Source: an uncultured Bradyrhizobium sp. (GTDB taxonomy: Bacteria > Pseudomonadota > Alphaproteobacteria > Rhizobiales > Xanthobacteraceae). From it: DNA of 64,000 bases. Location of the stretch: the NCBI RefSeq assembly GCF_947648125.1, contig NZ_CANSMR010000001.1:62001-126000 (forward strand), read 5' to 3'. The notes beneath the pieces are model-generated. The model saw nothing but the letters and a program-made list of their open reading frames with translations, ran no database searches and was not told where the DNA came from. This document shows, piece by piece, positions 1 to 64,000 of the stretch; the stretch's first letter is position 1, and each line of letters opens with the position of its first letter. The position numbers and the translations under genes are program-made.

Positions 1-1
1 C

Positions 2-499
2 CGCGATACCGGCATCACCATAACCAATCAGCTCATCGGCACGCAGCGCCTCTACCGCTTCGCGCATGAAAACAAGGTGATCGCCGTCCGGCCGGCGTCC
101 TACACCCACAGTCAGGACGTGCTGTCGAAGATCAACCGGTTGGTCGCGATCAACTCGGCATTGCAGGTCGGGCTCGACGGCAGCGTCAACTCCGAGACGT
201 TGAGCGGCGTTGCCGTCGGCGCAATTGGCGGTCAGCTCGACTTCGTGCGCGGCGCCAACGCTTCACCTGGAGGCCGCGCCATCATCGCGCTGCCTGCGAC
301 AGCGTCCGATGGCACGAGCCGCATCGTTGCGGTCGTAGAGACCGTGACGACGCCGCGCGCCGATGTCGATGCCGTCGTGACCGAATGGGGCGTGGCGGAA
401 CTGCGCGGCTTGAGCCTCACCGAGCGCGCGCACCGGATGATCGCGATCGCCGCGCCCGAGCACCGTGAAGCACTTTCGAGGAAGGTTGAGGGACGTTGA
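2..499 (+). CDS. Acetyl-CoA hydrolase/transferase family protein, C-terminal part (5' end outside window)
   Basis: The frame is open from the window edge, so only the last 165 residues are seen. They match the C-terminal domain of the acetyl-CoA hydrolase/4-hydroxybutyrate CoA-transferase family: a glycine-rich stretch GAIGGQLDFVRGA, then SPGGRAIIALPAT, and the late motif VVTEWGVAELRG. Proteins of this family move CoA between short acids through an enzyme-bound glutamyl-CoA; the catalytic Glu lies upstream of the window. The stop overlaps the next start (TGATG), so it is co-translated with the CaiB-family gene. Substrate is unknown. Confidence 0.85.
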   Translation, partial: RDTGITITNQLIGTQRLYRFAHENKVIAVRPASYTHSQDVLSKINRLVAINSALQVGLDGSVNSETLSGVAVGAIGGQLDFVRGANASPGGRAIIALPATASDGTSRIVAVVETVTTPRADVDAVVTEWGVAELRGLSLTERAHRMIAIAAPEHREALSRKVEGR

Positions 500-1680
500 T
501 GAACGATGTTGCTGAAGTCGGCGGCGAGGCGGACCGCCACGGGCCGTTGCAAGGCTTGCGGATCGTCGAGCTCGCAGGCATCGGTCCGGCGCCGATGGCT
601 GCGATGCTGCTTGCCGATCTTGGCGCCGACATCATCCGCATCGATCGCCTCGAGCCAAGCAGGCTCGGTATCGCCAAACCCAAGCAGTTCGATGTGCTGG
701 CGCGGGGGCGCCCGTCTGTGGCGGTCGACCTCAAGCATCCCGACGGCCTTGCATGCGTGCGCGACATCGTGCGCTGCGCCGACGGCCTGATCGAGGGCTT
801 TCGCCCGGGCGTGATGGAACGGCTTGGCCTCGGTCCCCAGGACTGCTTCGACGTCAACCCGCGGCTGGTCTACGGACGCGTGACCGGCTGGGGCCAGACC
901 GGTCCGCTCGCGCAAGCCGCCGGTCATGATCTGAACTACATCGCGCTGACCGGCGCGCTGCATGCAATCGGGCGCGCCGGTCAGCCGCCGACACCGCCCT
1001 TGAATCTGGTCGGGGATTTCGGCGGCGGCGGGCTCTACCTCGCGTTCGGCGTGGTTTGTGCCCTGATCGAATGTCAGCACTCCGGTCGCGGCCAAGTGGT
1101 CGACGCGGCTATGGTCGACGGCGCGGCAACGCTGATGAGCTCGATCTACGGCATGTTCGGTGCCGGCCTGCACGGCCCGGAGCGTGGCACCAACCTGCTC
1201 GACTCCGGCGCCCCGCACTACGAGGTCTATCGGTGCGCGGACGGCGAATACATCAGCATCGCTCCGATCGAGACAAAGTTCAGGGGTGAACTGTTCAGGC
1301 GCCTTGGTCTGGCTGAGACGGAAATTCCTGATCTCGACGACGTTGCGGCCTGGCCGGACTCGAAGAGAGTCTTCGCTGACATCTTCGCCCAGCGAACGCA
1401 GGAGGAATGGTGCGCTGTGCTGGAGGGCGCCGACGTCTGCTTCGCTCCCGTGCTGTCGGCGCTGCAGGCGCCCCACCATTTGCACAACCGCGCGCGCGGG
1501 ACCTTCGTCGAGATCGACGGCGTCGTGCAGCCGGCGCCGGGGCCGCGCTTTGGCCGTAGTGTTCCAGCGCGCCCGCGCAGCGCCCGAGAATGCACGATGG
1601 ATGCGACGAAACTCCTGGAAGCATGGGGTGTCGATCGGGCGAGGACGGCGCAGCTTCGCTCTGCCGGAATCGTGAAATAG
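499..1680 (+). CDS. CaiB/BaiF family CoA-transferase, alpha-methylacyl-CoA racemase-like
   Basis: A 393-aa class III CoA-transferase fold protein. The start is ATG 499, overlapping the previous stop; a TTG three bases earlier is less likely. The N-terminal LADLGADIIRI motif is typical of the family. Residues 142-147 (GHDLNY) and 172-177 (GDFGGG) match the His and Asp acid/base pair of alpha-methylacyl-CoA racemases (His126 and Asp156 in the M. tuberculosis enzyme), here His143 and Asp173. A racemase of 2-methyl-branched acyl-CoAs is therefore more likely than a true CoA-transferase, although transferase activity cannot be excluded. It suits degradation of branched acids in this operon. Confidence 0.82.
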   Translation: MNDVAEVGGEADRHGPLQGLRIVELAGIGPAPMAAMLLADLGADIIRIDRLEPSRLGIAKPKQFDVLARGRPSVAVDLKHPDGLACVRDIVRCADGLIEGFRPGVMERLGLGPQDCFDVNPRLVYGRVTGWGQTGPLAQAAGHDLNYIALTGALHAIGRAGQPPTPPLNLVGDFGGGGLYLAFGVVCALIECQHSGRGQVVDAAMVDGAATLMSSIYGMFGAGLHGPERGTNLLDSGAPHYEVYRCADGEYISIAPIETKFRGELFRRLGLAETEIPDLDDVAAWPDSKRVFADIFAQRTQEEWCAVLEGADVCFAPVLSALQAPHHLHNRARGTFVEIDGVVQPAPGPRFGRSVPARPRSARECTMDATKLLEAWGVDRARTAQLRSAGIVK

Positions 1681-1723
1681 CCGGCTGCGCTTAAGACGAA
1701 CTCAGTGTTTGCATTCCCTGTAG

Positions 1724-1737
1724 TTCACATATGTGAA
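1724..1737. promoter_or_regulatory. 14-bp perfect palindrome, possible operator
   Basis: TTCACATATGTGAA is identical to its reverse complement and lies 44 bp after the CaiB-family stop. Length and symmetry suit a dimeric regulator. No regulator gene lies next to it, so its partner is unknown. Confidence 0.45.
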
Positions 1738-1766
1738 TAACAAAAGCAGAAAGTTGCTGGATCTGC

Positions 1767-1786
1767 AATGCACTCTGCCGTGCATT
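1767..1786. promoter_or_regulatory. Inverted repeat AATGCAC-N6-GTGCATT
   Basis: Perfect 7-bp arms with a 6-nt centre. It could be an operator or a weak stem-loop closing the upstream transcript. No T-run follows, so a classical intrinsic terminator is not supported. Confidence 0.35.
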
Positions 1787-1860
1787 CATAGCTTATCGCT
1801 CTAATCTACCTGTGTCTTCTCATTCCTGGATGCCGGTTGGAAAAATGGCTTTGAATTATT

Positions 1861-1899
1861 TGTACATATTGACGAACTAAAATTGCACAGATATGTACA
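1861..1899. promoter_or_regulatory. Inverted pair TGTACATAT / ATATGTACA, possible operator
   Basis: TGTACATAT at 1861-1869 is the exact reverse complement of ATATGTACA at 1891-1899. Each arm contains the self-complementary hexamer TGTACA, and the arm centres are 30 bp apart, about three helical turns. This spacing fits two regulator dimers binding on one face of the DNA upstream of the aldehyde dehydrogenase operon. Confidence 0.45.
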
Positions 1900-2158
1900 T
1901 CTGCGATCGGGGCTCGGCGAACGCACCGCCGGAGCAAGTGTAAGAACCGTCACGGGGAGGAGTTGTGTCGAAGGCCCATAAGGTGCTGACCGTCCGCGTC
2001 CTCGCGTCCGCATTCCCTCGATCCTTTCAAAGCTTACCGACGGGTGACCGCCCAAGGCGGCGAGACTGGCCGAGCCTCTCGGAGCGAAGGGGTCGACCCG
2101 TGCGCGTGCTCGCCCCGGAGGCACGAAGGCGGCGGCGCAACAACAGGGGATAAGTGTC

Positions 2159-3664
2159 ATGATTCCGACATCCCGCGGCGCGGCGTCGCTAGCCCGCTAT
2201 GAGCACCTCTATATCGGTGGGCAATGGGTCGCCCCGCAGGATGGCGGACAGATCGAGAGCATCGATCCGTCGACGGGGAAGCCGTGGGCGCTCGTTGCCT
2301 ACGGCGGCAAGCGCGATGTCGATCGCGCCGTCGCTGCGGCCCGCGAGGCCTTCAACGGTCCCTGGCGCAAGATGCCGGGTTGGGAGCGCGCTGCACTGCT
2401 GCGTCGCCTTGCGGAGATATATCAGCGCAGGGCGCCCGAGCTCGCAATCCTTGAAAGCCGCGATTCCGGCCGTGCGCTACGCGAGGCGCGTGCCGACGTC
2501 GGTGCGCATCACAACTGGTATTTCTGGTTCGCCTCGCTCTGCGACAAGATTTGGGGGCGGACCATTCCCATGGACGACAGTGTCCATGTGTTCACCTCGC
2601 GCGAGCCGCTCGGCGTTGTGGGCGCAATCACCCCCTGGAACGCGCCGTTGCTCACCACGACCTGGAAGCTTGGTCCCGCGCTGGCGAGCGGCTGCACCGT
2701 CGTACTCAAACCCGCGGAGCTGACGCCGGTCACGGCGCTCGAGCTCGGCAGGATCATCGAGGAGGCCGGCTTCCCGCCGGGCGTGGTCAATGTCGTTCCG
2801 GGCTACGGCAAGGACGGTGCCGGCGAGCATCTCGTCTCTCATCCCGGGGTCGACAAGATCGCCTTCACCGGTGAAGGCGACACCGCACGCGCCATTCTCA
2901 AGACCGGCGCGCATACATTGAAGCGCTTTTCCTTCGAACTCGGCGGCAAGGCGCCGCATATCCTGTTTGCCGATGCCGATATCGAGCAGGCGCTCAACGC
3001 CGCCACCAGTTCGGCGTGGGCGGTATGCGGGCAAAGCTGCGCGCTCGGATCGCGCGTGCTGGTCGAACGGCCGATCTACGATCGCGTGGTCGATGAATTC
3101 GCCCTCCGTGCTGCCTCGGTTCGCGTCGGCATGCCGCTCGACGAAGCCACGCACATGGGGCCGCAAGCCAGCGACGAGCAGCTGAAGAAGACGTTGTCCT
3201 ATATCGAAATCGGCCGCGCCGAAGGCGCGGAGCTCGTTGCCGGCGGCAGGCGTATTGAGCATGGCGACATGGCGCAGGGCTATTTCGTGGAGCCGACAGT
3301 CTTCGCCGGTGCCCGCAACGACATGCGTCTTGCGCGCGAGGAGATTTTTGGTCCGGTGGCGACCATCATCCCGTTCGACGGCGAGGCGGAAGCAGTCGCC
3401 ATCGCCAACGATACGAGCTATGGCCTGACTGCCGGATTGTGGTCGCGTGACGTCGGGCGCGCGCATCGCGTGGCCGCGCAGATCCGGGCCGGGATCGTCT
3501 GGGTCAACACCTACCGCTACATCCGCTGGAGTACGCCCTATGGCGGCTTCAAGAGCAGCGGCTGGGGCCGCGAGAACGGCATCGAGGCGCTCGACAACTA
3601 TCTCGAGACGCGCACTACCGTGATCAGCACCACGGGCCAGTTTCCCAATCCTTATATCAATTGA
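2159..3664 (+). CDS. NAD(P)+-dependent aldehyde dehydrogenase
   Basis: A 501-aa cytoplasmic enzyme of usual family length that oxidises an aldehyde to its acid. The catalytic set is complete: Asn161 in PWNAP, Glu260 in FELGGK and the nucleophile Cys294 in GQSCALG. The coenzyme loop reads FTGEGDTAR (236-244), close to the usual FTGST form. It is the first gene after a 478-bp regulatory gap and is followed 23 bp later by an SDR, so alcohol-to-aldehyde-to-acid oxidation feeding CoA activation is plausible. Substrate is not identifiable. Confidence 0.9.
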   Translation: MIPTSRGAASLARYEHLYIGGQWVAPQDGGQIESIDPSTGKPWALVAYGGKRDVDRAVAAAREAFNGPWRKMPGWERAALLRRLAEIYQRRAPELAILESRDSGRALREARADVGAHHNWYFWFASLCDKIWGRTIPMDDSVHVFTSREPLGVVGAITPWNAPLLTTTWKLGPALASGCTVVLKPAELTPVTALELGRIIEEAGFPPGVVNVVPGYGKDGAGEHLVSHPGVDKIAFTGEGDTARAILKTGAHTLKRFSFELGGKAPHILFADADIEQALNAATSSAWAVCGQSCALGSRVLVERPIYDRVVDEFALRAASVRVGMPLDEATHMGPQASDEQLKKTLSYIEIGRAEGAELVAGGRRIEHGDMAQGYFVEPTVFAGARNDMRLAREEIFGPVATIIPFDGEAEAVAIANDTSYGLTAGLWSRDVGRAHRVAAQIRAGIVWVNTYRYIRWSTPYGGFKSSGWGRENGIEALDNYLETRTTVISTTGQFPNPYIN

Positions 3665-3687
3665 ACCGAACTTTCGGAGGAAACGTT

Positions 3688-4458
3688 ATGCGTTTGGCCA
3701 ACAAGCTCGCCGTCATCACTGCCGCCGCGTCCGGAATGGGGAAGGCCGGCGTCGAGCTGTTCGCGCGAGAGGGGGCGCGCGTTGCAGCCGTTGACGTCAA
3801 CGCCGCGGCACTGGCGGCACTTGCCGCCGAGATGGCGGCCAAGGGCACGCCGATCGAGACCATCCAGGCGGACTTGTCGAGCGTCGATGGCGCGCGCGGC
3901 AGCGTGCATGCCGCCGCCGACAAGCTCGGCGGGATCGACATTCTGTGGGCTCATGCGGGAATTCCAGGGCCCGCCGGCATCGAGAATCTCGATCTGGATG
4001 CCTATCGTAAGGCGATGACGCTCAATGTCGACTCGGCGGTGTTCGCCGCCGGCGAGGTCGTCGGCCACATGCGCAGGCGCGGCGGCGGCTCGGTGATCTT
4101 CACCGCATCGGTCTCGGGAATCGTCGGCTCCCGGTTCAGCCCGGTCTATTCGGCCGCCAAGTTCGCCGTCGTCGGGCTCACCAAGTCGCTCGCCCAGACC
4201 TTCGCTCCCGACAAGGTGCGGGTCAACGTGGTTTGTCCGGGTGTCACGGACACCCCGATGCTTCTGGAATTCATGAGCCGCGATCGCGATCCGGTGAAGG
4301 CGGCGGCGTCGCAGGCAAAGTTTCTCGAGTCCGTACCGCTGCGCAGGCTGTGTCGGCCCGAAGAGATCGCGCATGCCGCGCTGTGGCTCGCCTCGGACGA
4401 TGCGAGCTATGTGACCGGCATCGAGCTGCTGGTCGACGGCGGATTCACCTGCCAGTAG
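3688..4458 (+). CDS. Short-chain dehydrogenase/reductase (SDR)
   Basis: A 256-aa classical SDR. The ATG at 3688 follows GGAGG at 3676-3680, which fixes the start over an upstream in-frame ATG. The cofactor loop is TAAASGMG (11-18), with Ala in place of the first Gly of TGxxxGxG. The usual NNAG is WAHAG (87-91). The catalytic residues Ser141 or Ser143, Tyr154 and Lys158 (YSAAK) are present, and the C-terminus ends in VDGGF as in many NAD(P)-dependent alcohol dehydrogenases. It lies between the aldehyde dehydrogenase and an importer. Confidence 0.88.
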   Translation: MRLANKLAVITAAASGMGKAGVELFAREGARVAAVDVNAAALAALAAEMAAKGTPIETIQADLSSVDGARGSVHAAADKLGGIDILWAHAGIPGPAGIENLDLDAYRKAMTLNVDSAVFAAGEVVGHMRRRGGGSVIFTASVSGIVGSRFSPVYSAAKFAVVGLTKSLAQTFAPDKVRVNVVCPGVTDTPMLLEFMSRDRDPVKAAASQAKFLESVPLRRLCRPEEIAHAALWLASDDASYVTGIELLVDGGFTCQ

Positions 4459-4493
4459 CGGTCAATTATACAGATCAAGTGAGAGGACAGACT

Positions 4494-5690
4494 ATGAAGC
4501 GACTGATCTGGGGTTGTCTCTTGCCGCTCGTCGCGATGGCGATCGGCGCGGCGGGACCGGCTCATGCCGCGAGCGAATTGAAGATCGGCGTCTTGGTGCC
4601 GCTGACGGGGACGTCTGCTGCTGACGGCACTCGCCTGTTGAACGCGCACCAGCTGGCCGCCAAGCAGATCAATGACGCCGGCGGAATTGCCGGGCTGGGT
4701 GGCGCCAAGATCAATCTCGTCGTCGCCGACACGCAGTCCAAGCCGGAGGTCGCCCGCAGCGAGACCGAGCGGCTGATCTCGCGGGAGAAAGTCAGCGTGG
4801 TGCTCGGCGCCTGGGCCTCGGCAACCACGATTCCGTCAGTGCAGGTCGCCGAACGCTATCGGGTTCCCTTTGTCGTCACCTCCGCCGTGACCGATGCGAT
4901 CACCGAGCAGAGCATGCAATTCGTCTTTCGGGTCAGCCCCAAGGGCTCCTGGGCGGCCAAGGATGTGGGTGCGTTCATCGGCGATCTTCGTCAGCACGGC
5001 GTTGCTCTCGACAAGGTCGCGATCGCCTATGAGGACGGCCCGTTCGGGCAAACCGTCTCTGCCGGATATCGCAAGGAATTGGCCGCGCAGAGTATCAAGC
5101 TCGTCGCCGACGAGAGCTTCCGGACCGGTTCGGCCGACGTGTCGACCCAGGTTGCCAAGATCAAGGCGAGCGGCGCAGATCTGGTCCTGATCGTCGCCTA
5201 TATCGACGATGAGAGCGTGCTGGTCCGTTCGATGGCTGCGCAGCAATACCGTCCCTACATTCTCGGCTATGGCGGCGGCCACACCCATCCGACGCTGCTT
5301 GAGCTTGGCGACCTGGTCGAAGGTGCCTTCGGCGTCGTGGAGTGGATGCCGGATCTCAAGAACCCGGCCGCGAAGGCGTTCGCCGACGCGTACAAGGCGG
5401 CCTACGGGGCGCTCCCGCTCAGCAATTCGGCGCAAGCCTTTGCCGCGACGTGGGTTTCAGCGCTCGGCGCCGATGCGGCGCACAGTGCGGACCCGGTGGC
5501 GATCCGCGATGCCTTGCGTCAACTGAAGCTGAAGGATGGGCCGGCGACCCTGCTGCCGAACGATGCGTTGGCCTTCGATGAGAGCGGCCAGAACCACGTG
5601 AGCAATGTCATGTCCCAGGTGATCGACGGCAAGTTCGTCACCGTCTGGCCGACGAACTTTGCGGCGCAACCGTTCAAGCCACGCAAATGA
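4494..5690 (+). CDS. Importer A: periplasmic substrate-binding protein (HAAT/LivK type)
   Basis: A 398-aa type-I periplasmic binding protein. Residues 1-25 form a Sec signal peptide (MKRLIWGCLL start, hydrophobic core, cleavage after AHA25). The mature protein begins with the family-typical LKIGVLVPLTGT and contains the YEDGPFGQT hinge region. It delivers an organic acid, amino acid or aromatic ligand to the permeases encoded downstream. The ATG at 4494 follows GAGAGGAC. A stem-loop separates it from the first permease gene. Confidence 0.9.
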   Translation: MKRLIWGCLLPLVAMAIGAAGPAHAASELKIGVLVPLTGTSAADGTRLLNAHQLAAKQINDAGGIAGLGGAKINLVVADTQSKPEVARSETERLISREKVSVVLGAWASATTIPSVQVAERYRVPFVVTSAVTDAITEQSMQFVFRVSPKGSWAAKDVGAFIGDLRQHGVALDKVAIAYEDGPFGQTVSAGYRKELAAQSIKLVADESFRTGSADVSTQVAKIKASGADLVLIVAYIDDESVLVRSMAAQQYRPYILGYGGGHTHPTLLELGDLVEGAFGVVEWMPDLKNPAAKAFADAYKAAYGALPLSNSAQAFAATWVSALGADAAHSADPVAIRDALRQLKLKDGPATLLPNDALAFDESGQNHVSNVMSQVIDGKFVTVWPTNFAAQPFKPRK

Positions 5691-5702
5691 GCGCCCTCGC
5701 GG

Positions 5703-5727
5703 AGGACGTCTTCTGGCCGGACGTCCT
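5703..5727 (+). repeat. Stem-loop after the importer A binding-protein gene
   Basis: AGGACGTC (5703-5710) and GACGTCCT (5720-5727) are perfect 8-bp arms around a 9-nt loop; two more G-C pairs form if T5728 is bulged. It lies 13 bp after the binding-protein stop and 22 bp before the permease start, with no T-run. A role in 3' end protection or partial attenuation of the binding-protein message is likely. Confidence 0.6.
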
Positions 5728-5748
5728 TCCTCTAGCTGGAATATCGGC

Positions 5749-6621
5749 ATGACGATAGGAATCTTGTTGCAAGCCGTGATCAGCGGTCTGGCAAACGGAT
5801 CGATCTATGCGCTGATTGCGGTCGGCCTCACGCTCGTGTTCGGCATCATGAGGATCATCAATTTCGCTCACGGCGAATTCCTAATGATCGCGATGTATGG
5901 CGGCTTCTTTGCGTGGTCGGCCTTCGGCATCGATCCGGTGCTCGCCGTCGTCATCGTGACTCCCGTCGTGATGTTGATCGGCGTCGGCCTCTACAAGGGG
6001 TTGATCAGGTTTGCGCTCAACGTGCCGGACATCAACCAGATGGCCGTGACGCTGGGCCTGTCGATGCTGCTGCAGCACATGGCGCTGATGATGTTCACCG
6101 GAAACAACAGGTTGATCACGCAACCGCGCAGCACGGCGAGCATCGCCATCGGGCCCGCGATCATCCAGGTGCCGCAACTGATTGCCTGCGTCGCGTCGCT
6201 TTCGCTGCTGGGCCTTCTCTATCTGGTTCTTCGCCGCAGCGATCTTGGGCTCGTCATGCGCGCAGTGTCTCAGTCGCGCGACGGTGCCGCGTTGTCGGGA
6301 ATCGACATTTCCGCGGTCTACAAATGGGCGATGGCGATCGGTATCGGATCGCTCGGGGTCGCCGGGCCGCTGATGGCGGCGATCCTCTATGTCAATCCGA
6401 TGGTGGGGGCGCTGTTCACCCTGAAGGCATTCGTGATCGTGATCGTCGGCGGTCTCGGCAGCTTCAGCGGAGTGCTGATCGGCTCGCTGCTGGTGGGTCT
6501 CGCGGAAAGCATTGCCGCCGCCTGGTTCTCGGCTGCAATCTCCGCTGCCGTCCCGTTTGCGATCCTGCTCCTGGTTCTGTTGATCCGGCCGGAAGGCCTG
6601 ATGAGCGCAAGGATGCGCTGA
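5749..6621 (+). CDS. Importer A: permease (LivH type)
   Basis: A 290-aa polytopic inner-membrane protein. The N-terminus (residues 1-55) has the LivH signature GLANGSIYALIAVGLTL then INFAHGEF. The C-terminus has VGGLGSFSGVLIGSLLVG and ends in LLIRPEGL. The start at ATG 5749 is preferred because the family motif begins about 12 residues later. The stop overlaps the next gene (TGATG at 6619-6623). It pairs with the following LivM-type subunit. Confidence 0.9.
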   Translation: MTIGILLQAVISGLANGSIYALIAVGLTLVFGIMRIINFAHGEFLMIAMYGGFFAWSAFGIDPVLAVVIVTPVVMLIGVGLYKGLIRFALNVPDINQMAVTLGLSMLLQHMALMMFTGNNRLITQPRSTASIAIGPAIIQVPQLIACVASLSLLGLLYLVLRRSDLGLVMRAVSQSRDGAALSGIDISAVYKWAMAIGIGSLGVAGPLMAAILYVNPMVGALFTLKAFVIVIVGGLGSFSGVLIGSLLVGLAESIAAAWFSAAISAAVPFAILLLVLLIRPEGLMSARMR

Positions 6622-7592
6622 TGCGGGACTTTGCAGCTGTCGCAATCATCATCGCTGTCATCATTGTGGCGTTCGCCGCCGCCCTGACCGACGGCTACTA
6701 CATGGATATCTTCATTCTGACCTGCTTTTACGGCACGCTGGCGGTCGCCTGGAATCTGATGGCGGGGTTGACCGGATTGATGTCGCTTGGCCATGCGCTG
6801 TTCGTTGGAATCGGCGCCTATAGCGTGGCCTGGGGATATACGGCCCATCAATGGTCGCCGCTCGTGACCTGGCCGATCGGGATCGGACTGTCGATCGCGG
6901 TCGCAATTGTGATTGGACTGCTGTGCTTTCGCTACGGGTTGAAGGGCTATTTCTTCGCGATCGCTACGCTCGCTTGCGGTGAGATCGCCTTCTTTGCGGT
7001 ATCCGCGACGACGGCGCTCGGTCGTTCCGACGGAATCATTCTGCCGCTGGCGAAGAATCCGGAACTGCACTTGCAGTTCATCGCGAAGTGGCCCTATGGC
7101 CTCATGATCGGCAGCTTCCTGACCCTCACGCTGCTTGCCGGCCAATTCCTGATGCGGTCGCGGATCGGCTATTACTGGCGCTCGCTGCGCGACAATGAGG
7201 ATGCCGCGGAGGCCCTCGGCGTCAATGCGATGGCGATGAAGGTGCTGTCGTTTGCCATCAGCGCCGGCGTCGCCAGCGTGTGCGGCGCGTTCTATGCGCA
7301 TTATGTCGCCTTCGTCGATCCGCGATCGGTGCTCGGCGTCGACATCTCGGTGCAGCTATTGGTCTATGCCATCGTCGGCGGCATGGGCCTGCTCTGGGGG
7401 CCGCTGGTCGGCGCCGCCGTGCTGGTGCCGTTCGGCATGTTCCTGCGGAATTTCAGCTTTCTGCAGGGAAGCGAGGTCATCTTCTATGCCGTGCTGCTAA
7501 TCGGGCTGGCGCTCGTTCTGCCGCAGGGGGTCAGCGGTTGGGTGGTCGGCCGCATCGGCAAAGCCAAGGCGGCTGCGGAGCTGCCGTCATGA
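6621..7592 (+). CDS. Importer A: permease (LivM type)
   Basis: A 323-aa inner-membrane subunit with many hydrophobic segments. It carries the LivM marks WNLMAGLTGLMSLGHALF near residue 40, SLRDNEDAAEALGVN in the cytoplasmic loop and GGMGLLWGPLVGAAV near the C-terminus. It starts at ATG 6621 inside the LivH stop and ends overlapping the ATPase gene (ATGA at 7589-7592). Confidence 0.9.
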   Translation: MRDFAAVAIIIAVIIVAFAAALTDGYYMDIFILTCFYGTLAVAWNLMAGLTGLMSLGHALFVGIGAYSVAWGYTAHQWSPLVTWPIGIGLSIAVAIVIGLLCFRYGLKGYFFAIATLACGEIAFFAVSATTALGRSDGIILPLAKNPELHLQFIAKWPYGLMIGSFLTLTLLAGQFLMRSRIGYYWRSLRDNEDAAEALGVNAMAMKVLSFAISAGVASVCGAFYAHYVAFVDPRSVLGVDISVQLLVYAIVGGMGLLWGPLVGAAVLVPFGMFLRNFSFLQGSEVIFYAVLLIGLALVLPQGVSGWVVGRIGKAKAAAELPS

Positions 7593-8323
7593 ACCAGCTC
7601 CTGCAGCTCGAAGGGGTCAGCAAGTCCTTTGGTGGGCTCCGTGCCCTGCACGATGTCGGATTTTCGGTGGAGGCCGGCGAGATCTTCGCCATCATCGGAC
7701 CAAACGGCGCCGGCAAGACAACCCTGTTCAACTGTATTGCCGGTGCGCAGAAACCGACCTCCGGCAGCATCATTTTCCAGGAGAGGCGGATCGACGGACT
7801 TCGCCCGCATGAGATCTGCAGGTCGGGCCTGGTACGGACCTTCCAGATCGTCAAGCCCTTCCTCGGGATGACGGTGGCCGACAACGTTCGTGTCGCCGCC
7901 TATGTGCACGAACGCCGAAACGCCGGCGCGGATGCCGTCGCGCGCGCGATGCTGAAGCAGGTCGGGCTCGACGACTATGCCGATGTCGGCGCCGACGAGC
8001 TGAATATTGCGCAGCTGCGCCGGCTCGAGATCGCCCGCGCAATGGCGACGCGGCCGCGGATGGTGCTGCTGGACGAGATGCTCGCCGGATTGACCGCGAC
8101 CGAGACGGAAGCGATCTGCGAGGAGCTTCGGGAGATCGCCCGGCAGGGTGTGGCGCTCGTCGTTGTCGAGCATTCCATCCCGGTCGTCAGCTCGTTGTGC
8201 TCGCGGGCCGTCGTCATCAATTTCGGCGAGGTCATGGCGCATGGGGCGACGCTCGATGTCATCCGTGATCCGCGCGTGCAGGAAGCTTATCTCGGCAAGG
8301 TCGAGGCGGTAGCCTGGTCATGA
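7589..8323 (+). CDS. Importer A: ATP-binding protein (LivG type)
   Basis: A 244-aa ABC ATPase. Walker A is GPNGAGKTT (37-45), Walker B is VLLDEM, and the switch His is in VVEHSI. The LSGGQ signature is replaced by LNIAQLRRLEIARAMA. A similar departure is seen in the other LivG-type subunits of this window, so it is a subfamily trait and not decay. The start and stop both overlap neighbours by 4 nt. Confidence 0.9.
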   Translation: MNQLLQLEGVSKSFGGLRALHDVGFSVEAGEIFAIIGPNGAGKTTLFNCIAGAQKPTSGSIIFQERRIDGLRPHEICRSGLVRTFQIVKPFLGMTVADNVRVAAYVHERRNAGADAVARAMLKQVGLDDYADVGADELNIAQLRRLEIARAMATRPRMVLLDEMLAGLTATETEAICEELREIARQGVALVVVEHSIPVVSSLCSRAVVINFGEVMAHGATLDVIRDPRVQEAYLGKVEAVAWS

Positions 8324-9030
8324 GCAATCTGATTGTTCGGGGCATCAGCGCCGGCTATGGCAAGGTGAATGTGGTTCGTGACGTTTCCCTCACAGTTCCC
8401 GAGGGGCGTCGCATCGCGTTGGTCGGCTCGAATGGTGCCGGCAAGAGCACAATCGTGCGTACAATCAACGGCCTTTTGGCACTGCGTGGTGGATCGGTTC
8501 AATGGGACGGGGTGCCGATCGAGAGTATGAGAGTCCATCAGCGCACCCGCGCCGGCATTGCAACTGTTCCGGAGGGACGCTTGCTTTTTCCGGACTGTAC
8601 CGTGACCGAAAATCTCGTCGCGGCTTCGACCTGGGGACAGCCAAAGATCGAGCGACAGCGCAGCATCGAGGTCGTTTTTGATCTTTTCTCGCGCTTGCGG
8701 GAGCGATCGGCCCAACGCGTCGGTACTTTGTCGGGCGGTGAACAACAGATGGTCGCGATCGGTCGGGCGTTGATGACGCGCCCGCGCCTGTTGATGCTTG
8801 ACGAGCCTTCGATTGGACTCGCGCCAAAGGTGGTCGGTGAAATATTCGAAGCGCTCGGCAGATTGACTGGCAGCGGATTGAGTCTTCTGCTTGTCGAGCA
8901 GAATGTCCAGCTCAGTCTACGTTCCGTGGATTGTGCCTATGTGTTGCGACGTGGCGAGCTTGTACTAGAAGGAAACGCAGCTGACCTTCTGGACCACCCC
9001 TTCGTACGCGAAGCCTATCTTGGGGGGTGA
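8320..9030 (+). CDS. Importer A: ATP-binding protein (LivF type)
   Basis: A 236-aa ABC ATPase. It has Walker A GSNGAGKST, a canonical signature LSGGEQQM, Walker B LLMLDEPSIGLAP and the switch region LLVEQN. This is the normal LivF partner of the preceding LivG. It is the last gene of the importer A operon; beyond its stop the sequence becomes decayed. Confidence 0.9.
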   Translation: MSNLIVRGISAGYGKVNVVRDVSLTVPEGRRIALVGSNGAGKSTIVRTINGLLALRGGSVQWDGVPIESMRVHQRTRAGIATVPEGRLLFPDCTVTENLVAASTWGQPKIERQRSIEVVFDLFSRLRERSAQRVGTLSGGEQQMVAIGRALMTRPRLLMLDEPSIGLAPKVVGEIFEALGRLTGSGLSLLLVEQNVQLSLRSVDCAYVLRRGELVLEGNAADLLDHPFVREAYLGG

Positions 9031-9129
9031 CAAGGCCATCTGCGAGTTGGTAGTCATGCCAAGCCCGCGACCGCATAGCAAGGCTAGACCATCTTGCTGC
9101 AATCTGGTTTCACATCCCTGCACTGTCCG

Positions 9130-9565
9130 AGCTTTCGCATCACCGCGCCGGATGCGGCCGGCTTCGGATGTACGCAACGCAAACGGAACCAGGCTTTCAC
9201 GCTCGATTTCTGGGTCGATCACATCGTTGGCGTGATGGACGGGCTCGAGGTCGAGAAAGCACATTTTGTTGGCAATTCCTTCGGCGGGGCGCTGACGCTC
9301 GCACTCGCCACACGCCATCCCGAGCGGGTTAACCGGATAGTGCTGATGGGATCGGCCGGTCTGGAATTCGAGCTTACGGAAGGGCTGGATGCCGTTTGGG
9401 GCTACGAGCCCGGCATTGAAAGCATGCACCGCCTGCTCACTGAGTTCTTTGTATATAATCGCGACCTGATCTCCGACGATCTGGTTCGCTCGCGCTACGA
9501 GGCGAGCATCAGGCCGGGATTTCACGAGTCGTTCTCGACATGTTTCCAGCACCGCGCCAGCTAGA
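9130..9565 (+). pseudogene. Remnant of an alpha/beta-hydrolase (meta-cleavage-product hydrolase type)
   Basis: An open frame from 9094 to 9564 encodes APDAAGFG, then VDHIVGVMDGLEVEKAHFVG, the nucleophile elbow GNSFGGAL and HPERVNRIVLMGSAG. These resemble the middle of hydrolases such as DmpD/XylF. The N-terminal oxyanion region is missing. Near 9538 the frame shifts: the expected MFPAPRQ continues in another frame (ATG at 9539) and then homology stops. The His and Asp of the triad are lost, so it cannot be functional. In an intact ancestor it would have followed the importer A operon. Confidence 0.75.
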
Positions 9566-10251
9566 GGTGTGGGGGGCGCTTGGTGTTTTCGTGGTACAGA
9601 TTTTCTCGACTTGAGAACGAAACAGCAGCGGCGGCTCTGCCAGAGCGGCCCCCAGTGGGGCCGCCACTGGGGGCGAGCCATCAGGCCGTCGCTGCTTCAC
9701 GTGATTGTTCGGTTTGGCGGTCAAGCATCTGCCAGCCATTATCTTGCGCATGTTGAGCGGTCTTGAGGCAAGCAAGGCCCGGTACAGCATACGGACCGAA
9801 ACAAGCAACTCGATCAAGCCGCCTTGAGTGGCCGCTACGCGGTCCTCACCGGCTTTCAATTACCCACAATTTCTGCCCCCAACGACGGCACCCAACCCGT
9901 GTCAGCAAGTCGCGACAATCCGCGCCACATAACCATATTGCTGGGTGGGGGATCATTGGCGCGTACCAGGTAGCCGCTTCCCCATACAAGTGCTCAGGAA
10001 ACCGGATCCGTAGCCGGCAAGCAGCCAGCAGGCCGGATGCAAGCACACGCCGTGGGACGATAAGCGAAGCTGGGATTCGAACGAAGAGCGCCACAGAGAG
10101 TCCCCGCAGAGGTGGCTAGGGAGACTGTGCTTCATGTCGGGGCTCGTATCGCTTCGCTGTTACAGGGCCTTTCAAACAGATCGCGATCGGCGACTTTTAG
10201 AGTTTACGCGATGCATGGGCGTTGCGGCGATCGAGGGAAGACCGGTCTCTT
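9566..10251. other. Gene-free, decayed stretch
   Basis: No open frame here has a recognisable family motif. Composition is patchier and lower in GC than the surrounding operons. It holds one strong inverted repeat (9648-9674) and leads into a 43-bp segment repeated near 50.9 kb. It is best read as degraded intergenic or mobile-element debris. Confidence 0.55.
9648..9674. repeat. Perfect inverted repeat, 10-bp arms, 7-nt loop
   Basis: GCCCCCAGTG at 9648-9657 pairs with CACTGGGGGC at 9665-9674 around a GC-rich loop. As RNA it would be a very stable hairpin but no T-run follows. It may be a leftover of a mobile element or a terminator whose tail has decayed. Confidence 0.5.
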
Positions 10252-10294
10252 TGTCACCCGCGTAGACGGTGCCTTCGATTCTGCTCCGTCAGCA
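10252..10294. repeat. 43-bp dispersed repeat, copy 1
   Basis: The segment starting TGTCACCCGCGTAG matches 50895-50937 at 38 of 43 positions in the same orientation. Copy 2 lies just ahead of an IS5-like transposase remnant, so both copies may be end fragments of the same element family. Read on the minus strand, this copy supplies the last codons (LLTEQNRRHRLRG) of the small gene at 10254-10514. Confidence 0.6.
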
Positions 10295-10514
10295 GGATCC
10301 CGATGAATTCCTCCTCATCCGGCATGCACTCCATCATGACAGGCGACACTACTAAGCAGAAATAGTCCCAGAGCTCCCGCGAGTATTTTAGGTCGCGGCC
10401 AGAGTCGACCCAGACATCGAATACCGTCGGATACAACTCTTTCTCGGCTAGTTTCTTTATTCGATCGGACTCCGATTGGTTCTCGGCATAGATCCGAACG
10501 GGGGGCTGATACAT
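10254..10514 (-). CDS. Small acidic hypothetical protein, C-terminus replaced by repeat sequence
   Basis: An 86-aa frame beginning MYQPPVRIYAENQSESDRI. I do not recognise a family. It starts 5 bp after the monooxygenase stop and so could be translationally coupled to it. Residues 1-73 look like real protein (charged, with aromatic residues, ending ECMPDEEEFIGI). The last 13 residues are encoded by the 43-bp repeat, suggesting insertion or recombination cut off the native end. It could be a genuine short gene or a truncated one. Confidence 0.4.
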   Translation of the reverse strand: MYQPPVRIYAENQSESDRIKKLAEKELYPTVFDVWVDSGRDLKYSRELWDYFCLVVSPVMMECMPDEEEFIGILLTEQNRRHRLRG

Positions 10515-10519
10515 GATTT

Positions 10520-12430
10520 CTATGCCTTCGTTTGGTGATAGTGGCGCAGATCCGGATCATGCGTCTGCCGCCAGTAGTCGACGAACCGCCAGGGCATCGC
10601 TGAGAATACCCGGCCGCTTTTGTTGCGGTAGTAGGTGGTCATGCCGGGATGGGTCCAGATCATTGCTTCATGCTCGGCATCGACCTTGCGGACGTAGTCG
10701 TCGAGCACATCCTGGCGGACGTCAATCGCCGCGACATTTTGTTCGATCATGTCGACGAGACAGGCGGAAATATAGCGGCTCTGGCATTCCGACTGGAAGA
10801 TGACGCTGCCGCCATGTGCCGGGCCGGAGTTCGGACCGAGCATGCAGAAGAAGTTGGGAAAGTCAGGCACGGTGAGGCCGAGGAAGGCAGTCGGGTTGTC
10901 GTCCGCCCATGTGTCGCGGAGGTTCTTGCCGTCGCGCCCGGTGATGTTGAGCCGGGCCGCCATCTCGGTGACCTTGAAGCCGGTGGCGATGACGATGATG
11001 TCGGCGGCGCGCCGCTTGCCGTCCGCAGTCACGATGCCGTCGCGGCTGAGGTGATCGATCGGGTCGGTGACGAGTTCGACATTCGGCTTCGTGAGCGTCC
11101 TGAACCAGTTGTTGTCGAGCAGGATGCGCTTGCCGTAAGGAGGGTAGGTCGGCACGCATTTTGCGATCAGATCGGGGCGATCTTTCAATTCCCACAGGAT
11201 GAAGTCCGTCAGTTCCTGGCGATGCCGGTCATTGCCCTTGTTGACGGAGCGTTCGGGATGCGGCCAGGCCGGGTCCTTGCGCAGGAACGGCAATAGGCCA
11301 TCGCCATAGCGCCAGAACATGTTGAAGCGATACCACTGCACGTAGAACGGCAGATGCGCGAGCAGCCACCGCGCACCCTCGGTGATCGGGTCTGAATAGC
11401 CCTTGACGGGACGAGCCCATTGCGCGGTGCGCTGGTAGACGGTGACGGAAGCGACCCGGTCGGCGATCGTCGGAACGAGTTGCATCGCGGTCGCGCCCGT
11501 GCCGATCACGGCGACATGCTTGCCATTGAGCTCAATGTCTTCGGACCACAGTGCCGAATGCAGGATGTGTCCCTTGAAGTCTTCCTCGCCCCTAAAATGC
11601 GCGCGCGAGGGATCGTTGAGCTGGCCGATCGCGGAGACCAGGATGGTGGACTCGAAGATTTCCTCGCCGTCTCGGGTCCTGAGTGTCGAGATCCAGCGCC
11701 GCTTGCCTTCGTCCCACCGCGATGAGGTTAGCTCAGTGTTGACGCGCAGGTGCTTGCGGATGCCGTATTCGTCCGCAACCTTCTGGAGATAGGCGAGCAG
11801 TTCCTCGCGCTGGCAGAAATAGCGCGTCCAGGCATTCCGTGAGCCGAACGAATAAGAATAGGAATGGTTCGGCGTGTCGACGCCGCAGCCAGGGTAGCGG
11901 TTGATCCACCAGGTGCCGCCGAGCTCGGCGTTCTTCTCGACAATGGTGTAGGAGATGCCTAGCCGGCCAAGCGCCACGCCGAGCGCAATGGCGCAGACGC
12001 CGGCGCCGACGATCAGCACGTGCTGTTGGGCGAGCTTCTCCTCGGAGGGGCGATGGCGCCAGCGCGCCTCGCGCGGCACAAAGCCCATCTCCTCTCGCAT
12101 CAGCGGCGCATATTCCGGCGCGACGTTCTCGCCAAGGCAGGCGCGCATCATCTTGAGGAGCAGCTCTTCGCCGGGATCGGTGATGACCGGCTGGGACGTG
12201 CCGTTGGCAAACAGCTTGACAACCGCCGCACGGATTTCATCCTGGATCTCTCTCGGCACGCCGGCCTCGGGATCGGGAATGAGGCGGATGTCGCGCTTGG
12301 GCAGATAGGGCGGCTCGAGCCAGCGCGTAGCGCCGGTCATGTGGACCAGCACCATCAACAGGCAGCGGATGTCGCCCTCGGCAATGGCGGAGGTGAGGTC
12401 GAGTTGGTCGCGTGGCAGTTCGATGTTCAT
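10520..12430 (-). CDS. Flavin-dependent monooxygenase, Baeyer-Villiger type (4-hydroxyacetophenone monooxygenase-like)
   Basis: A 636-aa protein that matches the length of 4-hydroxyacetophenone monooxygenases, with their extra N-terminal domain of about 135 residues. The FAD site is VGAGVCA (141-147). The region GGTWWINRYPGCGVDTP (171-187) is typical of the class. The Baeyer-Villiger fingerprint FxGxxxHxxxW is present as FKGHILHSALW (285-295), followed by the NADPH site GTGATA (310-315). It would insert oxygen next to a ketone to give an ester or lactone. The start at 12430 lies 13 bp after the SDR stop; longer in-frame starts would run into the SDR gene. Confidence 0.87.
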   Translation of the reverse strand: MNIELPRDQLDLTSAIAEGDIRCLLMVLVHMTGATRWLEPPYLPKRDIRLIPDPEAGVPREIQDEIRAAVVKLFANGTSQPVITDPGEELLLKMMRACLGENVAPEYAPLMREEMGFVPREARWRHRPSEEKLAQQHVLIVGAGVCAIALGVALGRLGISYTIVEKNAELGGTWWINRYPGCGVDTPNHSYSYSFGSRNAWTRYFCQREELLAYLQKVADEYGIRKHLRVNTELTSSRWDEGKRRWISTLRTRDGEEIFESTILVSAIGQLNDPSRAHFRGEEDFKGHILHSALWSEDIELNGKHVAVIGTGATAMQLVPTIADRVASVTVYQRTAQWARPVKGYSDPITEGARWLLAHLPFYVQWYRFNMFWRYGDGLLPFLRKDPAWPHPERSVNKGNDRHRQELTDFILWELKDRPDLIAKCVPTYPPYGKRILLDNNWFRTLTKPNVELVTDPIDHLSRDGIVTADGKRRAADIIVIATGFKVTEMAARLNITGRDGKNLRDTWADDNPTAFLGLTVPDFPNFFCMLGPNSGPAHGGSVIFQSECQSRYISACLVDMIEQNVAAIDVRQDVLDDYVRKVDAEHEAMIWTHPGMTTYYRNKSGRVFSAMPWRFVDYWRQTHDPDLRHYHQTKA

Positions 12431-12443
12431 GGTGTTATCTTGG

Positions 12444-13217
12444 CTAAGCAGCCGGCGGCTCAGGTAGTCCGCCATAGGCGTCCCAAGTCGAACCAGCGAT
12501 GAAGCCGGCATCGACAGGGAGATTGATACCGGTGACGCCGCTCGCGAGCGGTGACAGCAGCCAAGCGATCGCCTGCGCCACCTCAATCGGTTCGACCAGC
12601 CGATTCATCGCGGCGTTGCGCGCGAGTCGGTCGGCATTCAATGCGCCCGAGGCGATACCGGCTTCCAGCGCCACGGTGCGGGTGAAGCCGGGGGACACCG
12701 CATTGACGCGCACGCCGACGCGGCCCCATTCGGCTGCGAGCGTCTGCGTGATCTGAATGACGCCGGCTTTCGCCGCGGTATAGGCGTGGATCGGGCCTGA
12801 CGTCATTCCGGCGATGGAGGCGACATTGACGATGGCGCCATGCCGACGTTTCGTCATCTGCTCGCCGACGCTGCGGGCGACCAGGAATGTACCGCGCAGA
12901 TCAATGTTTATCTCGCGGTCCCAGTTCTCTATCCGCACGTTTTCGACAGGGTGCATCTTGCCAAAAATGCCGGCAGCGTTCACGAGGCCCGTGATCGGGC
13001 CGTGCCGCGCCTCTATCTCGGCAATGCCGCTGACAACTACCGGCTCGCTCGCTACGTCGAACGGCGTGGGCCACAGGATCGCATCAGCTCCTTGAGGCTG
13101 TTCCGGCGCAATGTCGGTGACGACGACTCGGCTGCCTTGCTCGGCAAGCAGGGAGGCGGTTGCAGCCCCGATGCCGCGGCTCCCGCCTGTGACCAGGATG
13201 ATGCCATCAGCGCTCAT
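12444..13217 (-). CDS. Short-chain dehydrogenase/reductase
   Basis: A 257-aa SDR with cofactor loop TGGSRGIG (10-17), NAAG (80-83) and catalytic Ser134, Tyr146 and Lys150 (YTAAK). The ATG at 13217 overlaps the TetR stop by 11 nt; a longer start at 13235 exists but adds only six residues. The C-terminus ends INLPVDAGFIAGSTWDAYGG, a tail closely shared with the SDR at 18818-19609 on the other side of the divergent promoter. Alcohol-to-ketone oxidation just before the Baeyer-Villiger enzyme is a natural reading. Confidence 0.88.
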   Translation of the reverse strand: MSADGIILVTGGSRGIGAATASLLAEQGSRVVVTDIAPEQPQGADAILWPTPFDVASEPVVVSGIAEIEARHGPITGLVNAAGIFGKMHPVENVRIENWDREINIDLRGTFLVARSVGEQMTKRRHGAIVNVASIAGMTSGPIHAYTAAKAGVIQITQTLAAEWGRVGVRVNAVSPGFTRTVALEAGIASGALNADRLARNAAMNRLVEPIEVAQAIAWLLSPLASGVTGINLPVDAGFIAGSTWDAYGGLPEPPAA

Positions 13218-13860
13218 CGGCAAACTCGGATGCATTGAATAACCCGCGCGTCACCAGCTTGCGATAAGCCGAGACGACATGGTCGGGCACGGCGGTCACC
13301 CCGGCCGGGGCATAGGAATAGCGGCGGCTCAGATAGCTGCGCGCGCCCATGAAGATGTGCACGATGGCTTCGAACTCCTCGTCGCTGTAGTCGTCGATCA
13401 CGCCCGCAAGGCGGGCGCGGCGCAGGATGCGGACATAGGCGGTCGAGATGTTGTCGAGGTGCTTCTGGTATCCGGCCGGGGCGAAGAACTCGGCCTCGTT
13501 GAGGATGCGCAGGAACTCCGGCACTTCGCGGATGAAATCGAAAAAAGCGGAAAAGCGCTCGATCTCCTGTTTGGCCGCCTCCGCGGAGACGGTGCGCGCG
13601 CGGATGAAGTGCACCATGTCGATGCCGATCTTGGGCAGGAGCTGGTCGAGCAGTTCCTGGCGGCTCTCGAAATGATTGTAGAAGGTGCCCTGCGCGACGC
13701 CGGCCTCCTCGGTAATGCGGGCAACGGATGCTTCCGCATAACCGTATTTGCCGACGATCTTGGTCGCGGCGTCGAAGATCTTCTGCTTCGTCCAGGCGCT
13801 GCGCTCGACTCGGCTGAGCTTTGCGACCTTGCGCGATGCGGCTTCGGACGTTTCCGTCAT
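13207..13860 (-). CDS. TetR/AcrR family transcriptional regulator
   Basis: A 217-aa protein. The N-terminal helix-turn-helix spans about residues 25-72 (KIFDAATKIVGKYGYAEAS then AGVAQGTFYNHFESRQELL). The C-terminal part is the ligand-binding and dimer domain. It sits inside the minus-strand operon, between the acyl-CoA ligase (4-nt overlap at 13857-13860) and the SDR, so it is probably co-regulated with its targets. The 37-bp palindrome at 15401-15437 is the obvious candidate operator and a related site lies at 36715. The ligand may be an acyl-CoA made by the pathway. Confidence 0.88.
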   Translation of the reverse strand: MTETSEAASRKVAKLSRVERSAWTKQKIFDAATKIVGKYGYAEASVARITEEAGVAQGTFYNHFESRQELLDQLLPKIGIDMVHFIRARTVSAEAAKQEIERFSAFFDFIREVPEFLRILNEAEFFAPAGYQKHLDNISTAYVRILRRARLAGVIDDYSDEEFEAIVHIFMGARSYLSRRYSYAPAGVTAVPDHVVSAYRKLVTRGLFNASEFADER

Positions 13861-15353
13861 GCGTCGGCCTCCAGTTCCTTGCGCAGCACACGCTTGAGGA
13901 TCTTGCCCGAGGGATTGCGCGGCAGGCTGTCACGGACGATGAGCTGCTTCGGCACCTTGAATCCGGCAAGCCGCGCGCGGCAATGCTTCTCCAGATCGGA
14001 TTGTACAAGCGCCGAGCCCTCCACCAGCACCACGATCGCGACCGGTTTCTCGCCCCAGCGCGCGTCGGGCAGGCCGATGACGGCGACCTCGCGTACCTGC
14101 GGCAGCTCGTAGATCACCCGCTCGACTTCCGATGACGCGATGTTCTCGCCGCCGGAAATGATCATGTCCTTCTTGCGGTCGGTTAGATAAAGGAAACCGT
14201 CCTCGTCGAGATAGCCGATGTCGCCGCTGCGAAACCAATCGCCGAAAAAGGCGGCAGCTGTCTTGTCGGGGTCCTTCCAGTATCCGCGCGTGATCTTCGG
14301 TCCACGGAGGCAGATTTCGCCGTTCTCTCCTGGAGGAAGAGGGGTGCCGGCGTCGTCGCGGATCTCGATTTCGACATGGACAATCGGACGGCCGGTCGAT
14401 CCGATCTTTTCGATCTCGCAACCCGCCTCCATAAAGGTATCTCCGCCACAAGTCTCGGTAAGGCCATAAGCATCGATATAGCGGGCATTGGTAAAGTACT
14501 GCGAAAAGCTTCGGATGCGCGCCTCGGGGGTGCGCTCGCCCCCGCCGATGGCCCAGCACAGACTTGAGACGTCGTAACGGTCGCGGGTCGGGCAGGCGAG
14601 CAGGGCGGTGGTCATGACCGGCGCGAGCCAGGCTGCGTTGAGCCTGTCGGCCTCGATCGCCGCGAGCGTCTGCTCGGCATCGAAGTTGCGTTGGATCGAG
14701 AGCATCCCGCCTTGCCAGAGGACCGCGATGCCCGGCAGGTCCAGTGCACCGACATGATAGAGGGGGCCGACGACCAAAAGGCGGGTATCGCGGTTCAATC
14801 CCAACACCACGGATTGATCGGCGGATTTCCAATACATGTTTTCATAGGACAGCATCACGCCTTTTGGTCGGTCAGTTGTACCGGAAGTGTACATGAGCCG
14901 CATCAAATCCGACGGACGGCGATAGCAGGCCGACGCCGGTTTACCCTTGGGCGCAAGGCGCGCCGCGTTGGCCTGCATGGCCTGATCGAGCAGAATAATA
15001 GGAGCGGGGCCGGCCGCCGTTGCAGCGAGCTCGTCGTCGGCGATGAGCAGCCGGGCGCCGGAGTTCTCGACAATGTAGGCAACCTCGTCGGCGGACAGTC
15101 GAAAATTGATTGGCAGAAAGACCGCGCCGATATGGCTGACCGCGAATGCGATGTCGAGAAAGGCGGCACTATTCTTCATCAGCACCGCGACCACGTCGCC
15201 CGGACCGATGCCGCGCGAAGCAAGCCATCCACCGACGATCCGGATGCGATCGAGGAAGGCGGCGTACGAAATCTCCTCGCCGCGGTATTTGAGTGCGCAC
15301 CTCGCCGGGCTCTGGCGGGCGCGGAACGCAATAAAGCTCGATAAGCCGATCAT
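13857..15353 (-). CDS. AMP-forming acyl-CoA ligase
   Basis: A 498-aa ANL-superfamily adenylating enzyme. The start at ATG 15353 (MIGLSSFIAFRARQSPARC) fits the family N-terminus; ATG 15389 and TTG 15398 are in frame but poorly spaced from any ribosome site. The phosphate loop is YTSGTTDRPKG (155-165), with Asp161 where Gly is usual. It also has YGLTETCGGD, GDIGYLDEDGF and the C-terminal NPSGKILKR with the adenylation Lys. It activates a carboxylic acid to its CoA thioester and is the first gene of the operon next to the large palindrome. Confidence 0.87.
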   Translation of the reverse strand: MIGLSSFIAFRARQSPARCALKYRGEEISYAAFLDRIRIVGGWLASRGIGPGDVVAVLMKNSAAFLDIAFAVSHIGAVFLPINFRLSADEVAYIVENSGARLLIADDELAATAAGPAPIILLDQAMQANAARLAPKGKPASACYRRPSDLMRLMYTSGTTDRPKGVMLSYENMYWKSADQSVVLGLNRDTRLLVVGPLYHVGALDLPGIAVLWQGGMLSIQRNFDAEQTLAAIEADRLNAAWLAPVMTTALLACPTRDRYDVSSLCWAIGGGERTPEARIRSFSQYFTNARYIDAYGLTETCGGDTFMEAGCEIEKIGSTGRPIVHVEIEIRDDAGTPLPPGENGEICLRGPKITRGYWKDPDKTAAAFFGDWFRSGDIGYLDEDGFLYLTDRKKDMIISGGENIASSEVERVIYELPQVREVAVIGLPDARWGEKPVAIVVLVEGSALVQSDLEKHCRARLAGFKVPKQLIVRDSLPRNPSGKILKRVLRKELEADA

Positions 15354-15400
15354 GGCAGCATCCCGGACCGACGCGGCACAAGCGCGCATCGCCTCCAATG

Positions 15401-15437
15401 GAGAAATATGAATTACGAGTCGTAATTCATATTTCTC
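15401..15437. promoter_or_regulatory. 37-bp perfect palindrome, candidate operator of the divergent promoter
   Basis: Positions 15401-15418 and 15420-15437 are exact reverse complements around a single central base (core TTACGAGTCGTAA). It lies in the 177-bp gap between the minus-strand ligase/TetR operon and the plus-strand importer B operon. Position and symmetry suggest binding of the TetR protein encoded at 13207-13860. A 29-bp relative with 24 matches is at 36715-36743. Confidence 0.75.
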
Positions 15438-15530
15438 TTGACGTCATCCCCTAATCGCTGAAAAACTTGAACTAACGGGGACGGGCGATCCCCGGCTCGG
15501 GTCATTGGCGGAGATGGTTGGGAGGAAACG

Positions 15531-16790
15531 ATGAAGGGTATGTCGAAGCGAGGCGTCAGTCGGCGGAGGGCGCTGACTTTTTTCGGGGCGGGCGTCGTAT
15601 CGCTCGCAGCGCCTCACGTCGCCCGCGCGGAGGCGAAATCCGTCAAAATCGGCATGCCGACCATTCTGTCGGGTCGGGTCGCCCAACTCGGCACCTCCTC
15701 GCGCAACGCCGTGCTGATGGAAGTCGAGAAGGTCAACGCCGCCGGCGGATTGGCCGGCCGGCAGATCGAGATGGTGATTCGCGACTCGAAGGGGCAACCG
15801 CAGGAAGCTGCCCGCATCGCGCGCGAGCTCGTCAACATCGACGGTTGCGAGATACTGCTCGACGGCGAAGCCTCGTCGGGATCGTTCGCGGTGCACGAGG
15901 TGACACGCGATCTCGGCGTGCTCTGCATCCATACCTGCTCGGAGGCGTCGTCACTGACGGCCGATCCGAAGCAGCACATTCCCAATGCGTTCCGCTGCGT
16001 GCGTCAGGGCATTCATGACTCGATCGTCGGCGGAAGCTATGCAGCGTCAATCGCCAAGGCCAAAGGCCTCAATAAATGGGCAACCTGCTCGCCGGACTAT
16101 GCGTATGGTCGAGACACTACGGCCGAGTTCGCACTTTACCTGAAGCGCTTTGCGCCCGACGTCGAGGTCATCAGCGAGTCCTGGCCGAAGCTGTTCCAGC
16201 CCGACTACACCGAAGCAGTGACAAAGATCCTCCATGCCAGGCCGCAAGCTCTTTATTCTTGCCTCTGGGGCGGCGATCTGACGTCCTACATCGATCAGGC
16301 CAACATCTACGCGCTGTTTGCCCAGATGGAGGTCTTCGCCGTCAACATGGCGGACTATACCGCGCTCACGGTGGTCAAGAACCTTCCGAAGGGCATTCAC
16401 TCCGGCAACCGCTACATCAAGACATTCCCGAAGACGCCAGAGAATGCGGCGTGGGGCGATGCCTACCGGGCAAAGTACAACGAGTATCCTACCAACTGGT
16501 CGTGGCAGAACGCGACCGCGGTGATGCTGCTCGCCGAGGCCGTGAAGAAAGCCAATACCACCGACGGCCAGAAGGTTGCAGAGGCCCTAAAGGGGCTGAC
16601 GATCAAATGCCCATTCGGCGCAGACGGAACCGTCACGATGCGTGCCGACGATCACACCCTGATCGGCTACGCGATCGGGTGGGGCACCACGATCCCGCAA
16701 GAGCCCTACGTGCCGGAGCTCAAGGCCGGCGACTGGAAGACCATTCTCGAACTCGAAGCCGAGTGGAAGAAGAGCAAGGGCTACACCTAA
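15531..16790 (+). CDS. Importer B: periplasmic substrate-binding protein (HAAT type)
   Basis: A 419-aa binding protein. The N-terminus has SRRRALTFFGAG and ends at ARA33, a possible twin-arginine (Tat) signal, unlike the plain Sec signals of the other three binding proteins here. The mature part begins KSVKIGMPTILSGR and contains the DSKGQPQEAARIARELV segment typical of the aromatic/amide subgroup. A strong ribosome site (GGAGG at 15521-15525) precedes ATG 15531. Ligand unknown. Confidence 0.9.
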   Translation: MKGMSKRGVSRRRALTFFGAGVVSLAAPHVARAEAKSVKIGMPTILSGRVAQLGTSSRNAVLMEVEKVNAAGGLAGRQIEMVIRDSKGQPQEAARIARELVNIDGCEILLDGEASSGSFAVHEVTRDLGVLCIHTCSEASSLTADPKQHIPNAFRCVRQGIHDSIVGGSYAASIAKAKGLNKWATCSPDYAYGRDTTAEFALYLKRFAPDVEVISESWPKLFQPDYTEAVTKILHARPQALYSCLWGGDLTSYIDQANIYALFAQMEVFAVNMADYTALTVVKNLPKGIHSGNRYIKTFPKTPENAAWGDAYRAKYNEYPTNWSWQNATAVMLLAEAVKKANTTDGQKVAEALKGLTIKCPFGADGTVTMRADDHTLIGYAIGWGTTIPQEPYVPELKAGDWKTILELEAEWKKSKGYT

Positions 16791-16801
16791 CCGTAATCGT
16801 T

Positions 16802-16823
16802 GAAGGCGGCGCGGGCCGTCTTC
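16802..16823 (+). repeat. Stem-loop after the importer B binding-protein gene
   Basis: GAAGGCGGC (16802-16810) pairs with GCCGTCTTC (16815-16823) around GCGG, giving nine pairs including one G-U as RNA. It begins 12 bp after the stop codon. This is the same placement as the stem-loops after the binding-protein genes of importers A and D. Confidence 0.6.
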
Positions 16824-16884
16824 GTTGATCGCCGAGTGGCTTTTCGCGTGCCTCATGTCGGCGCGCAAGCAAGGGAATGCTGCC

Positions 16885-17787
16885 TTGGACCTCTATGCAC
16901 TCGCCGGCTGCCTCGGCAGCCCCGCTTGCCTGGTGACCCAAACCACCAGTGGACTCATCATTGGCATGCTGTTGTTTCTGGTCGCCGCCGGGTTGACGCT
17001 GATCTTCGGCGTCCTCAAGGTCGTGAATTTCAGTCACGGCGCCCTCTATATGTTCGGCGCCTATTTCGCGATGACGACCTATCAGCTCACGGGCAACTTC
17101 GCGCTCGCGACGCTGTGCGGGGCCGCCGGCACCGCCATTATCGGGCTGATCTTCGAACGCGTCTTCATGAGCCGCGTCTACGGCGCCAACGTGCTGATGC
17201 AGCTTCTGGTCTGCTACGCCTTCGTCCTGATCTTCGACGATGTCGTACGCCTGATCTGGGGTCCCGAGTTCAAGTCGATGGGGATGCCGGCAACCTTCCA
17301 GGTGGCCCCATTCTTTATTGCTGGGGGCGCGGTGCCGCCGTATTACCTTTTGCTGATCGGGGTGGCGCTCGCTGCCGCCGTCGTGCTCGGCTTCGGCCTG
17401 GCGCGTACCCGTATCGGCAAGGTGATCCGCGCAGCCGCGCATAATCCCGCCATGGTGTCCGCGCTCGGTATCAATACCGCGCTGATCAATGGCGCCGTGT
17501 TCGCGCTCGGCGGCCTGCTGGCGGGATTGGCAGGCGCGCTCGCAGCGCCGGTGCGGTCGTTGACACCAGGAATGGGATTCTCCGTTCTCATCGAATCCTT
17601 CATCGTCACCGTGATCGGCGGCATGGGCTCGATCCTCGGCGCGCTGATCGGCGCGCTGCTGCTCGGCCTGATCCGCTCGTTCGGTTCGCTTGGCTTCCCG
17701 CTGTTCACCGAAGGATTGATGTACCTGTTCATGGTGATCATGCTGGCGTCCCGGCCTACGGGCCTGTTCGGCAAAGAGGTCGCATGA
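16885..17787 (+). CDS. Importer B: permease (LivH type)
   Basis: A 300-aa membrane protein. I choose TTG 16885 because AAGGGA lies 8 bp upstream and the protein then begins MDLYALAGCLGS; ATG 16855 is in frame but has no ribosome site. LivH marks are TTSGLIIGMLLFLVAAGLTL, NFSHGALYMFGAY and, near the end, IGGMGSILGALIGALLLG. It overlaps the next gene by ATGA. Confidence 0.83.
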   Translation: MDLYALAGCLGSPACLVTQTTSGLIIGMLLFLVAAGLTLIFGVLKVVNFSHGALYMFGAYFAMTTYQLTGNFALATLCGAAGTAIIGLIFERVFMSRVYGANVLMQLLVCYAFVLIFDDVVRLIWGPEFKSMGMPATFQVAPFFIAGGAVPPYYLLLIGVALAAAVVLGFGLARTRIGKVIRAAAHNPAMVSALGINTALINGAVFALGGLLAGLAGALAAPVRSLTPGMGFSVLIESFIVTVIGGMGSILGALIGALLLGLIRSFGSLGFPLFTEGLMYLFMVIMLASRPTGLFGKEVA

Positions 17788-18821
17788 CCGAGCTGCAAGC
17801 CGATCGTCCCACGGGCACCCTGAGCGCACCGCGATTTCAGGCGGAAGCGAAGCGTTCGCGGTATCTCGACCTCTCGGTGGCGCTGGCCACTTTCGCGGTG
17901 CTGGCAATCCTGCCGTTCGTTTCGGGCAGCAAGGCGCTGCTTGACTTCGTAATCCGGTGCTCGGCTTACGGCCTGTTTACCACCTCGCTCAACCTGTTGA
18001 TCGGCTACACCGGCATGATCTCGTTCGGGCATGGAATGTTCTTCGGCATCGGAGCATATAGTTTCGGGCTGATCATGCAGCGCGTCGGTGTGCCGATCCC
18101 GGTTGCTTTCGTGGCGACGCTTGCGATCACCGCCGTCATCGCGGCCGTCATCGGTGCGATCTGCGTGCGGCTGAAGGAGATCTATTTTGCCTTCGTCACG
18201 CTCGCCTTCCAGATGCTGATCCATTCGACGATCTTGTCCTGGGCCTCGTTCACCGGCGGCGACCAGGGCCTGCGCGGCGGCCTTCCACGCCCGCCGTTTC
18301 TGGGCATCGACCTGTCAAACCAGTTGCATCTCTACCTTGCGAGCTGCGCGCTCCTGGTGGTCGGCCTCCTGGCGATGCGGCAGATTGCGCAATCGCCGTT
18401 CGGCTATACGCTACGCATGATCCGCGACAACCCGGCGCGAGCGAGCTTCATCGGGGTCGAGGTCTGGCGCGCCAAGCTGACGATCTTCGTGCTGGCGGCC
18501 CTGTTTGCGTCGATGGGCGGAATGGTAATGGCGTTGTTCGTGTCGGGCGCCTATCCCGAATTCGCCTACTGGACGATTTCGGGTGAGGCGATCTTCATCA
18601 ACATGCTCGGCGGCGTCACGACGTTCCTGGGGCCGATGGTCGGAACCGTGTTGCTATTGATCCTCAACGACACCGTGACCCGCTTGACCGAGTACTACGG
18701 CATCGTGCTTGGCATCGTGATTCTGTTCTTCGCCATCGGCCTGCGCAAAGGCCTGATGGATTTCGTGGTCGAGCGCATTGCCGCGCGAAACGACCGCGCG
18801 GGCAAGAGAGGGCGAACATGA
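17784..18821 (+). CDS. Importer B: permease (LivM type)
   Basis: A 345-aa polytopic protein with a longer cytoplasmic N-terminus (about 30 polar residues) before the first membrane segment. LivM marks are NLLIGYTGMISFGHGMFFG, MIRDNPARASFIGV and LGGVTTFLGPMVGTVLLL. It overlaps both neighbours by 4 nt, including the SDR gene that follows. Confidence 0.88.
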   Translation: MTELQADRPTGTLSAPRFQAEAKRSRYLDLSVALATFAVLAILPFVSGSKALLDFVIRCSAYGLFTTSLNLLIGYTGMISFGHGMFFGIGAYSFGLIMQRVGVPIPVAFVATLAITAVIAAVIGAICVRLKEIYFAFVTLAFQMLIHSTILSWASFTGGDQGLRGGLPRPPFLGIDLSNQLHLYLASCALLVVGLLAMRQIAQSPFGYTLRMIRDNPARASFIGVEVWRAKLTIFVLAALFASMGGMVMALFVSGAYPEFAYWTISGEAIFINMLGGVTTFLGPMVGTVLLLILNDTVTRLTEYYGIVLGIVILFFAIGLRKGLMDFVVERIAARNDRAGKRGRT

Positions 18822-19609
18822 GCCGGAGCGAAGCGAAACCAGGCCGTATTGCTGTGGTGACCGGAGGGGCGAGCGGCATCGGCGAGGCCTGCGCTCGGCA
18901 ATTCGTCGCCGAAGGCTATGCCGCTGTTCTCGTCGATCGCGACGTCACCAAGGCACAAGCCGTCGCCGCGCGTATTGGCGGTCGTGCATATGCGGCCGAC
19001 GTGGCGGATAGCCAGCAGACGGAGAAGTGCGCCGAATCTATTGAGCGTGATTGCGGGCCAGTCGATGTGCTGGTCAACAGCGCCGGCATCATCCAGGCGC
19101 CGGTTCGTCCGCACGAACTGCCGATCAGCGCGTGGGACGACGTGGTCCGCATCGACCAGCGCGGAACCTATGTCGCGAGTCTCGCCTTTGCCAGGCGCAT
19201 GATCGAGCGCCAGCGTGGCAGCATCGTCAACATCGCATCGATCGCCGGAATGCGGTCGATGCCGCTGCACGCCTATGCGCCGGCGAAGGCTGCGGTGATC
19301 GCCATGACCGAATGCCTTGCCGCGGAATGGGGTCCGTCCGGCATCCGGGTCAACGCGGTCTCGCCGGGCTACACGCTGACGCCGGCGTTGAAGCTCGCGA
19401 TCGACCGGGGTGAGCGCGACACGCGGGCGCTCACATCCAACGCGGCACTCGGACGATTGGTTGATCCCGACGAAATCGCGCGCGTGGTGGTCTTCCTGGC
19501 TTCCGACGCAGCATCCGCAATGACGGGCGTCAACGTCCCGGTGGATTGCGGCTGGCTTGCAGGCACGTCGTGGAGCACCTATGGCGGGCTGAGGGGAGCT
19601 GCGGTCTGA
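18818..19609 (+). CDS. Short-chain dehydrogenase/reductase embedded in the importer B operon
   Basis: A 263-aa SDR with TGGASGIG (15-22), NSAG (87-90), and catalytic Ser141, Tyr153 and Lys157 (YAPAK). It starts within the LivM stop and ends 3 bp before the LivG start, so an enzyme gene interrupts the transporter genes. The C-terminal tail VPVDCGWLAGTSWSTYGGL closely mirrors that of the SDR at 12444-13217, so the two are paralogues in divergent operons. They could act on two stereoisomers or on successive alcohol steps. Confidence 0.87.
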   Translation: MSRSEAKPGRIAVVTGGASGIGEACARQFVAEGYAAVLVDRDVTKAQAVAARIGGRAYAADVADSQQTEKCAESIERDCGPVDVLVNSAGIIQAPVRPHELPISAWDDVVRIDQRGTYVASLAFARRMIERQRGSIVNIASIAGMRSMPLHAYAPAKAAVIAMTECLAAEWGPSGIRVNAVSPGYTLTPALKLAIDRGERDTRALTSNAALGRLVDPDEIARVVVFLASDAASAMTGVNVPVDCGWLAGTSWSTYGGLRGAAV

Positions 19610-19612
19610 GCC

Positions 19613-20365
19613 ATGCTTTCGATCCAGCATCTCACGAAATCGTTCGGCGGGCTGAAAGCGACCGACGATGTCTCGTTGGACTTTCCCGGCGGCTCGCTGA
19701 CCGCCGTGATCGGTCCGAACGGTGCGGGGAAGAGCACCTTCTTCAACCTGATCAGCGGTGCCTTGACGCCCGATGGCGGAAAGATTCTGCTTGATGGTGC
19801 CGATCTCGCCGGGCGCTCGCCGCCCGAAATCATGCGCCGGGGCATCGGCCGCGCGTTCCAGGTCGCCAGTATCTTCCCGACGCTGACGGTGCAGGAGACC
19901 ATGCTGGCGGCCGTGTGCGCCGATCAGCGCCGCAACAGCATCCTGCATCGGCGCTTTCCGCTGGTGGAGACCCGCGACCGCGCCGAGCATGCCATGGAGA
20001 TGCTTGGGCTCGCCAGCAAGCGGCACCGCGTCGCGGCGACGCTGTCGCATGGCGACCAGAAATTGCTCGATATCGCCCTGGCGCTGGTGCTCGATCCGAA
20101 GGTACTGCTGCTCGACGAGCCTACGGCCGGGATGGGCCCCGAAGAGCGCTGGCGCATGATCGAGAAGGTGCACGAGCTCTGGGAAAAACAGAAGATCACC
20201 GTTGTGTTCATCGAGCACGACATGGACATCGTGTTCAAGATCGCGCCTTCGATCGTCGTCCTATGCTACGGCCGCATCCTTGCAACTGGAACGCCGGACG
20301 CAATCCGCAGCGATAACGCGGTCATCGATGCCTACCTCGGCACCGAAGAGGGCGGTGCGGCATGA
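19613..20365 (+). CDS. Importer B: ATP-binding protein (LivG type)
   Basis: A 250-aa ABC ATPase with Walker A GPNGAGKST, the variant signature LSHGDQKLLDIALAL, Walker B VLLLDEPTAGMGP and FIEHDMD with the switch His. It follows the embedded SDR by 3 bp and overlaps LivF by ATGA. Confidence 0.9.
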   Translation: MLSIQHLTKSFGGLKATDDVSLDFPGGSLTAVIGPNGAGKSTFFNLISGALTPDGGKILLDGADLAGRSPPEIMRRGIGRAFQVASIFPTLTVQETMLAAVCADQRRNSILHRRFPLVETRDRAEHAMEMLGLASKRHRVAATLSHGDQKLLDIALALVLDPKVLLLDEPTAGMGPEERWRMIEKVHELWEKQKITVVFIEHDMDIVFKIAPSIVVLCYGRILATGTPDAIRSDNAVIDAYLGTEEGGAA

Positions 20366-21078
20366 GTGAGCAACCGACCATCGAGGCCAGCGACCTCGAC
20401 GTCTATTATGGGACCAGCCAGATCCTGTTCGGCGTCGGCCTTTCGGTACAGAAGGGCGACACGATGGCGCTACTCGGCCGCAATGGCGCCGGCAAATCGA
20501 CCACCATGAAAGCGATCATGGGCCTCGCGCCACCGCGGCGCGGCTCGGTCAGCATGCGCGGCAGGGTGATATCGGGACTGAAGCCCCACCACATCGCGCG
20601 TGCCGGGTTGGGCTTCGTGCCTGAAGACCGTCAGGTCTTTCCGGAGCACACGGTCGAGGACAATCTCCTCATCGGCCGGAAGAAGGGGCCGGACGGCGAG
20701 GACGAATGGTCGCTCAAGCGCATTTATGAGGTTTTCCCGCTGCTGGAGCCGCTGCGGTATCGCATCGCCGGGAGGCTGTCGGGCGGCGAGCAGCAGATGC
20801 TCGCGATGGCCCGCACGCTGATGGGCAATCCGGCGCTGTTGCTGCTGGACGAGCCGAGCGAAGGGCTTGCGCCGATCATCGTGCAGCGGATCGCCGAATT
20901 GCTGCAGCAGCTCAGGAGCATCGGGGTAACGATCCTGATCGCCGAGCAGAACATGCATTTTTGCCTTGGCCTCGCCAACCGTGCGACGGTGATCGACAAG
21001 GGTCAGATTGTCTACAGCGCTTCGATCGAGGAGTTGAAGCGCAATGACGAGGTTCGCCAGCGCTACCTGGCGCTGTGA
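20362..21078 (+). CDS. Importer B: ATP-binding protein (LivF type)
   Basis: A 238-aa ABC ATPase with Walker A GRNGAGKST, canonical signature LSGGEQQML, Walker B LLLLDEPSEGLAP and IAEQNMHF. It is the last transporter gene of importer B and is followed 21 bp later by the MmgE/PrpD gene. Confidence 0.9.
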   Translation: MSEQPTIEASDLDVYYGTSQILFGVGLSVQKGDTMALLGRNGAGKSTTMKAIMGLAPPRRGSVSMRGRVISGLKPHHIARAGLGFVPEDRQVFPEHTVEDNLLIGRKKGPDGEDEWSLKRIYEVFPLLEPLRYRIAGRLSGGEQQMLAMARTLMGNPALLLLDEPSEGLAPIIVQRIAELLQQLRSIGVTILIAEQNMHFCLGLANRATVIDKGQIVYSASIEELKRNDEVRQRYLAL

Positions 21079-21099
21079 TCGATCGGGGGGACGAACGAG

Positions 21100-22437
21100 A
21101 TGCCGACGCTCAGCCAACAGATTGCGGACTTCACCTCCCAGCTTTCGCTCACCAATCTGCCTCCGGAGGTCAACGAGAAGGCACGAACCTGCGTTCTCAA
21201 TGCCTTCGGCATGGGATTGAACGGCCTGGACACGCCGTATGCTCGGGTGGCGCGCGAAGCTGTGCTCGCAACCGATGGACAGCTGCACGACGGGGCGACG
21301 CTGTTCGGCGATGGGCGGCGCACGACGATCGGCGGCGCCTGCATCGCCAATTCGGCGCTGTTCCACGGGCGCGCGCAGGAGGACACCTGCGGCGCCGCGC
21401 ATTTCGGCACGGTGCTCATTCCGATGCTCGCCGCGATGATCGAGGTGCAGGGCTATCCGCTCGATCGGCTGATCCCGGCGCTCGTCGCCGGCTACGAGGC
21501 GGGCGGCCTGCTGGAGAATGCCTTTGCGGGCAGGACGACTCCGCAGGGCTTCCGATCGACGGCTACTTACGGCGCCATCGCCGCTGCGGCGGCCGCTGCG
21601 CGGCTGATGGCGCTCGATGCCGCAACCACCGCGGCGGCGATCTCCAATGCGGCTTCCTTCAGCGGCGGCGTATTGCAGTCTTTCGCCGACGGCACCGACG
21701 AATGGCGCTATCAGCCCGGCATGGTTGCACGCAACGGACACGCCGCGGCTGCGCTCGCCCGCGCCGGTTCGGTCTCCGCGCCGCTCGCGCTGGAAGGCAA
21801 GGTGGGATTCGCCAGGAGCTTTGCCGGCACCGCGGCGCCGGAAGACCTGGCCGCATCCCTGGGCCGCGATTGGGCGACGTTGCGGGTCACCTTCAAGCCG
21901 TACCCGGTCTGCGCCTTCAACCAGACGCCGGTGACCGCGGCGCTGCATCTGCGCAAGCAGCTCGGCACGACCGTACCTAGCGCCGTGCGGGTGCGCATGA
22001 ACCCCTATGAGACGGGCTACGCGGGAATGGATGCGGTCGGTCCGTTCAACTCGATTTCCGGCACGCTGATGAGCATTCCCTTCTGCATCGCGACCACGCT
22101 CGTTCATGGCGTGCCCGACATGGCGCGCATGACCACCTATGACGATCCCAAGGTTGCGGATCTGATCCGGCGGACCACGCTGGTCAGCGATCCCGCGGTC
22201 CCCACGCTCTGCGCAGTGATCGAGGCAGAGACGGCTTCCGGCACCGTGGTTCGGGAGCAGCGCATGACTCCTGCGGACTACTCTTTCAGCCGCGATGCCG
22301 TCTCGGAAATGCTGCGGCGGATCGGTCGCGAGCAGAAGGTGGCGCCGGCCGCATTCGATCGCATCGAACGCTTCGTCGACCGGCTGCCCGACGGTGCCAT
22401 TGCCGACGCCGTCGGAGCTTTCGCTTTGGTGCAGTGA
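21100..22437 (+). CDS. MmgE/PrpD family protein
   Basis: A 445-aa protein of normal length for the 2-methylcitrate dehydratase/cis-aconitate decarboxylase family. It shows the family N-terminus with ARTCVLNAFGMGLNG, the HGRAQEDT segment near residue 88 and GYEAGGLLENAFAG. Family members dehydrate or decarboxylate hydroxy tricarboxylates, but many in catabolic clusters have unknown substrates; the prp operon partners are absent here, so methylcitrate is not supported. It is the last gene of the importer B operon and ends 16 bp before the convergent acyl-CoA dehydrogenase. Confidence 0.85.
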   Translation: MPTLSQQIADFTSQLSLTNLPPEVNEKARTCVLNAFGMGLNGLDTPYARVAREAVLATDGQLHDGATLFGDGRRTTIGGACIANSALFHGRAQEDTCGAAHFGTVLIPMLAAMIEVQGYPLDRLIPALVAGYEAGGLLENAFAGRTTPQGFRSTATYGAIAAAAAAARLMALDAATTAAAISNAASFSGGVLQSFADGTDEWRYQPGMVARNGHAAAALARAGSVSAPLALEGKVGFARSFAGTAAPEDLAASLGRDWATLRVTFKPYPVCAFNQTPVTAALHLRKQLGTTVPSAVRVRMNPYETGYAGMDAVGPFNSISGTLMSIPFCIATTLVHGVPDMARMTTYDDPKVADLIRRTTLVSDPAVPTLCAVIEAETASGTVVREQRMTPADYSFSRDAVSEMLRRIGREQKVAPAAFDRIERFVDRLPDGAIADAVGAFALVQ

Positions 22438-22453
22438 GCGGCTGCGCCTGCGA

Positions 22454-23611
22454 TCAGTTGCAGGGCAGGCCCATCTCGCGGGCAATCGCGCGGAGCTGGA
22501 TCTCCCAGCTTCCGACCGTGACGGGTGCGACCATGGCGTCGAGCGCCAGGCGCATCGCCGGCAGTTCCTCGGTCAGTCCCCAGCCGCCGCCGATATGCAG
22601 CGCCGTCTGCGTCACGCGCACCACGGCCTGGGTCGCCAGCAGTTTCGCGGTAGAGACATCGAGGATCACGTCCTTCAGCGGAACGTCGGAATCGTAGCGT
22701 TCGGCGGCGTGATAGGTCAGGTGACGCGTCGCCTCGACATCGACATGGGCCTGCGCCAGCGAGAAGGCGATCGACTGGTTGGCGCCGATCGGTCGGCCGA
22801 ACTGCTGCCTTGTCGTCGCGTAGTCCCGCGCCCAGTTCAGCGCGGCCTGCATGTGGCCGAGCCAGCGCGCGGCGACCATGATGCGCTCGCGGTTGAATCC
22901 GGTCATGATCTCCTTGAAGCCGGCATCGAGCCGGCGCCGCTCGGGCACGCGCACATTGTCGAACTGCACCCGGTAGGTCGGCGCCGGACGGTTCACATAG
23001 GTCTCGATCTGGCTGCAGGTCACGCCCGGACTGCGGCGATCGATGGCGAAGAACTGCATGCCGTGGCGGCCGCGGCTGGTGTCGGTCTGCGCCAGCGTCA
23101 CCAGCACTTCGCTGTCGCCTCCCAGCGTGATGAAGGACTTCAGCCCGTCGACGATCCAGTCGTCGCCGTCCCGCCGCGCCCTCGTCTTGACGTTCTGGAC
23201 GTCGTTGCCGGCTTCCGGCTCGGTCACGGTGATCGCCACCAGGCAGTTGCCGGCGATGACCTCGCGCGCGATGTTCCGCTGCTCGGGAGAGCCGTAGTCG
23301 TAGAGGATCGAGCCCGCGACATTCTGCACCAGCACGGACACGGCGAGGTTGGGATTGACCTTCGACATTTCCTCCATGGCGATGGCCTCTTCGTAGGCTC
23401 CGAGGTCGGACCCGCCGATGTCTTCCGGTGCGGTGATGCCGATCAGTCCGGCGCGCGCGCAGGCCGCATAGAAGTCCCGCGGAAATATCTTGTCCCGGTC
23501 GGCCGCGCGCCAGCGCGGTCCGATCTCGGCTGCGGCAAAGCGCGCGCACATGTCGCGAAACTGCGCCCGGTCGACGGTCTTCAGCGGACAGCGTGTTTTC
23601 TTCTGGTTCAT
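22454..23611 (-). CDS. Acyl-CoA dehydrogenase
   Basis: A 385-aa flavoenzyme that makes an alpha,beta double bond in an acyl-CoA. It has the FAD-binding signature ITVTEPEAGNDVQNVKTRA. The usual C-terminal catalytic Glu is Val366 (TVGSWEIQ instead of YEGTSEIQ), but GFNRERIMVA carries a Glu where isovaleryl-CoA dehydrogenase has its base. The start at ATG 23611 (MNQKKTRC) is chosen over a longer upstream frame. It is transcribed alone, away from the operon starting at 23807. Confidence 0.86.
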   Translation of the reverse strand: MNQKKTRCPLKTVDRAQFRDMCARFAAAEIGPRWRAADRDKIFPRDFYAACARAGLIGITAPEDIGGSDLGAYEEAIAMEEMSKVNPNLAVSVLVQNVAGSILYDYGSPEQRNIAREVIAGNCLVAITVTEPEAGNDVQNVKTRARRDGDDWIVDGLKSFITLGGDSEVLVTLAQTDTSRGRHGMQFFAIDRRSPGVTCSQIETYVNRPAPTYRVQFDNVRVPERRRLDAGFKEIMTGFNRERIMVAARWLGHMQAALNWARDYATTRQQFGRPIGANQSIAFSLAQAHVDVEATRHLTYHAAERYDSDVPLKDVILDVSTAKLLATQAVVRVTQTALHIGGGWGLTEELPAMRLALDAMVAPVTVGSWEIQLRAIAREMGLPCN

Positions 23612-23717
23612 CGTTCGATCCTGATTGTCGGTGAAGGGGCTTTCGCCGCTCCGTAGCGAGCGAGGATGTTGACACGGGGCGGAGCCATCGCCTATCAATA
23701 TTTTCAGAAGAGAACAT

Positions 23718-23735
23718 AATTCTCGATAGAGAATT
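23718..23735. promoter_or_regulatory. Inverted repeat AATTCTC-GATA-GAGAATT, candidate IclR operator
   Basis: A perfect 7-bp inverted repeat in the 195-bp divergent gap between the acyl-CoA dehydrogenases at 23611 and 23807. The core ATTCTC-N4-GAGAAT recurs with one arm mismatch at 36459-36474 just upstream of the IclR gene that closes this operon. This makes IclR the likely ligand. Confidence 0.65.
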
Positions 23736-23806
23736 TATCGAACAGCTCCGCGGGCGCGACGGAACGCAAGTCGCAGGCGGAGAGCCCGCAGGGAAGGAAA
23801 GGCCCG

Positions 23807-24949
23807 ATGGACTTCGAGTTTTCGCCTCAGCAGCAGCAGGTGCGGGACACCATCGTGCGCTTCGTCGCGCAGGACATGGCGCCGCTCGTGTCCGAGGCCG
23901 AGGAGAGCGAGGTATTTCCGCGCGAGCTGTTCCGCAAATGGGGCGAGCTCGGTCTGCTCGGCGTGCGCTATTCGGAAGCGGATGGCGGCTCCGGCTTCGA
24001 CAAGGTCAGCGACTGCATCGTTCGTGAGGAGATGAGCCGGGTTTGCCAGGCTTTTGCATCGTCATGGTCCGCGCATACGCATCTCGCGCTGTGGCCGATC
24101 TGGCGCGCGGGAACGGAGGCGCAGAAGGCGCGCTTCTTCAAGCCTGGGCTTGCAGGCGAGAAGATCGGCGGCTTCGGCCTGTCGGAGCCCGACGGCGGCT
24201 CGGATGTGCGCAGCATGAAGACGCGCGCCGAGAAGGTCGAGGGCGGCTGGCGCCTCAACGGCTCGAAACTGTACATCACCAACGCGCCGCTGGCTGACTT
24301 CCTGACGGTTGCGGCGCGCACCAAGGCCGAGCACACGGCGGATGCCATCAGCCTGTTCCTGGTCGAACTGCCCAATCCCGGGTTTTCGATCAGCAAGCTC
24401 AGGAAGGAAGGCATCCGTTCGTCGGAGACCGGCCTGATCCACATCGAGAATGCCTTCGTCCCCGATGATTGCCTGCTCGGCGGCGAGGTCGGCACCTACG
24501 GCATCGTGCTGGAGTCGCTCTCGGAGAACCGTATCGGGGTGTCCGCCAATTGCATCGGCATGGCGCGCGGCGCGTTCGATGCCGCGCTCGACTTCGCCAG
24601 GACCAGAATAGTCAGAGGCAAGCCGATCATCGAATACCAGGCGATCGCGCACAAGCTCGCCGACATGGCCGCGGATATCGAGGCGGCCAAATGGTTCGTC
24701 TACTACGGCGCCTGGCGGGTGGATCAGGGAACCATCGACGGTGCGACCGCCGCAAAGGTGAAGCTCGTCGCATCCGAGATGGCGGTCCGCGTCACGGAGG
24801 CCGCGATCCGGATTCTCGGCGGCGCCGGCATCATGTGTGAATATCCGGTCGGCCGTTTCCATCGCGACGCCCTGGTCTATGTGATCGGCGAGGGGACGTC
24901 CGAGATCCAGCGCAACATCATCTCGCGCGAATTGAGGGCGGCACGATGA
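23807..24949 (+). CDS. Acyl-CoA dehydrogenase
   Basis: A 380-aa enzyme of typical length. It has the FAD signature FGLSEPDGGSDVRSMKTRA and the C-terminal GEGTSEIQRNIISREL, whose Glu362 is at the usual catalytic base position of medium- and short-chain enzymes. A ribosome site (GGGAAGGAAA) precedes ATG 23807. It is the first gene of a 12-gene operon and overlaps the crotonase gene by ATGA. It would perform the first oxidation of an imported and activated acid. Confidence 0.9.
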   Translation: MDFEFSPQQQQVRDTIVRFVAQDMAPLVSEAEESEVFPRELFRKWGELGLLGVRYSEADGGSGFDKVSDCIVREEMSRVCQAFASSWSAHTHLALWPIWRAGTEAQKARFFKPGLAGEKIGGFGLSEPDGGSDVRSMKTRAEKVEGGWRLNGSKLYITNAPLADFLTVAARTKAEHTADAISLFLVELPNPGFSISKLRKEGIRSSETGLIHIENAFVPDDCLLGGEVGTYGIVLESLSENRIGVSANCIGMARGAFDAALDFARTRIVRGKPIIEYQAIAHKLADMAADIEAAKWFVYYGAWRVDQGTIDGATAAKVKLVASEMAVRVTEAAIRILGGAGIMCEYPVGRFHRDALVYVIGEGTSEIQRNIISRELRAAR

Positions 24950-25758
24950 CGTACAAGGCCATTCGCTTCGGCATCGAGGACGAGATCGCGCGGCTGGTCC
25001 TGAACCGGCCGGAGCAGCGCAACGCGCTCGACCTGGACATGCGCGACGATATCGAGCGTGCCGTGCGCGAGCTGCGCACCAGGGGCGGTGCCAAGGCGCT
25101 GGTCATCACCGGCGCGGGAGGCGCGTTCTGTGCCGGCGGCGATCTGCGTGCGCTGTCGGAGGGGCGCCGCCCGACGACGGCCAATCGCGAGCGCATCCGT
25201 CGGCTGCATGTCTGGTTCAGCGAATTGCTCGACCTGGAGATGCCGGTCATTGCGGTGGTCGATGGGCCGGCGTTCGGCGCGGGCTTCAATCTGGCGCTGG
25301 CGGCCGATTTCATCCTGGCGACGCCGCGGGCGCAGATGTGTGCCGTGTTCGTCCGGATCGGCCTCGTGCCGGATCTCGGCGGTCTGCAGCTCCTGCCGCG
25401 CATCGTCGGCCTGCAGCGCGCCAAGGAGATCATTTTTTCGGGCCGCGTGGTCGGCGTCGAGGAAGCGCTGAGCCTCGGCATCGTTCATCAGATCGTGCCG
25501 CAGGATGACCCGCTGGCGACCGGCGTCGCCTTCGCGCAGCGCTTCAGGAACGCGCCGACCGACGCCATCGGCATGGCCAAGACCATCCTGAACCAGTCCT
25601 TCAACCTCGACCGCCACGCGCTGGCGGAGATGGAGTCCTACGCGCAGGCGGTCGCGCTCGAGACGCCGTATCACCAGGCGGCGGTCGCCGACTTCCTGTC
25701 CAAGAAGCCGCTCGGATTCGTCTGGGAACGGTTCGGCGATAACGCGAAAGAGAAGTGA
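24946..25758 (+). CDS. Enoyl-CoA hydratase/isomerase family protein
   Basis: A 270-aa crotonase with the oxyanion segments GAFCAGGDLRAL and GPAFGAGFNLALAAD. At the position of the first catalytic Glu of rat crotonase (PEI) it has CAVFVRIGLVPDLGG, so simple hydration may not be its reaction; isomerase or other crotonase chemistry is possible. It overlaps the dehydrogenase by 4 nt and is followed by the thiolase-like gene. Confidence 0.87.
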   Translation: MTYKAIRFGIEDEIARLVLNRPEQRNALDLDMRDDIERAVRELRTRGGAKALVITGAGGAFCAGGDLRALSEGRRPTTANRERIRRLHVWFSELLDLEMPVIAVVDGPAFGAGFNLALAADFILATPRAQMCAVFVRIGLVPDLGGLQLLPRIVGLQRAKEIIFSGRVVGVEEALSLGIVHQIVPQDDPLATGVAFAQRFRNAPTDAIGMAKTILNQSFNLDRHALAEMESYAQAVALETPYHQAAVADFLSKKPLGFVWERFGDNAKEK

Positions 25759-25760
25759 TC

Positions 25761-26915
25761 ATGGCATCGAAGGCAGTCATCACGGGCGCAGCCGACACTG
25801 CGGTCGGCAAGCTCGAAGGCTCGACGTCGCTCGGGCTGCAGGCGGAGGCGGCCGCCGCGGCCGTGGCCGATGCCGGCCTGTCCCTCGGCGACATCGACGG
25901 CGTGCTGTGCGGCTATTCGTTCACGGAGCCGCACCTGATGCTGTCGTCGGTCGTGAGCGAGTTCTTAGGCATCATGCCGTCCTATTCGATCGCGGTGCAG
26001 GCAGGCGGCGCCACGGCTTGCGCCCAGGTCATGCAGGCGGCGGCGCTGGTCGAGGCGGGAATTTGCCGGCATGTCCTCGCCGTCTGCGGCGACAATCGCC
26101 TGACCGGTATGTCGCGCGACAAGGCCGTCGCCGCGCTGTCCGAGGTGGGGCATGCGCAGTTCGAGCGGCCTTACGGCATCAGCGTGCCCTCCGCCTATGC
26201 GCTGGTGGCGCAGCGCTACATGTACGACTATGGCGTGACGCTCGAGCACCTTGCCGGCGTCGCGGTCGCGCATCGCAAGCACGCCATGCGCAATCCGAAG
26301 GCGCAGATGCGCCAGCCGATCACGCTGGAGGACGTCGCCAAGTCGAAGCCGATCTCGACGCCGCTGCGGCTGCTCGACTGCTGCCTGATCTCCGACGGCG
26401 GCGCCGCGGTCGTCGTCAGCGCGGCGGACGCCGCAAAGGACACGCGCAAGCGGGGCATCGACATTCTCGGCACCGGTCAGATGAATACCCATGAGCACAT
26501 CGTGGCCTCGCCCTCGCTCACCGATTTCGGCTGCAAGCAGTCGTCGGCGCAGGCGTTCGGACGCGCCGGCGTCAAGCCTGCGGATATCGATGTCGCCGAG
26601 ATCTACGACAGCTTCACCATCACCCTGCTTGCGGAGCTGGAGTCGATCGGCTTCTTCGCGCGCGGCGAGGCGGGGCCTGCGATCCTGTCCGGTGCGCTCG
26701 ACCTCGACGGCCGTCTGCCGTGCAACACCCATGGCGGGCTGCTCTCCTATGCGCATTCGGGCGCGGCCGGCGGCATGTTCCATGTCGTCGAAGCGGTTCG
26801 GCAGTTGCGCGGCGAGGCCGACGGGCGGCAGGTCGCCGATCCCGAACTGGCCTTCGTCCATGGCGACGGCGGCATCCTTTCCGCCCATTGCTCGCTGGTG
26901 CTCGGAAGGAACTGA
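25761..26915 (+). CDS. Thiolase-like protein (SCP2-thiolase/Ltp2 group)
   Basis: A 384-aa non-decarboxylating thiolase-fold protein. ATG 25761 is preferred over GTG 25755, which overlaps the crotonase stop. The C-terminal catalytic region is NTHGGLLSYAHSGAAGG (322-338). At the N-terminal nucleophile position the sequence reads AGGATACAQ (81-89), so the usual CSS/CSG cysteine seems absent; Cys87 is offset by several residues. The lipid-transfer aldolase Ltp2 also lacks this Cys. With the DUF35 protein directly downstream, a retro-aldol or atypical thiolytic role is possible. Confidence 0.8.
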   Translation: MASKAVITGAADTAVGKLEGSTSLGLQAEAAAAAVADAGLSLGDIDGVLCGYSFTEPHLMLSSVVSEFLGIMPSYSIAVQAGGATACAQVMQAAALVEAGICRHVLAVCGDNRLTGMSRDKAVAALSEVGHAQFERPYGISVPSAYALVAQRYMYDYGVTLEHLAGVAVAHRKHAMRNPKAQMRQPITLEDVAKSKPISTPLRLLDCCLISDGGAAVVVSAADAAKDTRKRGIDILGTGQMNTHEHIVASPSLTDFGCKQSSAQAFGRAGVKPADIDVAEIYDSFTITLLAELESIGFFARGEAGPAILSGALDLDGRLPCNTHGGLLSYAHSGAAGGMFHVVEAVRQLRGEADGRQVADPELAFVHGDGGILSAHCSLVLGRN

Positions 26916-26918
26916 TCG

Positions 26919-27323
26919 ATGTCGAAGCCGCTTCCACAACCCAATGCCGTCACGCAGCGCTTCTGGTCGGGCTGCAGGGATGGACATTTCGAATTCCAGA
27001 GCTGCGGCAAGTGCGGCCACCATCAGTTTCCGCCGCGGCTCACATGCACCGCATGTCACGCCGCGGAGCTGGACTGGCGCCGGTCCAGCCGGCGAGGGGC
27101 CGTCTATTCCTTCACGGTCGTGCACCGGGCACCGCTCGACTCGTTCAAGGCCGATGTGCCGTACGTCATCGCCATCGTCGCGTTGGAAGAGGGCGTGCGC
27201 GCGATGATGAACGTCCGCGGGACTGACCCCGCGAGCGTCTCGATCGGGATGCCGGTCGAGATCTTCTTCGAACCCACGGACGGAGGCGAGTATCCGCTGC
27301 CCCAGGCGAGGCGGAGGGGCTGA
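26919..27323 (+). CDS. DUF35 OB-fold/zinc-ribbon protein, partner of the thiolase-like protein
   Basis: A 134-aa protein with a zinc ribbon made of CGKC (about 29-32) and CTAC (about 43-46), then an OB-fold ending near FFEPTDGGEYPLP. DUF35 proteins associate with SCP2-type thiolases, and in steroid catabolism with MaoC hydratases (ChsH2) and the aldolase Ltp2. It sits 3 bp after the thiolase-like gene and 3 bp before a hot-dog protein, the gene order expected for such a complex. Confidence 0.82.
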   Translation: MSKPLPQPNAVTQRFWSGCRDGHFEFQSCGKCGHHQFPPRLTCTACHAAELDWRRSSRRGAVYSFTVVHRAPLDSFKADVPYVIAIVALEEGVRAMMNVRGTDPASVSIGMPVEIFFEPTDGGEYPLPQARRRG

Positions 27324-27326
27324 CGG

Positions 27327-27710
27327 ATGTTTCTGTTCGAGACCTTCGAGCCGGGCAAGACGATCGGCAGCAGGACGCTGACGTTGAGCGCCGAGCTTCT
27401 GCAGCGATGGCTGACGCTGTTTCCGGACGACCACGATGGCGAGCGCATGCCTCCCGGCATGACCGCGGCGGTCTATAGCCGCGCCTATTCCGACATCCTC
27501 CAGCCGCGGCCGCCCGGCAACGTGCACGGTCAGCAGCTTTTCACGATCGCGAAGCTGCCCGTGGTCGGCGATACCCTGGTCACGGAGCTGCGTTGTGAGG
27601 GCAAGGAATTGAAGGGCGAGCGCCGCTGGGTCCGGTTCGCTTCCGAGACCCGACGGCAGGACGGCACGCTGATGTTCTCCGGGCTGATGACCACGCTATG
27701 GGCGAAGTGA
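27327..27710 (+). CDS. Hot-dog fold protein (MaoC-like, without catalytic dyad)
   Basis: A 127-aa protein resembling one half of a MaoC-type hydratase (MPPGMTAAVYSRAYSDIL, then VGDTLVTELRC and a basic strand KGERRWVRFASE). It lacks the Asp-x4-His dyad of active hydratases. The next gene is a MaoC protein with an intact dyad, so the two may form a heterodimer, as ChsH1 and ChsH2 do. Assignment rests on pattern and context. Confidence 0.65.
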   Translation: MFLFETFEPGKTIGSRTLTLSAELLQRWLTLFPDDHDGERMPPGMTAAVYSRAYSDILQPRPPGNVHGQQLFTIAKLPVVGDTLVTELRCEGKELKGERRWVRFASETRRQDGTLMFSGLMTTLWAK

Positions 27711-27712
27711 TC

Positions 27713-28096
27713 ATGTCCGGTTTCGATCGCACCGAGCTCGTCAGGGTCAGCAAGACCATCGATCGTCCAGCCATTCGGCTTTACGCAGAGATCACCGACG
27801 ATTTCAACCCGATCCATGTCGATCCGGATTTTGCGGCGACGACGCCGATGCGGGGCATCATCGCGCACGGGATGTTGTCGCTCAATCTGATCTGGCAGTC
27901 GCTGCGGGCGACCTATGGTCCGGGCGCGGCGCAAGGCGCCCGGCTCGAGGTGCGCTTCGTTCGCCCGGTGCGGGAGAACGATACCGTCTCGGCCGGCGGC
28001 CGGATCAAGGATGCCGGCGGCAGGCTCTACGACGTCGTGGTCGAAAATCAGAACGGCGAACCGGTGATCACCGGAACGCTCACATTGGGAGCCTGA
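27713..28096 (+). CDS. MaoC family dehydratase
   Basis: A 127-aa hot-dog hydratase. The catalytic dyad is Asp30 and His35 in DDFNPIHVD, followed by RGIIAHGMLSLNL, the (R)-hydratase signature. The start at ATG 27713 lies 3 bp after the previous stop; an ATG at 27698 would overlap it. It would hydrate an enoyl-CoA made by the dehydrogenase at 23807 before carbon-carbon cleavage by the thiolase-like protein. Confidence 0.83.
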   Translation: MSGFDRTELVRVSKTIDRPAIRLYAEITDDFNPIHVDPDFAATTPMRGIIAHGMLSLNLIWQSLRATYGPGAAQGARLEVRFVRPVRENDTVSAGGRIKDAGGRLYDVVVENQNGEPVITGTLTLGA

Positions 28097-28158
28097 GGCG
28101 CTGACCTGTTCATTGAAGGGGACAGCAAGTCCCCGTGAACGTTGTTGGGAGGAATGAA

Positions 28159-29391
28159 ATGATGATCGATGCATCGCGGCTGACGAAGGTCTGTGCCCTG
28201 GCGGTCCTGACCGGTTTCATGTCGATTGCGCCAGGCTTCGCCAAGGACGTGAAGATCGGGGTGCTGATGCCTCGCACGGGACGCTACGCCGAAAGCGGTC
28301 TGAGCGTTATGCGCGGCATCGAGATGGTGGTGAAGGACGCCAATGCCGCCGGCGGCATCAAGAGCCTGGGCGGCGGCAAGATCGACCTCGTCGTCGCCGA
28401 CAACGGCTCCGATCCGACCAAGACCTCGCTCGAGGCGCGCCGGCTGATGTCGGAAGAAAAGGTGTCCTTCGTCCTGGGGCCCTATTCGACGCCCGAGGCG
28501 CAGGCCTTCATGCCGGTGGCGGACCGCTACCAGGTCGGCGGCGTCGGGCTGCAGACCACGCTGATCCCGACCACGCCGTATTTTTCGACCATTTCGATCA
28601 GCGCGGAAGGCTTCGGCAAGGCCTACGCCGACATGGTGCAGTGGCTGACATCGAAGGGCGCGAAGATCGGCACTGTCGCCATCACCTATGCCAACAACGA
28701 CTACGGTCAGGTCGTGTCCAAGACGGCCGCCGCGGCGCTGACCGCGCAGGGCGTCAAGGTTCTGGAATCTATCCCTGTCGAGCCGTCCGTCAAGGACATG
28801 ACGCCGATCGTGCTGCGGGTGAAGAGCCTGGCCCCGGACGCGGTGATCTCCGTGGTCTACTTCCAGGACGGCATGCTCCTGCACAAGGCCCGCTTCAACC
28901 TCGGCTATGCCGATCCGACCTGGCTCGGCGGCTCTGCCGGCTTCAGCGATGACAAGCTGTGGGAGACGCTGGGAGCCGAGGTCGCCGAGAAGACGCTCAC
29001 GGATTCCTTCGGGCTCGCCTTCTATTCCGAGGACGGCAAGCTGCCGGGCCTGAAGGACGCGCTGGAGAAGGGCAAGGCGGCCTATCCCGACAAGACGCTC
29101 GACCAGAGCTTCATGTTCGGCGTCCAGGCCGCTCGCATGATGGTGCGGGCGCTCGAGGATGCCGGCAGCGACGATCCAGTCAAGGTCAACGCCGCCTTTC
29201 GCGGACTGAAGTTCAAGGCCGGCGATCCGGCGATCGTGCTTCCGATCATCCCCGGCGACATGCGCTACAACGAGGACGGCACGTTGGCGGGAACGAGCCC
29301 GATCTTCATCCAGTGGAAGGGCGGCAGGAAATACATCGTCTATCCGGAGTCGGTCGCGTCCACCACGGCGGTGATGCATGGCCGCAAGTAG
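28159..29391 (+). CDS. Importer C: periplasmic substrate-binding protein (HAAT type)
   Basis: A 410-aa binding protein with a Sec signal peptide cleaved near GFA28, then VKIGVLMPRTGRYAESG. GGGAGG at 28147-28152 lies 6 bp ahead of ATG 28159 and fixes the start. It contains DNGSDPTKTSLEARRLMSEE and VKDMTPIVLRVKSL, typical of the family. Unlike importers A and B, its gene is followed by the ATPases first (order binding protein, G, F, H, M). Confidence 0.9.
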   Translation: MMIDASRLTKVCALAVLTGFMSIAPGFAKDVKIGVLMPRTGRYAESGLSVMRGIEMVVKDANAAGGIKSLGGGKIDLVVADNGSDPTKTSLEARRLMSEEKVSFVLGPYSTPEAQAFMPVADRYQVGGVGLQTTLIPTTPYFSTISISAEGFGKAYADMVQWLTSKGAKIGTVAITYANNDYGQVVSKTAAAALTAQGVKVLESIPVEPSVKDMTPIVLRVKSLAPDAVISVVYFQDGMLLHKARFNLGYADPTWLGGSAGFSDDKLWETLGAEVAEKTLTDSFGLAFYSEDGKLPGLKDALEKGKAAYPDKTLDQSFMFGVQAARMMVRALEDAGSDDPVKVNAAFRGLKFKAGDPAIVLPIIPGDMRYNEDGTLAGTSPIFIQWKGGRKYIVYPESVASTTAVMHGRK

Positions 29392-29445
29392 GACGATGGA
29401 TCGCAGGCTCGAGGGCCGCAGCACGTCGCGAAGGCTGGCTGCTTC

Positions 29446-30204
29446 ATGAGCGAGATCGCCGCTTCATCGGATGGCGGTGGAGAGATCATGCTCTCCGCCC
29501 GCGATGTCTCCGTCCAGTTCGGCGGCCTCAGGGCCGTCGACAAGGTCTCGCTTGATGTGATGCGCGGCGAGATCGTCGGCCTGATCGGGCCCAACGGTGC
29601 CGGGAAGACGACCTTCTTTCAGGCGGTCTCCGGCTTCGTCAAGACCACGAGCGGCGAAGTGCGGTTTTGCGGCGAGCGGATCGACGGGGTGGCGCCGGAG
29701 CGGATCTGCCGCCTTGGGCTGACACGCACCTTCCAGATCGTGGAAGTCTTTCCAAGTCTCACGGTGCGCGAGACGCTGACGGCGGCGGCGCTGGTTCGGC
29801 TGCCGCTCGCCGAAGCGCGGAGGATCGCGGTCTCGACGGCTGAGCTCGTGCGTCTCGGCGGCAAGCTCGATCTGACCTGTCGCCAACTGACATTGCCTGA
29901 CCAGAAGGCGCTCGAGATCGGCAAGGCCATGGCGACCCAGCCGCGGATGATCCTGCTGGACGAGGTGATGGCGGGCTTGCGTCCGTCGGAGACGGACGAA
30001 GTGGTGCGGCTGATCCGCGATCTGCGCGACCGCGGCATCACCTTCCTGGTCGTCGAGCACAACATGGACGTGATCATGGGCTTGAGCGACCGGATCGCGG
30101 TGATGGGCACCGGCCGCAAGATCGTCGAGGGGCGCCCCGACGACGTGGTGCGCGATCCCAAGGTGATCGAAATCTATCTTGGCGCGGAGTTTGAGCTTGC
30201 TTGA
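29446..30204 (+). CDS. Importer C: ATP-binding protein (LivG type)
   Basis: A 252-aa ABC ATPase with Walker A GPNGAGKTT, a diverged signature LTLPDQKALEIGKAM, Walker B ILLDEVMAGLRP and VVEHNMD. The ATG at 29446 is 54 bp after the binding-protein stop. It overlaps the LivF start region. Confidence 0.89.
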   Translation: MSEIAASSDGGGEIMLSARDVSVQFGGLRAVDKVSLDVMRGEIVGLIGPNGAGKTTFFQAVSGFVKTTSGEVRFCGERIDGVAPERICRLGLTRTFQIVEVFPSLTVRETLTAAALVRLPLAEARRIAVSTAELVRLGGKLDLTCRQLTLPDQKALEIGKAMATQPRMILLDEVMAGLRPSETDEVVRLIRDLRDRGITFLVVEHNMDVIMGLSDRIAVMGTGRKIVEGRPDDVVRDPKVIEIYLGAEFELA

Positions 30205-30904
30205 GGTTTCGGGCCTCGTCTCGGGCTATGGCCGGATCAGCATCCTGCGCGACGTCGAGCTGCGCGTCGAGCCGGGCGAGCTCGTCGCGCTGGTCGGCGT
30301 CAACGGCGCCGGCAAGACGACGTTGATGAAGACCATTGCGGGTCTCGTTCCCGCGAGCGCCGGACGGATCACATTCGAGGGATCCGACCTGACCGGACGA
30401 GGCGCGGAGCGTGCCGTGGACGCCGGCATCGTGCTGGTGCCGGAGGGGCGGATGGTGTTCCCACGTATGACGGTGTGGGAGAACCTGATGCTGGGCGGCG
30501 TTCACCCACGACCGCGACCGCATCGCGAGGCCATGCTGAAGCGGGTCTTCGATCTGTTTCCGCGGCTTGCCGAACGGCGCGACCAGAAGGCGGCGACCAT
30601 GTCGGGCGGCGAACAGCAGATGCTCGCGATCGGCCGCGGCCTGATGGCGCAGCCGAGGCTTCTCATTCTCGACGAGCCGTCGCTCGGGCTGTCGCCATTG
30701 ATGGTGCAGGAGACCTACGGCGCGCTGCGCCGGCTCAATGCGGAGGGGCTCACCATCCTGCTCGCCGAGCAGAACGTGAAGCTGTCGCTGGCGGTGTCGG
30801 GCCGCGGCTATGTGATGGAAAACGGCAGGATCGTGCTGACGGGCGCGTCGGGCGAGCTCGCCCACGATCCAGCCACGCGGAAAGCCTATCTCGGGCGGTT
30901 GTGA
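30197..30904 (+). CDS. Importer C: ATP-binding protein (LivF type)
   Basis: A 235-aa ABC ATPase with Walker A GVNGAGKTT, canonical signature MSGGEQQML, Walker B LLILDEPSLGLSP and LLAEQNVK. No ATG is available. TTG 30197 follows GGAG at 30186-30189 with 7-bp spacing and gives MLEVSGLVSGYG; TTG 30191 and 30179 are alternatives. All overlap the LivG stop, so translation is coupled. Confidence 0.85.
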   Translation: MLEVSGLVSGYGRISILRDVELRVEPGELVALVGVNGAGKTTLMKTIAGLVPASAGRITFEGSDLTGRGAERAVDAGIVLVPEGRMVFPRMTVWENLMLGGVHPRPRPHREAMLKRVFDLFPRLAERRDQKAATMSGGEQQMLAIGRGLMAQPRLLILDEPSLGLSPLMVQETYGALRRLNAEGLTILLAEQNVKLSLAVSGRGYVMENGRIVLTGASGELAHDPATRKAYLGRL

Positions 30905-30911
30905 GGATCGG

Positions 30912-31778
30912 ATGTCGGGCGAGGTGCTGCTGCAGGCGACGGTGCAGGGATTGCAGATGGGGGCGATCTACGCGCTGATCGCGTTGTCGATGACCCTGAT
31001 ATTCAGCGTGGGCGGGCTGCTGAACTTCGCCCATGGCGACTTCATGGCGCTCGCGATGTACGGCGCGATGGCACTCTACCAGGCCTTCAGGATGGACGCC
31101 TATGCCGCCGCCCCGCTGATGTTCTTCCTCTTCCTCCTGCTGGGCTTCGTGCTGTTCCGGCACCTGGTGCAGCCGGTGCTTGCGGCCGGCGTGCTCGCCG
31201 GCGCGCAGCTCACCCTTGGTCTGGTCTTCATCCAGGAGAACCTGCTGCTTCTGCTGTTCGGCGGCGACTACATCAATGTCCCGACCGTGCTGTCGAACCG
31301 GAATCTGGGCGTTCCGCCGCTCGTCATGCCATGGCCGCTGCTGGTCGGCTCGGTGCTCGCCGCGGTATTGACTGCGGTGCTCTATGTCGTGCTGATGCGG
31401 ACGGATTTCGGCCGCCAGGTGCGCGCCATCACGCAGAACCGCGATGCCGCGGCGCTAATGGGCATCCGCGTCGGACGAATCCAGGCGCTCGCCTTCGGCA
31501 TCGGCATCGGCCTGCTCGGGCTGACCGGGCCGATGATCGTCGCACAATTCACGCTGACGCCGGCCATGGGCCTCGACTTCACGCTGATCGCACTGATCGT
31601 CATGGTGACCGGCGGGCTTGGAAACTTCACCGGCTCGATGGTCGCGGGCGTGATCATCGGCGTGTCCGAGAGCCTCGCCAGCCTGCTCTATGGCGGCACG
31701 GTCGGCGCGATGATTCCTTACGCGATCCTGCTGCTGGTGCTGTTGTTCCGGCCGCACGGCCTGATGGGAGAGCATTGA
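30912..31778 (+). CDS. Importer C: permease (LivH type)
   Basis: A 288-aa membrane protein with the LivH marks GLQMGAIYALIALSMTL and LNFAHGDFMALAMYG at the N-terminus and TGGLGNFTGSMVAGVIIG near the C-terminus, ending in FRPHGLMGEH. The stop and the LivM start overlap as TGATG. Confidence 0.9.
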   Translation: MSGEVLLQATVQGLQMGAIYALIALSMTLIFSVGGLLNFAHGDFMALAMYGAMALYQAFRMDAYAAAPLMFFLFLLLGFVLFRHLVQPVLAAGVLAGAQLTLGLVFIQENLLLLLFGGDYINVPTVLSNRNLGVPPLVMPWPLLVGSVLAAVLTAVLYVVLMRTDFGRQVRAITQNRDAAALMGIRVGRIQALAFGIGIGLLGLTGPMIVAQFTLTPAMGLDFTLIALIVMVTGGLGNFTGSMVAGVIIGVSESLASLLYGGTVGAMIPYAILLLVLLFRPHGLMGEH

Positions 31779-32776
31779 TGCGCGACACGTCTCCCCTGGC
31801 GCCCGCAGTCGGGCCATGGCTGATCTTTCTCGCGGTGGTGCTGGCGCCGCTGGCGATGTCGTCGGGATGGATCAACATCGCTATCCTGACACTGCTGTTC
31901 ATCTATCTCTGCGTCGCCTGGAACATCGTCGGCGGCATCGCCGGCCAGTTCTGCATCGGCCACAGCCTGTTCCTGGCGGCGGGCGCCTATACGTCGACGC
32001 TGCTCTCGACCCAGTTCGGGATCACGCCATGGCTCGGGATGTTCGCGGGTGCTGCTCTTGCGACCGTGATCGGAATATTCATCGCCTGGCTGTCCTTTCG
32101 CTACGAGCTGCCGCCGCTCTCGTTCGCGCTGGTGACCATTGCGCTGGCGATGCTCGGCTATCTCGCGATCTCCTCGATCGACCTTCTCGGTGCGAGCCGG
32201 GGGCTGACATTGCCGGTGCGCGGCACGCCGGCGATGTATCAGTTCAGGTCGGATGTCACCTATTACGTGGTGATCCTGCTGCACGTCGTCGCCGCGGTTG
32301 CGCTCTCGATGTGGCTGTATCACACCAAGATCGGCCTCTATCTGCGGGCCGTGCGCGACAATGAGCGCGCCGCGCATGCGATCGGCGTGCCGGTTCTCAG
32401 GTACAAGATGCTGGCGATGGGGATCAGCGCGGCGCTGACTGCGCTCGGCGGGACCTTCTATGCGCAGTATCTGCAATATGTCGAGCCGCACACCTTCGCG
32501 AGCATCAACATCGTGATCCAGATCGTCCTGCTGACCGTGGTCGGCGGAACCGGGACCGTATGGGGACCGGTCGTCGGTCCGATGCTGCTGGTTCCGGCCG
32601 GCGAATGGCTGCGCCATTCGCTCGGCGGGTCGCTTCCGGGGGTCCATCTGCTGGTCTACGGGATGCTGCTCGTGATCGTCATCCGCTTTGCGCCTGACGG
32701 CCTCGTCGGTGCGCTCGAGCGCGCGCGGCAGGCCTGGCGCTTCCGCCGCGGTGTAAAGGAAGTTGCAACGCAATGA
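31778..32776 (+). CDS. Importer C: permease (LivM type)
   Basis: A 332-aa membrane protein with WNIVGGIAGQFCIGHSLFL near residue 45, AVRDNERAAHAIGVPV in the conserved cytoplasmic loop and VGGTGTVWGPVVGPMLLV. It overlaps the NDP-forming synthetase gene by ATGA, linking import directly to CoA activation. Confidence 0.9.
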   Translation: MRDTSPLAPAVGPWLIFLAVVLAPLAMSSGWINIAILTLLFIYLCVAWNIVGGIAGQFCIGHSLFLAAGAYTSTLLSTQFGITPWLGMFAGAALATVIGIFIAWLSFRYELPPLSFALVTIALAMLGYLAISSIDLLGASRGLTLPVRGTPAMYQFRSDVTYYVVILLHVVAAVALSMWLYHTKIGLYLRAVRDNERAAHAIGVPVLRYKMLAMGISAALTALGGTFYAQYLQYVEPHTFASINIVIQIVLLTVVGGTGTVWGPVVGPMLLVPAGEWLRHSLGGSLPGVHLLVYGMLLVIVIRFAPDGLVGALERARQAWRFRRGVKEVATQ

Positions 32777-34863
32777 CTAGCGCGCGCGAAAAGATTGCCC
32801 GGCTGATGGCGGCGAAGCGTGTCGCGGTGGTCGGGGCATCGAGCGACCCGACCAAGCTGACCGGTCGCCCGATCGCCTACATGCTGCAGCGCGGCTTCAA
32901 GGGCGAGATCATTCCGATCAATCCCTCCCGCGAGGAAATCCAGGGCCTGCGCGCCTATCCATCGCTTGCGCCCGTCGACCGGCCGGTCGATCTCGCGCTG
33001 ATCGGCACGGCGGCAGCGCAGGTCGAGCCCGTTATCATCGAGGGGGTGGCTGCAGGCGTCAGATCTTTCGTCGTCCTCAGCTCCGGCTTCTCGGAGCACG
33101 ACGCCGAAGGCGCAAGGCTGCAGGCGCGACTGACCGACCTCGCGCGCCGGCATGACGTTGCAATCGTCGGGCCGAATTGTCTCGGCGTGATCAACGCCGA
33201 GACCGGACTGATCGCCTCGTTCACGACGGCGATGGAGGAGAACACGCTCACCCCGGGCGGGTTCGGCTTCGCGAGCCAGAGCGGTGCGCTCGGCGCCTAC
33301 TGGCTCGATCTGGTGCTGCAGGCCGGGCTCGGCGTCAGCCAATGGATCTCGACCGGCAATGAATGCGATGTCGACATTGCGGCGAGCATCGGCATGCTGG
33401 TCGACGATCCCCTGACAAGAGTGATCGGCGCCTATGTGGAGGACGTCAAGGACGGCCGGGCGTTCCGCGCAGCGTTGCGCGACGCCGCGCGCGCCAACAA
33501 GCCGGTCTTCGTGATCAAGGCCGGCCGGTCGTCGGCGGGCGCCGCCGCTGCGGCTTCACACACGGGCGCGATGGCCGGCGAGGATCGGGTCTACCAAGCG
33601 TGCTTCGACCAGTACGGCGCGGTTCGTGTCGCATCCGTGACCGAGATGATCGATGCGGCCAAGCTCGTGCTGCACGACGCGGTGCCGGCCGATGGCAGGA
33701 TCGGCGTTCTGTCCGTGTCCGGCGGCGCGGGCGTGTTGCTGGCGGATGCCATCGAGAGCGCCGGTCTCGGCTTCCCCGCCTTCACGCCGCAAACGGCCGA
33801 AGCGCTGTCGAAGACCTTGCCGGGCTATTCCAAGCCGCACAATCCCGTCGATCTCACGGCCAACGTTCTCGCTAATACCGAGATGTTCCGGAAGACGCTG
33901 TCCGTCGTCAGCGCCGCTCCCGAGCTCGATGCGTGCATCCTGTTCATCGGGCTGATGCATTCGATTTCGGATGTTCTGACCGGGTCGATTCTCGCTGCCC
34001 GCGCCGCGAGCGGCCGTCCCTTCATCGTAGTCTGGATCGGCGCGCGTCCCGAGATTGTCGCGAAACTCGATGCCGCCCGGATTCCCGTCTATGCCGACAT
34101 TCCGCAGGCAATTGCGGCGCTGGCGCACGCATGTCGCGCGCGGACGCGTCGGGCTCGCGCCGTGCTCGCGGGTGACGCACCCGAAGGCGCGCGGTCCGTA
34201 TCTCGATCCAGCACCCTGACCGAGTGGCAGAGCAAGGCGAGACTGCGCGAGATTGGCGGCGTCGAGCTGCCCGCGGGCGTGATGGTGCGCACCGATCACG
34301 ATGTGGCCGCCGCCATCGCGGGGCTGCAGGGGCCGTTCGCAGCCAAGCTGCAGTCTCCGGCGATGCCGCACAAGAGCGAGCACGGCGGCGTCATGCTGGG
34401 CCTCGCGGATGCGCCCGCAGTGACGGACGCCTTTCGGGTCTTGCAGCGGCGGGGCCGGGACGCCGGGGTCGATTGCGAAGGCGTGCTGATCGAGCAGATG
34501 GTCGGCTTCGACATCGAGCTGATCGTCGGATTCCGACGCGACCCGGTGTTCGGGCCGATGCTGATGGTGGGACGCGGGGGCGTGGAAGTCGAGCTCGATC
34601 CGGACGTCGCCATCGGGCTGTTGCCGCTGTCGGCGCAGGAGATCGAGGCCCTGCTGCGGTCGCTGCGGAGCGCCAGGCTGTTCGGCGGCTTTCGCGGCCG
34701 GCAACCCGTCGATGTCGGCGTGATCGCGCAAGGACTGGCGAACATCGCAGCACGCTTCCTTGCCGATCCGAAACTCGACGAGATCGAGATCAACCCTCTG
34801 GTCGCTCGGGGATCGAACGTTGTTGCTCTCGATGCGCTGATGAAGATCGCAAGCCCAGGATAG
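32773..34863 (+). CDS. Acyl-CoA synthetase, NDP-forming (acetate-CoA ligase ADP-forming family)
   Basis: A 696-aa single-chain enzyme with fused alpha and beta parts. The N-terminus is a CoA-binding Rossmann domain (VAVVGASSDPTKLTGRP, about 17-33; NPSREEIQGLRAYPSL). Next are succinyl-CoA-ligase-like domains with SHTGAMAGED; His263 corresponds in position to the phosphorylated His of archaeal ADP-forming acetyl-CoA synthetases. The C-terminal third is an ATP-grasp domain (LQSPAMPHKSEHGGV). It activates or releases an acid with ATP/ADP instead of AMP. This is the likely entry step for the importer C ligand. Confidence 0.86.
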   Translation: MTSAREKIARLMAAKRVAVVGASSDPTKLTGRPIAYMLQRGFKGEIIPINPSREEIQGLRAYPSLAPVDRPVDLALIGTAAAQVEPVIIEGVAAGVRSFVVLSSGFSEHDAEGARLQARLTDLARRHDVAIVGPNCLGVINAETGLIASFTTAMEENTLTPGGFGFASQSGALGAYWLDLVLQAGLGVSQWISTGNECDVDIAASIGMLVDDPLTRVIGAYVEDVKDGRAFRAALRDAARANKPVFVIKAGRSSAGAAAAASHTGAMAGEDRVYQACFDQYGAVRVASVTEMIDAAKLVLHDAVPADGRIGVLSVSGGAGVLLADAIESAGLGFPAFTPQTAEALSKTLPGYSKPHNPVDLTANVLANTEMFRKTLSVVSAAPELDACILFIGLMHSISDVLTGSILAARAASGRPFIVVWIGARPEIVAKLDAARIPVYADIPQAIAALAHACRARTRRARAVLAGDAPEGARSVSRSSTLTEWQSKARLREIGGVELPAGVMVRTDHDVAAAIAGLQGPFAAKLQSPAMPHKSEHGGVMLGLADAPAVTDAFRVLQRRGRDAGVDCEGVLIEQMVGFDIELIVGFRRDPVFGPMLMVGRGGVEVELDPDVAIGLLPLSAQEIEALLRSLRSARLFGGFRGRQPVDVGVIAQGLANIAARFLADPKLDEIEINPLVARGSNVVALDALMKIASPG

Positions 34864-34868
34864 CACAA

Positions 34869-35612
34869 TTGACGACAGTACAATTGATCCGCCGGCAGGA
34901 CCGGGACGGTGTCCGATCGATCCTGATCGACCGCGCAGACAAGGCCAACGCGCTCACGGCGGACATGATGCACGCGCTGGCCGAAGCGATCGGCACGGCT
35001 GCGGATGCCGCGCTTGTGCTGATCGAGGGGAGCGGCGCGCGCGGCTTCTGCGCTGGCGCCGACATCGCCGAATTCCTGCAAGGGGATCAGCTCGAACGGC
35101 AGGAAGAGGGTTTGAAGGCGATCGCCGCCGCTCTCACTGCCTCTCCTCGTCCCGTCGTGACAGCCACACATGGCCGGACGCTGGGGGCAGGGGTGCTGAT
35201 CGCCGCGCTGAGCGATCTGGTGATCGCGGCGGACAATCTTGCCTTCGGCCTTCCCGAGATCCGGTTCAATATGTACCCGGTCATCGTGCATGCGGCGCTC
35301 GAAGAGAAGGTAAGCGGGTCTGTTGCATTCCAGCTTTGTGCCACAGGCCGACTGCTCGACGCGTCGGAAGCACGTAACCTCGGGCTCGTGTCCGACATCG
35401 TGCCCGCGGACGCCTTCGCCGCCGGCGTTGCCGACCGCGTGGCGTTCTATCGTGACCGGGTCGAGGCGCTCGGGATCGGCCGGCGGGCGATGCGCAGTGA
35501 CGGGTCGTCCGACGTCCTGGCGCGGATCGGCCGTCTCGCGCCGCTGATGCACGAAAACTTCAGCCGTCCCGGAGTGCGCGACACCATCGCGCGCTACCTC
35601 AAGTCGCGGTAG
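34869..35612 (+). CDS. Enoyl-CoA hydratase/isomerase family protein
   Basis: A 247-aa crotonase. The start is TTG 34869, 5 bp after the synthetase stop, with AGGA 8 bp upstream; no ATG gives the family N-terminus. It has the first oxyanion segment RGFCAGADIAEF and a second at HGRTLGAGVLIAALSD, and LPEIRFNMYPV, which retains the PEI Glu. It ends with a 14-bp overlap with the convergent IclR gene and is the last gene of the operon that began at 23807. Confidence 0.82.
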   Translation: MTTVQLIRRQDRDGVRSILIDRADKANALTADMMHALAEAIGTAADAALVLIEGSGARGFCAGADIAEFLQGDQLERQEEGLKAIAAALTASPRPVVTATHGRTLGAGVLIAALSDLVIAADNLAFGLPEIRFNMYPVIVHAALEEKVSGSVAFQLCATGRLLDASEARNLGLVSDIVPADAFAAGVADRVAFYRDRVEALGIGRRAMRSDGSSDVLARIGRLAPLMHENFSRPGVRDTIARYLKSR

Positions 35613-36441
35613 CGGACCGATGTTGTCGCGACGAGGCTTTGGTCCGACCGGCAGGAGCAGCTTGCGCAGAATCCAGCGATCCGCTGTTGCCCAGCGCGCG
35701 CGATGCGTCTCTGGTGACGCGCTTCAGGTCGGCGGCGAGGCGCAGCAGGCGCGTGCGATCGATATCGCCGGAAAAGGTGATGGCCGATACAGCCATGGTG
35801 GCACGACCATCGCTCGCAAGAACCGGCGCCGCGACGGTGGTGAAGTTGCGATTGTAACGTCCGATATCGACCGCGAAGCCGTTGCGCCGGGTTTCTTCGA
35901 CATCCGACCAGTATTGATCGAAGGTCGGCGGGTCCTGCCACCGCAATTCCTTGAACATCGCCTTGATCTGCGGTTTCGGCAGGCCGAGATGCGCGGCAAA
36001 GCAGCGCCCGAGCGCGCCGATCAGGGAAGGCAGCCGCTGGCCGACCGTGAAATGAACCCGCAGCGGCGTCGGCGCCTCGGCGAGATCGACCACCATGGCT
36101 CGGCTCGGCGAAATCAGTTGCCAAAGCATCGCCGTGACCTTGTGCTCGTTGGCGATTTGCTCGAGCCGCGGGTGGAGCAGCCGGATATGGCCGCCCTGCT
36201 TGAGCGCGCTGTGCGCCAGCTCCAGCACGCCGAGACCCGGCGAGTATTTCTTCGTCGTCTGGTCGAAAACCGCCAGCCGCTCGTGAGCGAGGGTGCGAAG
36301 CAGGTTGAAGCAGGTGGACGTGTTGATCTTCAGATCGCGCGCGATCTGCACCACCCCGACGGGTTCGCCTTGCGAGTCGAGGTAGCGCAGGATCGCGATT
36401 CCGCGGGCGAGGGCATTGACCGGCTTCGGCGAGGCATTCAT
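35599..36441 (-). CDS. IclR family transcriptional regulator
   Basis: A 280-aa protein with an N-terminal winged helix-turn-helix (about 8-65: ARGIAILRYLD, VVQIARDLKINTSTCFNLL) and a C-terminal effector domain (HFTVGQRLPSLIGALGRCFA). The last 25 residues are low-complexity Ser/Ala/Arg. It is convergent with the 23807-35612 operon. ATTCTC repeats at its start and at 36459 match the inverted repeat at 23718, so it probably regulates itself and that operon. IclR proteins commonly sense the substrate of the neighbouring pathway. Confidence 0.88.
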   Translation of the reverse strand: MNASPKPVNALARGIAILRYLDSQGEPVGVVQIARDLKINTSTCFNLLRTLAHERLAVFDQTTKKYSPGLGVLELAHSALKQGGHIRLLHPRLEQIANEHKVTAMLWQLISPSRAMVVDLAEAPTPLRVHFTVGQRLPSLIGALGRCFAAHLGLPKPQIKAMFKELRWQDPPTFDQYWSDVEETRRNGFAVDIGRYNRNFTTVAAPVLASDGRATMAVSAITFSGDIDRTRLLRLAADLKRVTRDASRALGNSGSLDSAQAAPAGRTKASSRQHRSATAT

Positions 36442-36458
36442 TCTCTATTCAGTATCTT

Positions 36459-36474
36459 ATTCTCAATTGCGAAT
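36459..36474. promoter_or_regulatory. ATTCTC-AATT-GCGAAT, candidate IclR operator
   Basis: This matches the core of the 23718-23735 site (ATTCTC-N4-GAGAAT) with one arm mismatch. It lies 17 bp upstream of the IclR start, and a further ATTCTC half-site is at 36440. It suggests autoregulation. Confidence 0.55.
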
Positions 36475-36714
36475 GGCTCGACGATAGCCGTTCGGCCGCG
36501 CGGTGACAACCCTTCGTCGCGTGTCGCCAGCCTTCAGCGTGTTTCGGCAGTGGCCGGTTCGGCAATGCCGCCGGTCGAGTCGCAGGGGCACCATCCTCCT
36601 GATACTCGTGCACGCCATGACTCAAATCGGTCATCTAATACGTTGATCTCATTACCAAAACAATCCGACCGGTCAGGTGCTCCATGGCTGGGAGAAATCT
36701 TGCGCATGGACCAA

Positions 36715-36743
36715 ACATGAATGATGACTCGTAGTTCATATTT
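36715..36743. promoter_or_regulatory. Candidate TetR operator related to the 15401 palindrome
   Basis: It aligns without gaps to 15406-15434 with 24 of 29 identical positions, including the symmetric ends ATGAAT and TTCATATTT and the centre TCGTA. It lies 33 bp upstream of the GTG of E1alpha. The relation suggests that the TetR protein at 13207 also controls the 36777-41983 operon. Confidence 0.6.
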
Positions 36744-36776
36744 GTATAGGTTGGCTCCGAAAGCGAGGGAGGAACG

Positions 36777-37790
36777 GTGACGGTGAAGACGCGATCGAGC
36801 GGCCAGCCCCGGGCGCAGCGGGCACCGGAGGCGGCCCGTCTGCTTCAGCTCTACAGCCAGATGCTTCTGATCCGCCGATCGGAGGAGCGCCTCAGCACGA
36901 TGTTCGCTGACGGCGAGGTGCCGGGGTTTATCCACCTCAGCATAGGCCAGGAGGCGGTTTCGGCCGGCGTGATGAGTGCGTTGAACGCCGAGGACACGAT
37001 CGCGTCCACGCATCGGGGCCACGGTCACGCGATTGCCAAGGGACTGCCGCTCGAGGGATTCTTCCTGGAGCTATTGGCGCGCGACGAGGGGCTCTGCCGC
37101 GGCCGCGGCGGCTCGATGCACGTCGCTGACATGTCGGTCGGCATGCTCGGCGCCAACGGCATCGTCGGCGCGGGGCTGCCGATCGCGCTCGGCTCGGCGA
37201 TGGCGCACCAGCTACTCGGGCGTAAGGCCGTGGCGGTTGCCTTCTTCGGCGACGGTGCGCTCGGCGAGGGTGTCGTCCACGAATGCTTCAACCTTGCAAG
37301 CCTGTGGAAGCTGCCGCTGCTGTTTGTCTGCGAGAACAACGGCTGGAGCGAATTCCTGCCGAGCTCGAAGCAGATCGCGTTCAAGCTCGGCGAATTGGCG
37401 GCGGCCTTCCAATTGCCGCATGTCGCGGTGGACGGCAACGACGTCGCCGCTGTCGCTGACGCCGCAGAGAAGATGGTGCGCGGGATACGCGCGGGCGAGC
37501 CAGCCGTGCTCGAATGCGTGACGACTCGCGTGCGCGGCCATTTCGAGGGCGATGCGCAGAAATATCGCAACCCGGACGAGGTCGCGAAGCTCGCTGAGCG
37601 CGATCCGTTGCGGCTCACGGCGATGCAGTTGCAGAACATGGGTGTGGCGGAAGCCGAACTGGCGAGCACTGCGGAATCGGTCGAACAGCGCGTCGAAGCG
37701 GCGGTGGCGGCGGCACGGCGCGGACGGGATCCCGATTTCGAAGCGGCACGGGCCGACGTCTATTCTCGCGTGGAGGGCAATCATGGCTGA
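36777..37790 (+). CDS. 2-oxoacid (pyruvate/acetoin-type) dehydrogenase E1 component, alpha subunit
   Basis: A 337-aa thiamine-diphosphate enzyme subunit. The TPP motif GDGALGEG begins at 158 and ends at NN (187-188). RHGHGH-type residues are present as STHRGHGHAIAKG (78-89). The start is GTG 36777, preceded by GGGAGGAA. It decarboxylates a 2-oxo acid, or cleaves a diketone or acetoin-like substrate, together with the beta subunit, whose gene it overlaps by 8 nt. The short alpha chain fits the acetoin dehydrogenase/PDH-E1alpha group. Confidence 0.87.
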   Translation: MTVKTRSSGQPRAQRAPEAARLLQLYSQMLLIRRSEERLSTMFADGEVPGFIHLSIGQEAVSAGVMSALNAEDTIASTHRGHGHAIAKGLPLEGFFLELLARDEGLCRGRGGSMHVADMSVGMLGANGIVGAGLPIALGSAMAHQLLGRKAVAVAFFGDGALGEGVVHECFNLASLWKLPLLFVCENNGWSEFLPSSKQIAFKLGELAAAFQLPHVAVDGNDVAAVADAAEKMVRGIRAGEPAVLECVTTRVRGHFEGDAQKYRNPDEVAKLAERDPLRLTAMQLQNMGVAEAELASTAESVEQRVEAAVAAARRGRDPDFEAARADVYSRVEGNHG

Positions 37791-38757
37791 GCTTCGCTAT
37801 CTGCGCGCGGTCAACCAGGCGCTCAACGATGCGATGGCGGCCGATCCCGCCGTGATCCTGTTCGGCGAGGACGTCGGCGAAGCCGGCGGATCGTTCGGGG
37901 CGACGCGCGGTTTGCGCGATCGTTACGGGCCGAGCCGGGTGCGCGACACGCCGATTTCCGAAGCCACGATCGCCGGCGCCGCAGTTGGCGCGGCGCTGAG
38001 CGGACTGAAGCCGGTCGTCGAGATCATGTTCATGGATTTCACGACGCTCGTCATGGATGCGATGGTGAATCAGGCGGCGAAGGCCCGCTTCATGTTCGGC
38101 GGGCAGGGGTCGGTGCCGATGGTGCTGCGCACGCCGCATGGCGGCGGTCTCGGCGCCGGGCCGCAGCACTCGCAATGCCTCGAGGCGTGGTTTGCGCATG
38201 TCCCGGGCCTGAAGGTGGTCTGCCCGGCCGACCCGGTGAGTGCGTACGGACTGCTGCGCGCGGCGATCGATGATCCCGATCCGGTGATCGTGGTCGAAAA
38301 CAAGGCGCTCTACGCCATGAGAATGGACGCGCCTGAACGGCTCGACATCATCCCGATCGGGAAGGCGGCAACCATAAGAGCCGGACGCGACGTCACGATC
38401 GTGACCTATGGCGCGACGGTGAAGACGGCGCTCGACGCCGCCGAGCGGCTTGCGACGGACGGCGTCGAAGCCGAGGTGATCGATCTGCGTAGTCTTCAGC
38501 CGTGGGATGAGGCTGCTGTGCTGGCATCGCTGTCGAAAACCCATCGGTTTGTCGTGGTTCACGAGGCGGTCGAGGCCTTCGGCATCGGCGGCGAAATCGC
38601 CGCGCGGATGGCCGACATCGGTTTCGATGAACTCGACGGCCCGATCGTCCGGGTCGGCGCGCCCTTCATGCCGGTACCGTTTTCGCGGGCGCTCGAAAGC
38701 GCCTATCAGCCGACCGCGGACCGGGTGATCGCGGCCGTTCGGCGAACTCTGGATTGA
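37783..38757 (+). CDS. 2-oxoacid dehydrogenase E1 component, beta subunit
   Basis: A 324-aa transketolase-like subunit that begins MAELRYLRAVNQALNDAM, with FGEDVGEAGGSFGATRGL (24-41) and RVRDTPISEATIAGAAVG. The second half has the transketolase C-terminal domain (VTYGATVKTALDAAERL and HEAVEAFGIGGEIAAR). The start at ATG 37783 overlaps the alpha gene. It forms an alpha2beta2 E1 with the preceding product. Confidence 0.89.
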   Translation: MAELRYLRAVNQALNDAMAADPAVILFGEDVGEAGGSFGATRGLRDRYGPSRVRDTPISEATIAGAAVGAALSGLKPVVEIMFMDFTTLVMDAMVNQAAKARFMFGGQGSVPMVLRTPHGGGLGAGPQHSQCLEAWFAHVPGLKVVCPADPVSAYGLLRAAIDDPDPVIVVENKALYAMRMDAPERLDIIPIGKAATIRAGRDVTIVTYGATVKTALDAAERLATDGVEAEVIDLRSLQPWDEAAVLASLSKTHRFVVVHEAVEAFGIGGEIAARMADIGFDELDGPIVRVGAPFMPVPFSRALESAYQPTADRVIAAVRRTLD

Positions 38758-38772
38758 CCAAAGGAGAAGCAG

Positions 38773-39555
38773 ATGACCGATCGGATCAAGTATGAGCGCC
38801 GCGAGGCGGTGGCGCTGATCACCATCAATCGCCCTTCCACGCTGAACGCGCTCGACATGGACACGCTTGCCGAGCTCGACGCCGCCGTGACCAGGGCCGA
38901 GCAGGACCAGAACGTCCGCGTCATCGTCTTCACCGGTGCCGGAGACCGGGCGTTCGTCGCAGGTGGTGACATCGCCGATCTCAATTCGCGCCAGGGCCTG
39001 CCGCATTATCTCGAGCTCGGCGAGCGCCTGCACACCATGTTTCGCCACATCGAGATGCTCGACAAGCCGACGATCTCGGCTGTCAACGGCTGGGCGCTCG
39101 GCGGCGGCACCGAGCTCCTGCTGTGCACCGACATCCGCATCGCCGCTGATACCGCGAAATTCGGTCTCCCCGAGATTACCCTCGGCCTGTTTCCGGGCGC
39201 CGGCGGCACCCAGCGCCTGATCAGGCAAATTCCGCTGTGCAAGGCCAAGGAGCTGATGTTCACCGGCGATCGCATCGGCGCCAGCGACGCCGAACGGCTC
39301 GGGCTGATCAACAAGATCGTGCCGGCTGGCGAACTGATCACGACGGTCATGGCGCTTGCCGACCAGATCGCCGCCAAATCGCCGCTGATCCTCAAGCTGC
39401 TCAAGCGCACGCTCGTCGACGGCGACGAGATGCCGTTGCGTGCGGCGCTCCGTCATGAGCAGGCGATGATCGGCCTCGTGCTGGACTCCTCCGATGCCCA
39501 TGAAGGGTGCTCGGCGTTCACCGAGAAGCGCAAGGCGCAGTTCAGCGGCCTCTGA
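38773..39555 (+). CDS. Enoyl-CoA hydratase
   Basis: A 260-aa crotonase close to the canonical form: RAFVAGGDIADLN, NGWALGGGTELLL and PEITLGLFPGAGGTQRL with the PEI Glu, then AKELMFTGDRIGASDAERLG. It lies between E1beta and E2, which is unusual for a plain PDH operon and points to a dedicated degradation pathway joining oxidative decarboxylation with beta-oxidation steps. Confidence 0.89.
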   Translation: MTDRIKYERREAVALITINRPSTLNALDMDTLAELDAAVTRAEQDQNVRVIVFTGAGDRAFVAGGDIADLNSRQGLPHYLELGERLHTMFRHIEMLDKPTISAVNGWALGGGTELLLCTDIRIAADTAKFGLPEITLGLFPGAGGTQRLIRQIPLCKAKELMFTGDRIGASDAERLGLINKIVPAGELITTVMALADQIAAKSPLILKLLKRTLVDGDEMPLRAALRHEQAMIGLVLDSSDAHEGCSAFTEKRKAQFSGL

Positions 39556-39591
39556 GATGAGTCGCATCGACCTCATGGCGCAGGGAAGAGG

Positions 39592-40794
39592 ATGAACGCA
39601 ACATCCGCAATTGTCATGCCGAAGCTCGGTCTCACCATGACCGAAGGCGTCGTTGCGTCGTGGCGGGTCGGGCCGGGCGATCAGGTTCGCGGCGGCGACG
39701 TGCTGTTCGTCGTGGAGACGGAAAAGATCGCCACCGAAGTCGAGGCGCAGGGCGACGGGCGGATCGAATCCATCGAGGTTCTCGAAGGCGCAACGGTTCC
39801 GGTGGGAACTGTCGTGGCGACCTGGACCGGCAAGGGCGTCGTGCAGCTCGGCGAGGACGATCGAAGTGCCCCGGTGCCGGCGGCCGATCGGCCGGCTCCG
39901 CAAGGTGCGCGTCCCCTTGCTGCAAGCGGCGGACGGATCATCGCAACTCCGCTGGCGCGCAGGCTCGCGCGCAAGGCTGGCATTCCTCTGGCCACGGTGA
40001 CTGGTACCGGGCCGCGTGGCCGGATCAAGGCGCGTGATGTCGAGACCGCGATGGCCGCGCAATCGGCCGCCGTTCGATCCATCGCGCCTCCCAGCGAACC
40101 TGTCGCCGCCGGGGATCGACGTGACGCATCCGCGCTGGAAAAGACCGTCGCGCGCCGTATGACTGAGGCCAAGCAGGCGATCCCGCATTTCTATGTGCTG
40201 GCCGAGGCCGATGTCACGGGCCTGCTGAAGCTCCGGGACGAGCTCAACGCGATGGAGGGCTTTGCCCGGATCAGCATCAATCATCTGGTTCTGGCCGCGG
40301 TTGGGCGCGCGCTTCTGCGGATGCCGGACGTGAACGTGGTCTGGGCCGACGATGCCTTCGTTCAATTGACCGGTAGCGACGTCGGCATGGCCGTGGATAC
40401 CGGGCGCGGACTGTTCGCGCCCGTCATTCGCGACGCCGGCATCTTGCCGCTCGATGCGCTCGCCGGTGCGGCAAACGCGATCGCGGAGCGGGCGAAGGCA
40501 GGTGAGCTTCTTGCCGGCGACCTTGCGGGCGGGGCGATCGCCGTCTCCAACGTCGGGATGTACGGCGCTTCGCATCTCGTGCCGATCATCAATCCGGGCC
40601 AGTCCGCGATCCTCGGTGTCGCCGGGATCAAGCAGGTCTTCCGGCCCGACGCGAACGAGCAGCCGGTGTTGCGCCGGGAGATCGGGCTCGTCCTGTCCTG
40701 CGATCACCGCGTGCTCAACGGCGTTGCCGCGGCGCGCTTCCTCGACTGCATCACCGGCATTCTCCAGAATCCACTCAACCTCCTGCGGATTTGA
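39592..40794 (+). CDS. 2-oxoacid dehydrogenase E2 component (dihydrolipoamide acyltransferase)
   Basis: A 400-aa protein with a single lipoyl domain (1-80, lipoyl Lys45 in ETEKIA), a peripheral-subunit-binding domain (about 118-152, ATPLARRLARKAGI) and a catalytic acyltransferase domain. The active site is SCDHRVLNG: His372 is present, but position 376 is Asn where DHRxxDG is usual. An E3 (lipoamide dehydrogenase) gene is not in the operon, so E3 must be borrowed. It transfers the acyl group from E1 to CoA. Confidence 0.87.
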   Translation: MNATSAIVMPKLGLTMTEGVVASWRVGPGDQVRGGDVLFVVETEKIATEVEAQGDGRIESIEVLEGATVPVGTVVATWTGKGVVQLGEDDRSAPVPAADRPAPQGARPLAASGGRIIATPLARRLARKAGIPLATVTGTGPRGRIKARDVETAMAAQSAAVRSIAPPSEPVAAGDRRDASALEKTVARRMTEAKQAIPHFYVLAEADVTGLLKLRDELNAMEGFARISINHLVLAAVGRALLRMPDVNVVWADDAFVQLTGSDVGMAVDTGRGLFAPVIRDAGILPLDALAGAANAIAERAKAGELLAGDLAGGAIAVSNVGMYGASHLVPIINPGQSAILGVAGIKQVFRPDANEQPVLRREIGLVLSCDHRVLNGVAAARFLDCITGILQNPLNLLRI

Positions 40795-40810
40795 ATCAGA
40801 AGGGTCAATC

Positions 40811-41983
40811 ATGGATTTCACCTACACCGACGAGCAGACCATGCTGATCAAGACGGCGCGTCAGGTCGGCGAGAAGTATGGTCTCAACTACTGGCGGGAG
40901 CTCGATTCCAAGAAGGAGTTTCCCGCGGCGATCTGGCAGGACATCTGCGACGCCGGCCTGTGCGGGATCGCGGTTGCCGAAGAGCATGGTGGCTCTGGCC
41001 TTGGCATGACGGAATTGGCGATGGCGATCGAAGCGCTGTGCGTTTCAGGCGCCGGGTCGACGCTCAGCCAGCTCTTCATGTGCAATCCCATCTTCGGCGG
41101 CGTCACGCTGTCGAAATACGGCACGCCCGAGATGAAGCGCGATCTCTTGCCGAAGCTGGTCGCCGGCAAGGCGCGGTTCGCGATGGCGCTGACCGAGCCC
41201 GACGCCGGCACCAATTCGCTTGCGCTCAAGACCTTCGCCCGCGCCGACGGCAATGGCTGGCGTCTCAGCGGCCAGAAGATCTGGATCACCTGCGTGCCGC
41301 AGGCGACCAAGCTCCTGGTCGTGGCGCGGACGCGCAAGCTCGAGGAGGTCAAGCGCAAGACCGACGGCATCAGCCTGTTCATGATCGACGTGGATCGCGC
41401 CGGGCTCACCCATGCGGCGATCGAGAAGGCCGGCACCAACACGCTGCCGTCGAGCCAGGTGTTCTTCGATGACGTCCGGGTCGAGGGCGCCGAACTTGTC
41501 GGCGAACTCGATCGCGGCTTCCACCACCTTCTCGACACCCTCAACACCGAGCGGATCGTCACGACCGCGGGTCTCGTGGGGACCGCCGAGCTCGCGATCG
41601 GCCTCGCCGTGAACTATGCGAACGACCGCAAGGTCTTCAACGGCGCGCCGATCGGCTCCTATCAGGCGATCCAGTTTCCGCTGGCCGAAGCGCACATCAA
41701 GGCTGAATGCGCGCGGCTGATGAACCACAAGGCGGCGACGCTCGCCGATCTCGGCCAGCCCTATGGCAGCGAGGCCAACATGGGCAAGTGGCTCGCCGGC
41801 CAGGCGGCTGCGCTGGCGACCGATCGCGCCATGCAGACCCACGGCGGCATGGGCTTCTCCAAGGAATATCACGTCGAGCGCCTGTGGCGCGACGCGCGGC
41901 TGTTCAAGTTCGCGCCGGTTTCCGAGGAGATGGTGCTCAACTATGTGGCCCAGCATGACCTCGGCATGCCACGTTCCTACTGA
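40811..41983 (+). CDS. Acyl-CoA dehydrogenase
   Basis: A 390-aa flavoenzyme with MALTEPDAGTNSLALKTFA and MQTHGGMGFSKEYHVERLWRD. The canonical C-terminal Glu position is not conserved (FAPVSEEMV), while LNTERIVTT offers a Glu in the isovaleryl-CoA-dehydrogenase position. It follows E2 by 16 bp and is the last intact gene of the operon, supplying an acyl-CoA oxidation step. Confidence 0.88.
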   Translation: MDFTYTDEQTMLIKTARQVGEKYGLNYWRELDSKKEFPAAIWQDICDAGLCGIAVAEEHGGSGLGMTELAMAIEALCVSGAGSTLSQLFMCNPIFGGVTLSKYGTPEMKRDLLPKLVAGKARFAMALTEPDAGTNSLALKTFARADGNGWRLSGQKIWITCVPQATKLLVVARTRKLEEVKRKTDGISLFMIDVDRAGLTHAAIEKAGTNTLPSSQVFFDDVRVEGAELVGELDRGFHHLLDTLNTERIVTTAGLVGTAELAIGLAVNYANDRKVFNGAPIGSYQAIQFPLAEAHIKAECARLMNHKAATLADLGQPYGSEANMGKWLAGQAAALATDRAMQTHGGMGFSKEYHVERLWRDARLFKFAPVSEEMVLNYVAQHDLGMPRSY

Positions 41984-41992
41984 GTGCAGGGA

Positions 41993-42269
41993 ATGTCGAG
42001 AGTTCCCCCACAGGCCGCATTGTCGCCGAACTTCGTCGCCGTGATCGGCGCTTCCGACCAGCCGGCCAAGCTACCGATAAGGTTACTCAAGCAACAAGGC
42101 TTTGCGGGGGCGATCTATCCAATCAATCCACGGACGGGACCGGGTCCGGGGGTTGCGGAGCTTCCCTCGCATTGCCGAGATCCCGACCAAGATTGATCTT
42201 GCGGTCATTGCGTCGGTGCGGAGGGCCAGAAAGCAGATGCTTCCGCGGATAGTCCGTCGGTTGCGCTAA
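41993..42269 (+). pseudogene. N-terminal fragment of an NDP-forming acyl-CoA synthetase
   Basis: The first 48 codons give LSPNFVAVIGASDQPAKL, then FAGAIYPINPR, the CoA-binding domain of the same family as 32773-34863. After about 42130 the homology moves to another frame (VRGLRSFPRIAEIPTKIDLA) and ends at a stop near 42269. About 90% of the gene is missing. It lies downstream of the acyl-CoA dehydrogenase, where an intact synthetase would have completed that operon. Confidence 0.75.
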
Positions 42270-42814
42270 GCGGCTCATCGGGATCGCCCGTTTCGGGCCT
42301 TCGGCGGTCTTCTCATCTTCTCTCTTGGTAAACGAGATGATACCGCCCTTGCAGGCGCAGTAGACGGCCTCTCCCCAAGAGCCGACGCGGCCAGCACCCA
42401 AGCTGACGTTGACAACGTGTCCAGATCCGTTCCTCACCATGCCAGGCAGAATCGCGTGATGCATGTGCGGCGGGCCAAAGATCGATGTCGATGATCTTCC
42501 ACAGATCAATGTCCGTTTCGAGGAACGACCTTGGCTCCTACCAGCCGGGGATGTTCACAGGAACGTCGATCGCTTCGCCTGCCTCGCAATAGGCCACGGC
42601 GGCGTCTCTAGGGCCTTGCGGCCGGTAATGTCGACAGTGTATCCGTGTGCCTTGCCGCCAGCATTTTTGATCGTTCTCACGGTTTGCCGGGCACCGCCTT
42701 CGTTGAGGTCGATCACTGCAACTTTGGATCCTTCCTCGGCAAAGTGGATACAGAACGCCCGATCCCGCTTCCACCGCCTCTGTCGATCATTCTCTTCCCT
42801 TTCAGTCCGCGCAA
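42240..42814 (-). pseudogene. SDR dehydrogenase remnant with several frameshifts
   Basis: Reading the minus strand in successive frames gives LRGLKGKRMIDRGGGSGIGR, AEEGSKVAVIDLNEGGARQT, NAGGKAHGYTVDITGRKALE, AIDVPVN, LETDIDLWK, then HHAILPGMVRNGSGHVVNVS and AVYCACKGGIISFTK. These are consecutive parts of one classical SDR, including the Tyr-x3-Lys site (YCACK). At least three frame changes separate them and the C-terminus is gone. The end abuts the synthetase fragment, marking a rearrangement point. Confidence 0.75.
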
Positions 42815-42868
42815 CCTTGGATATTTCTCCTTGCGGGGGTCGCAGGCACCGTCTGGAACGCGAAATAT

Positions 42869-42886
42869 TTCTAACCCTTGTTAGAA
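42869..42886. promoter_or_regulatory. TTCTAAC-CCTT-GTTAGAA, candidate operator of the tandem TetR gene
   Basis: A perfect 18-bp inverted repeat that ends 45 bp before the ATG of the tandem TetR gene. A second copy with an intact right arm and the same 4-bp centre lies 44 bp upstream of the divergent target operon (49070-49087). Matching spacing on both promoters supports function. Confidence 0.7.
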
Positions 42887-42931
42887 TTATTGCAATGGAT
42901 AGACTAGCGTCCAGTAGAAGGATGGGAATCC

Positions 42932-44239
42932 ATGGAACGACACGTTACGCCGCCGAGCCCTGGCGACGAGTCTCACGGCAAGTCGGGACACACACGTCAA
43001 GCGATCCTCATGGCGGCGGCAAAGCTGTTTAAGGAGGACGGATACAACGCCACGACCATGCGGCGGATCGCCGATGCCGCAAGTCTGGAAGCCGGCAGCA
43101 TTTACTACCACTTCAAGTCAAAGGATCATATCCTGCATGAGGTCCTCGATATTGGCGTCCGACAGCTATACGATGAAGTAAAAATAGTTGTTGAACAGGC
43201 CAGAACGCAGGGAACTTCATTTCGGCAAACCTTCATCCGGCTTGTCGACACCCATCTAAATTTTCTCTTGACCAGAAGCGACTTTACCTCGGCCAACATC
43301 AGGAATTACCCCATTCTAACGGCGAAACGCCGCATGCCCCATCGGCGTTTGCGAGAAGGCTATGCGGAACTTTGGAGAACTTTCTTGCAGCAGGCCCAAG
43401 ACGCCGGCAATCTGCGTAAGGACATCTCGGTTATCCTGGTTAGCCGATTCATCCTCGGCGCCATGAACTGGACGGCGGAATGGTACAATACTGCGCGATA
43501 TCCGGTCGAGGTGCTGTCCGAACGCATGTCAAAGCTGTTGCTTGATGGCATGTGCGACAAGAGCATAACCGTTGCCGATCTCACGGTCGAGTCCTTCGGT
43601 ATCTTGACGGATGCGCGTGGAGAAGGTGGCAAGGCCGAGCGGACCCGGTATGCAATTCTGAGCGCCGCCGCCCGGATATTGCGAGAAAGCGGGTACAACG
43701 CAGCAACCATGCGTCGTGTGGCTTTGGAAGCGGGCCTCGAGGCCGGCAGCGTTTACTATCATTTCCGCTCCAAGACAGAAATCCTCGACGAAGTTCTGGA
43801 CATGGGCCTGCGTGATCTCTTGAAGGGCGTCAGCCATGCGATCGCCAGTTGGCCGAACAAAGAAGACCATCGAAACCGGATCGCGATCGCGATCGCGGCG
43901 CATATGGCGTATCTGTTCCGTGACAGCGCGTTCACGTCCGCCAACATCCGTATCTATGGAATGCTGTCAGAGAAGATGCGCTCGCGCCATCGGCCGATTC
44001 GGCACAAATACGCTACAGTTTGGGACCAGATGTTACGCGACGCGCAGAGGGCTGGGACATTGCGCTCGGACCTCAAGGTGGTTCCGCTGCGGCAATTTGT
44101 ACTGGGGGCATTGAATTGGACGATCGAATGGTTCGATCCCGGAAAGGGCGGCCAACGCGGATACTACACGCTTTCAGCCTTCACGGAGCTGCTCATCAAA
44201 ATGCTTCTGAACGGCATTTCGGCCACGGCTCAGCCTTGA
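42932..44239 (+). CDS. Tandem TetR/AcrR regulator: two complete TetR units in one chain
   Basis: A 435-aa protein, about twice the usual TetR length. Unit 1 has its helix-turn-helix at about 20-66 (GYNATTMRRIADAASLEAG, then SIYYHFKSK). Unit 2 repeats it at about 238-284 (GYNAATMRRVALEAGLEAG, then SVYYHFRSK). Each is followed by a matching ligand/dimer domain (FTSANIRNYPIL and FTSANIRIYGML; FILGAMNWTAEWY and FVLGALNWTIEWF). The linker is about residues 210-235. The chain looks like a duplicated and fused TetR that could fold as a single-chain dimer. It is convergent with the operon it probably represses. Confidence 0.88.
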   Translation: MERHVTPPSPGDESHGKSGHTRQAILMAAAKLFKEDGYNATTMRRIADAASLEAGSIYYHFKSKDHILHEVLDIGVRQLYDEVKIVVEQARTQGTSFRQTFIRLVDTHLNFLLTRSDFTSANIRNYPILTAKRRMPHRRLREGYAELWRTFLQQAQDAGNLRKDISVILVSRFILGAMNWTAEWYNTARYPVEVLSERMSKLLLDGMCDKSITVADLTVESFGILTDARGEGGKAERTRYAILSAAARILRESGYNAATMRRVALEAGLEAGSVYYHFRSKTEILDEVLDMGLRDLLKGVSHAIASWPNKEDHRNRIAIAIAAHMAYLFRDSAFTSANIRIYGMLSEKMRSRHRPIRHKYATVWDQMLRDAQRAGTLRSDLKVVPLRQFVLGALNWTIEWFDPGKGGQRGYYTLSAFTELLIKMLLNGISATAQP

Positions 44240-44271
44240 AGGTTACATAGTCGCTGCCCGAGGAGCGGGGC

Positions 44272-44673
44272 TTAGACCACCAGAAAATGGTGCAACCCTT
44301 CGGCCACGGGGCGGGAATCATCATCCTGCCAAGAGACCGTCCGCACGCTCGCCATGCGCTTGCCCTTCCGCGTCACGGTCGCCCTCACTATCAGCGGACC
44401 CTTGACCGCCGGGCGCAGATAATCGATCGTTAGATTGATCGGTTTAGGCGGCTGCCCATCTCGACCACTTTTTGCGGTGATCGCGGCGACCGCTTCCATG
44501 AGACTCGCGATGATCCCGCCATGGTAGTGTTCCATGATCGGATTGCCGATCAGCCGGTCGGCGAACGGCATTGTTGCGATTGCGTGCGTGTCATCGAACT
44601 CGGTAACCTTGAGATCGAGAAACCGGAAGAACGGGATCTTTCTGAACTGCAGGGTTATAGTTTCCGGCGTCAT
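44272..44673 (-). CDS. PaaI-type acyl-CoA thioesterase
   Basis: A 133-aa hot-dog thioesterase. HYHGGIIASLMEAVAAI (about 49-65) is the catalytic HGG motif with the following acidic residue, and INLTIDYLRPAVKGPLIVRA is the typical central strand. It hydrolyses acyl-CoAs, possibly freeing CoA from dead-end products. It overlaps the next thioesterase gene by 4 nt and is the last gene of the minus-strand operon. Confidence 0.87.
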   Translation of the reverse strand: MTPETITLQFRKIPFFRFLDLKVTEFDDTHAIATMPFADRLIGNPIMEHYHGGIIASLMEAVAAITAKSGRDGQPPKPINLTIDYLRPAVKGPLIVRATVTRKGKRMASVRTVSWQDDDSRPVAEGLHHFLVV

Positions 44674-45155
44674 TTGGAGGTTCTGCTCCGGGTCATCGCA
44701 TCGAGAAGGCTTCTCTCACCCCGCATGAGCGCGAAGCTCGCGGTGCCACGGGCCACTTCGGCCCGGTTCGGCTCGTCGAACCAGACCGTACCTGAATTGA
44801 AGGCGATATGGCGGGTCTGCCGGTAGCATTCGGCGCGCACCATGACGTCCGCTCGCGATCTGGCCGGCCGCAGATAATCGACGCGAAGGTCGAGTGTCGC
44901 CATGCTGCTGATCCTGTCGATCGCTACCAAATTCGCGAGCCCGAATACGCTATCGAGAAGGGCGGTCAGCACCCCGCCATGCAGCAGACTCTCGTCCTCA
45001 TCAGCACAGAAAGAGGGATTGAAGGGCATCCTCACCAGAACGCCATCGGTCGCGACCTTTTCGATCTTCAGGTTCATCTCGGTGATCAGACCATGCCCGC
45101 GATGATTCCACATCCTAGCGATCTGATCGAGTTTCTTCGGGTCTGGGAGGGTCAT
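44670..45155 (-). CDS. Second PaaI-type thioesterase
   Basis: A 161-aa hot-dog protein with LLHGGVLTALLDSVFGLA and the strand TLDLRVDYLRPARSRADVMV. I choose ATG 45155 (MTLPDPKKLDQIARMWN). The same frame stays open further upstream, but that part encodes debris of the crotonase pseudogene, so a longer call would be a false fusion. It is a paralogue of the 133-aa thioesterase that it overlaps. Confidence 0.82.
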   Translation of the reverse strand: MTLPDPKKLDQIARMWNHRGHGLITEMNLKIEKVATDGVLVRMPFNPSFCADEDESLLHGGVLTALLDSVFGLANLVAIDRISSMATLDLRVDYLRPARSRADVMVRAECYRQTRHIAFNSGTVWFDEPNRAEVARGTASFALMRGERSLLDAMTRSRTSK

Positions 45156-45171
45156 CTGCAGCGTCGATCCG

Positions 45172-45736
45172 TCAGAGGTTAGAAAACAACGACTTTCGTT
45201 TGTCGAAGAATGCGGCAACGCTTCGTGGTGTTCTTTGGTCTGGTCCATCAGCGCCTGATAGCCGGCGGCGATGCTCCAGGAAATCCGGCAGGTCCATGCG
45301 CTCGGCATTGGTGCATTAGCTGCTTGGGGACGCGCACCACGAGGGACGGCTTGGCGGCGATCACTGCAGCGCGCTCCTGCGCCCGCGCCCACGGCCGGGC
45401 CATTGACGGCCGCGATCGTGTGAAGATCGAGATTGCAGAGCGCGAGCGGTATCCGCGGAACGCCGGTGATGTAGCTGTCCACCGAAGCCAGCAAACCTTT
45501 GCGGAACACGCTTTCGGGGTCGGCCATCTCCTTGATGTCGCCGGCGCAAAAGGCCGGGTCGGCGCCGGTGAAAGGATCATGCCGCTGACCTCGGGATTGC
45601 GCTGCTCCTGGTCGAATGCGCCGAGCAGCCCCGCGATCATCTCATTGCCGGTGACGGGCTTCAGCCTGTCGGGGTCGTTGCGCGCCACTGTCGCGATGCG
45701 GTCGGCAATGTTCAGAACCACGATAGGTTCACTCAT
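45172..45736 (-). pseudogene. Enoyl-CoA hydratase pseudogene
   Basis: The start is intact (MSEPIVVLNIADRIATVARN) and overlaps the SDR stop by 8 nt, as in a living operon. Near 45560 the frame shifts to MADPESVFRKGLLASVDSYI and HTIAAVNGPAVGAGA. A further shift and an internal loss lead to a C-terminal piece (GYQALMDQTKEHHEAL, then AAFFDKRKSLFSNL) ending at 45172. Only about 565 bp remain of some 780. The oxyanion segment is disrupted, so no activity is expected. The pathway would then depend on another crotonase. Confidence 0.8.
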
Positions 45737-46586
45737 TCTTTCCGTCTCCCCGCACTCGCTTCTCGAACATGTCAGGATGGATCATGTCGCGAGCATCGTG
45801 ACCCATGTGTAGGGTTTCTCCTCCGTCCACATAGACGTCTTCGCCGGTGATGAACCCACCGACCTTGGAGGCAAGAAAGATGATCGTGGCCGCAACGTCT
45901 TCGGCCGCGCCGATGCGGTTCAGCACTGACCGGTTCAGTTCATGCCACCTCTGCGGCGGTATCGGGTAGCGGCCGAGCGCCTCGGTCTTGATCGTGCCGG
46001 GGGCCACGCAGTTGAGCCTGATTCCGTATTCGCCCCATTCGGCGGCGAGCGTCTTCATCAAGCCGGTGACACCTGCGCGCGCGGCAACGGTATGGGCAAA
46101 GCCCGTCAACGCCGTGCGGGTCGAGATCGCAGTTACGAACACGATCGAGCCGCCATTCTCGAACATGAAGTGATCGGCCGCGGCGCGTGTCATTTGCCAC
46201 GAGCCAATCAGATTGTTGCGGATGACCGCCTCGAATCCCTTGTTGGTGATGTCGCGGGCGGCTGCGATATACTGGCCGCCGGCGTTGTTCACAAGCACGT
46301 CGAGCCGGCCATAGTGATCCCTGATCTTCAGCATTGCCGCTTCGACACTCTCCTCGTTGCGGGTGTCGCCCGGCACGACCAAGGCTTCACCGCCGATGGC
46401 GCGGATCATCGCGGCGGTTTCCTGAAGCGGCTCCTCACGACGGGCGAAAAGAGCCAGCCTGGCTCCGCAGGAGGCCATTTCAAGCGCAGTGGCGCGGCCC
46501 ATGCCGGAGCCCGAGCCGGTCACGAGAGCCACCTGCCCCGACATGAGGTCGGGGGCGAAACGGCGCTGCACTTGTTCCTGTGCCAT
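45729..46586 (-). CDS. SDR family oxidoreductase lacking the Tyr/Lys pair
   Basis: A 285-aa SDR with TGSGSGMG, NNAGGQ and a C-terminal TGEDVYVDGG. At the YxxxK position it has HTVAARAG, so both Tyr and Lys are replaced (Thr and Arg). Dienoyl-CoA and trans-2-enoyl-CoA reductase relatives of the SDR family also lack this Tyr, so an enoyl-CoA or dienoyl-CoA reductase is a better guess than an alcohol dehydrogenase. ATG 46586 (MAQEQVQRRFAPD) is chosen over a longer frame without homology. Confidence 0.83.
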   Translation of the reverse strand: MAQEQVQRRFAPDLMSGQVALVTGSGSGMGRATALEMASCGARLALFARREEPLQETAAMIRAIGGEALVVPGDTRNEESVEAAMLKIRDHYGRLDVLVNNAGGQYIAAARDITNKGFEAVIRNNLIGSWQMTRAAADHFMFENGGSIVFVTAISTRTALTGFAHTVAARAGVTGLMKTLAAEWGEYGIRLNCVAPGTIKTEALGRYPIPPQRWHELNRSVLNRIGAAEDVAATIIFLASKVGGFITGEDVYVDGGETLHMGHDARDMIHPDMFEKRVRGDGKNE

Positions 46587-46596
46587 ATGCCACGCC

Positions 46597-47796
46597 TCAG
46601 TTCTTAAGAAGTTCGCCGGAGATAATGAGTTTGCGCACTTCCTGCGTACCCGCCCCCACCTCGAGCACGCGCCCCGTCCGGTAAAGGCGGTTGACCTCGG
46701 TGTTACGCATGTATCCCGATCCACCGTGAATCTGCACCGCGCGATCAAGGACGAAGGAGGTTGCCGCCGCCGCCTTGAAGATCGCTGCAGCCGTCAGCTT
46801 GTGAATCTCGCCGCGGCCGCCTTCGCCTTCCTCCAGCCCCTCGCACATCGCGGCGGTATGTAGCGCTAGGCTACGGGCGGCCTCGATCTCGGTATACATC
46901 TCGGCCAGCATCGCCTGGACCATTTGAAAGCTCGCAATCGGCTTGCCGAATTGTTGCCGTGTCTTGGCATAGTCGATCGAGATCTGCAGGGCTCGGCGCG
47001 AGATGCCCGTGGCGTTGAAGCAGACAATGGCTCTTTCAAGGTCCAGCCCCGACATTGTCACTGCCACGCCGCCGTCTGGCTTGCCTACCATGTTCTTCGC
47101 AGGCACCCTGCAATCCTCGAAAACCAACTCGCCAGTTGGCGAGCCGCGGAAGCCCATCTTGTTGAGCTTCTGCGCAACCTTGAAGCCCGGCGTGTCAGTT
47201 TCCACGATGAAGGCGGAAATGCCTTTGGCGCCCTTTTCGGGGGACGTCTTGGCATAGACCAGCACGACGTCGGCGATCGGTCCGTTGGTGATGTAGATCT
47301 TCGACCCGTTCAGGATGTAGTGGTCGCCATCCCCCTTCGCTGTGGTCCGCATCGAGCCAAGCGCGTCGGAGCCGGCACCGGGCTCGGTCAGGCCGAGCGC
47401 GCCGATCATCGTCCCGTTACAAAGGCCCGGCAGATACTTGCGTCGCAAAACGTCATTTGCGTTACGGTAGATATTGTTGACGCAGAGATTGTCGTGCGCG
47501 ACATGGCTAAGCCCGATCGCGGCGGAGGCGTGTGATAATTCCTCGGTGATGACGCAAGCCGAGGTGAAATCCAGCCCCGCCCCGCCATATTCCGGTGAAA
47601 CGTTCAGCCCCAGATAGCCCATTGCGCCGAGTTTCGGAAACACCGATGGCGGCAGATTGTCAGTCTCGTCCATCTGCGCGTTCAGATGATGGAACTCGGA
47701 AAAGAAGAACCTGTGGGCCTGATCGGCCAGCGCCTGCTGCTCTTCTGTCAGATAGTAGGTTCGCGGGCTGGACGAGTTGCGCAATTGTACATTCAT
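46597..47796 (-). CDS. Acyl-CoA dehydrogenase, isovaleryl-CoA dehydrogenase-like (copy 1)
   Basis: A 399-aa enzyme. The catalytic Glu sits at position 254 in SGLDLERA, the same place and motif as Glu254 of isovaleryl-CoA dehydrogenase, while the C-terminal site is GAGTQEVRK without the alternative Glu. The FAD signature is LGLTEPGAGSDALGSMRTTA. It oxidises a short branched acyl-CoA such as isovaleryl- or citronellyl-CoA. It lies 14 bp after a closely similar paralogue; both share long identical stretches (for example GFRGSPTGELVFEDCRVPA). Confidence 0.88.
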   Translation of the reverse strand: MNVQLRNSSSPRTYYLTEEQQALADQAHRFFFSEFHHLNAQMDETDNLPPSVFPKLGAMGYLGLNVSPEYGGAGLDFTSACVITEELSHASAAIGLSHVAHDNLCVNNIYRNANDVLRRKYLPGLCNGTMIGALGLTEPGAGSDALGSMRTTAKGDGDHYILNGSKIYITNGPIADVVLVYAKTSPEKGAKGISAFIVETDTPGFKVAQKLNKMGFRGSPTGELVFEDCRVPAKNMVGKPDGGVAVTMSGLDLERAIVCFNATGISRRALQISIDYAKTRQQFGKPIASFQMVQAMLAEMYTEIEAARSLALHTAAMCEGLEEGEGGRGEIHKLTAAAIFKAAAATSFVLDRAVQIHGGSGYMRNTEVNRLYRTGRVLEVGAGTQEVRKLIISGELLKN

Positions 47797-47810
47797 ATCT
47801 GATGTCCTCC

Positions 47811-49025
47811 TCAGGCGCGCAGCAACTCTTCTGCGATGATGATCTTGCGCACCTCGCTCGTGCCTGCGCCGATCTCCAGAAGCTTGTTTGCTCGGAACAG
47901 GCGGTTGATCTCGGTATCCTGCATGTAACCCGAGCCGCCGTGGATGTGGCAGGCCTCCGTCACGGCCTTGTTGAACGCCTCGCCGGCATACAGGCAGGCC
48001 GCCGCGGTCAGCTTGTGAATCTCGCCGCGCCCGCCGGCGCCCTTGGGCAGGCCGACACAGGCGGCCAACGCCCGGTAGCCGAAGGCGCGGGCGGTCTCGA
48101 CTTCGGTGTAAATCTCGGCAAGCTTCGACTGCATCATTTGGAAACTGGCGATGGGCTTGCCGAATTGTTCGCGGATCTTGGCGTAGTCAAGCGCTAACTC
48201 TAGTGCGCGCTCGGCCATGCCCACGCAGATCGAGGCCACCATCGCGCGTTCCAGATCCAGCCCGCTCATCACCACCGACGTGCCGGTGTTTTCTGCCCCA
48301 ACCATCGCCGAGGCGGGCACTCGGCAGTCCTCGAAGACCAGCTCCCCCGTAGGCGATCCGCGGAAACCCATCTTGTCGAGCTTCTGCGCCACCTTGAAAC
48401 CGGGATTGTCGGTTTCGACGATGAAGGCCGAAATGCCTTTGGCGCCCTTCGACTTGTCGGTCTTGGCATAAACCAGGATGACATCGGCGATCGGGCCATT
48501 GGTGATGTAGATTTTCGATCCGTTGATGACGTAGTCGTCGCCGTCCCGGCGCGCCGTCGTCGCCATCGAACCCAGCGCGTCCGATCCGGCACCAGGCTCG
48601 GTTAGCCCGAGCGCGCCGACCAGTTCACCCTTGCACAGGCCGGGCACATACTTATTGATTTGTTCCTCCGAACCGTTGCGCAGAATATTGTTCAGACACA
48701 GATTGTCATGCGCGCCGTGCGAAAGACCTACCGCCGGGTTCCACTTGGAGATCACCCCGCAGACAAGCGCCTGAGTGAATTCGTTCTGCCCCGAGCCGCC
48801 CAGCTCTTCGGGCGCAGTGATGCCCAGCAGGCCCAACTTCCCCATCTGCTTGAAAAGATCTTGCGGCCACCACTCCTCGGCATCCATCTTCTCTTGAAGC
48901 GGATGCAGCACCTCGCGCGAGACGCGATCGACGTGATTCACGATCTGGCGCTGCTCATCCGTGAGCGAGTAGTTGGCCTTTATGGCCTCGATCGCTGCCA
49001 TTTCCGGTCCGGCTAGGACGTTCAT
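47811..49025 (-). CDS. Acyl-CoA dehydrogenase, isovaleryl-CoA dehydrogenase-like (copy 2)
   Basis: A 404-aa paralogue of the next gene, with the same motif SGLDLERA (Glu259), LGLTEPGAGSDALGSMATTA and GAGTSEVRKIII. The N-terminal third differs most between the copies, which suggests different acyl specificities or a heteromeric enzyme. It is the first gene of the minus-strand operon and lies 44 bp from the candidate operator of the tandem TetR. Confidence 0.88.
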   Translation of the reverse strand: MNVLAGPEMAAIEAIKANYSLTDEQRQIVNHVDRVSREVLHPLQEKMDAEEWWPQDLFKQMGKLGLLGITAPEELGGSGQNEFTQALVCGVISKWNPAVGLSHGAHDNLCLNNILRNGSEEQINKYVPGLCKGELVGALGLTEPGAGSDALGSMATTARRDGDDYVINGSKIYITNGPIADVILVYAKTDKSKGAKGISAFIVETDNPGFKVAQKLDKMGFRGSPTGELVFEDCRVPASAMVGAENTGTSVVMSGLDLERAMVASICVGMAERALELALDYAKIREQFGKPIASFQMMQSKLAEIYTEVETARAFGYRALAACVGLPKGAGGRGEIHKLTAAACLYAGEAFNKAVTEACHIHGGSGYMQDTEINRLFRANKLLEIGAGTSEVRKIIIAEELLRA

Positions 49026-49069
49026 CGTGGCTCCTCCCGGTGAACAAACAGTTTGTGCTATTGACCAAA

Positions 49070-49087
49070 ATCAAACATATGTTAGAA
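49070..49087. promoter_or_regulatory. ATCAAAC-ATAT-GTTAGAA, second tandem-TetR candidate site
   Basis: The right arm GTTAGAA is identical to that of 42869-42886, the left arm differs at two of seven bases and the 4-bp centre is conserved. The site is 44 bp upstream of the isovaleryl-CoA-dehydrogenase-like gene at 49025. An asymmetric site would suit a single-chain TetR with two non-identical binding heads. Confidence 0.6.
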
Positions 49088-49308
49088 AAACTTTCAAGGC
49101 ACTGAAGCTGCGTGTGCCGGTTTGCACCCATGCTCGGCGTGTGCAACGCCAGCAGTCGCCTCAAAACCGGGAACGCCCCGGGGGGGGGGCGATCTTGGGA
49201 TCGGCCTGAGCCCAAATGGGTGGCGCGATAGGGAGGTTGAGATGACGGAGCGAACCGTGCGCATCGGCTGCGCCTCGCAATTTGGGCGCGGCGGGAGTTG
49301 ATTCTCAC

Positions 49309-50544
49309 ATGACCGGAGTAGCGTTCGCGCTTCCCGAGGAGGTAACAGATGTGCGCGACGGTGTACTGCGCTTCGTCGAGGCGCAGGTCGTTCCGCGCAT
49401 CGAAAGCAGTCGTGCGCTGCTGGATGATCAACGGCTTCTGTACGACGAACGCGGCCGGTATTCCGCTGAAGCGCGCGAGCTGATCCGGGAGATCAGGATG
49501 CTCTCGGCGCAGGCGGGCTTTTACACCATGTGCGCACCCGCGGAAATCGGCGGGGGTAATCTCGGTCACCTGGCCTACTATGTGGCCTGGGAGGCGATCT
49601 ATCACCGACTCGGTGGACAGGGCGTCATCATCCCCTGGGTCATCGCTCACTGGGCCTTCGGTCCGAGCCGGCTGTTGACCCAGGCTACGGCGGAGGCCCG
49701 CAAGCGTTGTCTTGCCGACATGATGACCGGCAGAACATCGATGTGCTTCGGCCTCTCCGAGCCGGGCGCCGGCTCGGATGCCAGCATGATCAAGACGCGC
49801 GCCGTCAAAACCGGCACCGGGTGGAAAATCTCGGGCCGGAAGCTTTGGACGACGAATGCGCCGACCGCAGAGTGGTGCATCGTTTTCGCCATCACCGACA
49901 CCGAGAAGGCCGCGCGCAAAGCAGGCGGCATCAGCGCCTTTCTCGTTCCCACCGACACCAAGGGTTTTGTGGTGGAGAGCGTCGTGCGGCTGTTCGGTCA
50001 TGCTGGAGGCCACGAGGGCGCCGTGGTGCTTGAGAATGTAGAAGTCGAGCCTTGGCAGCTCGTCGGCGAGATCGATCAAGGCTTCAAGATCGCCCTGTAT
50101 GGCGTGTCGCTTGGCCGGGTCTACAATTCGGCGCGTGCGGTCGGGCAGGGCCGATGGGCGCTGGAAATGGCGATCGACTATGCGAAGCAGCGCGAGGCGT
50201 TCGGTGCGAAGATCGCCGAGTATCAGGGCATTTCTTTCCCGCTCGCCGAGGCGGCGACGGAACTTCACGCGGCTCATCTCATGGGACTGAACGCGGCGAT
50301 GTTGCTCGACCGCGGTGAGAAGGCATTGAAGGAGCTGTCGATGGCCAAATTTTACTCGGTGCAGGCCGGATTTCGCGCCGTGGACCGCGCTATACAGACT
50401 CACGGTGGCATGGGGCTGACCAACGAGCTCGGCCTCGTCCATGCATGGCAGGATCTTCGTATCGTCAATATTGCAGACGGCACCAATGAAATCTTGGCGC
50501 GCATGATTTCGCAGCGACTACTGGCGGGTGATCTCGACCTGTAA
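49309..50544 (+). CDS. Acyl-CoA dehydrogenase with Asp at the C-terminal active-site position
   Basis: A 411-aa protein with FGLSEPGAGSDASMIKTRA and IQTHGGMGLTNELGL. The C-terminal site reads NIADGTNEIL, so Asp390 stands where Glu is usual. ATG 49309 (MTGVAFALPEEV) is chosen; GGGAG lies 11 bp upstream. It is transcribed away from the minus-strand operon and may share its control region. No operon partner follows; the sequence beyond it is decayed. Confidence 0.85.
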   Translation: MTGVAFALPEEVTDVRDGVLRFVEAQVVPRIESSRALLDDQRLLYDERGRYSAEARELIREIRMLSAQAGFYTMCAPAEIGGGNLGHLAYYVAWEAIYHRLGGQGVIIPWVIAHWAFGPSRLLTQATAEARKRCLADMMTGRTSMCFGLSEPGAGSDASMIKTRAVKTGTGWKISGRKLWTTNAPTAEWCIVFAITDTEKAARKAGGISAFLVPTDTKGFVVESVVRLFGHAGGHEGAVVLENVEVEPWQLVGEIDQGFKIALYGVSLGRVYNSARAVGQGRWALEMAIDYAKQREAFGAKIAEYQGISFPLAEAATELHAAHLMGLNAAMLLDRGEKALKELSMAKFYSVQAGFRAVDRAIQTHGGMGLTNELGLVHAWQDLRIVNIADGTNEILARMISQRLLAGDLDL

Positions 50545-50894
50545 ATGCAGATAGATGGAGCGCTCATGGCGGCCATGTGCGACCCGCGCTCGGCTCCTCC
50601 AGGCAGAGATCTGGGTTGATTTCCGCGCCCTACGCGGTCATCAAACTTGGGCTCTGTATTTATGAAAAAGAACGATGGGGGGCTGGGATGACCTTAACGC
50701 GGCCCGGATCCGCGACCGTGGCTTCGACGAGATTCGGAGTGCGGATCGGCGTGGCTCCCGACGCCGAATGACAGTGGAAGCGGGTAGTATTTGTTCTTTT
50801 GGACTACGCCGGGGCGTTTTTGCATATCTTCTAGTGGGCACTGTCAGTCGTCCAGCCTTGGCTTCATCGTCACCCTTCTAAGCTTGGCGATCCG
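50545..50894. other. Gene-free stretch before the IS remnant
   Basis: No family motif is found in any frame. Lower GC and broken frames indicate decayed DNA between the acyl-CoA dehydrogenase and the mobile-element remnant. Confidence 0.5.
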
Positions 50895-50937
50895 TGTCAC
50901 CCGCGTAGGCGGAGCCTTCGATTCTGTTCCGTTAGTA
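50895..50937. repeat. 43-bp dispersed repeat, copy 2
   Basis: Same orientation and 38 of 43 matches with 10252-10294. It begins TGTCACCCGCGTAGGCGG and lies about 20 bp before the first codons of the transposase remnant. It may be the terminal region of that element. Confidence 0.6.
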
Positions 50938-50956
50938 ACCGGTATGAGATTTCTCG

Positions 50957-51555
50957 GTGCCAACGTTCTGCTGCGGTGTCCAAGACATTCACGGTCTTGT
51001 GCACCCAGCGCCGCTGGTGCCATATGCCGGGAAAGAGCTCGTCGAGTGCCTTCCAGAAGCCGAGCGCGTCGTCGCCGACCGCTATTTTCGGGACGATCTG
51101 CAACCCGCGCTGTTTGACGTCGATCATCGGCCTTACGCGTTCTGCGTCAAAGTCTCCGTTGCCACCACGATCGACCACGCCAAGGGCGGCCAGTTCGTCA
51201 CCCATGTGAAGGCGCAGCCCGGCAATCCCTATGACGGTCACACGCTGGCCAGCGTGATCCTGGACATGGAGGCGCTGACCGGCAACACCATCGCGCGCAT
51301 CCTCGCCGACAAGGGATACCGCGGCCACTACGCGCCGTCTGATCACAAGTTCAGGGTGTTCATCTTCGGCCAGAAGCGAGAGGTGACGCCCAAGATCAAT
51401 CGCGAACTACGCCGCAGGGCCGCCGTCGAACCCGTATCGGCCAGCTCAAGGCCGAGCACCGCATGGACCGCAATTATCTCTGGTTCCCCCAGGGGGACGC
51501 TGCCAACGCCATCCTCGCCGCTGCTGGCTACCACTTCCGCTGCCTCATCCGCTAG
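50957..51555 (+). pseudogene. IS5-type transposase remnant
   Basis: The frame encodes VKVSVATTIDHAKGGQFVTH, PGNPYDGHTLASVILDMEAL and ILADKGYRGHYAP, then FIFGQKREVTPKINRELRRR, the catalytic core seen in IS5-family transposases of rhizobia. After RRAAVEPV the frame shifts (near 51435) and the expected end IGQLKAEHRMDRNYLWFPQG, then AANAILAAAGYHFRCLIR, follows in another frame to a stop near 51555. The N-terminal domain is missing. The element is therefore dead. Confidence 0.8.
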
Positions 51556-51639
51556 CTCAGCCTTTTGCTGGGCCAAATCCTCTCGCCTCTCACTGCCGCA
51601 CTTCAGACCGCTCCAGCCTGAAGCCGGAGTTCTTCACGG

Positions 51640-52019
51640 ACGACGAATATAGGCCTGTAGTGCCTGACGCCGATGGTTGCGTTGTCGCGAACGGTGATGC
51701 CGAAACATGCGATGCAGATGCTGGCGAGGGGGCGCCTCTACGACACGACGCGTAGTTCGCGCTCCGGGTTGGACTCGTCAACGACGTGGTCGAGCCGGAA
51801 CGCCTCGCCGAAACAGTTGAGGCGCTCGCCGCGGGGATCGCCTCCAAATCCGCTTATGCGCTTGCGCTCGGCAAGCAGCCGTTCTATCGCCAGCTGCAAA
51901 TGCCCATCTCCGATGCCTATGAATATTCCGGAGAACTCGCGGTAGCCCACGCTGATGCGCGCGAAGGTATTGGTGCGTTCGTCGAGAAGCGCAAGCCGGT
52001 CTGGAGAGGACGAAAGTAG
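51640..52019 (+). pseudogene. Enoyl-CoA hydratase C-terminal remnant
   Basis: The sequence TNIGL, an in-frame TAG, then TPMVALSRTVMPKHAMQMLA, a frameshift near 51748, and VEPERLAETVEALAAGIASK to EGIGAFVEKRKPVWRG is recognisable as the second half of a crotonase. The first half is missing, apparently replaced by the IS remnant upstream. The piece has a nonsense codon and a frameshift. It may once have partnered the acyl-CoA dehydrogenase at 49309. Confidence 0.75.
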
Positions 52020-52118
52020 CGGCGTTGTTGCGTCGTCGACCAACGCGTTGACTTAAGCCCACCCAGCGTTCCAGAAGACCACACTTTCTGGCGCGTCGCC
52101 GGATCTGTCGCCGCGTGA

Positions 52119-52763
52119 TCAGCGGATCCGCAGAGCCCCCTCCATCAGGTCGACGAGCTGGCGCGCGACCTGCTCGCCGGTGAGTGGTCCCTCCGGCGTG
52201 AACCAGCGTGTCATCCAGTTGATCGACCCCATGAAGAAGAACACCGTCAGCTTGGGATCGACGGCGCGCACCGTCCCGTCAGCAATACCTTCGGATATCA
52301 GTTTGCGGAAGCCATGGTCGAACTTGTCGCGACGCTTGCCGATGATCGCCTTGTTCTGCGGCTCCAGTGCGTCGTATTCGCCGAGCACAGCGAAAGAGCC
52401 CATCTCGCTGGTGATGGTCCTGACATATTTGTCGATGAGCAGGAGGATTTTTTCGAGCCCGGTCTTGCCATGCTCCTCGCAGTACTTCATCGCCTCGTCG
52501 CCGAAATCGAGCGACATCATATGGCATTCGAAGAGAATTTCCTGCTTGTTCTTGACGTAGTAGTAGAGCGCAGCCTTGGTGACGTCCAAGGTCTTCGCCA
52601 CATCCTCGAGCGAGGTGTTGTGATAACCACGAAGGCTGAATGCGCGGCCGGCCTCACGAAGCAGCGCACCCCGCTTGAGCGAGAACTGCTGTTCCCGGCT
52701 CAGAACGACGCTTTTCCAGGCAGAGGCATGGCGCCCGCGCCTTGCTGTCGATGCCTTCTTCAT
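52119..52763 (-). CDS. TetR/AcrR family transcriptional regulator
   Basis: A 214-aa protein with helix-turn-helix at about 32-78 (EAGRAFSLRGYHNTSLEDVA, then VTKAALYYYVKNKQEIL) and a C-terminal ligand domain (FFFMGSINWMTRWFTPEGPL). It is encoded just downstream of the acyl-CoA dehydrogenase at 52842 on the same strand. A family of 18-bp sites (54141, 54402, 63481, and a weak one at 52814 in front of this gene) probably marks its regulon, covering importer D and its acyl-CoA enzymes. Confidence 0.87.
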   Translation of the reverse strand: MKKASTARRGRHASAWKSVVLSREQQFSLKRGALLREAGRAFSLRGYHNTSLEDVAKTLDVTKAALYYYVKNKQEILFECHMMSLDFGDEAMKYCEEHGKTGLEKILLLIDKYVRTITSEMGSFAVLGEYDALEPQNKAIIGKRRDKFDHGFRKLISEGIADGTVRAVDPKLTVFFFMGSINWMTRWFTPEGPLTGEQVARQLVDLMEGALRIR

Positions 52764-52813
52764 GAGGTGCCAAGTATCTCGGATTCGTGATTCTAGCGCC
52801 CATAGTCAAAATT

Positions 52814-52831
52814 ATTTCCCCAAAGTCAATT
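52814..52831. promoter_or_regulatory. Weak AATTGACT-type site upstream of TetR
   Basis: The minus strand reads AATTGACTTTGGGGAAAT, which shares the left half AATTGACTTT with the strong sites but has a poor right half. It lies 51 bp before the TetR start and could allow low-affinity autoregulation. It may also be chance. Confidence 0.3.
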
Positions 52832-52841
52832 CCTGGAGACG

Positions 52842-53999
52842 TCAGGCCGAGAGGCTGCGTGCGATGATTTGTTTCTGGATATCACTGGTTCCTTCGTAGA
52901 TTTTGCAGACGCGAACGTCGCGATAGTAGCGCTCGACCGGAAAATCCTTCAGGTAGCCATAGCCGCCGTGGATCTGCAGCGCGTCCGAGCAGACCTTCTC
53001 CGCCATCTCTGAAGCGACAAGCTTGGCAATGGCCGCTTCCTTGGCGCATGGCGCTCTGGCTTCGAGAAGCCGCGCCGCGTGGATGTAGTACTGCCGGGCG
53101 ACATCGACCTGGGCCGCCATTTCTGCGAGACGGAAGCTCACCGCCTGCAGTTCGACGATCGGCTTACCGTACGCCTCGCGCTCGTTGGCGTAGCGGATCG
53201 CAGCGTCGAGTGCGGCCTGGGCGACGCCGACTGCCTGCGCGGCGATCGCGATCCGACCGTCAGACAGGCCGCCCATGACGATCCGATAGCCGCCGCCGAC
53301 CTCGCCGAGCACGTTCTCCGCGGGAACGCGAACATTGTCGAGCTGGATCTGCGCGACATGGGCCGTGCGCTGGCCGAGCTTGTCCTCGACACGCGCGATG
53401 TTGTAGCCGGGCGTGGTGGGATCGACGATGAACGTCGTGAAGCCGTGTTTGCCGGCCTGCGGATCGGAGCGGGCGAGCACAATGGTAGTGCCTGCCTCGC
53501 TCCCGTTGGAGATGAACTGCTTGGTGCCGTTGAGAACGTAATGATCACCCTCGCGGCGTGCCGTAGCGCGAAACGCAGCAGTATCCGAACCCGCCTGCGG
53601 CTCGGTGAGAAGAAAGGCGCCGATCTTCTCGCCGCGCAGCATCGGCGGCAGATATTTCTGCTTCTGCTCCTCGTTGGCGCGCGATGCGATGGTGTAGGCC
53701 GTGACGTTGTGCACATGGAAAATAGTGCCCACTCCCGCATCGGCGGCCGCGATCTGCTCCAGCGCCAGGCAGTAGGCGACGAATCCTGCGTTCGAACCAC
53801 CGTATTGTTCGGACGGTAACATACCCATGAAGCCAAGATTCGCGAGGGCCTTCAATTCGGCGTGCGGCCACGCCGCCGTGCGATCACGTTCCGCAGCGGT
53901 GGGGGTGATCGCGTCGGCTGCAACCTTGCGTGCGACGTCGCGGACCATCGTCTGTTGGTCGGTAAGGAACGAAAAAGATTTGCTTTCGGGCCGCGCCAT
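52842..53999 (-). CDS. Acyl-CoA dehydrogenase (butyryl-CoA dehydrogenase type)
   Basis: A 385-aa enzyme with the most canonical active site of the window: LLTEPQAGSDTAAFRATA for FAD, LQIHGGYGYLKDFPVERYYR and IYEGTSDIQKQIIAR with catalytic Glu369. It probably oxidises the CoA thioester of the acid taken up by importer D. The 18-bp site at 54141 lies 141 bp upstream. It precedes the TetR gene and may be co-transcribed with it. Confidence 0.9.
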   Translation of the reverse strand: MARPESKSFSFLTDQQTMVRDVARKVAADAITPTAAERDRTAAWPHAELKALANLGFMGMLPSEQYGGSNAGFVAYCLALEQIAAADAGVGTIFHVHNVTAYTIASRANEEQKQKYLPPMLRGEKIGAFLLTEPQAGSDTAAFRATARREGDHYVLNGTKQFISNGSEAGTTIVLARSDPQAGKHGFTTFIVDPTTPGYNIARVEDKLGQRTAHVAQIQLDNVRVPAENVLGEVGGGYRIVMGGLSDGRIAIAAQAVGVAQAALDAAIRYANEREAYGKPIVELQAVSFRLAEMAAQVDVARQYYIHAARLLEARAPCAKEAAIAKLVASEMAEKVCSDALQIHGGYGYLKDFPVERYYRDVRVCKIYEGTSDIQKQIIARSLSA

Positions 54000-54140
54000 C
54001 CCGGCTCCTCCTTTGCGTGTCGTTATTGGAGATTGCGGAGCGTCGTTGGAGCAGGGCCGTTCGCAACCGTCGGAAACCAGTAGCGGAACGTTGCCCGAGG
54101 AACGCCGTTATCTTCCGTATTCAACCACACATTAGGATAT

Positions 54141-54158
54141 TTAACGTGACAGTCAATT
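54141..54158. promoter_or_regulatory. 18-bp operator-like site 1
   Basis: The minus strand reads AATTGACTGTCACGTTAA. It matches sites 2 and 3 at 15 of 18 shared positions (AATTGACTnTnAnGTTAA). The site faces the acyl-CoA dehydrogenase at 53999. Confidence 0.65.
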
Positions 54159-54401
54159 AAATAATCGAGACTCTGCCGCTTCGACTTCCGGCGGTTCCAT
54201 TGCGGCCGAAAGGCCGCGAAGCGTGCTTTGGTTGAAAGCTGTGCGTGAATACGCACGAAAAGCTGGCTCATTCGGAGCCGGAGGAGGCTATTCAACCAGC
54301 AATCATTATCTGTTGCTGCGTTCTCGCTGGCGGTGCTGGATGCGTTCGATCGGTTCGGTTGCGCGGAGACGAGTTGCAAGTCTCCGAGTGGGCTTGACGA
54401 T

Positions 54402-54419
54402 AATTGACTATAAAGTTAA
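54402..54419. promoter_or_regulatory. 18-bp operator-like site 2
   Basis: AATTGACTATAAAGTTAA on the plus strand, 127 bp upstream of the importer D operon start. It shares the conserved ends and centre with sites 1 and 3. Confidence 0.65.
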
Positions 54420-54546
54420 AAATAATCCTTATTGGTCACAAAAATCCGTCAGGGATTGACCGGCTTGGGCGGGGCGCCGCCCGGTCGAAATGCCGCATAC
54501 CCCGGGGAGGATGAATGTCGCAGGATTGCGTTGGTGAAGGGGGCGC

Positions 54547-55371
54547 GTGTTGAGTGCCGTTTCACCTGTCCGTCTGGATTCGCAGAGCCGCGCGGCGCAA
54601 AACGCTGCGGTTCTCGTCGCCGGCGGTATCCGGATGGCGTTCGGTGGTGTCGTCGCGCTTGACAATTTGTCCATCACGGTAGCTCCGGACGAGTTGCTTG
54701 CGGTGATCGGGCCGAACGGTGCGGGCAAGACCTCCCTGATGAATTGCCTCAGCGGCTTCTATCGGCCGCAACGGGGCGAAGTGAGATTCAACGGCTCGCT
54801 GCTTTCCGGCATGGGCGTCCACAATATCGTGAAGGCCGGCCTGGCTCGGACCTTCCAGGGTACGCACATCTTTTCGAACATGACCGTGATCGAAAATATC
54901 ATGGTCGGCCGTCACATTCACATGAAGAGCTCGATTCCGTCGGCGTTCTTCTACTTCGGGCCTTGCCGGCGCGAGGAGATCCGGCACCGCGAGGTGGTCG
55001 AGGAAATCATCGAGCTGCTCGAAATCGAGTCCATCCGCCATCAGCCGGTTGGCAGCCTTGGTTATGGCCTGCGCAAGCGCGTCGATCTTGGCCGTGCGCT
55101 GGCGCAGGAGCCGAGCATCTTGCTGATGGACGAGCCGATGGCCGGGATGAATTCTGAGGAGAAGGAAGACCTCGCGCGCTTCATTCTCGACGTTCGCGAG
55201 GCGCGCCGGATCCCGGTGGTGCTGGTCGAGCACGACATGGGCGTCGTCATGGATCTTGCCGATCGCATCGTGGTGCTCGATTTTGGCCGCAAGATTGCAG
55301 AGGGGACTCCGCTGGAGATTCAGCAAAACCCTGCGGTGCTCAAGGCGTATCTGGGCGAAGGAAATCGCTGA
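54547..55371 (+). CDS. Importer D: ATP-binding protein (LivG type)
   Basis: A 274-aa ABC ATPase with about 20 extra N-terminal residues. Walker A is GPNGAGKTS (55-63), the signature is changed to LGYGLRKRVDLGRAL, Walker B is ILLMDEPMAGM and the switch is VLVEHDMG. The start is GTG 54547 with AAGGGGG upstream; TTG 54550 is an alternative. It overlaps the acyl-CoA ligase gene by TGATG. Confidence 0.88.
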   Translation: MLSAVSPVRLDSQSRAAQNAAVLVAGGIRMAFGGVVALDNLSITVAPDELLAVIGPNGAGKTSLMNCLSGFYRPQRGEVRFNGSLLSGMGVHNIVKAGLARTFQGTHIFSNMTVIENIMVGRHIHMKSSIPSAFFYFGPCRREEIRHREVVEEIIELLEIESIRHQPVGSLGYGLRKRVDLGRALAQEPSILLMDEPMAGMNSEEKEDLARFILDVREARRIPVVLVEHDMGVVMDLADRIVVLDFGRKIAEGTPLEIQQNPAVLKAYLGEGNR

Positions 55372-57335
55372 TGCTGCCGATGCGTACCATTCCGCAACTG
55401 TTGCTCGAGCGCGCCAGTGCTGCGCCGAACCAGCTTGTCGAGCGGCACAAATATCGCGGCATCTGGCGCGAATACACCTACGGCGATGTCCTCGAGAAGG
55501 TACGTTCCCTGGCTCTCGGCCTTGACGCGATGGGTATCTGCTGCGGCGAGACCGTGGCCATTATCGGTGAGAACGAGCCAGAGAATTTCTGGAGCGAGTT
55601 CGCGGCCTTCTCGATCGGATGCAAGATCGTCTCGCTCTATCCCGATATCACCGCCGATGAAATCGAATACCTACTTAACGACAGCGATGCGGTTTGTCTG
55701 GTGGCGCAGGATCAGGAGCAAGTGGACAAGGGTCTCGCGATTCTCGATCGCGTTCCGCACCTTCGCCAGATGATCTACTGGGACGATACCGGGATGTGGT
55801 CCTATCGTCACGATCGCCTAGCGCCGTTCGGGACGGTACTCGAGACCGGGCGCGCCCGTCAGGCCGAAGATTCCGATCGGTTCCGGCGATTGGTCGAGGC
55901 GGGGCAACCCGACGACGTGGCCGTGCTGTCCTATACGTCAGGAACCACCGGGCGACCGAAAGGCGTGGTGCTGACCCATCGCTACCTCGTCGACAATGCG
56001 CATCGCGTGATTGCGGCGACCGGTATCAAGCCTGGCATGGAGTATCTCACCTATATCGCCCCGGCCTGGGCGACTGAGCAGTTCTTCGGAGTCACGATCG
56101 GTCTCCTGCTGCCGTTGGTGGTGAACTTCCCGGAATCGCCTGAGGAGGTCCTCAACAACATCCGCGAGCTCGCAGTCGAGGTCATGCTATTCGCCCCGCG
56201 GCAGTGGGAGAGCCTCGCCGCCACCATCCAGGGCCGGATGCTCGACGCTGGCCGAATTCGGAGGGCGATCTATGCCTGGGGTGTCGATATCGGCCACAAG
56301 GTCCACGTCGCGCGTCTTGAAGGCAAGCCGATCCCGTTCGGCGCGCAGCTTGCGCTCCCGTTCGCGGAGATGCTGGTGTTGAAGCCGCTGAGGGACAAGC
56401 TCGGCCTCACCCGCATCAAGCTCGCGTTGTGTGGCGGGTCTACGATGGCGCCGGATGTGTTCCGCCTGTTCCACGCCATCGGCGTGCCGTTGCGCAATAT
56501 CTATGGCACGACAGAGATCGGTCTTCTGACCCTGCATCAGGGCGATCGCTACAATCTCGAGACGGTGGGTCACTGGCTGAACGCGCACCCCGAATCCGGC
56601 GCGTCGCTGGAATGGAAGGTGTCGGAGCAGGGTGAACTGCTCATTCGCGGCGGAAGCTTCTTTCAGGGTTATTACAAGAAGCCTGACAGCGTCGCCGAGC
56701 GCGTCCAGGAAGGATGGTACCGAACGGGCGACGCCGTGTCGGTTACGGACAGCGGCGAACTCGTATTCCTCGAGCGTCTCGACGATCTCCGGCAGCTTCG
56801 CTCCGGCGAACGATTCCCGCCCCAGTTCATCGAAACGCGGCTGCGCTTCAGTCCGTTCGTCAAGGACATCATGACGCTTGGCGACGATACGCGCGACTAT
56901 ATCGGCGCGCTGATCAATATCGACATGAGCGTGGTGTCGCGGTGGGCGGAGGATCGCAACATCAGTTTCTCCACCTTTACCGATCTTTCGCAGAAGGCCG
57001 AAGTGGCCGAACTGGTGCGCGGCGAGATTGCACGCGTCAACCTGTTCCTGCCCGAACATGCGCGGGTCCGGCGCTTCGCCAATTTCCCGAAGGAGCTCGA
57101 TCCGGATGAAGGCGAACTGACCCGTACGCGCAAGCTGCGGCGCGAATTTCTCGCCGAACGCTATGCCGTGCTGATCGAGGCGATGTACGGCGGCCGGGAT
57201 GATCAGAAGCTCGACATCGCGGTGACGTACCAGGATGGGCGAAAGGGAACGCTCTCTGCTCACGTCACCATCCACGACGTCGTTAAAGGCGACAAGGCCG
57301 GAAACGCTGCTGCACCGTTACGAGCCATCGCATGA
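55371..57335 (+). CDS. Long AMP-forming acyl-CoA ligase inside importer D
   Basis: A 654-aa adenylate-forming enzyme of the large long-chain/bubblegum-like ligase group. The phosphate loop is SYTSGTTGRPKG (about 187-198), followed by YGTTEIGLLTLHQGD and GWYRTGDAV. The C-terminal lid has DLRQLRSGERFPPQFIE rather than the usual GGENI form. Being placed between ATPase and permease genes with short overlaps, it probably traps the imported acid as a CoA ester at the membrane. Confidence 0.87.
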   Translation: MLPMRTIPQLLLERASAAPNQLVERHKYRGIWREYTYGDVLEKVRSLALGLDAMGICCGETVAIIGENEPENFWSEFAAFSIGCKIVSLYPDITADEIEYLLNDSDAVCLVAQDQEQVDKGLAILDRVPHLRQMIYWDDTGMWSYRHDRLAPFGTVLETGRARQAEDSDRFRRLVEAGQPDDVAVLSYTSGTTGRPKGVVLTHRYLVDNAHRVIAATGIKPGMEYLTYIAPAWATEQFFGVTIGLLLPLVVNFPESPEEVLNNIRELAVEVMLFAPRQWESLAATIQGRMLDAGRIRRAIYAWGVDIGHKVHVARLEGKPIPFGAQLALPFAEMLVLKPLRDKLGLTRIKLALCGGSTMAPDVFRLFHAIGVPLRNIYGTTEIGLLTLHQGDRYNLETVGHWLNAHPESGASLEWKVSEQGELLIRGGSFFQGYYKKPDSVAERVQEGWYRTGDAVSVTDSGELVFLERLDDLRQLRSGERFPPQFIETRLRFSPFVKDIMTLGDDTRDYIGALINIDMSVVSRWAEDRNISFSTFTDLSQKAEVAELVRGEIARVNLFLPEHARVRRFANFPKELDPDEGELTRTRKLRREFLAERYAVLIEAMYGGRDDQKLDIAVTYQDGRKGTLSAHVTIHDVVKGDKAGNAAAPLRAIA

Positions 57336-58216
57336 TCGATTTCGTCAACTATTTCATCAACGGGGCATTGGTCGGGCTGCTCTATGCCCTCATCGCCATG
57401 GGTTTCGTGGTCATCTATCGTGCCTCGAAGGTCTTCAATTTCGCCCAGGGCGAACTTGTCGTGTTCGGCGGCTTCATTGTCTGGTGGATGGTTGCCTCGC
57501 TTGGGTTACCGCTCTCGATCGGTCTTCCGCTCGCATTCGTCGCGGCGGCACTGTTCGGACTCCTGGTCGAACGCGTCTTTTTTTCCCGCCTCGCCGGCGA
57601 GTCGGTCTTCGCTATGGTCATGGTCACGATCGGGTTGCTGATCCTGATCCGCGGTTTGATCCTCGTCCTGTTCGGGCCGCAGGTGCGCCCGTTCCCGATC
57701 ATCTTCCCGCTTCAGCCGGTGATCATCGGGGACATTCTTATCCCTCGCTCGCTTCTTATCGGCGGCGTAATCACGGTGATCGTCGGCTTCGGCCTGTCGT
57801 GGTTCTTCAACCGCACGCGGGCGGGGCTGCGCATGACAGCGGTCGCCGAGGATCACCAGGTGGCATTGTCGATGGGAATTTCAGTGAAGCGCTCTATCGC
57901 GTTCGCATGGACTCTCGGCGCCGTGCTGTCGACGCTCGGCGCCGTCATCTTCCTCAGCGGAAAGTCGTTGAATTTCCTTGCCTCCGATATCGGCCTCGCA
58001 GCGTTGCCGGTGGCGCTGCTGGCGGGTTTCGAGGCGATCGCCGGGGTCCTGCTGGCCGGCCTTATTGTCGGCATCATTCAGGGCCTCGTGACCGCCTACC
58101 TCGATCCGATCGTGGGCGGTGCAATCGGCACCGTGTTTCCATTCATCATCATGCTGCTCATCCTCTTTATTCGGCCGACTGGGATGTTCGGCTGGAAGAC
58201 CATCGAAAGGGTCTGA
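57332..58216 (+). CDS. Importer D: permease (LivH type)
   Basis: A 294-aa membrane protein: FINGALVGLLYALIAMGFVV and FNFAQGELVVFGGF at the N-terminus (Gln where His is usual in NFAHGE), LLAGFEAIAGVLLAGLIVG near the C-terminus, and ILFIRPTGMFG. It overlaps the ligase gene by ATGA. Confidence 0.88.
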   Translation: MIDFVNYFINGALVGLLYALIAMGFVVIYRASKVFNFAQGELVVFGGFIVWWMVASLGLPLSIGLPLAFVAAALFGLLVERVFFSRLAGESVFAMVMVTIGLLILIRGLILVLFGPQVRPFPIIFPLQPVIIGDILIPRSLLIGGVITVIVGFGLSWFFNRTRAGLRMTAVAEDHQVALSMGISVKRSIAFAWTLGAVLSTLGAVIFLSGKSLNFLASDIGLAALPVALLAGFEAIAGVLLAGLIVGIIQGLVTAYLDPIVGGAIGTVFPFIIMLLILFIRPTGMFGWKTIERV

Positions 58217-58219
58217 CCG

Positions 58220-59272
58220 ATGGATCCGGCAGGCGTATTCGCCACCAGTTTCGAACGCGATCAAGCTTTGATCCGCACCCGCGGACAATGGGTCGCGCTT
58301 CTTCTGTTTCTCGTCGCGCTGGTCGTTCTGCCCCATGTTCTGGGGCCGCGCCTCGTCGCGATCTCGACCAACATGCTGATCATGGCCGTGGTCGTGATCG
58401 GCCTGCAGATCAACATGGGATACGCGGGGCAGATCAATCTCGGTCAGGCCGCTTTCATGGGGGTCGGCGCCTACGCCACCGGTGCGCTGGCCATCAAGTT
58501 CAATCTGCCATTCTGGCTCAGCATTCCGCTCGGAGGCTGCGCCGCCGCAGTATTCGGCTTCATCTTTGGGCTGTCGGCGGTTCGCATCAAGGGCTTTTAC
58601 CTGGCGCTCACCACCATCGCGGCGCAGACCTTGTTTCATTTCCTGATCCTCAATCTGCCGCAGTCGTGGTTCGGCGGATCGAACGGCCTGACGCTGGAAC
58701 CTGCGCAGATTTTCGGCGTCAGCTTCGTCAGCGAGACGTCGATCTACTATCTCTGTCTGGCCGTGACGGCACTGATGGTGTTCGGTGCCTACGGCATCGT
58801 GCGCAGCCGACACGGGCGCGCCTTCGTCGCAGTCTGCGACGACGACGTCGCTTCCGGCTTAATGGGAATCAACGTTGTGCGGACTAAGGCAATCGCCTTT
58901 CTGATCGGCGCGTTCTACGCGGGGACCGGCGGGGCATTGTGGGCCTATTACGTGCGCTTTGTCGCCGTTGACCAGTTCACGCTGTTCCATTCGATCTGGT
59001 TCATTGCCATGGTCATTGTCGGAGGTCTCGGTTCGATCACCGGTGCGTTGATCGGCGTATTCGTCATCAAGGCGATCCAGGAGAGCTTCGTTACGCTTGG
59101 TCCCAGCATCGTAGCGCAATTTCCCTCGCTCGGTGGCGATGTGGTGTTTGCACTGATGAATGTGTTTCTCGGCGGGATCATCGCCGCGTTCCTGATTTTC
59201 GAACCGCGCGGGCTGATGCATCGCTGGACTATCCTGAAACGATCCTATCGCCTTTGGCCGTTTCCCTATTGA
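58220..59272 (+). CDS. Importer D: permease (LivM type)
   Basis: A 350-aa membrane protein with about 25 cytoplasmic residues first. LivM marks are LQINMGYAGQINLGQAAFMG, CDDDVASGLMGINVVRTKA in the conserved loop and VGGLGSITGALIGVFVIK. It starts 3 bp after LivH. Confidence 0.88.
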   Translation: MDPAGVFATSFERDQALIRTRGQWVALLLFLVALVVLPHVLGPRLVAISTNMLIMAVVVIGLQINMGYAGQINLGQAAFMGVGAYATGALAIKFNLPFWLSIPLGGCAAAVFGFIFGLSAVRIKGFYLALTTIAAQTLFHFLILNLPQSWFGGSNGLTLEPAQIFGVSFVSETSIYYLCLAVTALMVFGAYGIVRSRHGRAFVAVCDDDVASGLMGINVVRTKAIAFLIGAFYAGTGGALWAYYVRFVAVDQFTLFHSIWFIAMVIVGGLGSITGALIGVFVIKAIQESFVTLGPSIVAQFPSLGGDVVFALMNVFLGGIIAAFLIFEPRGLMHRWTILKRSYRLWPFPY

Positions 59273-59319
59273 AGGCCGGGCACTTGGACTTTGAGAACAC
59301 TTATGGGAGGAACTGGACA

Positions 59320-60546
59320 ATGACTATCTTGAAGCACATCAAGATTGCTGGGGTGGCCGCTGCGCTCGGCTTGCTGACAGTCACGGCACCGGCCCGTGCC
59401 GAGAGCACCTACAACGTCGCGTCCCTGGCGGATTTCACCGGTCCCTATGCGGACGTGATGAAGGACCTGATCGGTGCGCGCCGGCCGGTCATCGACTGGT
59501 GGAATGCCGAAGTTGGCAAGAAGATTGGAGTCAAGCTCGGCATCAAGGATTACGATCACCGCTATGACGCGGCGCAGGTGGCAAGCCTGTGGCCTGGCAT
59601 CAAGGCCGAGCTCAACCCGATCATCGTGCTTGGGGTCGGTGGACCTGACGTGGCCGCGCTTCAGGGGCGGCTGCCATCCGACAAGATTCCGATGGTGATG
59701 TCGACCGCCGCGTATGGCTTCGCCTGGAAGCCCGATCCGTGGATCTTCAATCAGCGCCCGACCTACAGCCACGAAGCCGCGGCCTTCTTCGAGTGGTTTC
59801 GTCAGAAGCGCGGCGGCAGCGGGCCGCTGAAGGTCGCGATCATTTCGTCGGAAGCATCGCCTGCCTATGTCGATCAGCACAAGGGCGTCCAGCGCTACGC
59901 GGCCGACAATCCCGAGAAGGTCGAGGTCGTCGAGGTTGTGTTCACAGAAGTGCAGCCGACCGACCTCACTACCCAGGTCAACCGCGTGACCCGCAAGGGT
60001 GCCGAGGTGATCATGATCATGACGAATACGGCCGCGGTGGTCGCCACCAAGCGTGCGCTTCAGTCGCTCGGCAAGAATGTGCCGATTGTCGTGAGCTCGC
60101 ACAACGGACTGGCGGAATCCGGTCGCGCGATCGGCGACATCAAGCAGATGGAGGGCGATTATGAGGTCTATGCGATGGCCGCGCCCACCGACGCAAAGAC
60201 GCCGGGGCGTGAGTTCTTCGAAATGCTCCAGAGCAAGTACAATCTCAAGGCCAAATGGACCGTTTCGGCTGTCCAGGGGCTTGGTCAGGCGCTGATTGCG
60301 ATGCGGGCCATCGAAGCTGCGGCCAAGAAGGTCGGTGCCGACAAGATCACGGGCGAAGCGGTCCGCGAGGCGCTGATGTCGACGACGATCTCGGCGGACG
60401 ATACCTTCAAGATTCTCGGCAACACCAAGTTCTCGAACGACGGGCCGTTCCCGACGCAGGGGCTGGTCGCGAGTATCGCCACCATCAAGGATGGCAAGTA
60501 CATCGAGGCCGCGAGCGTGCCGGTGCCATCCATCAACAAGTGGTGA
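59320..60546 (+). CDS. Importer D: periplasmic substrate-binding protein (HAAT type)
   Basis: A 408-aa protein with a Sec signal peptide cleaved near ARA27, then STYNVASLADFTGPYADVMK. GGGAGG at 59305-59310 precedes ATG 59320. Compared with the other three binding proteins it has a different ligand-site neighbourhood (WNAEVGKKIGVKLGIKDYDH), so a distinct ligand is likely. Here the binding protein follows the permeases instead of leading the operon. Confidence 0.89.
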   Translation: MTILKHIKIAGVAAALGLLTVTAPARAESTYNVASLADFTGPYADVMKDLIGARRPVIDWWNAEVGKKIGVKLGIKDYDHRYDAAQVASLWPGIKAELNPIIVLGVGGPDVAALQGRLPSDKIPMVMSTAAYGFAWKPDPWIFNQRPTYSHEAAAFFEWFRQKRGGSGPLKVAIISSEASPAYVDQHKGVQRYAADNPEKVEVVEVVFTEVQPTDLTTQVNRVTRKGAEVIMIMTNTAAVVATKRALQSLGKNVPIVVSSHNGLAESGRAIGDIKQMEGDYEVYAMAAPTDAKTPGREFFEMLQSKYNLKAKWTVSAVQGLGQALIAMRAIEAAAKKVGADKITGEAVREALMSTTISADDTFKILGNTKFSNDGPFPTQGLVASIATIKDGKYIEAASVPVPSINKW

Positions 60547-60556
60547 AGTGAAGTCG

Positions 60557-60584
60557 TCCGGCCGGTCTCACAGGCCCGGCCGGA
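60557..60584 (+). repeat. Stem-loop after the importer D binding-protein gene
   Basis: TCCGGCCGG (60557-60565) and CCGGCCGGA (60576-60584) are perfect 9-bp arms around a 10-nt loop, starting 11 bp after the stop. It is the third such structure following a binding-protein gene in this window. A smaller TCCC-TTC-GGGA hairpin (60585-60595) follows and overlaps the ribosome site of the next gene. Confidence 0.65.
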
Positions 60585-60605
60585 TCCCTTCGGGAGGCTT
60601 GCGTC

Positions 60606-61397
60606 TTGCTCGAACTGAACAACGTTGAAGTCATCTACAGCGACGTCATTTTGGCGGTGAAGGGCATCTCGCTCACCGTGCCTGATGGCAAATGCGTTGC
60701 GCTGCTCGGCGGCAACGGCGCAGGCAAGTCGACGACTCTGAAGGCAATTTCCGGCATCATACGCGTCGAGGACGGCCGGGTAACTTCCGGCAACATCAGT
60801 TTCGACGGCAAGAGGATCGATAAGGCGGATCCGACCGAAGTCGTTCGAGGCGGCATCATCCATGTAATGGAGGGCCGTCGCGTGTTGCGCCATCTGACCG
60901 TTGAGCAAAATCTGCTGGTCGGCGGCCATATGGAATCGTCGGGTCGCGAGGTGCGCAAGCGCCTCGATAATGTTTACGATCGCATTCGCCGCCTTGCCGC
61001 GCTCAAGGATCGCATAACCGGCTATCTGTCCGGCGGCGAACAGCAGATGGTCGTGATCGGACGGGCGATGATGGCTAATCCCAACCTGATCATGATCGAC
61101 GAGCCGTCGCTCGGCCTTGCGCCGCTAATGATCGACGAGGTGTTCGCGCTGCTGAAAGACCTCAAGGCAAGCGGGACCACGCTTCTGATCGTCGAACAGA
61201 ACACGCGGGTTGCGCTAGATATCGCCGACTACGGTTACGTCATGGAGAATGGACGCATCGTCCTCGAAGGCGCCGCAGAGGAGCTGCGAAACAACGAGGA
61301 CGTGCGGGAGTTCTATCTCGGACTTGACCTCAAAGGCGAGCGCAAGAGCTACCGCGACATCAAGCATTACCGGCGCCGCAAACGGTGGCTCGGCTGA
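60606..61397 (+). CDS. Importer D: ATP-binding protein (LivF type)
   Basis: A 263-aa ABC ATPase with Walker A GGNGAGKST, canonical signature LSGGEQQMV, Walker B LIMIDEPSLGLAP and IVEQNTRV. The start is TTG 60606, with GGGAGG at 60592-60597. The basic C-terminal tail (ERKSYRDIKHYRRRKRWLG) of about 20 residues exceeds the usual end and is not seen in the other three LivF proteins. Confidence 0.86.
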   Translation: MLELNNVEVIYSDVILAVKGISLTVPDGKCVALLGGNGAGKSTTLKAISGIIRVEDGRVTSGNISFDGKRIDKADPTEVVRGGIIHVMEGRRVLRHLTVEQNLLVGGHMESSGREVRKRLDNVYDRIRRLAALKDRITGYLSGGEQQMVVIGRAMMANPNLIMIDEPSLGLAPLMIDEVFALLKDLKASGTTLLIVEQNTRVALDIADYGYVMENGRIVLEGAAEELRNNEDVREFYLGLDLKGERKSYRDIKHYRRRKRWLG

Positions 61398-61422
61398 GAC
61401 GCCGCGCCGATGCCTTGCGGGT

Positions 61423-62645
61423 TCACGCGTCCTTCCGGTCGACTACGAACGGAGCATCGGCCGGCAGTTCCTCGGCGCCCACCACCTCGATACGGTCGGC
61501 CTTCAGACGCGACAGCGCGTTGAAGCGGCCCGGCGCGGCCGCCATGACGGCGTCGCGGTCCGCGTCCGGAAGCAGCGAAAGCCGCACCGTGATTTCGTCC
61601 CGCAGTTGCGGGCGAGTGACGATGGCCTGGGCGCGGCCGATTCCTGGAATGGCAATGGCGAGGTCTTCGAGCTGCCGCGGATAGATGAATATCTCTCGCG
61701 CGCTTTCACCGCCTGGCCGACGCGCCCTGCAGCATGCCGATCCTGCGCACTGTGCCATCGGCATTCGTTGCCGTGGCGGCGGCGACATCGCCGGTCCCGA
61801 ACCGGATCAGCGGCCAGCCTGGCGTCAGCGTGGTGACCACGATCTCGCCGGGCTCGCCCTGCGGAAGTGGAACTCCGGTCGCCGGCTCGCAGATCTGCAC
61901 TATACGGTCCTGATGAATCTCGTAGCCGCCATCCTGCGCCCCATTTTCGAAGCCGATCACGCCGAAGTCTGCCGTCGCATACACTGCGAAGGTCCGGATG
62001 CCGTATCTGGCTTCCAAACGACGGCGCTTGCCGAGCCAGTCGCCGAGTTCGCCGCCGAGCAAGGCGGTTCTGACCTGCCAGCCACCGGGTAGCGGATGAC
62101 CCATCGCCTCGATGGCTTCGGCGAGCGTGACAAAGAAGGTGGTCGAGGCGCAGATGCAGGTCACGCCAAGATCGATCACCAGCTTCGCCTGCAGTTCGCT
62201 GCCGCCTGTGCCGGGCTGGAATCACCGTCGCACCGACGGAGCGCAGGCCTTCGTCGAGCAGAAGGCCGGCAGGCACGAGATGATAGGACCAGGTGTTGAG
62301 CACGCGATCGCCGGGGCCGAGGCCGGCGGCGGCAAAGGCGGTGCCGAAGCCACAGCCGTCGCGATCGTGCCTGAAGTGGGGTTCGTTGATGGGGCCAGGA
62401 GAGACGAAGATGCGGACGATTTCTTCATCCTTTGCTGCAAGTAATCCCCCGAATACCGGTCGCTGGCGTTGCAGCTCGACCAGCGACTCCTTTTTGAACA
62501 CAGGCAGCCGCGACAGATCGTCCACGGTCTTGAGATCGGCTGGAGCGAGGCCTGCGCGATCGAACATCTCCCGAACGGAGGGTGCGAGCTGGTAGGCCGC
62601 ATGCTGGATCTGCTACAGCAGTGTGAAGCGCGTCTCCCGGCTCAT
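61423..62645 (-). pseudogene. Phenylacetate-CoA ligase-like gene, inactivated by one nonsense codon and at least three frameshifts
   Basis: From ATG 62645 the frame meets an in-frame TAG at codon 11 (62613-62615), then reads MFDRAGLAPADLKTVDDLSR and AAAGLGPGDRVLNTWSYHLV. Near 62217 the homology moves frame (GTGGSELQAKLVIDLGVTCI, LTPGWPLIRFGTGDVAAATA). It moves again near 61725 (GRVGQAVKAR) and near 61705 (IFIYPRQLEDLAIAIPGIGR). Together these form nearly a full PaaK-type adenylating enzyme. It once could have activated an aromatic or alicyclic acid for importer D, a job now presumably done by the ligase at 55371. Confidence 0.82.
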
Positions 62646-62685
62646 TACCATCTCCTCTTTGCGTCCCCCGGCTTGCTTGCTTTTC

Positions 62686-63465
62686 CTATTTGCCGGTGAA
62701 GCGTGGTTTGCGTTTTTCCTCGAATGCGGCAAGTCCCTCCTTCAAGTCGTGGCTGTGGGCGTGGACTTCGCTGGCGAGCAGTTCTTGTCGCAAGGCTATC
62801 GCAGAAGGTTGCTCGAGGCCGTCATCGACCAGCGCCTTCATGCGCCGAAGCACGAGCAGACTCTTGTTGGCGAGCTTGGCGACCAGCGCCTCGGTCGCCG
62901 GGGTCAGCATCTCGTCATCGACGACCTCGTTGACCAGTCCGGCGGCGACAAGCTGTTCGGCTGGCACGAACTCGCCGGTGTACAGCAGATATTTTGCGCG
63001 GGTCGGGCCGATCTTGCGCGGCAGTCGCACCGAGCTGCCGCCGCCAGGCAACAGCCCATAGTTTGCATGCGCGTCGCCGAGCTTGGCCGAGCGCGCCGCA
63101 ACAACGAGATCGCAGCACAGCGTCAGCTCCAGCCCGCCGGCCAGCGTCAATCCGTTCAGCGACGCAATGACTGGCATGGGAAACGTCTCGAGCCGGTTCA
63201 TGACGAGGAGAACGGTATCGAGAAAGCGGCTCAGCGCCGTTTCGTCGTTCCCCGCTTCGCCGCGTACGAATTTGAGGTCGGCGCCGGCGCAGAACGCGCG
63301 CCCCGTTCCGGTCAGCACCACCGCGCGGACGTCCGACAGCTGAGCCTTGTCGAGCGCCGCGTTGATGCCCGAAACCACTGCGGGAGTGATGGCATTGAGT
63401 GCATCCGGCCGGTTCAGCGTGATCCACATCGCGCCGCCCCGAATTTCAGAAATTACCGATTCCAC
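62686..63465 (-). CDS. Enoyl-CoA hydratase/isomerase family protein
   Basis: A 259-aa crotonase with NRPDALNAITPAVV, RAFCAGADLKFVRG and NGLTLAGGLELTLCCDLVVA, and GDAHANYGLLPGGGSSVRLP at the active site, where PEI is replaced by DAH. GTG 63465 is preferred because GGGAGAGAG lies just upstream; the TTG at 63480 touches the operator at 63481. It is divergent from the CaiB-family gene and shares its control region. Confidence 0.84.
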   Translation of the reverse strand: MESVISEIRGGAMWITLNRPDALNAITPAVVSGINAALDKAQLSDVRAVVLTGTGRAFCAGADLKFVRGEAGNDETALSRFLDTVLLVMNRLETFPMPVIASLNGLTLAGGLELTLCCDLVVAARSAKLGDAHANYGLLPGGGSSVRLPRKIGPTRAKYLLYTGEFVPAEQLVAAGLVNEVVDDEMLTPATEALVAKLANKSLLVLRRMKALVDDGLEQPSAIALRQELLASEVHAHSHDLKEGLAAFEEKRKPRFTGK

Positions 63466-63480
63466 CGCTCTCTCCCGCAA

Positions 63481-63498
63481 AATTGACTTTCAAGTTAA
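63481..63498. promoter_or_regulatory. 18-bp operator-like site 3
   Basis: AATTGACTTTCAAGTTAA, the most symmetric of the three sites (TTGACTT and AAGTTAA arms with one mismatch). It lies 15 bp from the crotonase start and 75 bp from the CaiB-family start, in their shared divergent promoter. Confidence 0.65.
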
Positions 63499-63573
63499 TT
63501 GATTATTTGCGCAGTTATGCTACAGACTTCGAGGACTAATACAAGTCAAGTGGCTGCCGGAAAGCGCATCGAG

Positions 63574-64000
63574 ATGAGTCTTCCCCTCGCTGGAATTCGG
63601 GTAATCAGTCTGGCCGAGCAGTATCCAGGACCCTACGCAACCTTGTTGCTGAGTGACCTTGGTGCTGAGGTGATCCTGGTGGAGCGCCCGGGAGCTGGCG
63701 ACCCGGCACGGCAGTTTCCGGGCTTTCATGGCGCGCTCAATCGCGGCAAGCAGTCGGTGGCGCTGGATCTCAAGAGCGTCGAAGGCAAGCTGAACCTGCG
63801 CAGGCTGGTCGCTTCTGCTGACGTCCTGATGGAAGGATTTCGTCCGGGCACCATGGCGCGCCTCGGTTTCGGTTATGAGGCGATGGCGGAGCTCAACCCG
63901 AGGCTGGTCTATGTCTCGATCTCCGGCTTCGGGCAGGACGGGCCATATCGCGATCGCCCGGCCCACGACATCTCCTATCAGGCGCTCGCCGGGTTTCTCT
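63574..64000 (+). CDS. CaiB/BaiF family CoA-transferase, N-terminal part (3' end outside window)
   Basis: The first 142 residues of a class III CoA-transferase: LPLAGIRVISLAEQYPGPYA, LSDLGAEVILVERPGAGDPA, EGFRPGTMARLGFG and YVSISGFGQDGPYRDRPAHD. ATG 63574 is chosen; GTG 63550 is in frame. The end PAHDISYQALAGFL resembles the GHDINY site of the racemase branch, so racemase or transferase cannot be decided from this part. It is open at the window edge. Confidence 0.83.
   Translation, partial: MSLPLAGIRVISLAEQYPGPYATLLLSDLGAEVILVERPGAGDPARQFPGFHGALNRGKQSVALDLKSVEGKLNLRRLVASADVLMEGFRPGTMARLGFGYEAMAELNPRLVYVSISGFGQDGPYRDRPAHDISYQALAGFL

Follow-up and report, generated by a model that had tools for sequence, protein, structure and literature searches.

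The window, a 64,000-nucleotide stretch of DNA from an uncultured Bradyrhizobium sp., encodes a tandem TetR regulator (tTetR) that would act as a covalent single-chain pseudo-dimer, repressing an acyl-CoA catabolic regulon through a palindromic operator. From sequence comparisons, we put the probability of this reading at about two in three. An intragenic tandem duplication fused two TetR units via a linker of ~ 24 residues. In the proposed mechanism, these units most likely pack together within the chain, like the subunits of an ordinary TetR dimer, and would thereby present two near-equal helix-turn-helix (HTH) motifs to a single 18-bp palindrome, WTCTAACRNNYGTTAGAW. Since the predicted sites sit in divergent promoters, tTetR probably represses itself together with the SDR, the two acyl-CoA dehydrogenases, the enoyl-CoA hydratase and the thioesterases. 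Elsewhere in the same genome, an AtuA-carboxylase operon would also be under its repression, which would be lifted when an acyl-CoA intermediate binds the protein. The features are collected in Table 1.

Table 1. Features of the tTetR locus, in window positions
Feature	Positions	Strand	Remarks
BadH-like SDR remnant, divergent	42246..42814	-	in two frames with one stop; open frame in relatives, e.g. L100
Predicted operator 1, TTCTAACCCTTGTTAGAA, upstream of tTetR	42869..42886	.	perfect palindrome except for the 4-base centre
tTetR, tandem TetR regulator gene, 435 aa	42932..44239	+	open frame, Pfam, relatives
N-terminal TetR unit, residues 16-212	42977..43567	+	HTH at 43004-43144
Linker, residues 209-232	43556..43627	+	relaxed selection; 23-26 aa in 17/17 aligned sequences
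C-terminal TetR unit, residues 233-435	43628..44236	+	HTH at 43655-43795
PaaI-type hotdog thioesterase	44272..44673	-	
Second hotdog thioesterase	44670..45218	-	
Broken enoyl-CoA hydratase	45216..45775	-	fragments in two frames; open frame in relatives, e.g. L012
SDR oxidoreductase	45729..46748	-	start uncertain (longest frame overlaps next gene)
Acyl-CoA dehydrogenase	46597..47796	-	
Acyl-CoA dehydrogenase	47811..49025	-	first gene of the operon, behind predicted operator 2
Predicted operator 2, ATCAAACATATGTTAGAA, ahead of the acyl-CoA dehydrogenase operon	49070..49087	.	2 mismatches

The tTetR frame runs from the ATG at 42932 to the stop at 44239 with no internal stop, and it contains, as the original prediction had it, two full TetR units. 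TetR_N (PF00440) and TetR_C_24 (PF17932) each match in two stretches (whole-protein scores of 114.4 and 106.8 bits; Pfam cut-offs 24 and 26.4), giving the TetR-family combination of an HTH domain with a helical C-terminal ligand and dimer domain. The halves align over nearly their full length, with 87 of 199 positions identical (44%). A description of the two HTH regions as nearly identical over about 40 residues was overstated, as they share 67% identity over 51 aligned positions; the ligand domains share 37% over 138. Across 17 tTetR proteins, half-versus-half identity spans 53-67% in the HTH and 25-45% in the ligand domain, and the C unit has a 6-residue insertion ahead of its last helix that is lacking in the N unit. 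The recognition helices read EAGSIYYHF in the N half and EAGSVYYHF in the C half, with K or Q as the first residue in 7 of the 17 aligned C halves. Many ligand-domain positions are fixed in both sets of aligned halves, but differently in each, which makes differing ligand faces possible. Codon comparisons, in which several pairs are saturated, give computable dN/dS ratios of 0.05-0.33 in the HTH and ligand domains of both halves and of 0.46-1.9 in the linker. Among named families, the NCBIfam model for ScbR autoregulator-binding proteins (NF041196) gives 166.6 bits against a cut-off of 150, but this score adds up two stretches, and the label was not adopted for tTetR. The FadR model stays below its cut-off (117 versus 200 bits).

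The gene order around tTetR is conserved. In 23 of 28 sources, a match to a divergent SDR is found upstream of the regulator. The window has a remnant of this gene, and no such match is seen in L023, L102, L103 and L135. The SDR of L100 scores 361 bits against BadH, below the cut-off of 431. A convergent operon of two hotdog thioesterases, an enoyl-CoA hydratase, an SDR and two acyl-CoA dehydrogenases is present in 19 of the 28, the window included. Within the window, regulator and dehydrogenase genes have full-length open frames, while the divergent SDR and the enoyl-CoA hydratase have decayed. In the annotated plasmids L109, L110, L112, L135 and L137, an AtuA gene comes next, with biotin carboxylase genes in four of the five. 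The combination of AtuA, the BadH-like SDR and paired dehydrogenases suggests a branched, isoprenoid or alicyclic acyl-CoA as the substrate of the regulon. The literature on the catabolic cluster, among the matches listed, contains nothing on tTetR. A promoter scan gave three promoter-like matches, about equal to the shuffle mean of 2.2.

A different acyl-CoA operon adjoins tTetR in L017 and L091, and their near-copies L092 and L093 look alike. The first gene of this operon, behind a predicted operator, encodes a conserved protein that contains the motif VDSDSPEV (in L091, VDSDSAEV), at L017:14147-14908, L091:4132-4857 and, in the genome of the window, G000:C1:228394-229095; for the L017 copy, neither NCBIfam (at 1e-15) nor Pfam (at 1e-8) gives a match. 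In the window, the decayed genes of the catabolic island also include a PaaK-like pseudogene in several frames (61429-62597).

The operator predicted here for tTetR, an 18-bp palindrome conserved in relatives, is new. The 34 distinct predicted sites behind the consensus were gathered with a palindromic pattern, so that a ranking free of symmetry is the fairer test of their symmetry. To this end, the upstream regions of 14 tTetR relatives were aligned and their windows ranked by conservation with no symmetry assumed. Among 155 windows of 16 bases, TCTAACACTTGTTAGA is the most conserved and also the most palindromic, with 7 of 8 pairs. At window lengths of 14 and 18 bases, the palindromic frame again comes out on top for symmetry, ranking third and second in conservation, respectively. 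In a first run, which dropped gapped windows, the palindromic 18-mer went unscored, and the highest symmetry (6 of 9 pairs) fell to another, less conserved 18-mer.

With the pattern TTCTAACNNNNGTTAGAA and up to 3 mismatches, the window contains two sites against 0.37 expected, and two or more occur in 6 of 100 shuffles; taken alone, the two sites are only mildly unusual. A site at this threshold lies upstream of tTetR in 26 of the 28 sources scanned (with 3 mismatches in L101), the exceptions being L102 and L103, the latter with just 52 bases upstream. A site also precedes the acyl-CoA dehydrogenase operon in all 19 sources that have this operon, sources that are not independent, as several are near-copies and the dehydrogenases are ~ 90% identical. 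Three plasmid regions were retrieved once the motif had been fixed; in this test, which covers part of each region's annotated genes, 7 of 7 sites fall in expected promoters, ahead of the regulator, an OYE/dehydrogenase pair or the dehydrogenase operon. Palindromes built from shuffled half-sites average 0.01-0.03 matches in the same regions, with at most 2 per region. At 18 single-TetR loci, no site with up to 2 mismatches was found near the TetR start, and one lies elsewhere (L026). Beyond the sites assigned to genes, a few more occur in L092, L101 and L109, and one site in L109, with 3 mismatches, is intragenic. Operator-like pairs with 1-3 mismatches, 82-83 bases apart, are seen at 38467 and 38550 in L109 and at 27485 and 27567 in L110, the L110 pair being flanked by genes for a hexapeptide transferase and a lipid-transfer protein.

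The pattern WTCWAACNNNNGTTNGAW, which was derived from sites found before, matches 8 distinct sites in the 8.57 Mb of the genome that carries the window, against one match per strand for the reversed control. Seven of the eight lie within 180 kb of contig C1, at 48-228 kb (the window is C1:62001-126000). One is placed ~ 150 bases ahead of the AtuA-carboxylase operon, 87 kb from the dehydrogenase operon, whereas the two operons are adjacent on the plasmids. Another, with 0 mismatches, precedes the operon that adjoins the regulator in L017 and L091, where a site is found too. The sites thus seem to travel with their operons. The tandem protein probably still recognises an ordinary palindromic site. 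The suggestion that the halves could evolve different half-site preferences finds little support, given the much alike recognition helices and the symmetry of the predicted operator.

A natural double TetR is already known. Mce3R of Mycobacterium tuberculosis (PDB 9b7y) is described, in the sections of PMC11667970 drawn on here, as a natural double TetR-family regulator (TFR) with an omega-shaped single-chain fold, which represses itself and a lipid-related regulon and binds a 25-bp asymmetric site. The relevant part of PMC4482099 gives palindromes as the typical TFR sites, to which the Mce3R motif does not conform. Like Mce3R, tTetR has two TetR units per chain; unlike it, tTetR has a predicted site that is palindromic. 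The family looks like a double TFR with a differing predicted site. The best stretches against 9b7y, one per search and spanning the HTH regions only, pair the N HTH of tTetR with the first HTH of Mce3R and the C HTH with the second. Mce3R is the only recognised case of a natural double TetR among the matches listed from the open-licence literature, and the part of PMC5882156 consulted has nothing on double TetRs. A PDB search shows that KstR2 and FadR chains match the tTetR family profile; these are homodimers with one unit per chain (for KstR2, described as such in the same portion of PMC11667970), whereas tTetR has two units per chain.

The asymmetric site of Mce3R suggests that fusion serves asymmetric recognition. 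Since the operator of the tTetR family seems to have stayed symmetric, the fusion must here pay otherwise, by obligate pairing, by insulation from paralogues or by providing two ligand faces. Pairing within the chain is suggested by the symmetry of the site and of the halves, together with the precedent of Mce3R. However, a palindrome does not imply that the two HTHs bound to it belong to the same chain. Two chains could instead share each palindrome, pairing N with N and C with C (or swapped), as a dimer with four HTHs that loops two operators. For Mce3R, the consulted text of PMC11667970 reports a further step, in which the intramolecularly folded chains elute as a homodimer, dimerise through helix 15 and hold two DNA duplexes. 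Most of our sources also have two or more sites, which lie ~ 6.4 kb apart in L012, and the closely spaced pairs of L109 and L110 would fit looping as well. For single 18-bp palindromes spaced as for the single-unit paralogue described below, however, two HTHs suffice, and we regard the two-chain arrangement as unlikely. A dimer of pseudo-dimers like that of Mce3R would in any case extend the single-chain pseudo-dimer reading rather than displace it.

The paralogue allows for a closer comparison. L095, a single-unit TetR of 222 aa encoded in the same region of the window's genome, is 38% identical to the C half of tTetR, and the HTH regions of the tandem and the single protein are much alike. 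Such single paralogues (L095, L116, L122-L126) have one unit of about 210-220 aa where tTetR has two, and often share a plasmid with it. Their promoters carry CTAAC-N4-GTTAG without mismatch in 7 of 7 cases examined (L095 and six of 17 plasmid orthologues), with the core and spacing of the tandem sites. Because core and spacing are shared, it seems that the two HTHs of the tandem chain recognise the same geometry as the two of the presumed homodimer. The likeness also leaves the assignment of protein to site ambiguous, so that the palindromes might belong to the single paralogue, with the tandem protein binding elsewhere. Of the 17 plasmids with a single paralogue at 1e-60, 16 also carry the tandem. 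The flanks are unlike, however, being WT..AW at the tandem sites and mostly AC..TT at the paralogue sites. Moreover, 23 of 39 alphaproteobacterial tandem plasmids, 19 of them from Pseudosulfitobacter, have no single paralogue at 1e-60; L135 and L137, which belong to these and were both scanned, have sites all the same. Other replicons may carry the single gene in such strains, as does another plasmid of the strain in Sagittula MA-2. Autoregulated TetR proteins usually have a site upstream of their own, divergently oriented gene, and the position of the predicted operator upstream of tTetR fits this layout. Assigning the sites to the paralogue alone therefore appears quite improbable, and more so than sharing of each palindrome by two chains.

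The co-occurrence of tandem and paralogue on plasmids, their common half-site core and their much alike recognition helices also raise the idea that the fusion is a natural form of insulation. Covalent pairing would prevent mixed dimers of tandem and paralogue subunits, so that control of the two regulators stays separate despite their near-identical palindromes. We offer this tentatively, at well under even odds. Its engineered counterpart is sc-rtTA, in which, according to the portion of PMC1797012 used here, two TetR moieties are joined head to tail via a linker and fold intramolecularly, with the purpose of stopping heterodimerisation between co-expressed Tet systems. tTetR likewise consists of two TetR moieties and a linker, but it is natural and its halves have diverged. 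If the insulation idea holds, nature has reached, more than once, the remedy engineered into single-chain Tet proteins. The benefit of the fusion is directly testable, given the predicted sites, the matched paralogue with one unit and the environmental hosts.

The tandem is rare in sampled whole genomes. A scan of 84,980 species genomes gave at least 79 loci, and among the matches listed 14 (L012-L025) are full-length, every one a single open frame with two TetR units; in all, 21 loci besides the window hold the two units within one open frame. Among 72,556 plasmid records, 42 match tTetR in one piece at 1e-40, of which 39 are alphaproteobacterial (54-73% identity) and 3 are from Rhodococcus (30%); 13 of the 42 plasmids are typed conjugative. 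In overlapping genome samples at 1e-60, tTetR is found in 3 genomes among 264 others from the genus, in 1 among 396 from the order (a partial match where a contig starts), in 2 among 384 from the class (one of them carrying two copies) and in none of 397 from the phylum. Horizontal transfer fits the near-identical proteins seen in Aliihoeflea, Mesorhizobium and Enterovirga. The search for relatives with two TetR_N domains, proposed along with the original prediction, thus recovered the same one-frame architecture with conserved neighbours. An artefact joining two neighbouring TetR genes, which had been named as what would overturn the prediction, can be dismissed for practical purposes, as nothing was found in its favour and it is refuted by the one-frame loci, the one-piece plasmid matches and a linker of 23-26 residues in 17 of 17 sequences.

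The origin of the tandem was followed with two trees, the first of which holds 61 rows and no Mce3R: the halves of 18 of 22 family proteins (leaving out the near-copies L014, L020, L022 and L093), the halves of L094 and 23 single TetRs. Here, 17 of the N halves cluster in a clade (100/98), as do 17 of the C halves (100/98), and these two clades plus L103 are separated at 99/98 from the single TetRs included; the L094 halves are placed elsewhere on long branches. The proposed duplication and fusion are borne out by this pattern, which places a single duplication before nearly all of the alphaproteobacterial family. The tandem TetR of L103 (53-1198, on a short MAG contig) has halves that look, by eye, far more alike than those of the rest of the family. 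They group together (95/91) in the second tree, which comprises 11 family proteins, the Rhodococcus tandem and 17 single TetRs, pointing to either a later duplication or gene conversion.

In the second tree, the halves of the Rhodococcus tandem group with actinobacterial single TetRs (100/99). A common origin of all tandem TetRs was rejected, as holding 11 N halves (without L103) as one clade lowers the log-likelihood by 57.6 (AU p ~ 1e-58), the tested group being named by position although the first tree had already been seen. Taken together, placement and test indicate that tandem TetRs arose more than once and that the Rhodococcus tandem is a separate fusion. Its gene lies on plasmid pRB98 (L111 7971-9293), with a palindrome of 4-base centre, CCTAATCCAGATTAGG, upstream at 7688; relatives were found in 0 of the genomes of seven other loci at 1e-25.

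Among 95 matches, from a search in which 150 of 274 candidates were scored, inspection by eye gave only two frames with two TetR_N domains in the genome that carries the window. Besides tTetR, this is a second, unrelated tandem TetR of 453 aa (G000:C12:139004-140362; L094, L118), in which TetR_N and TetR_C_24 occur twice each and which is present in 32 of 256 genomes of the genus, its own included.
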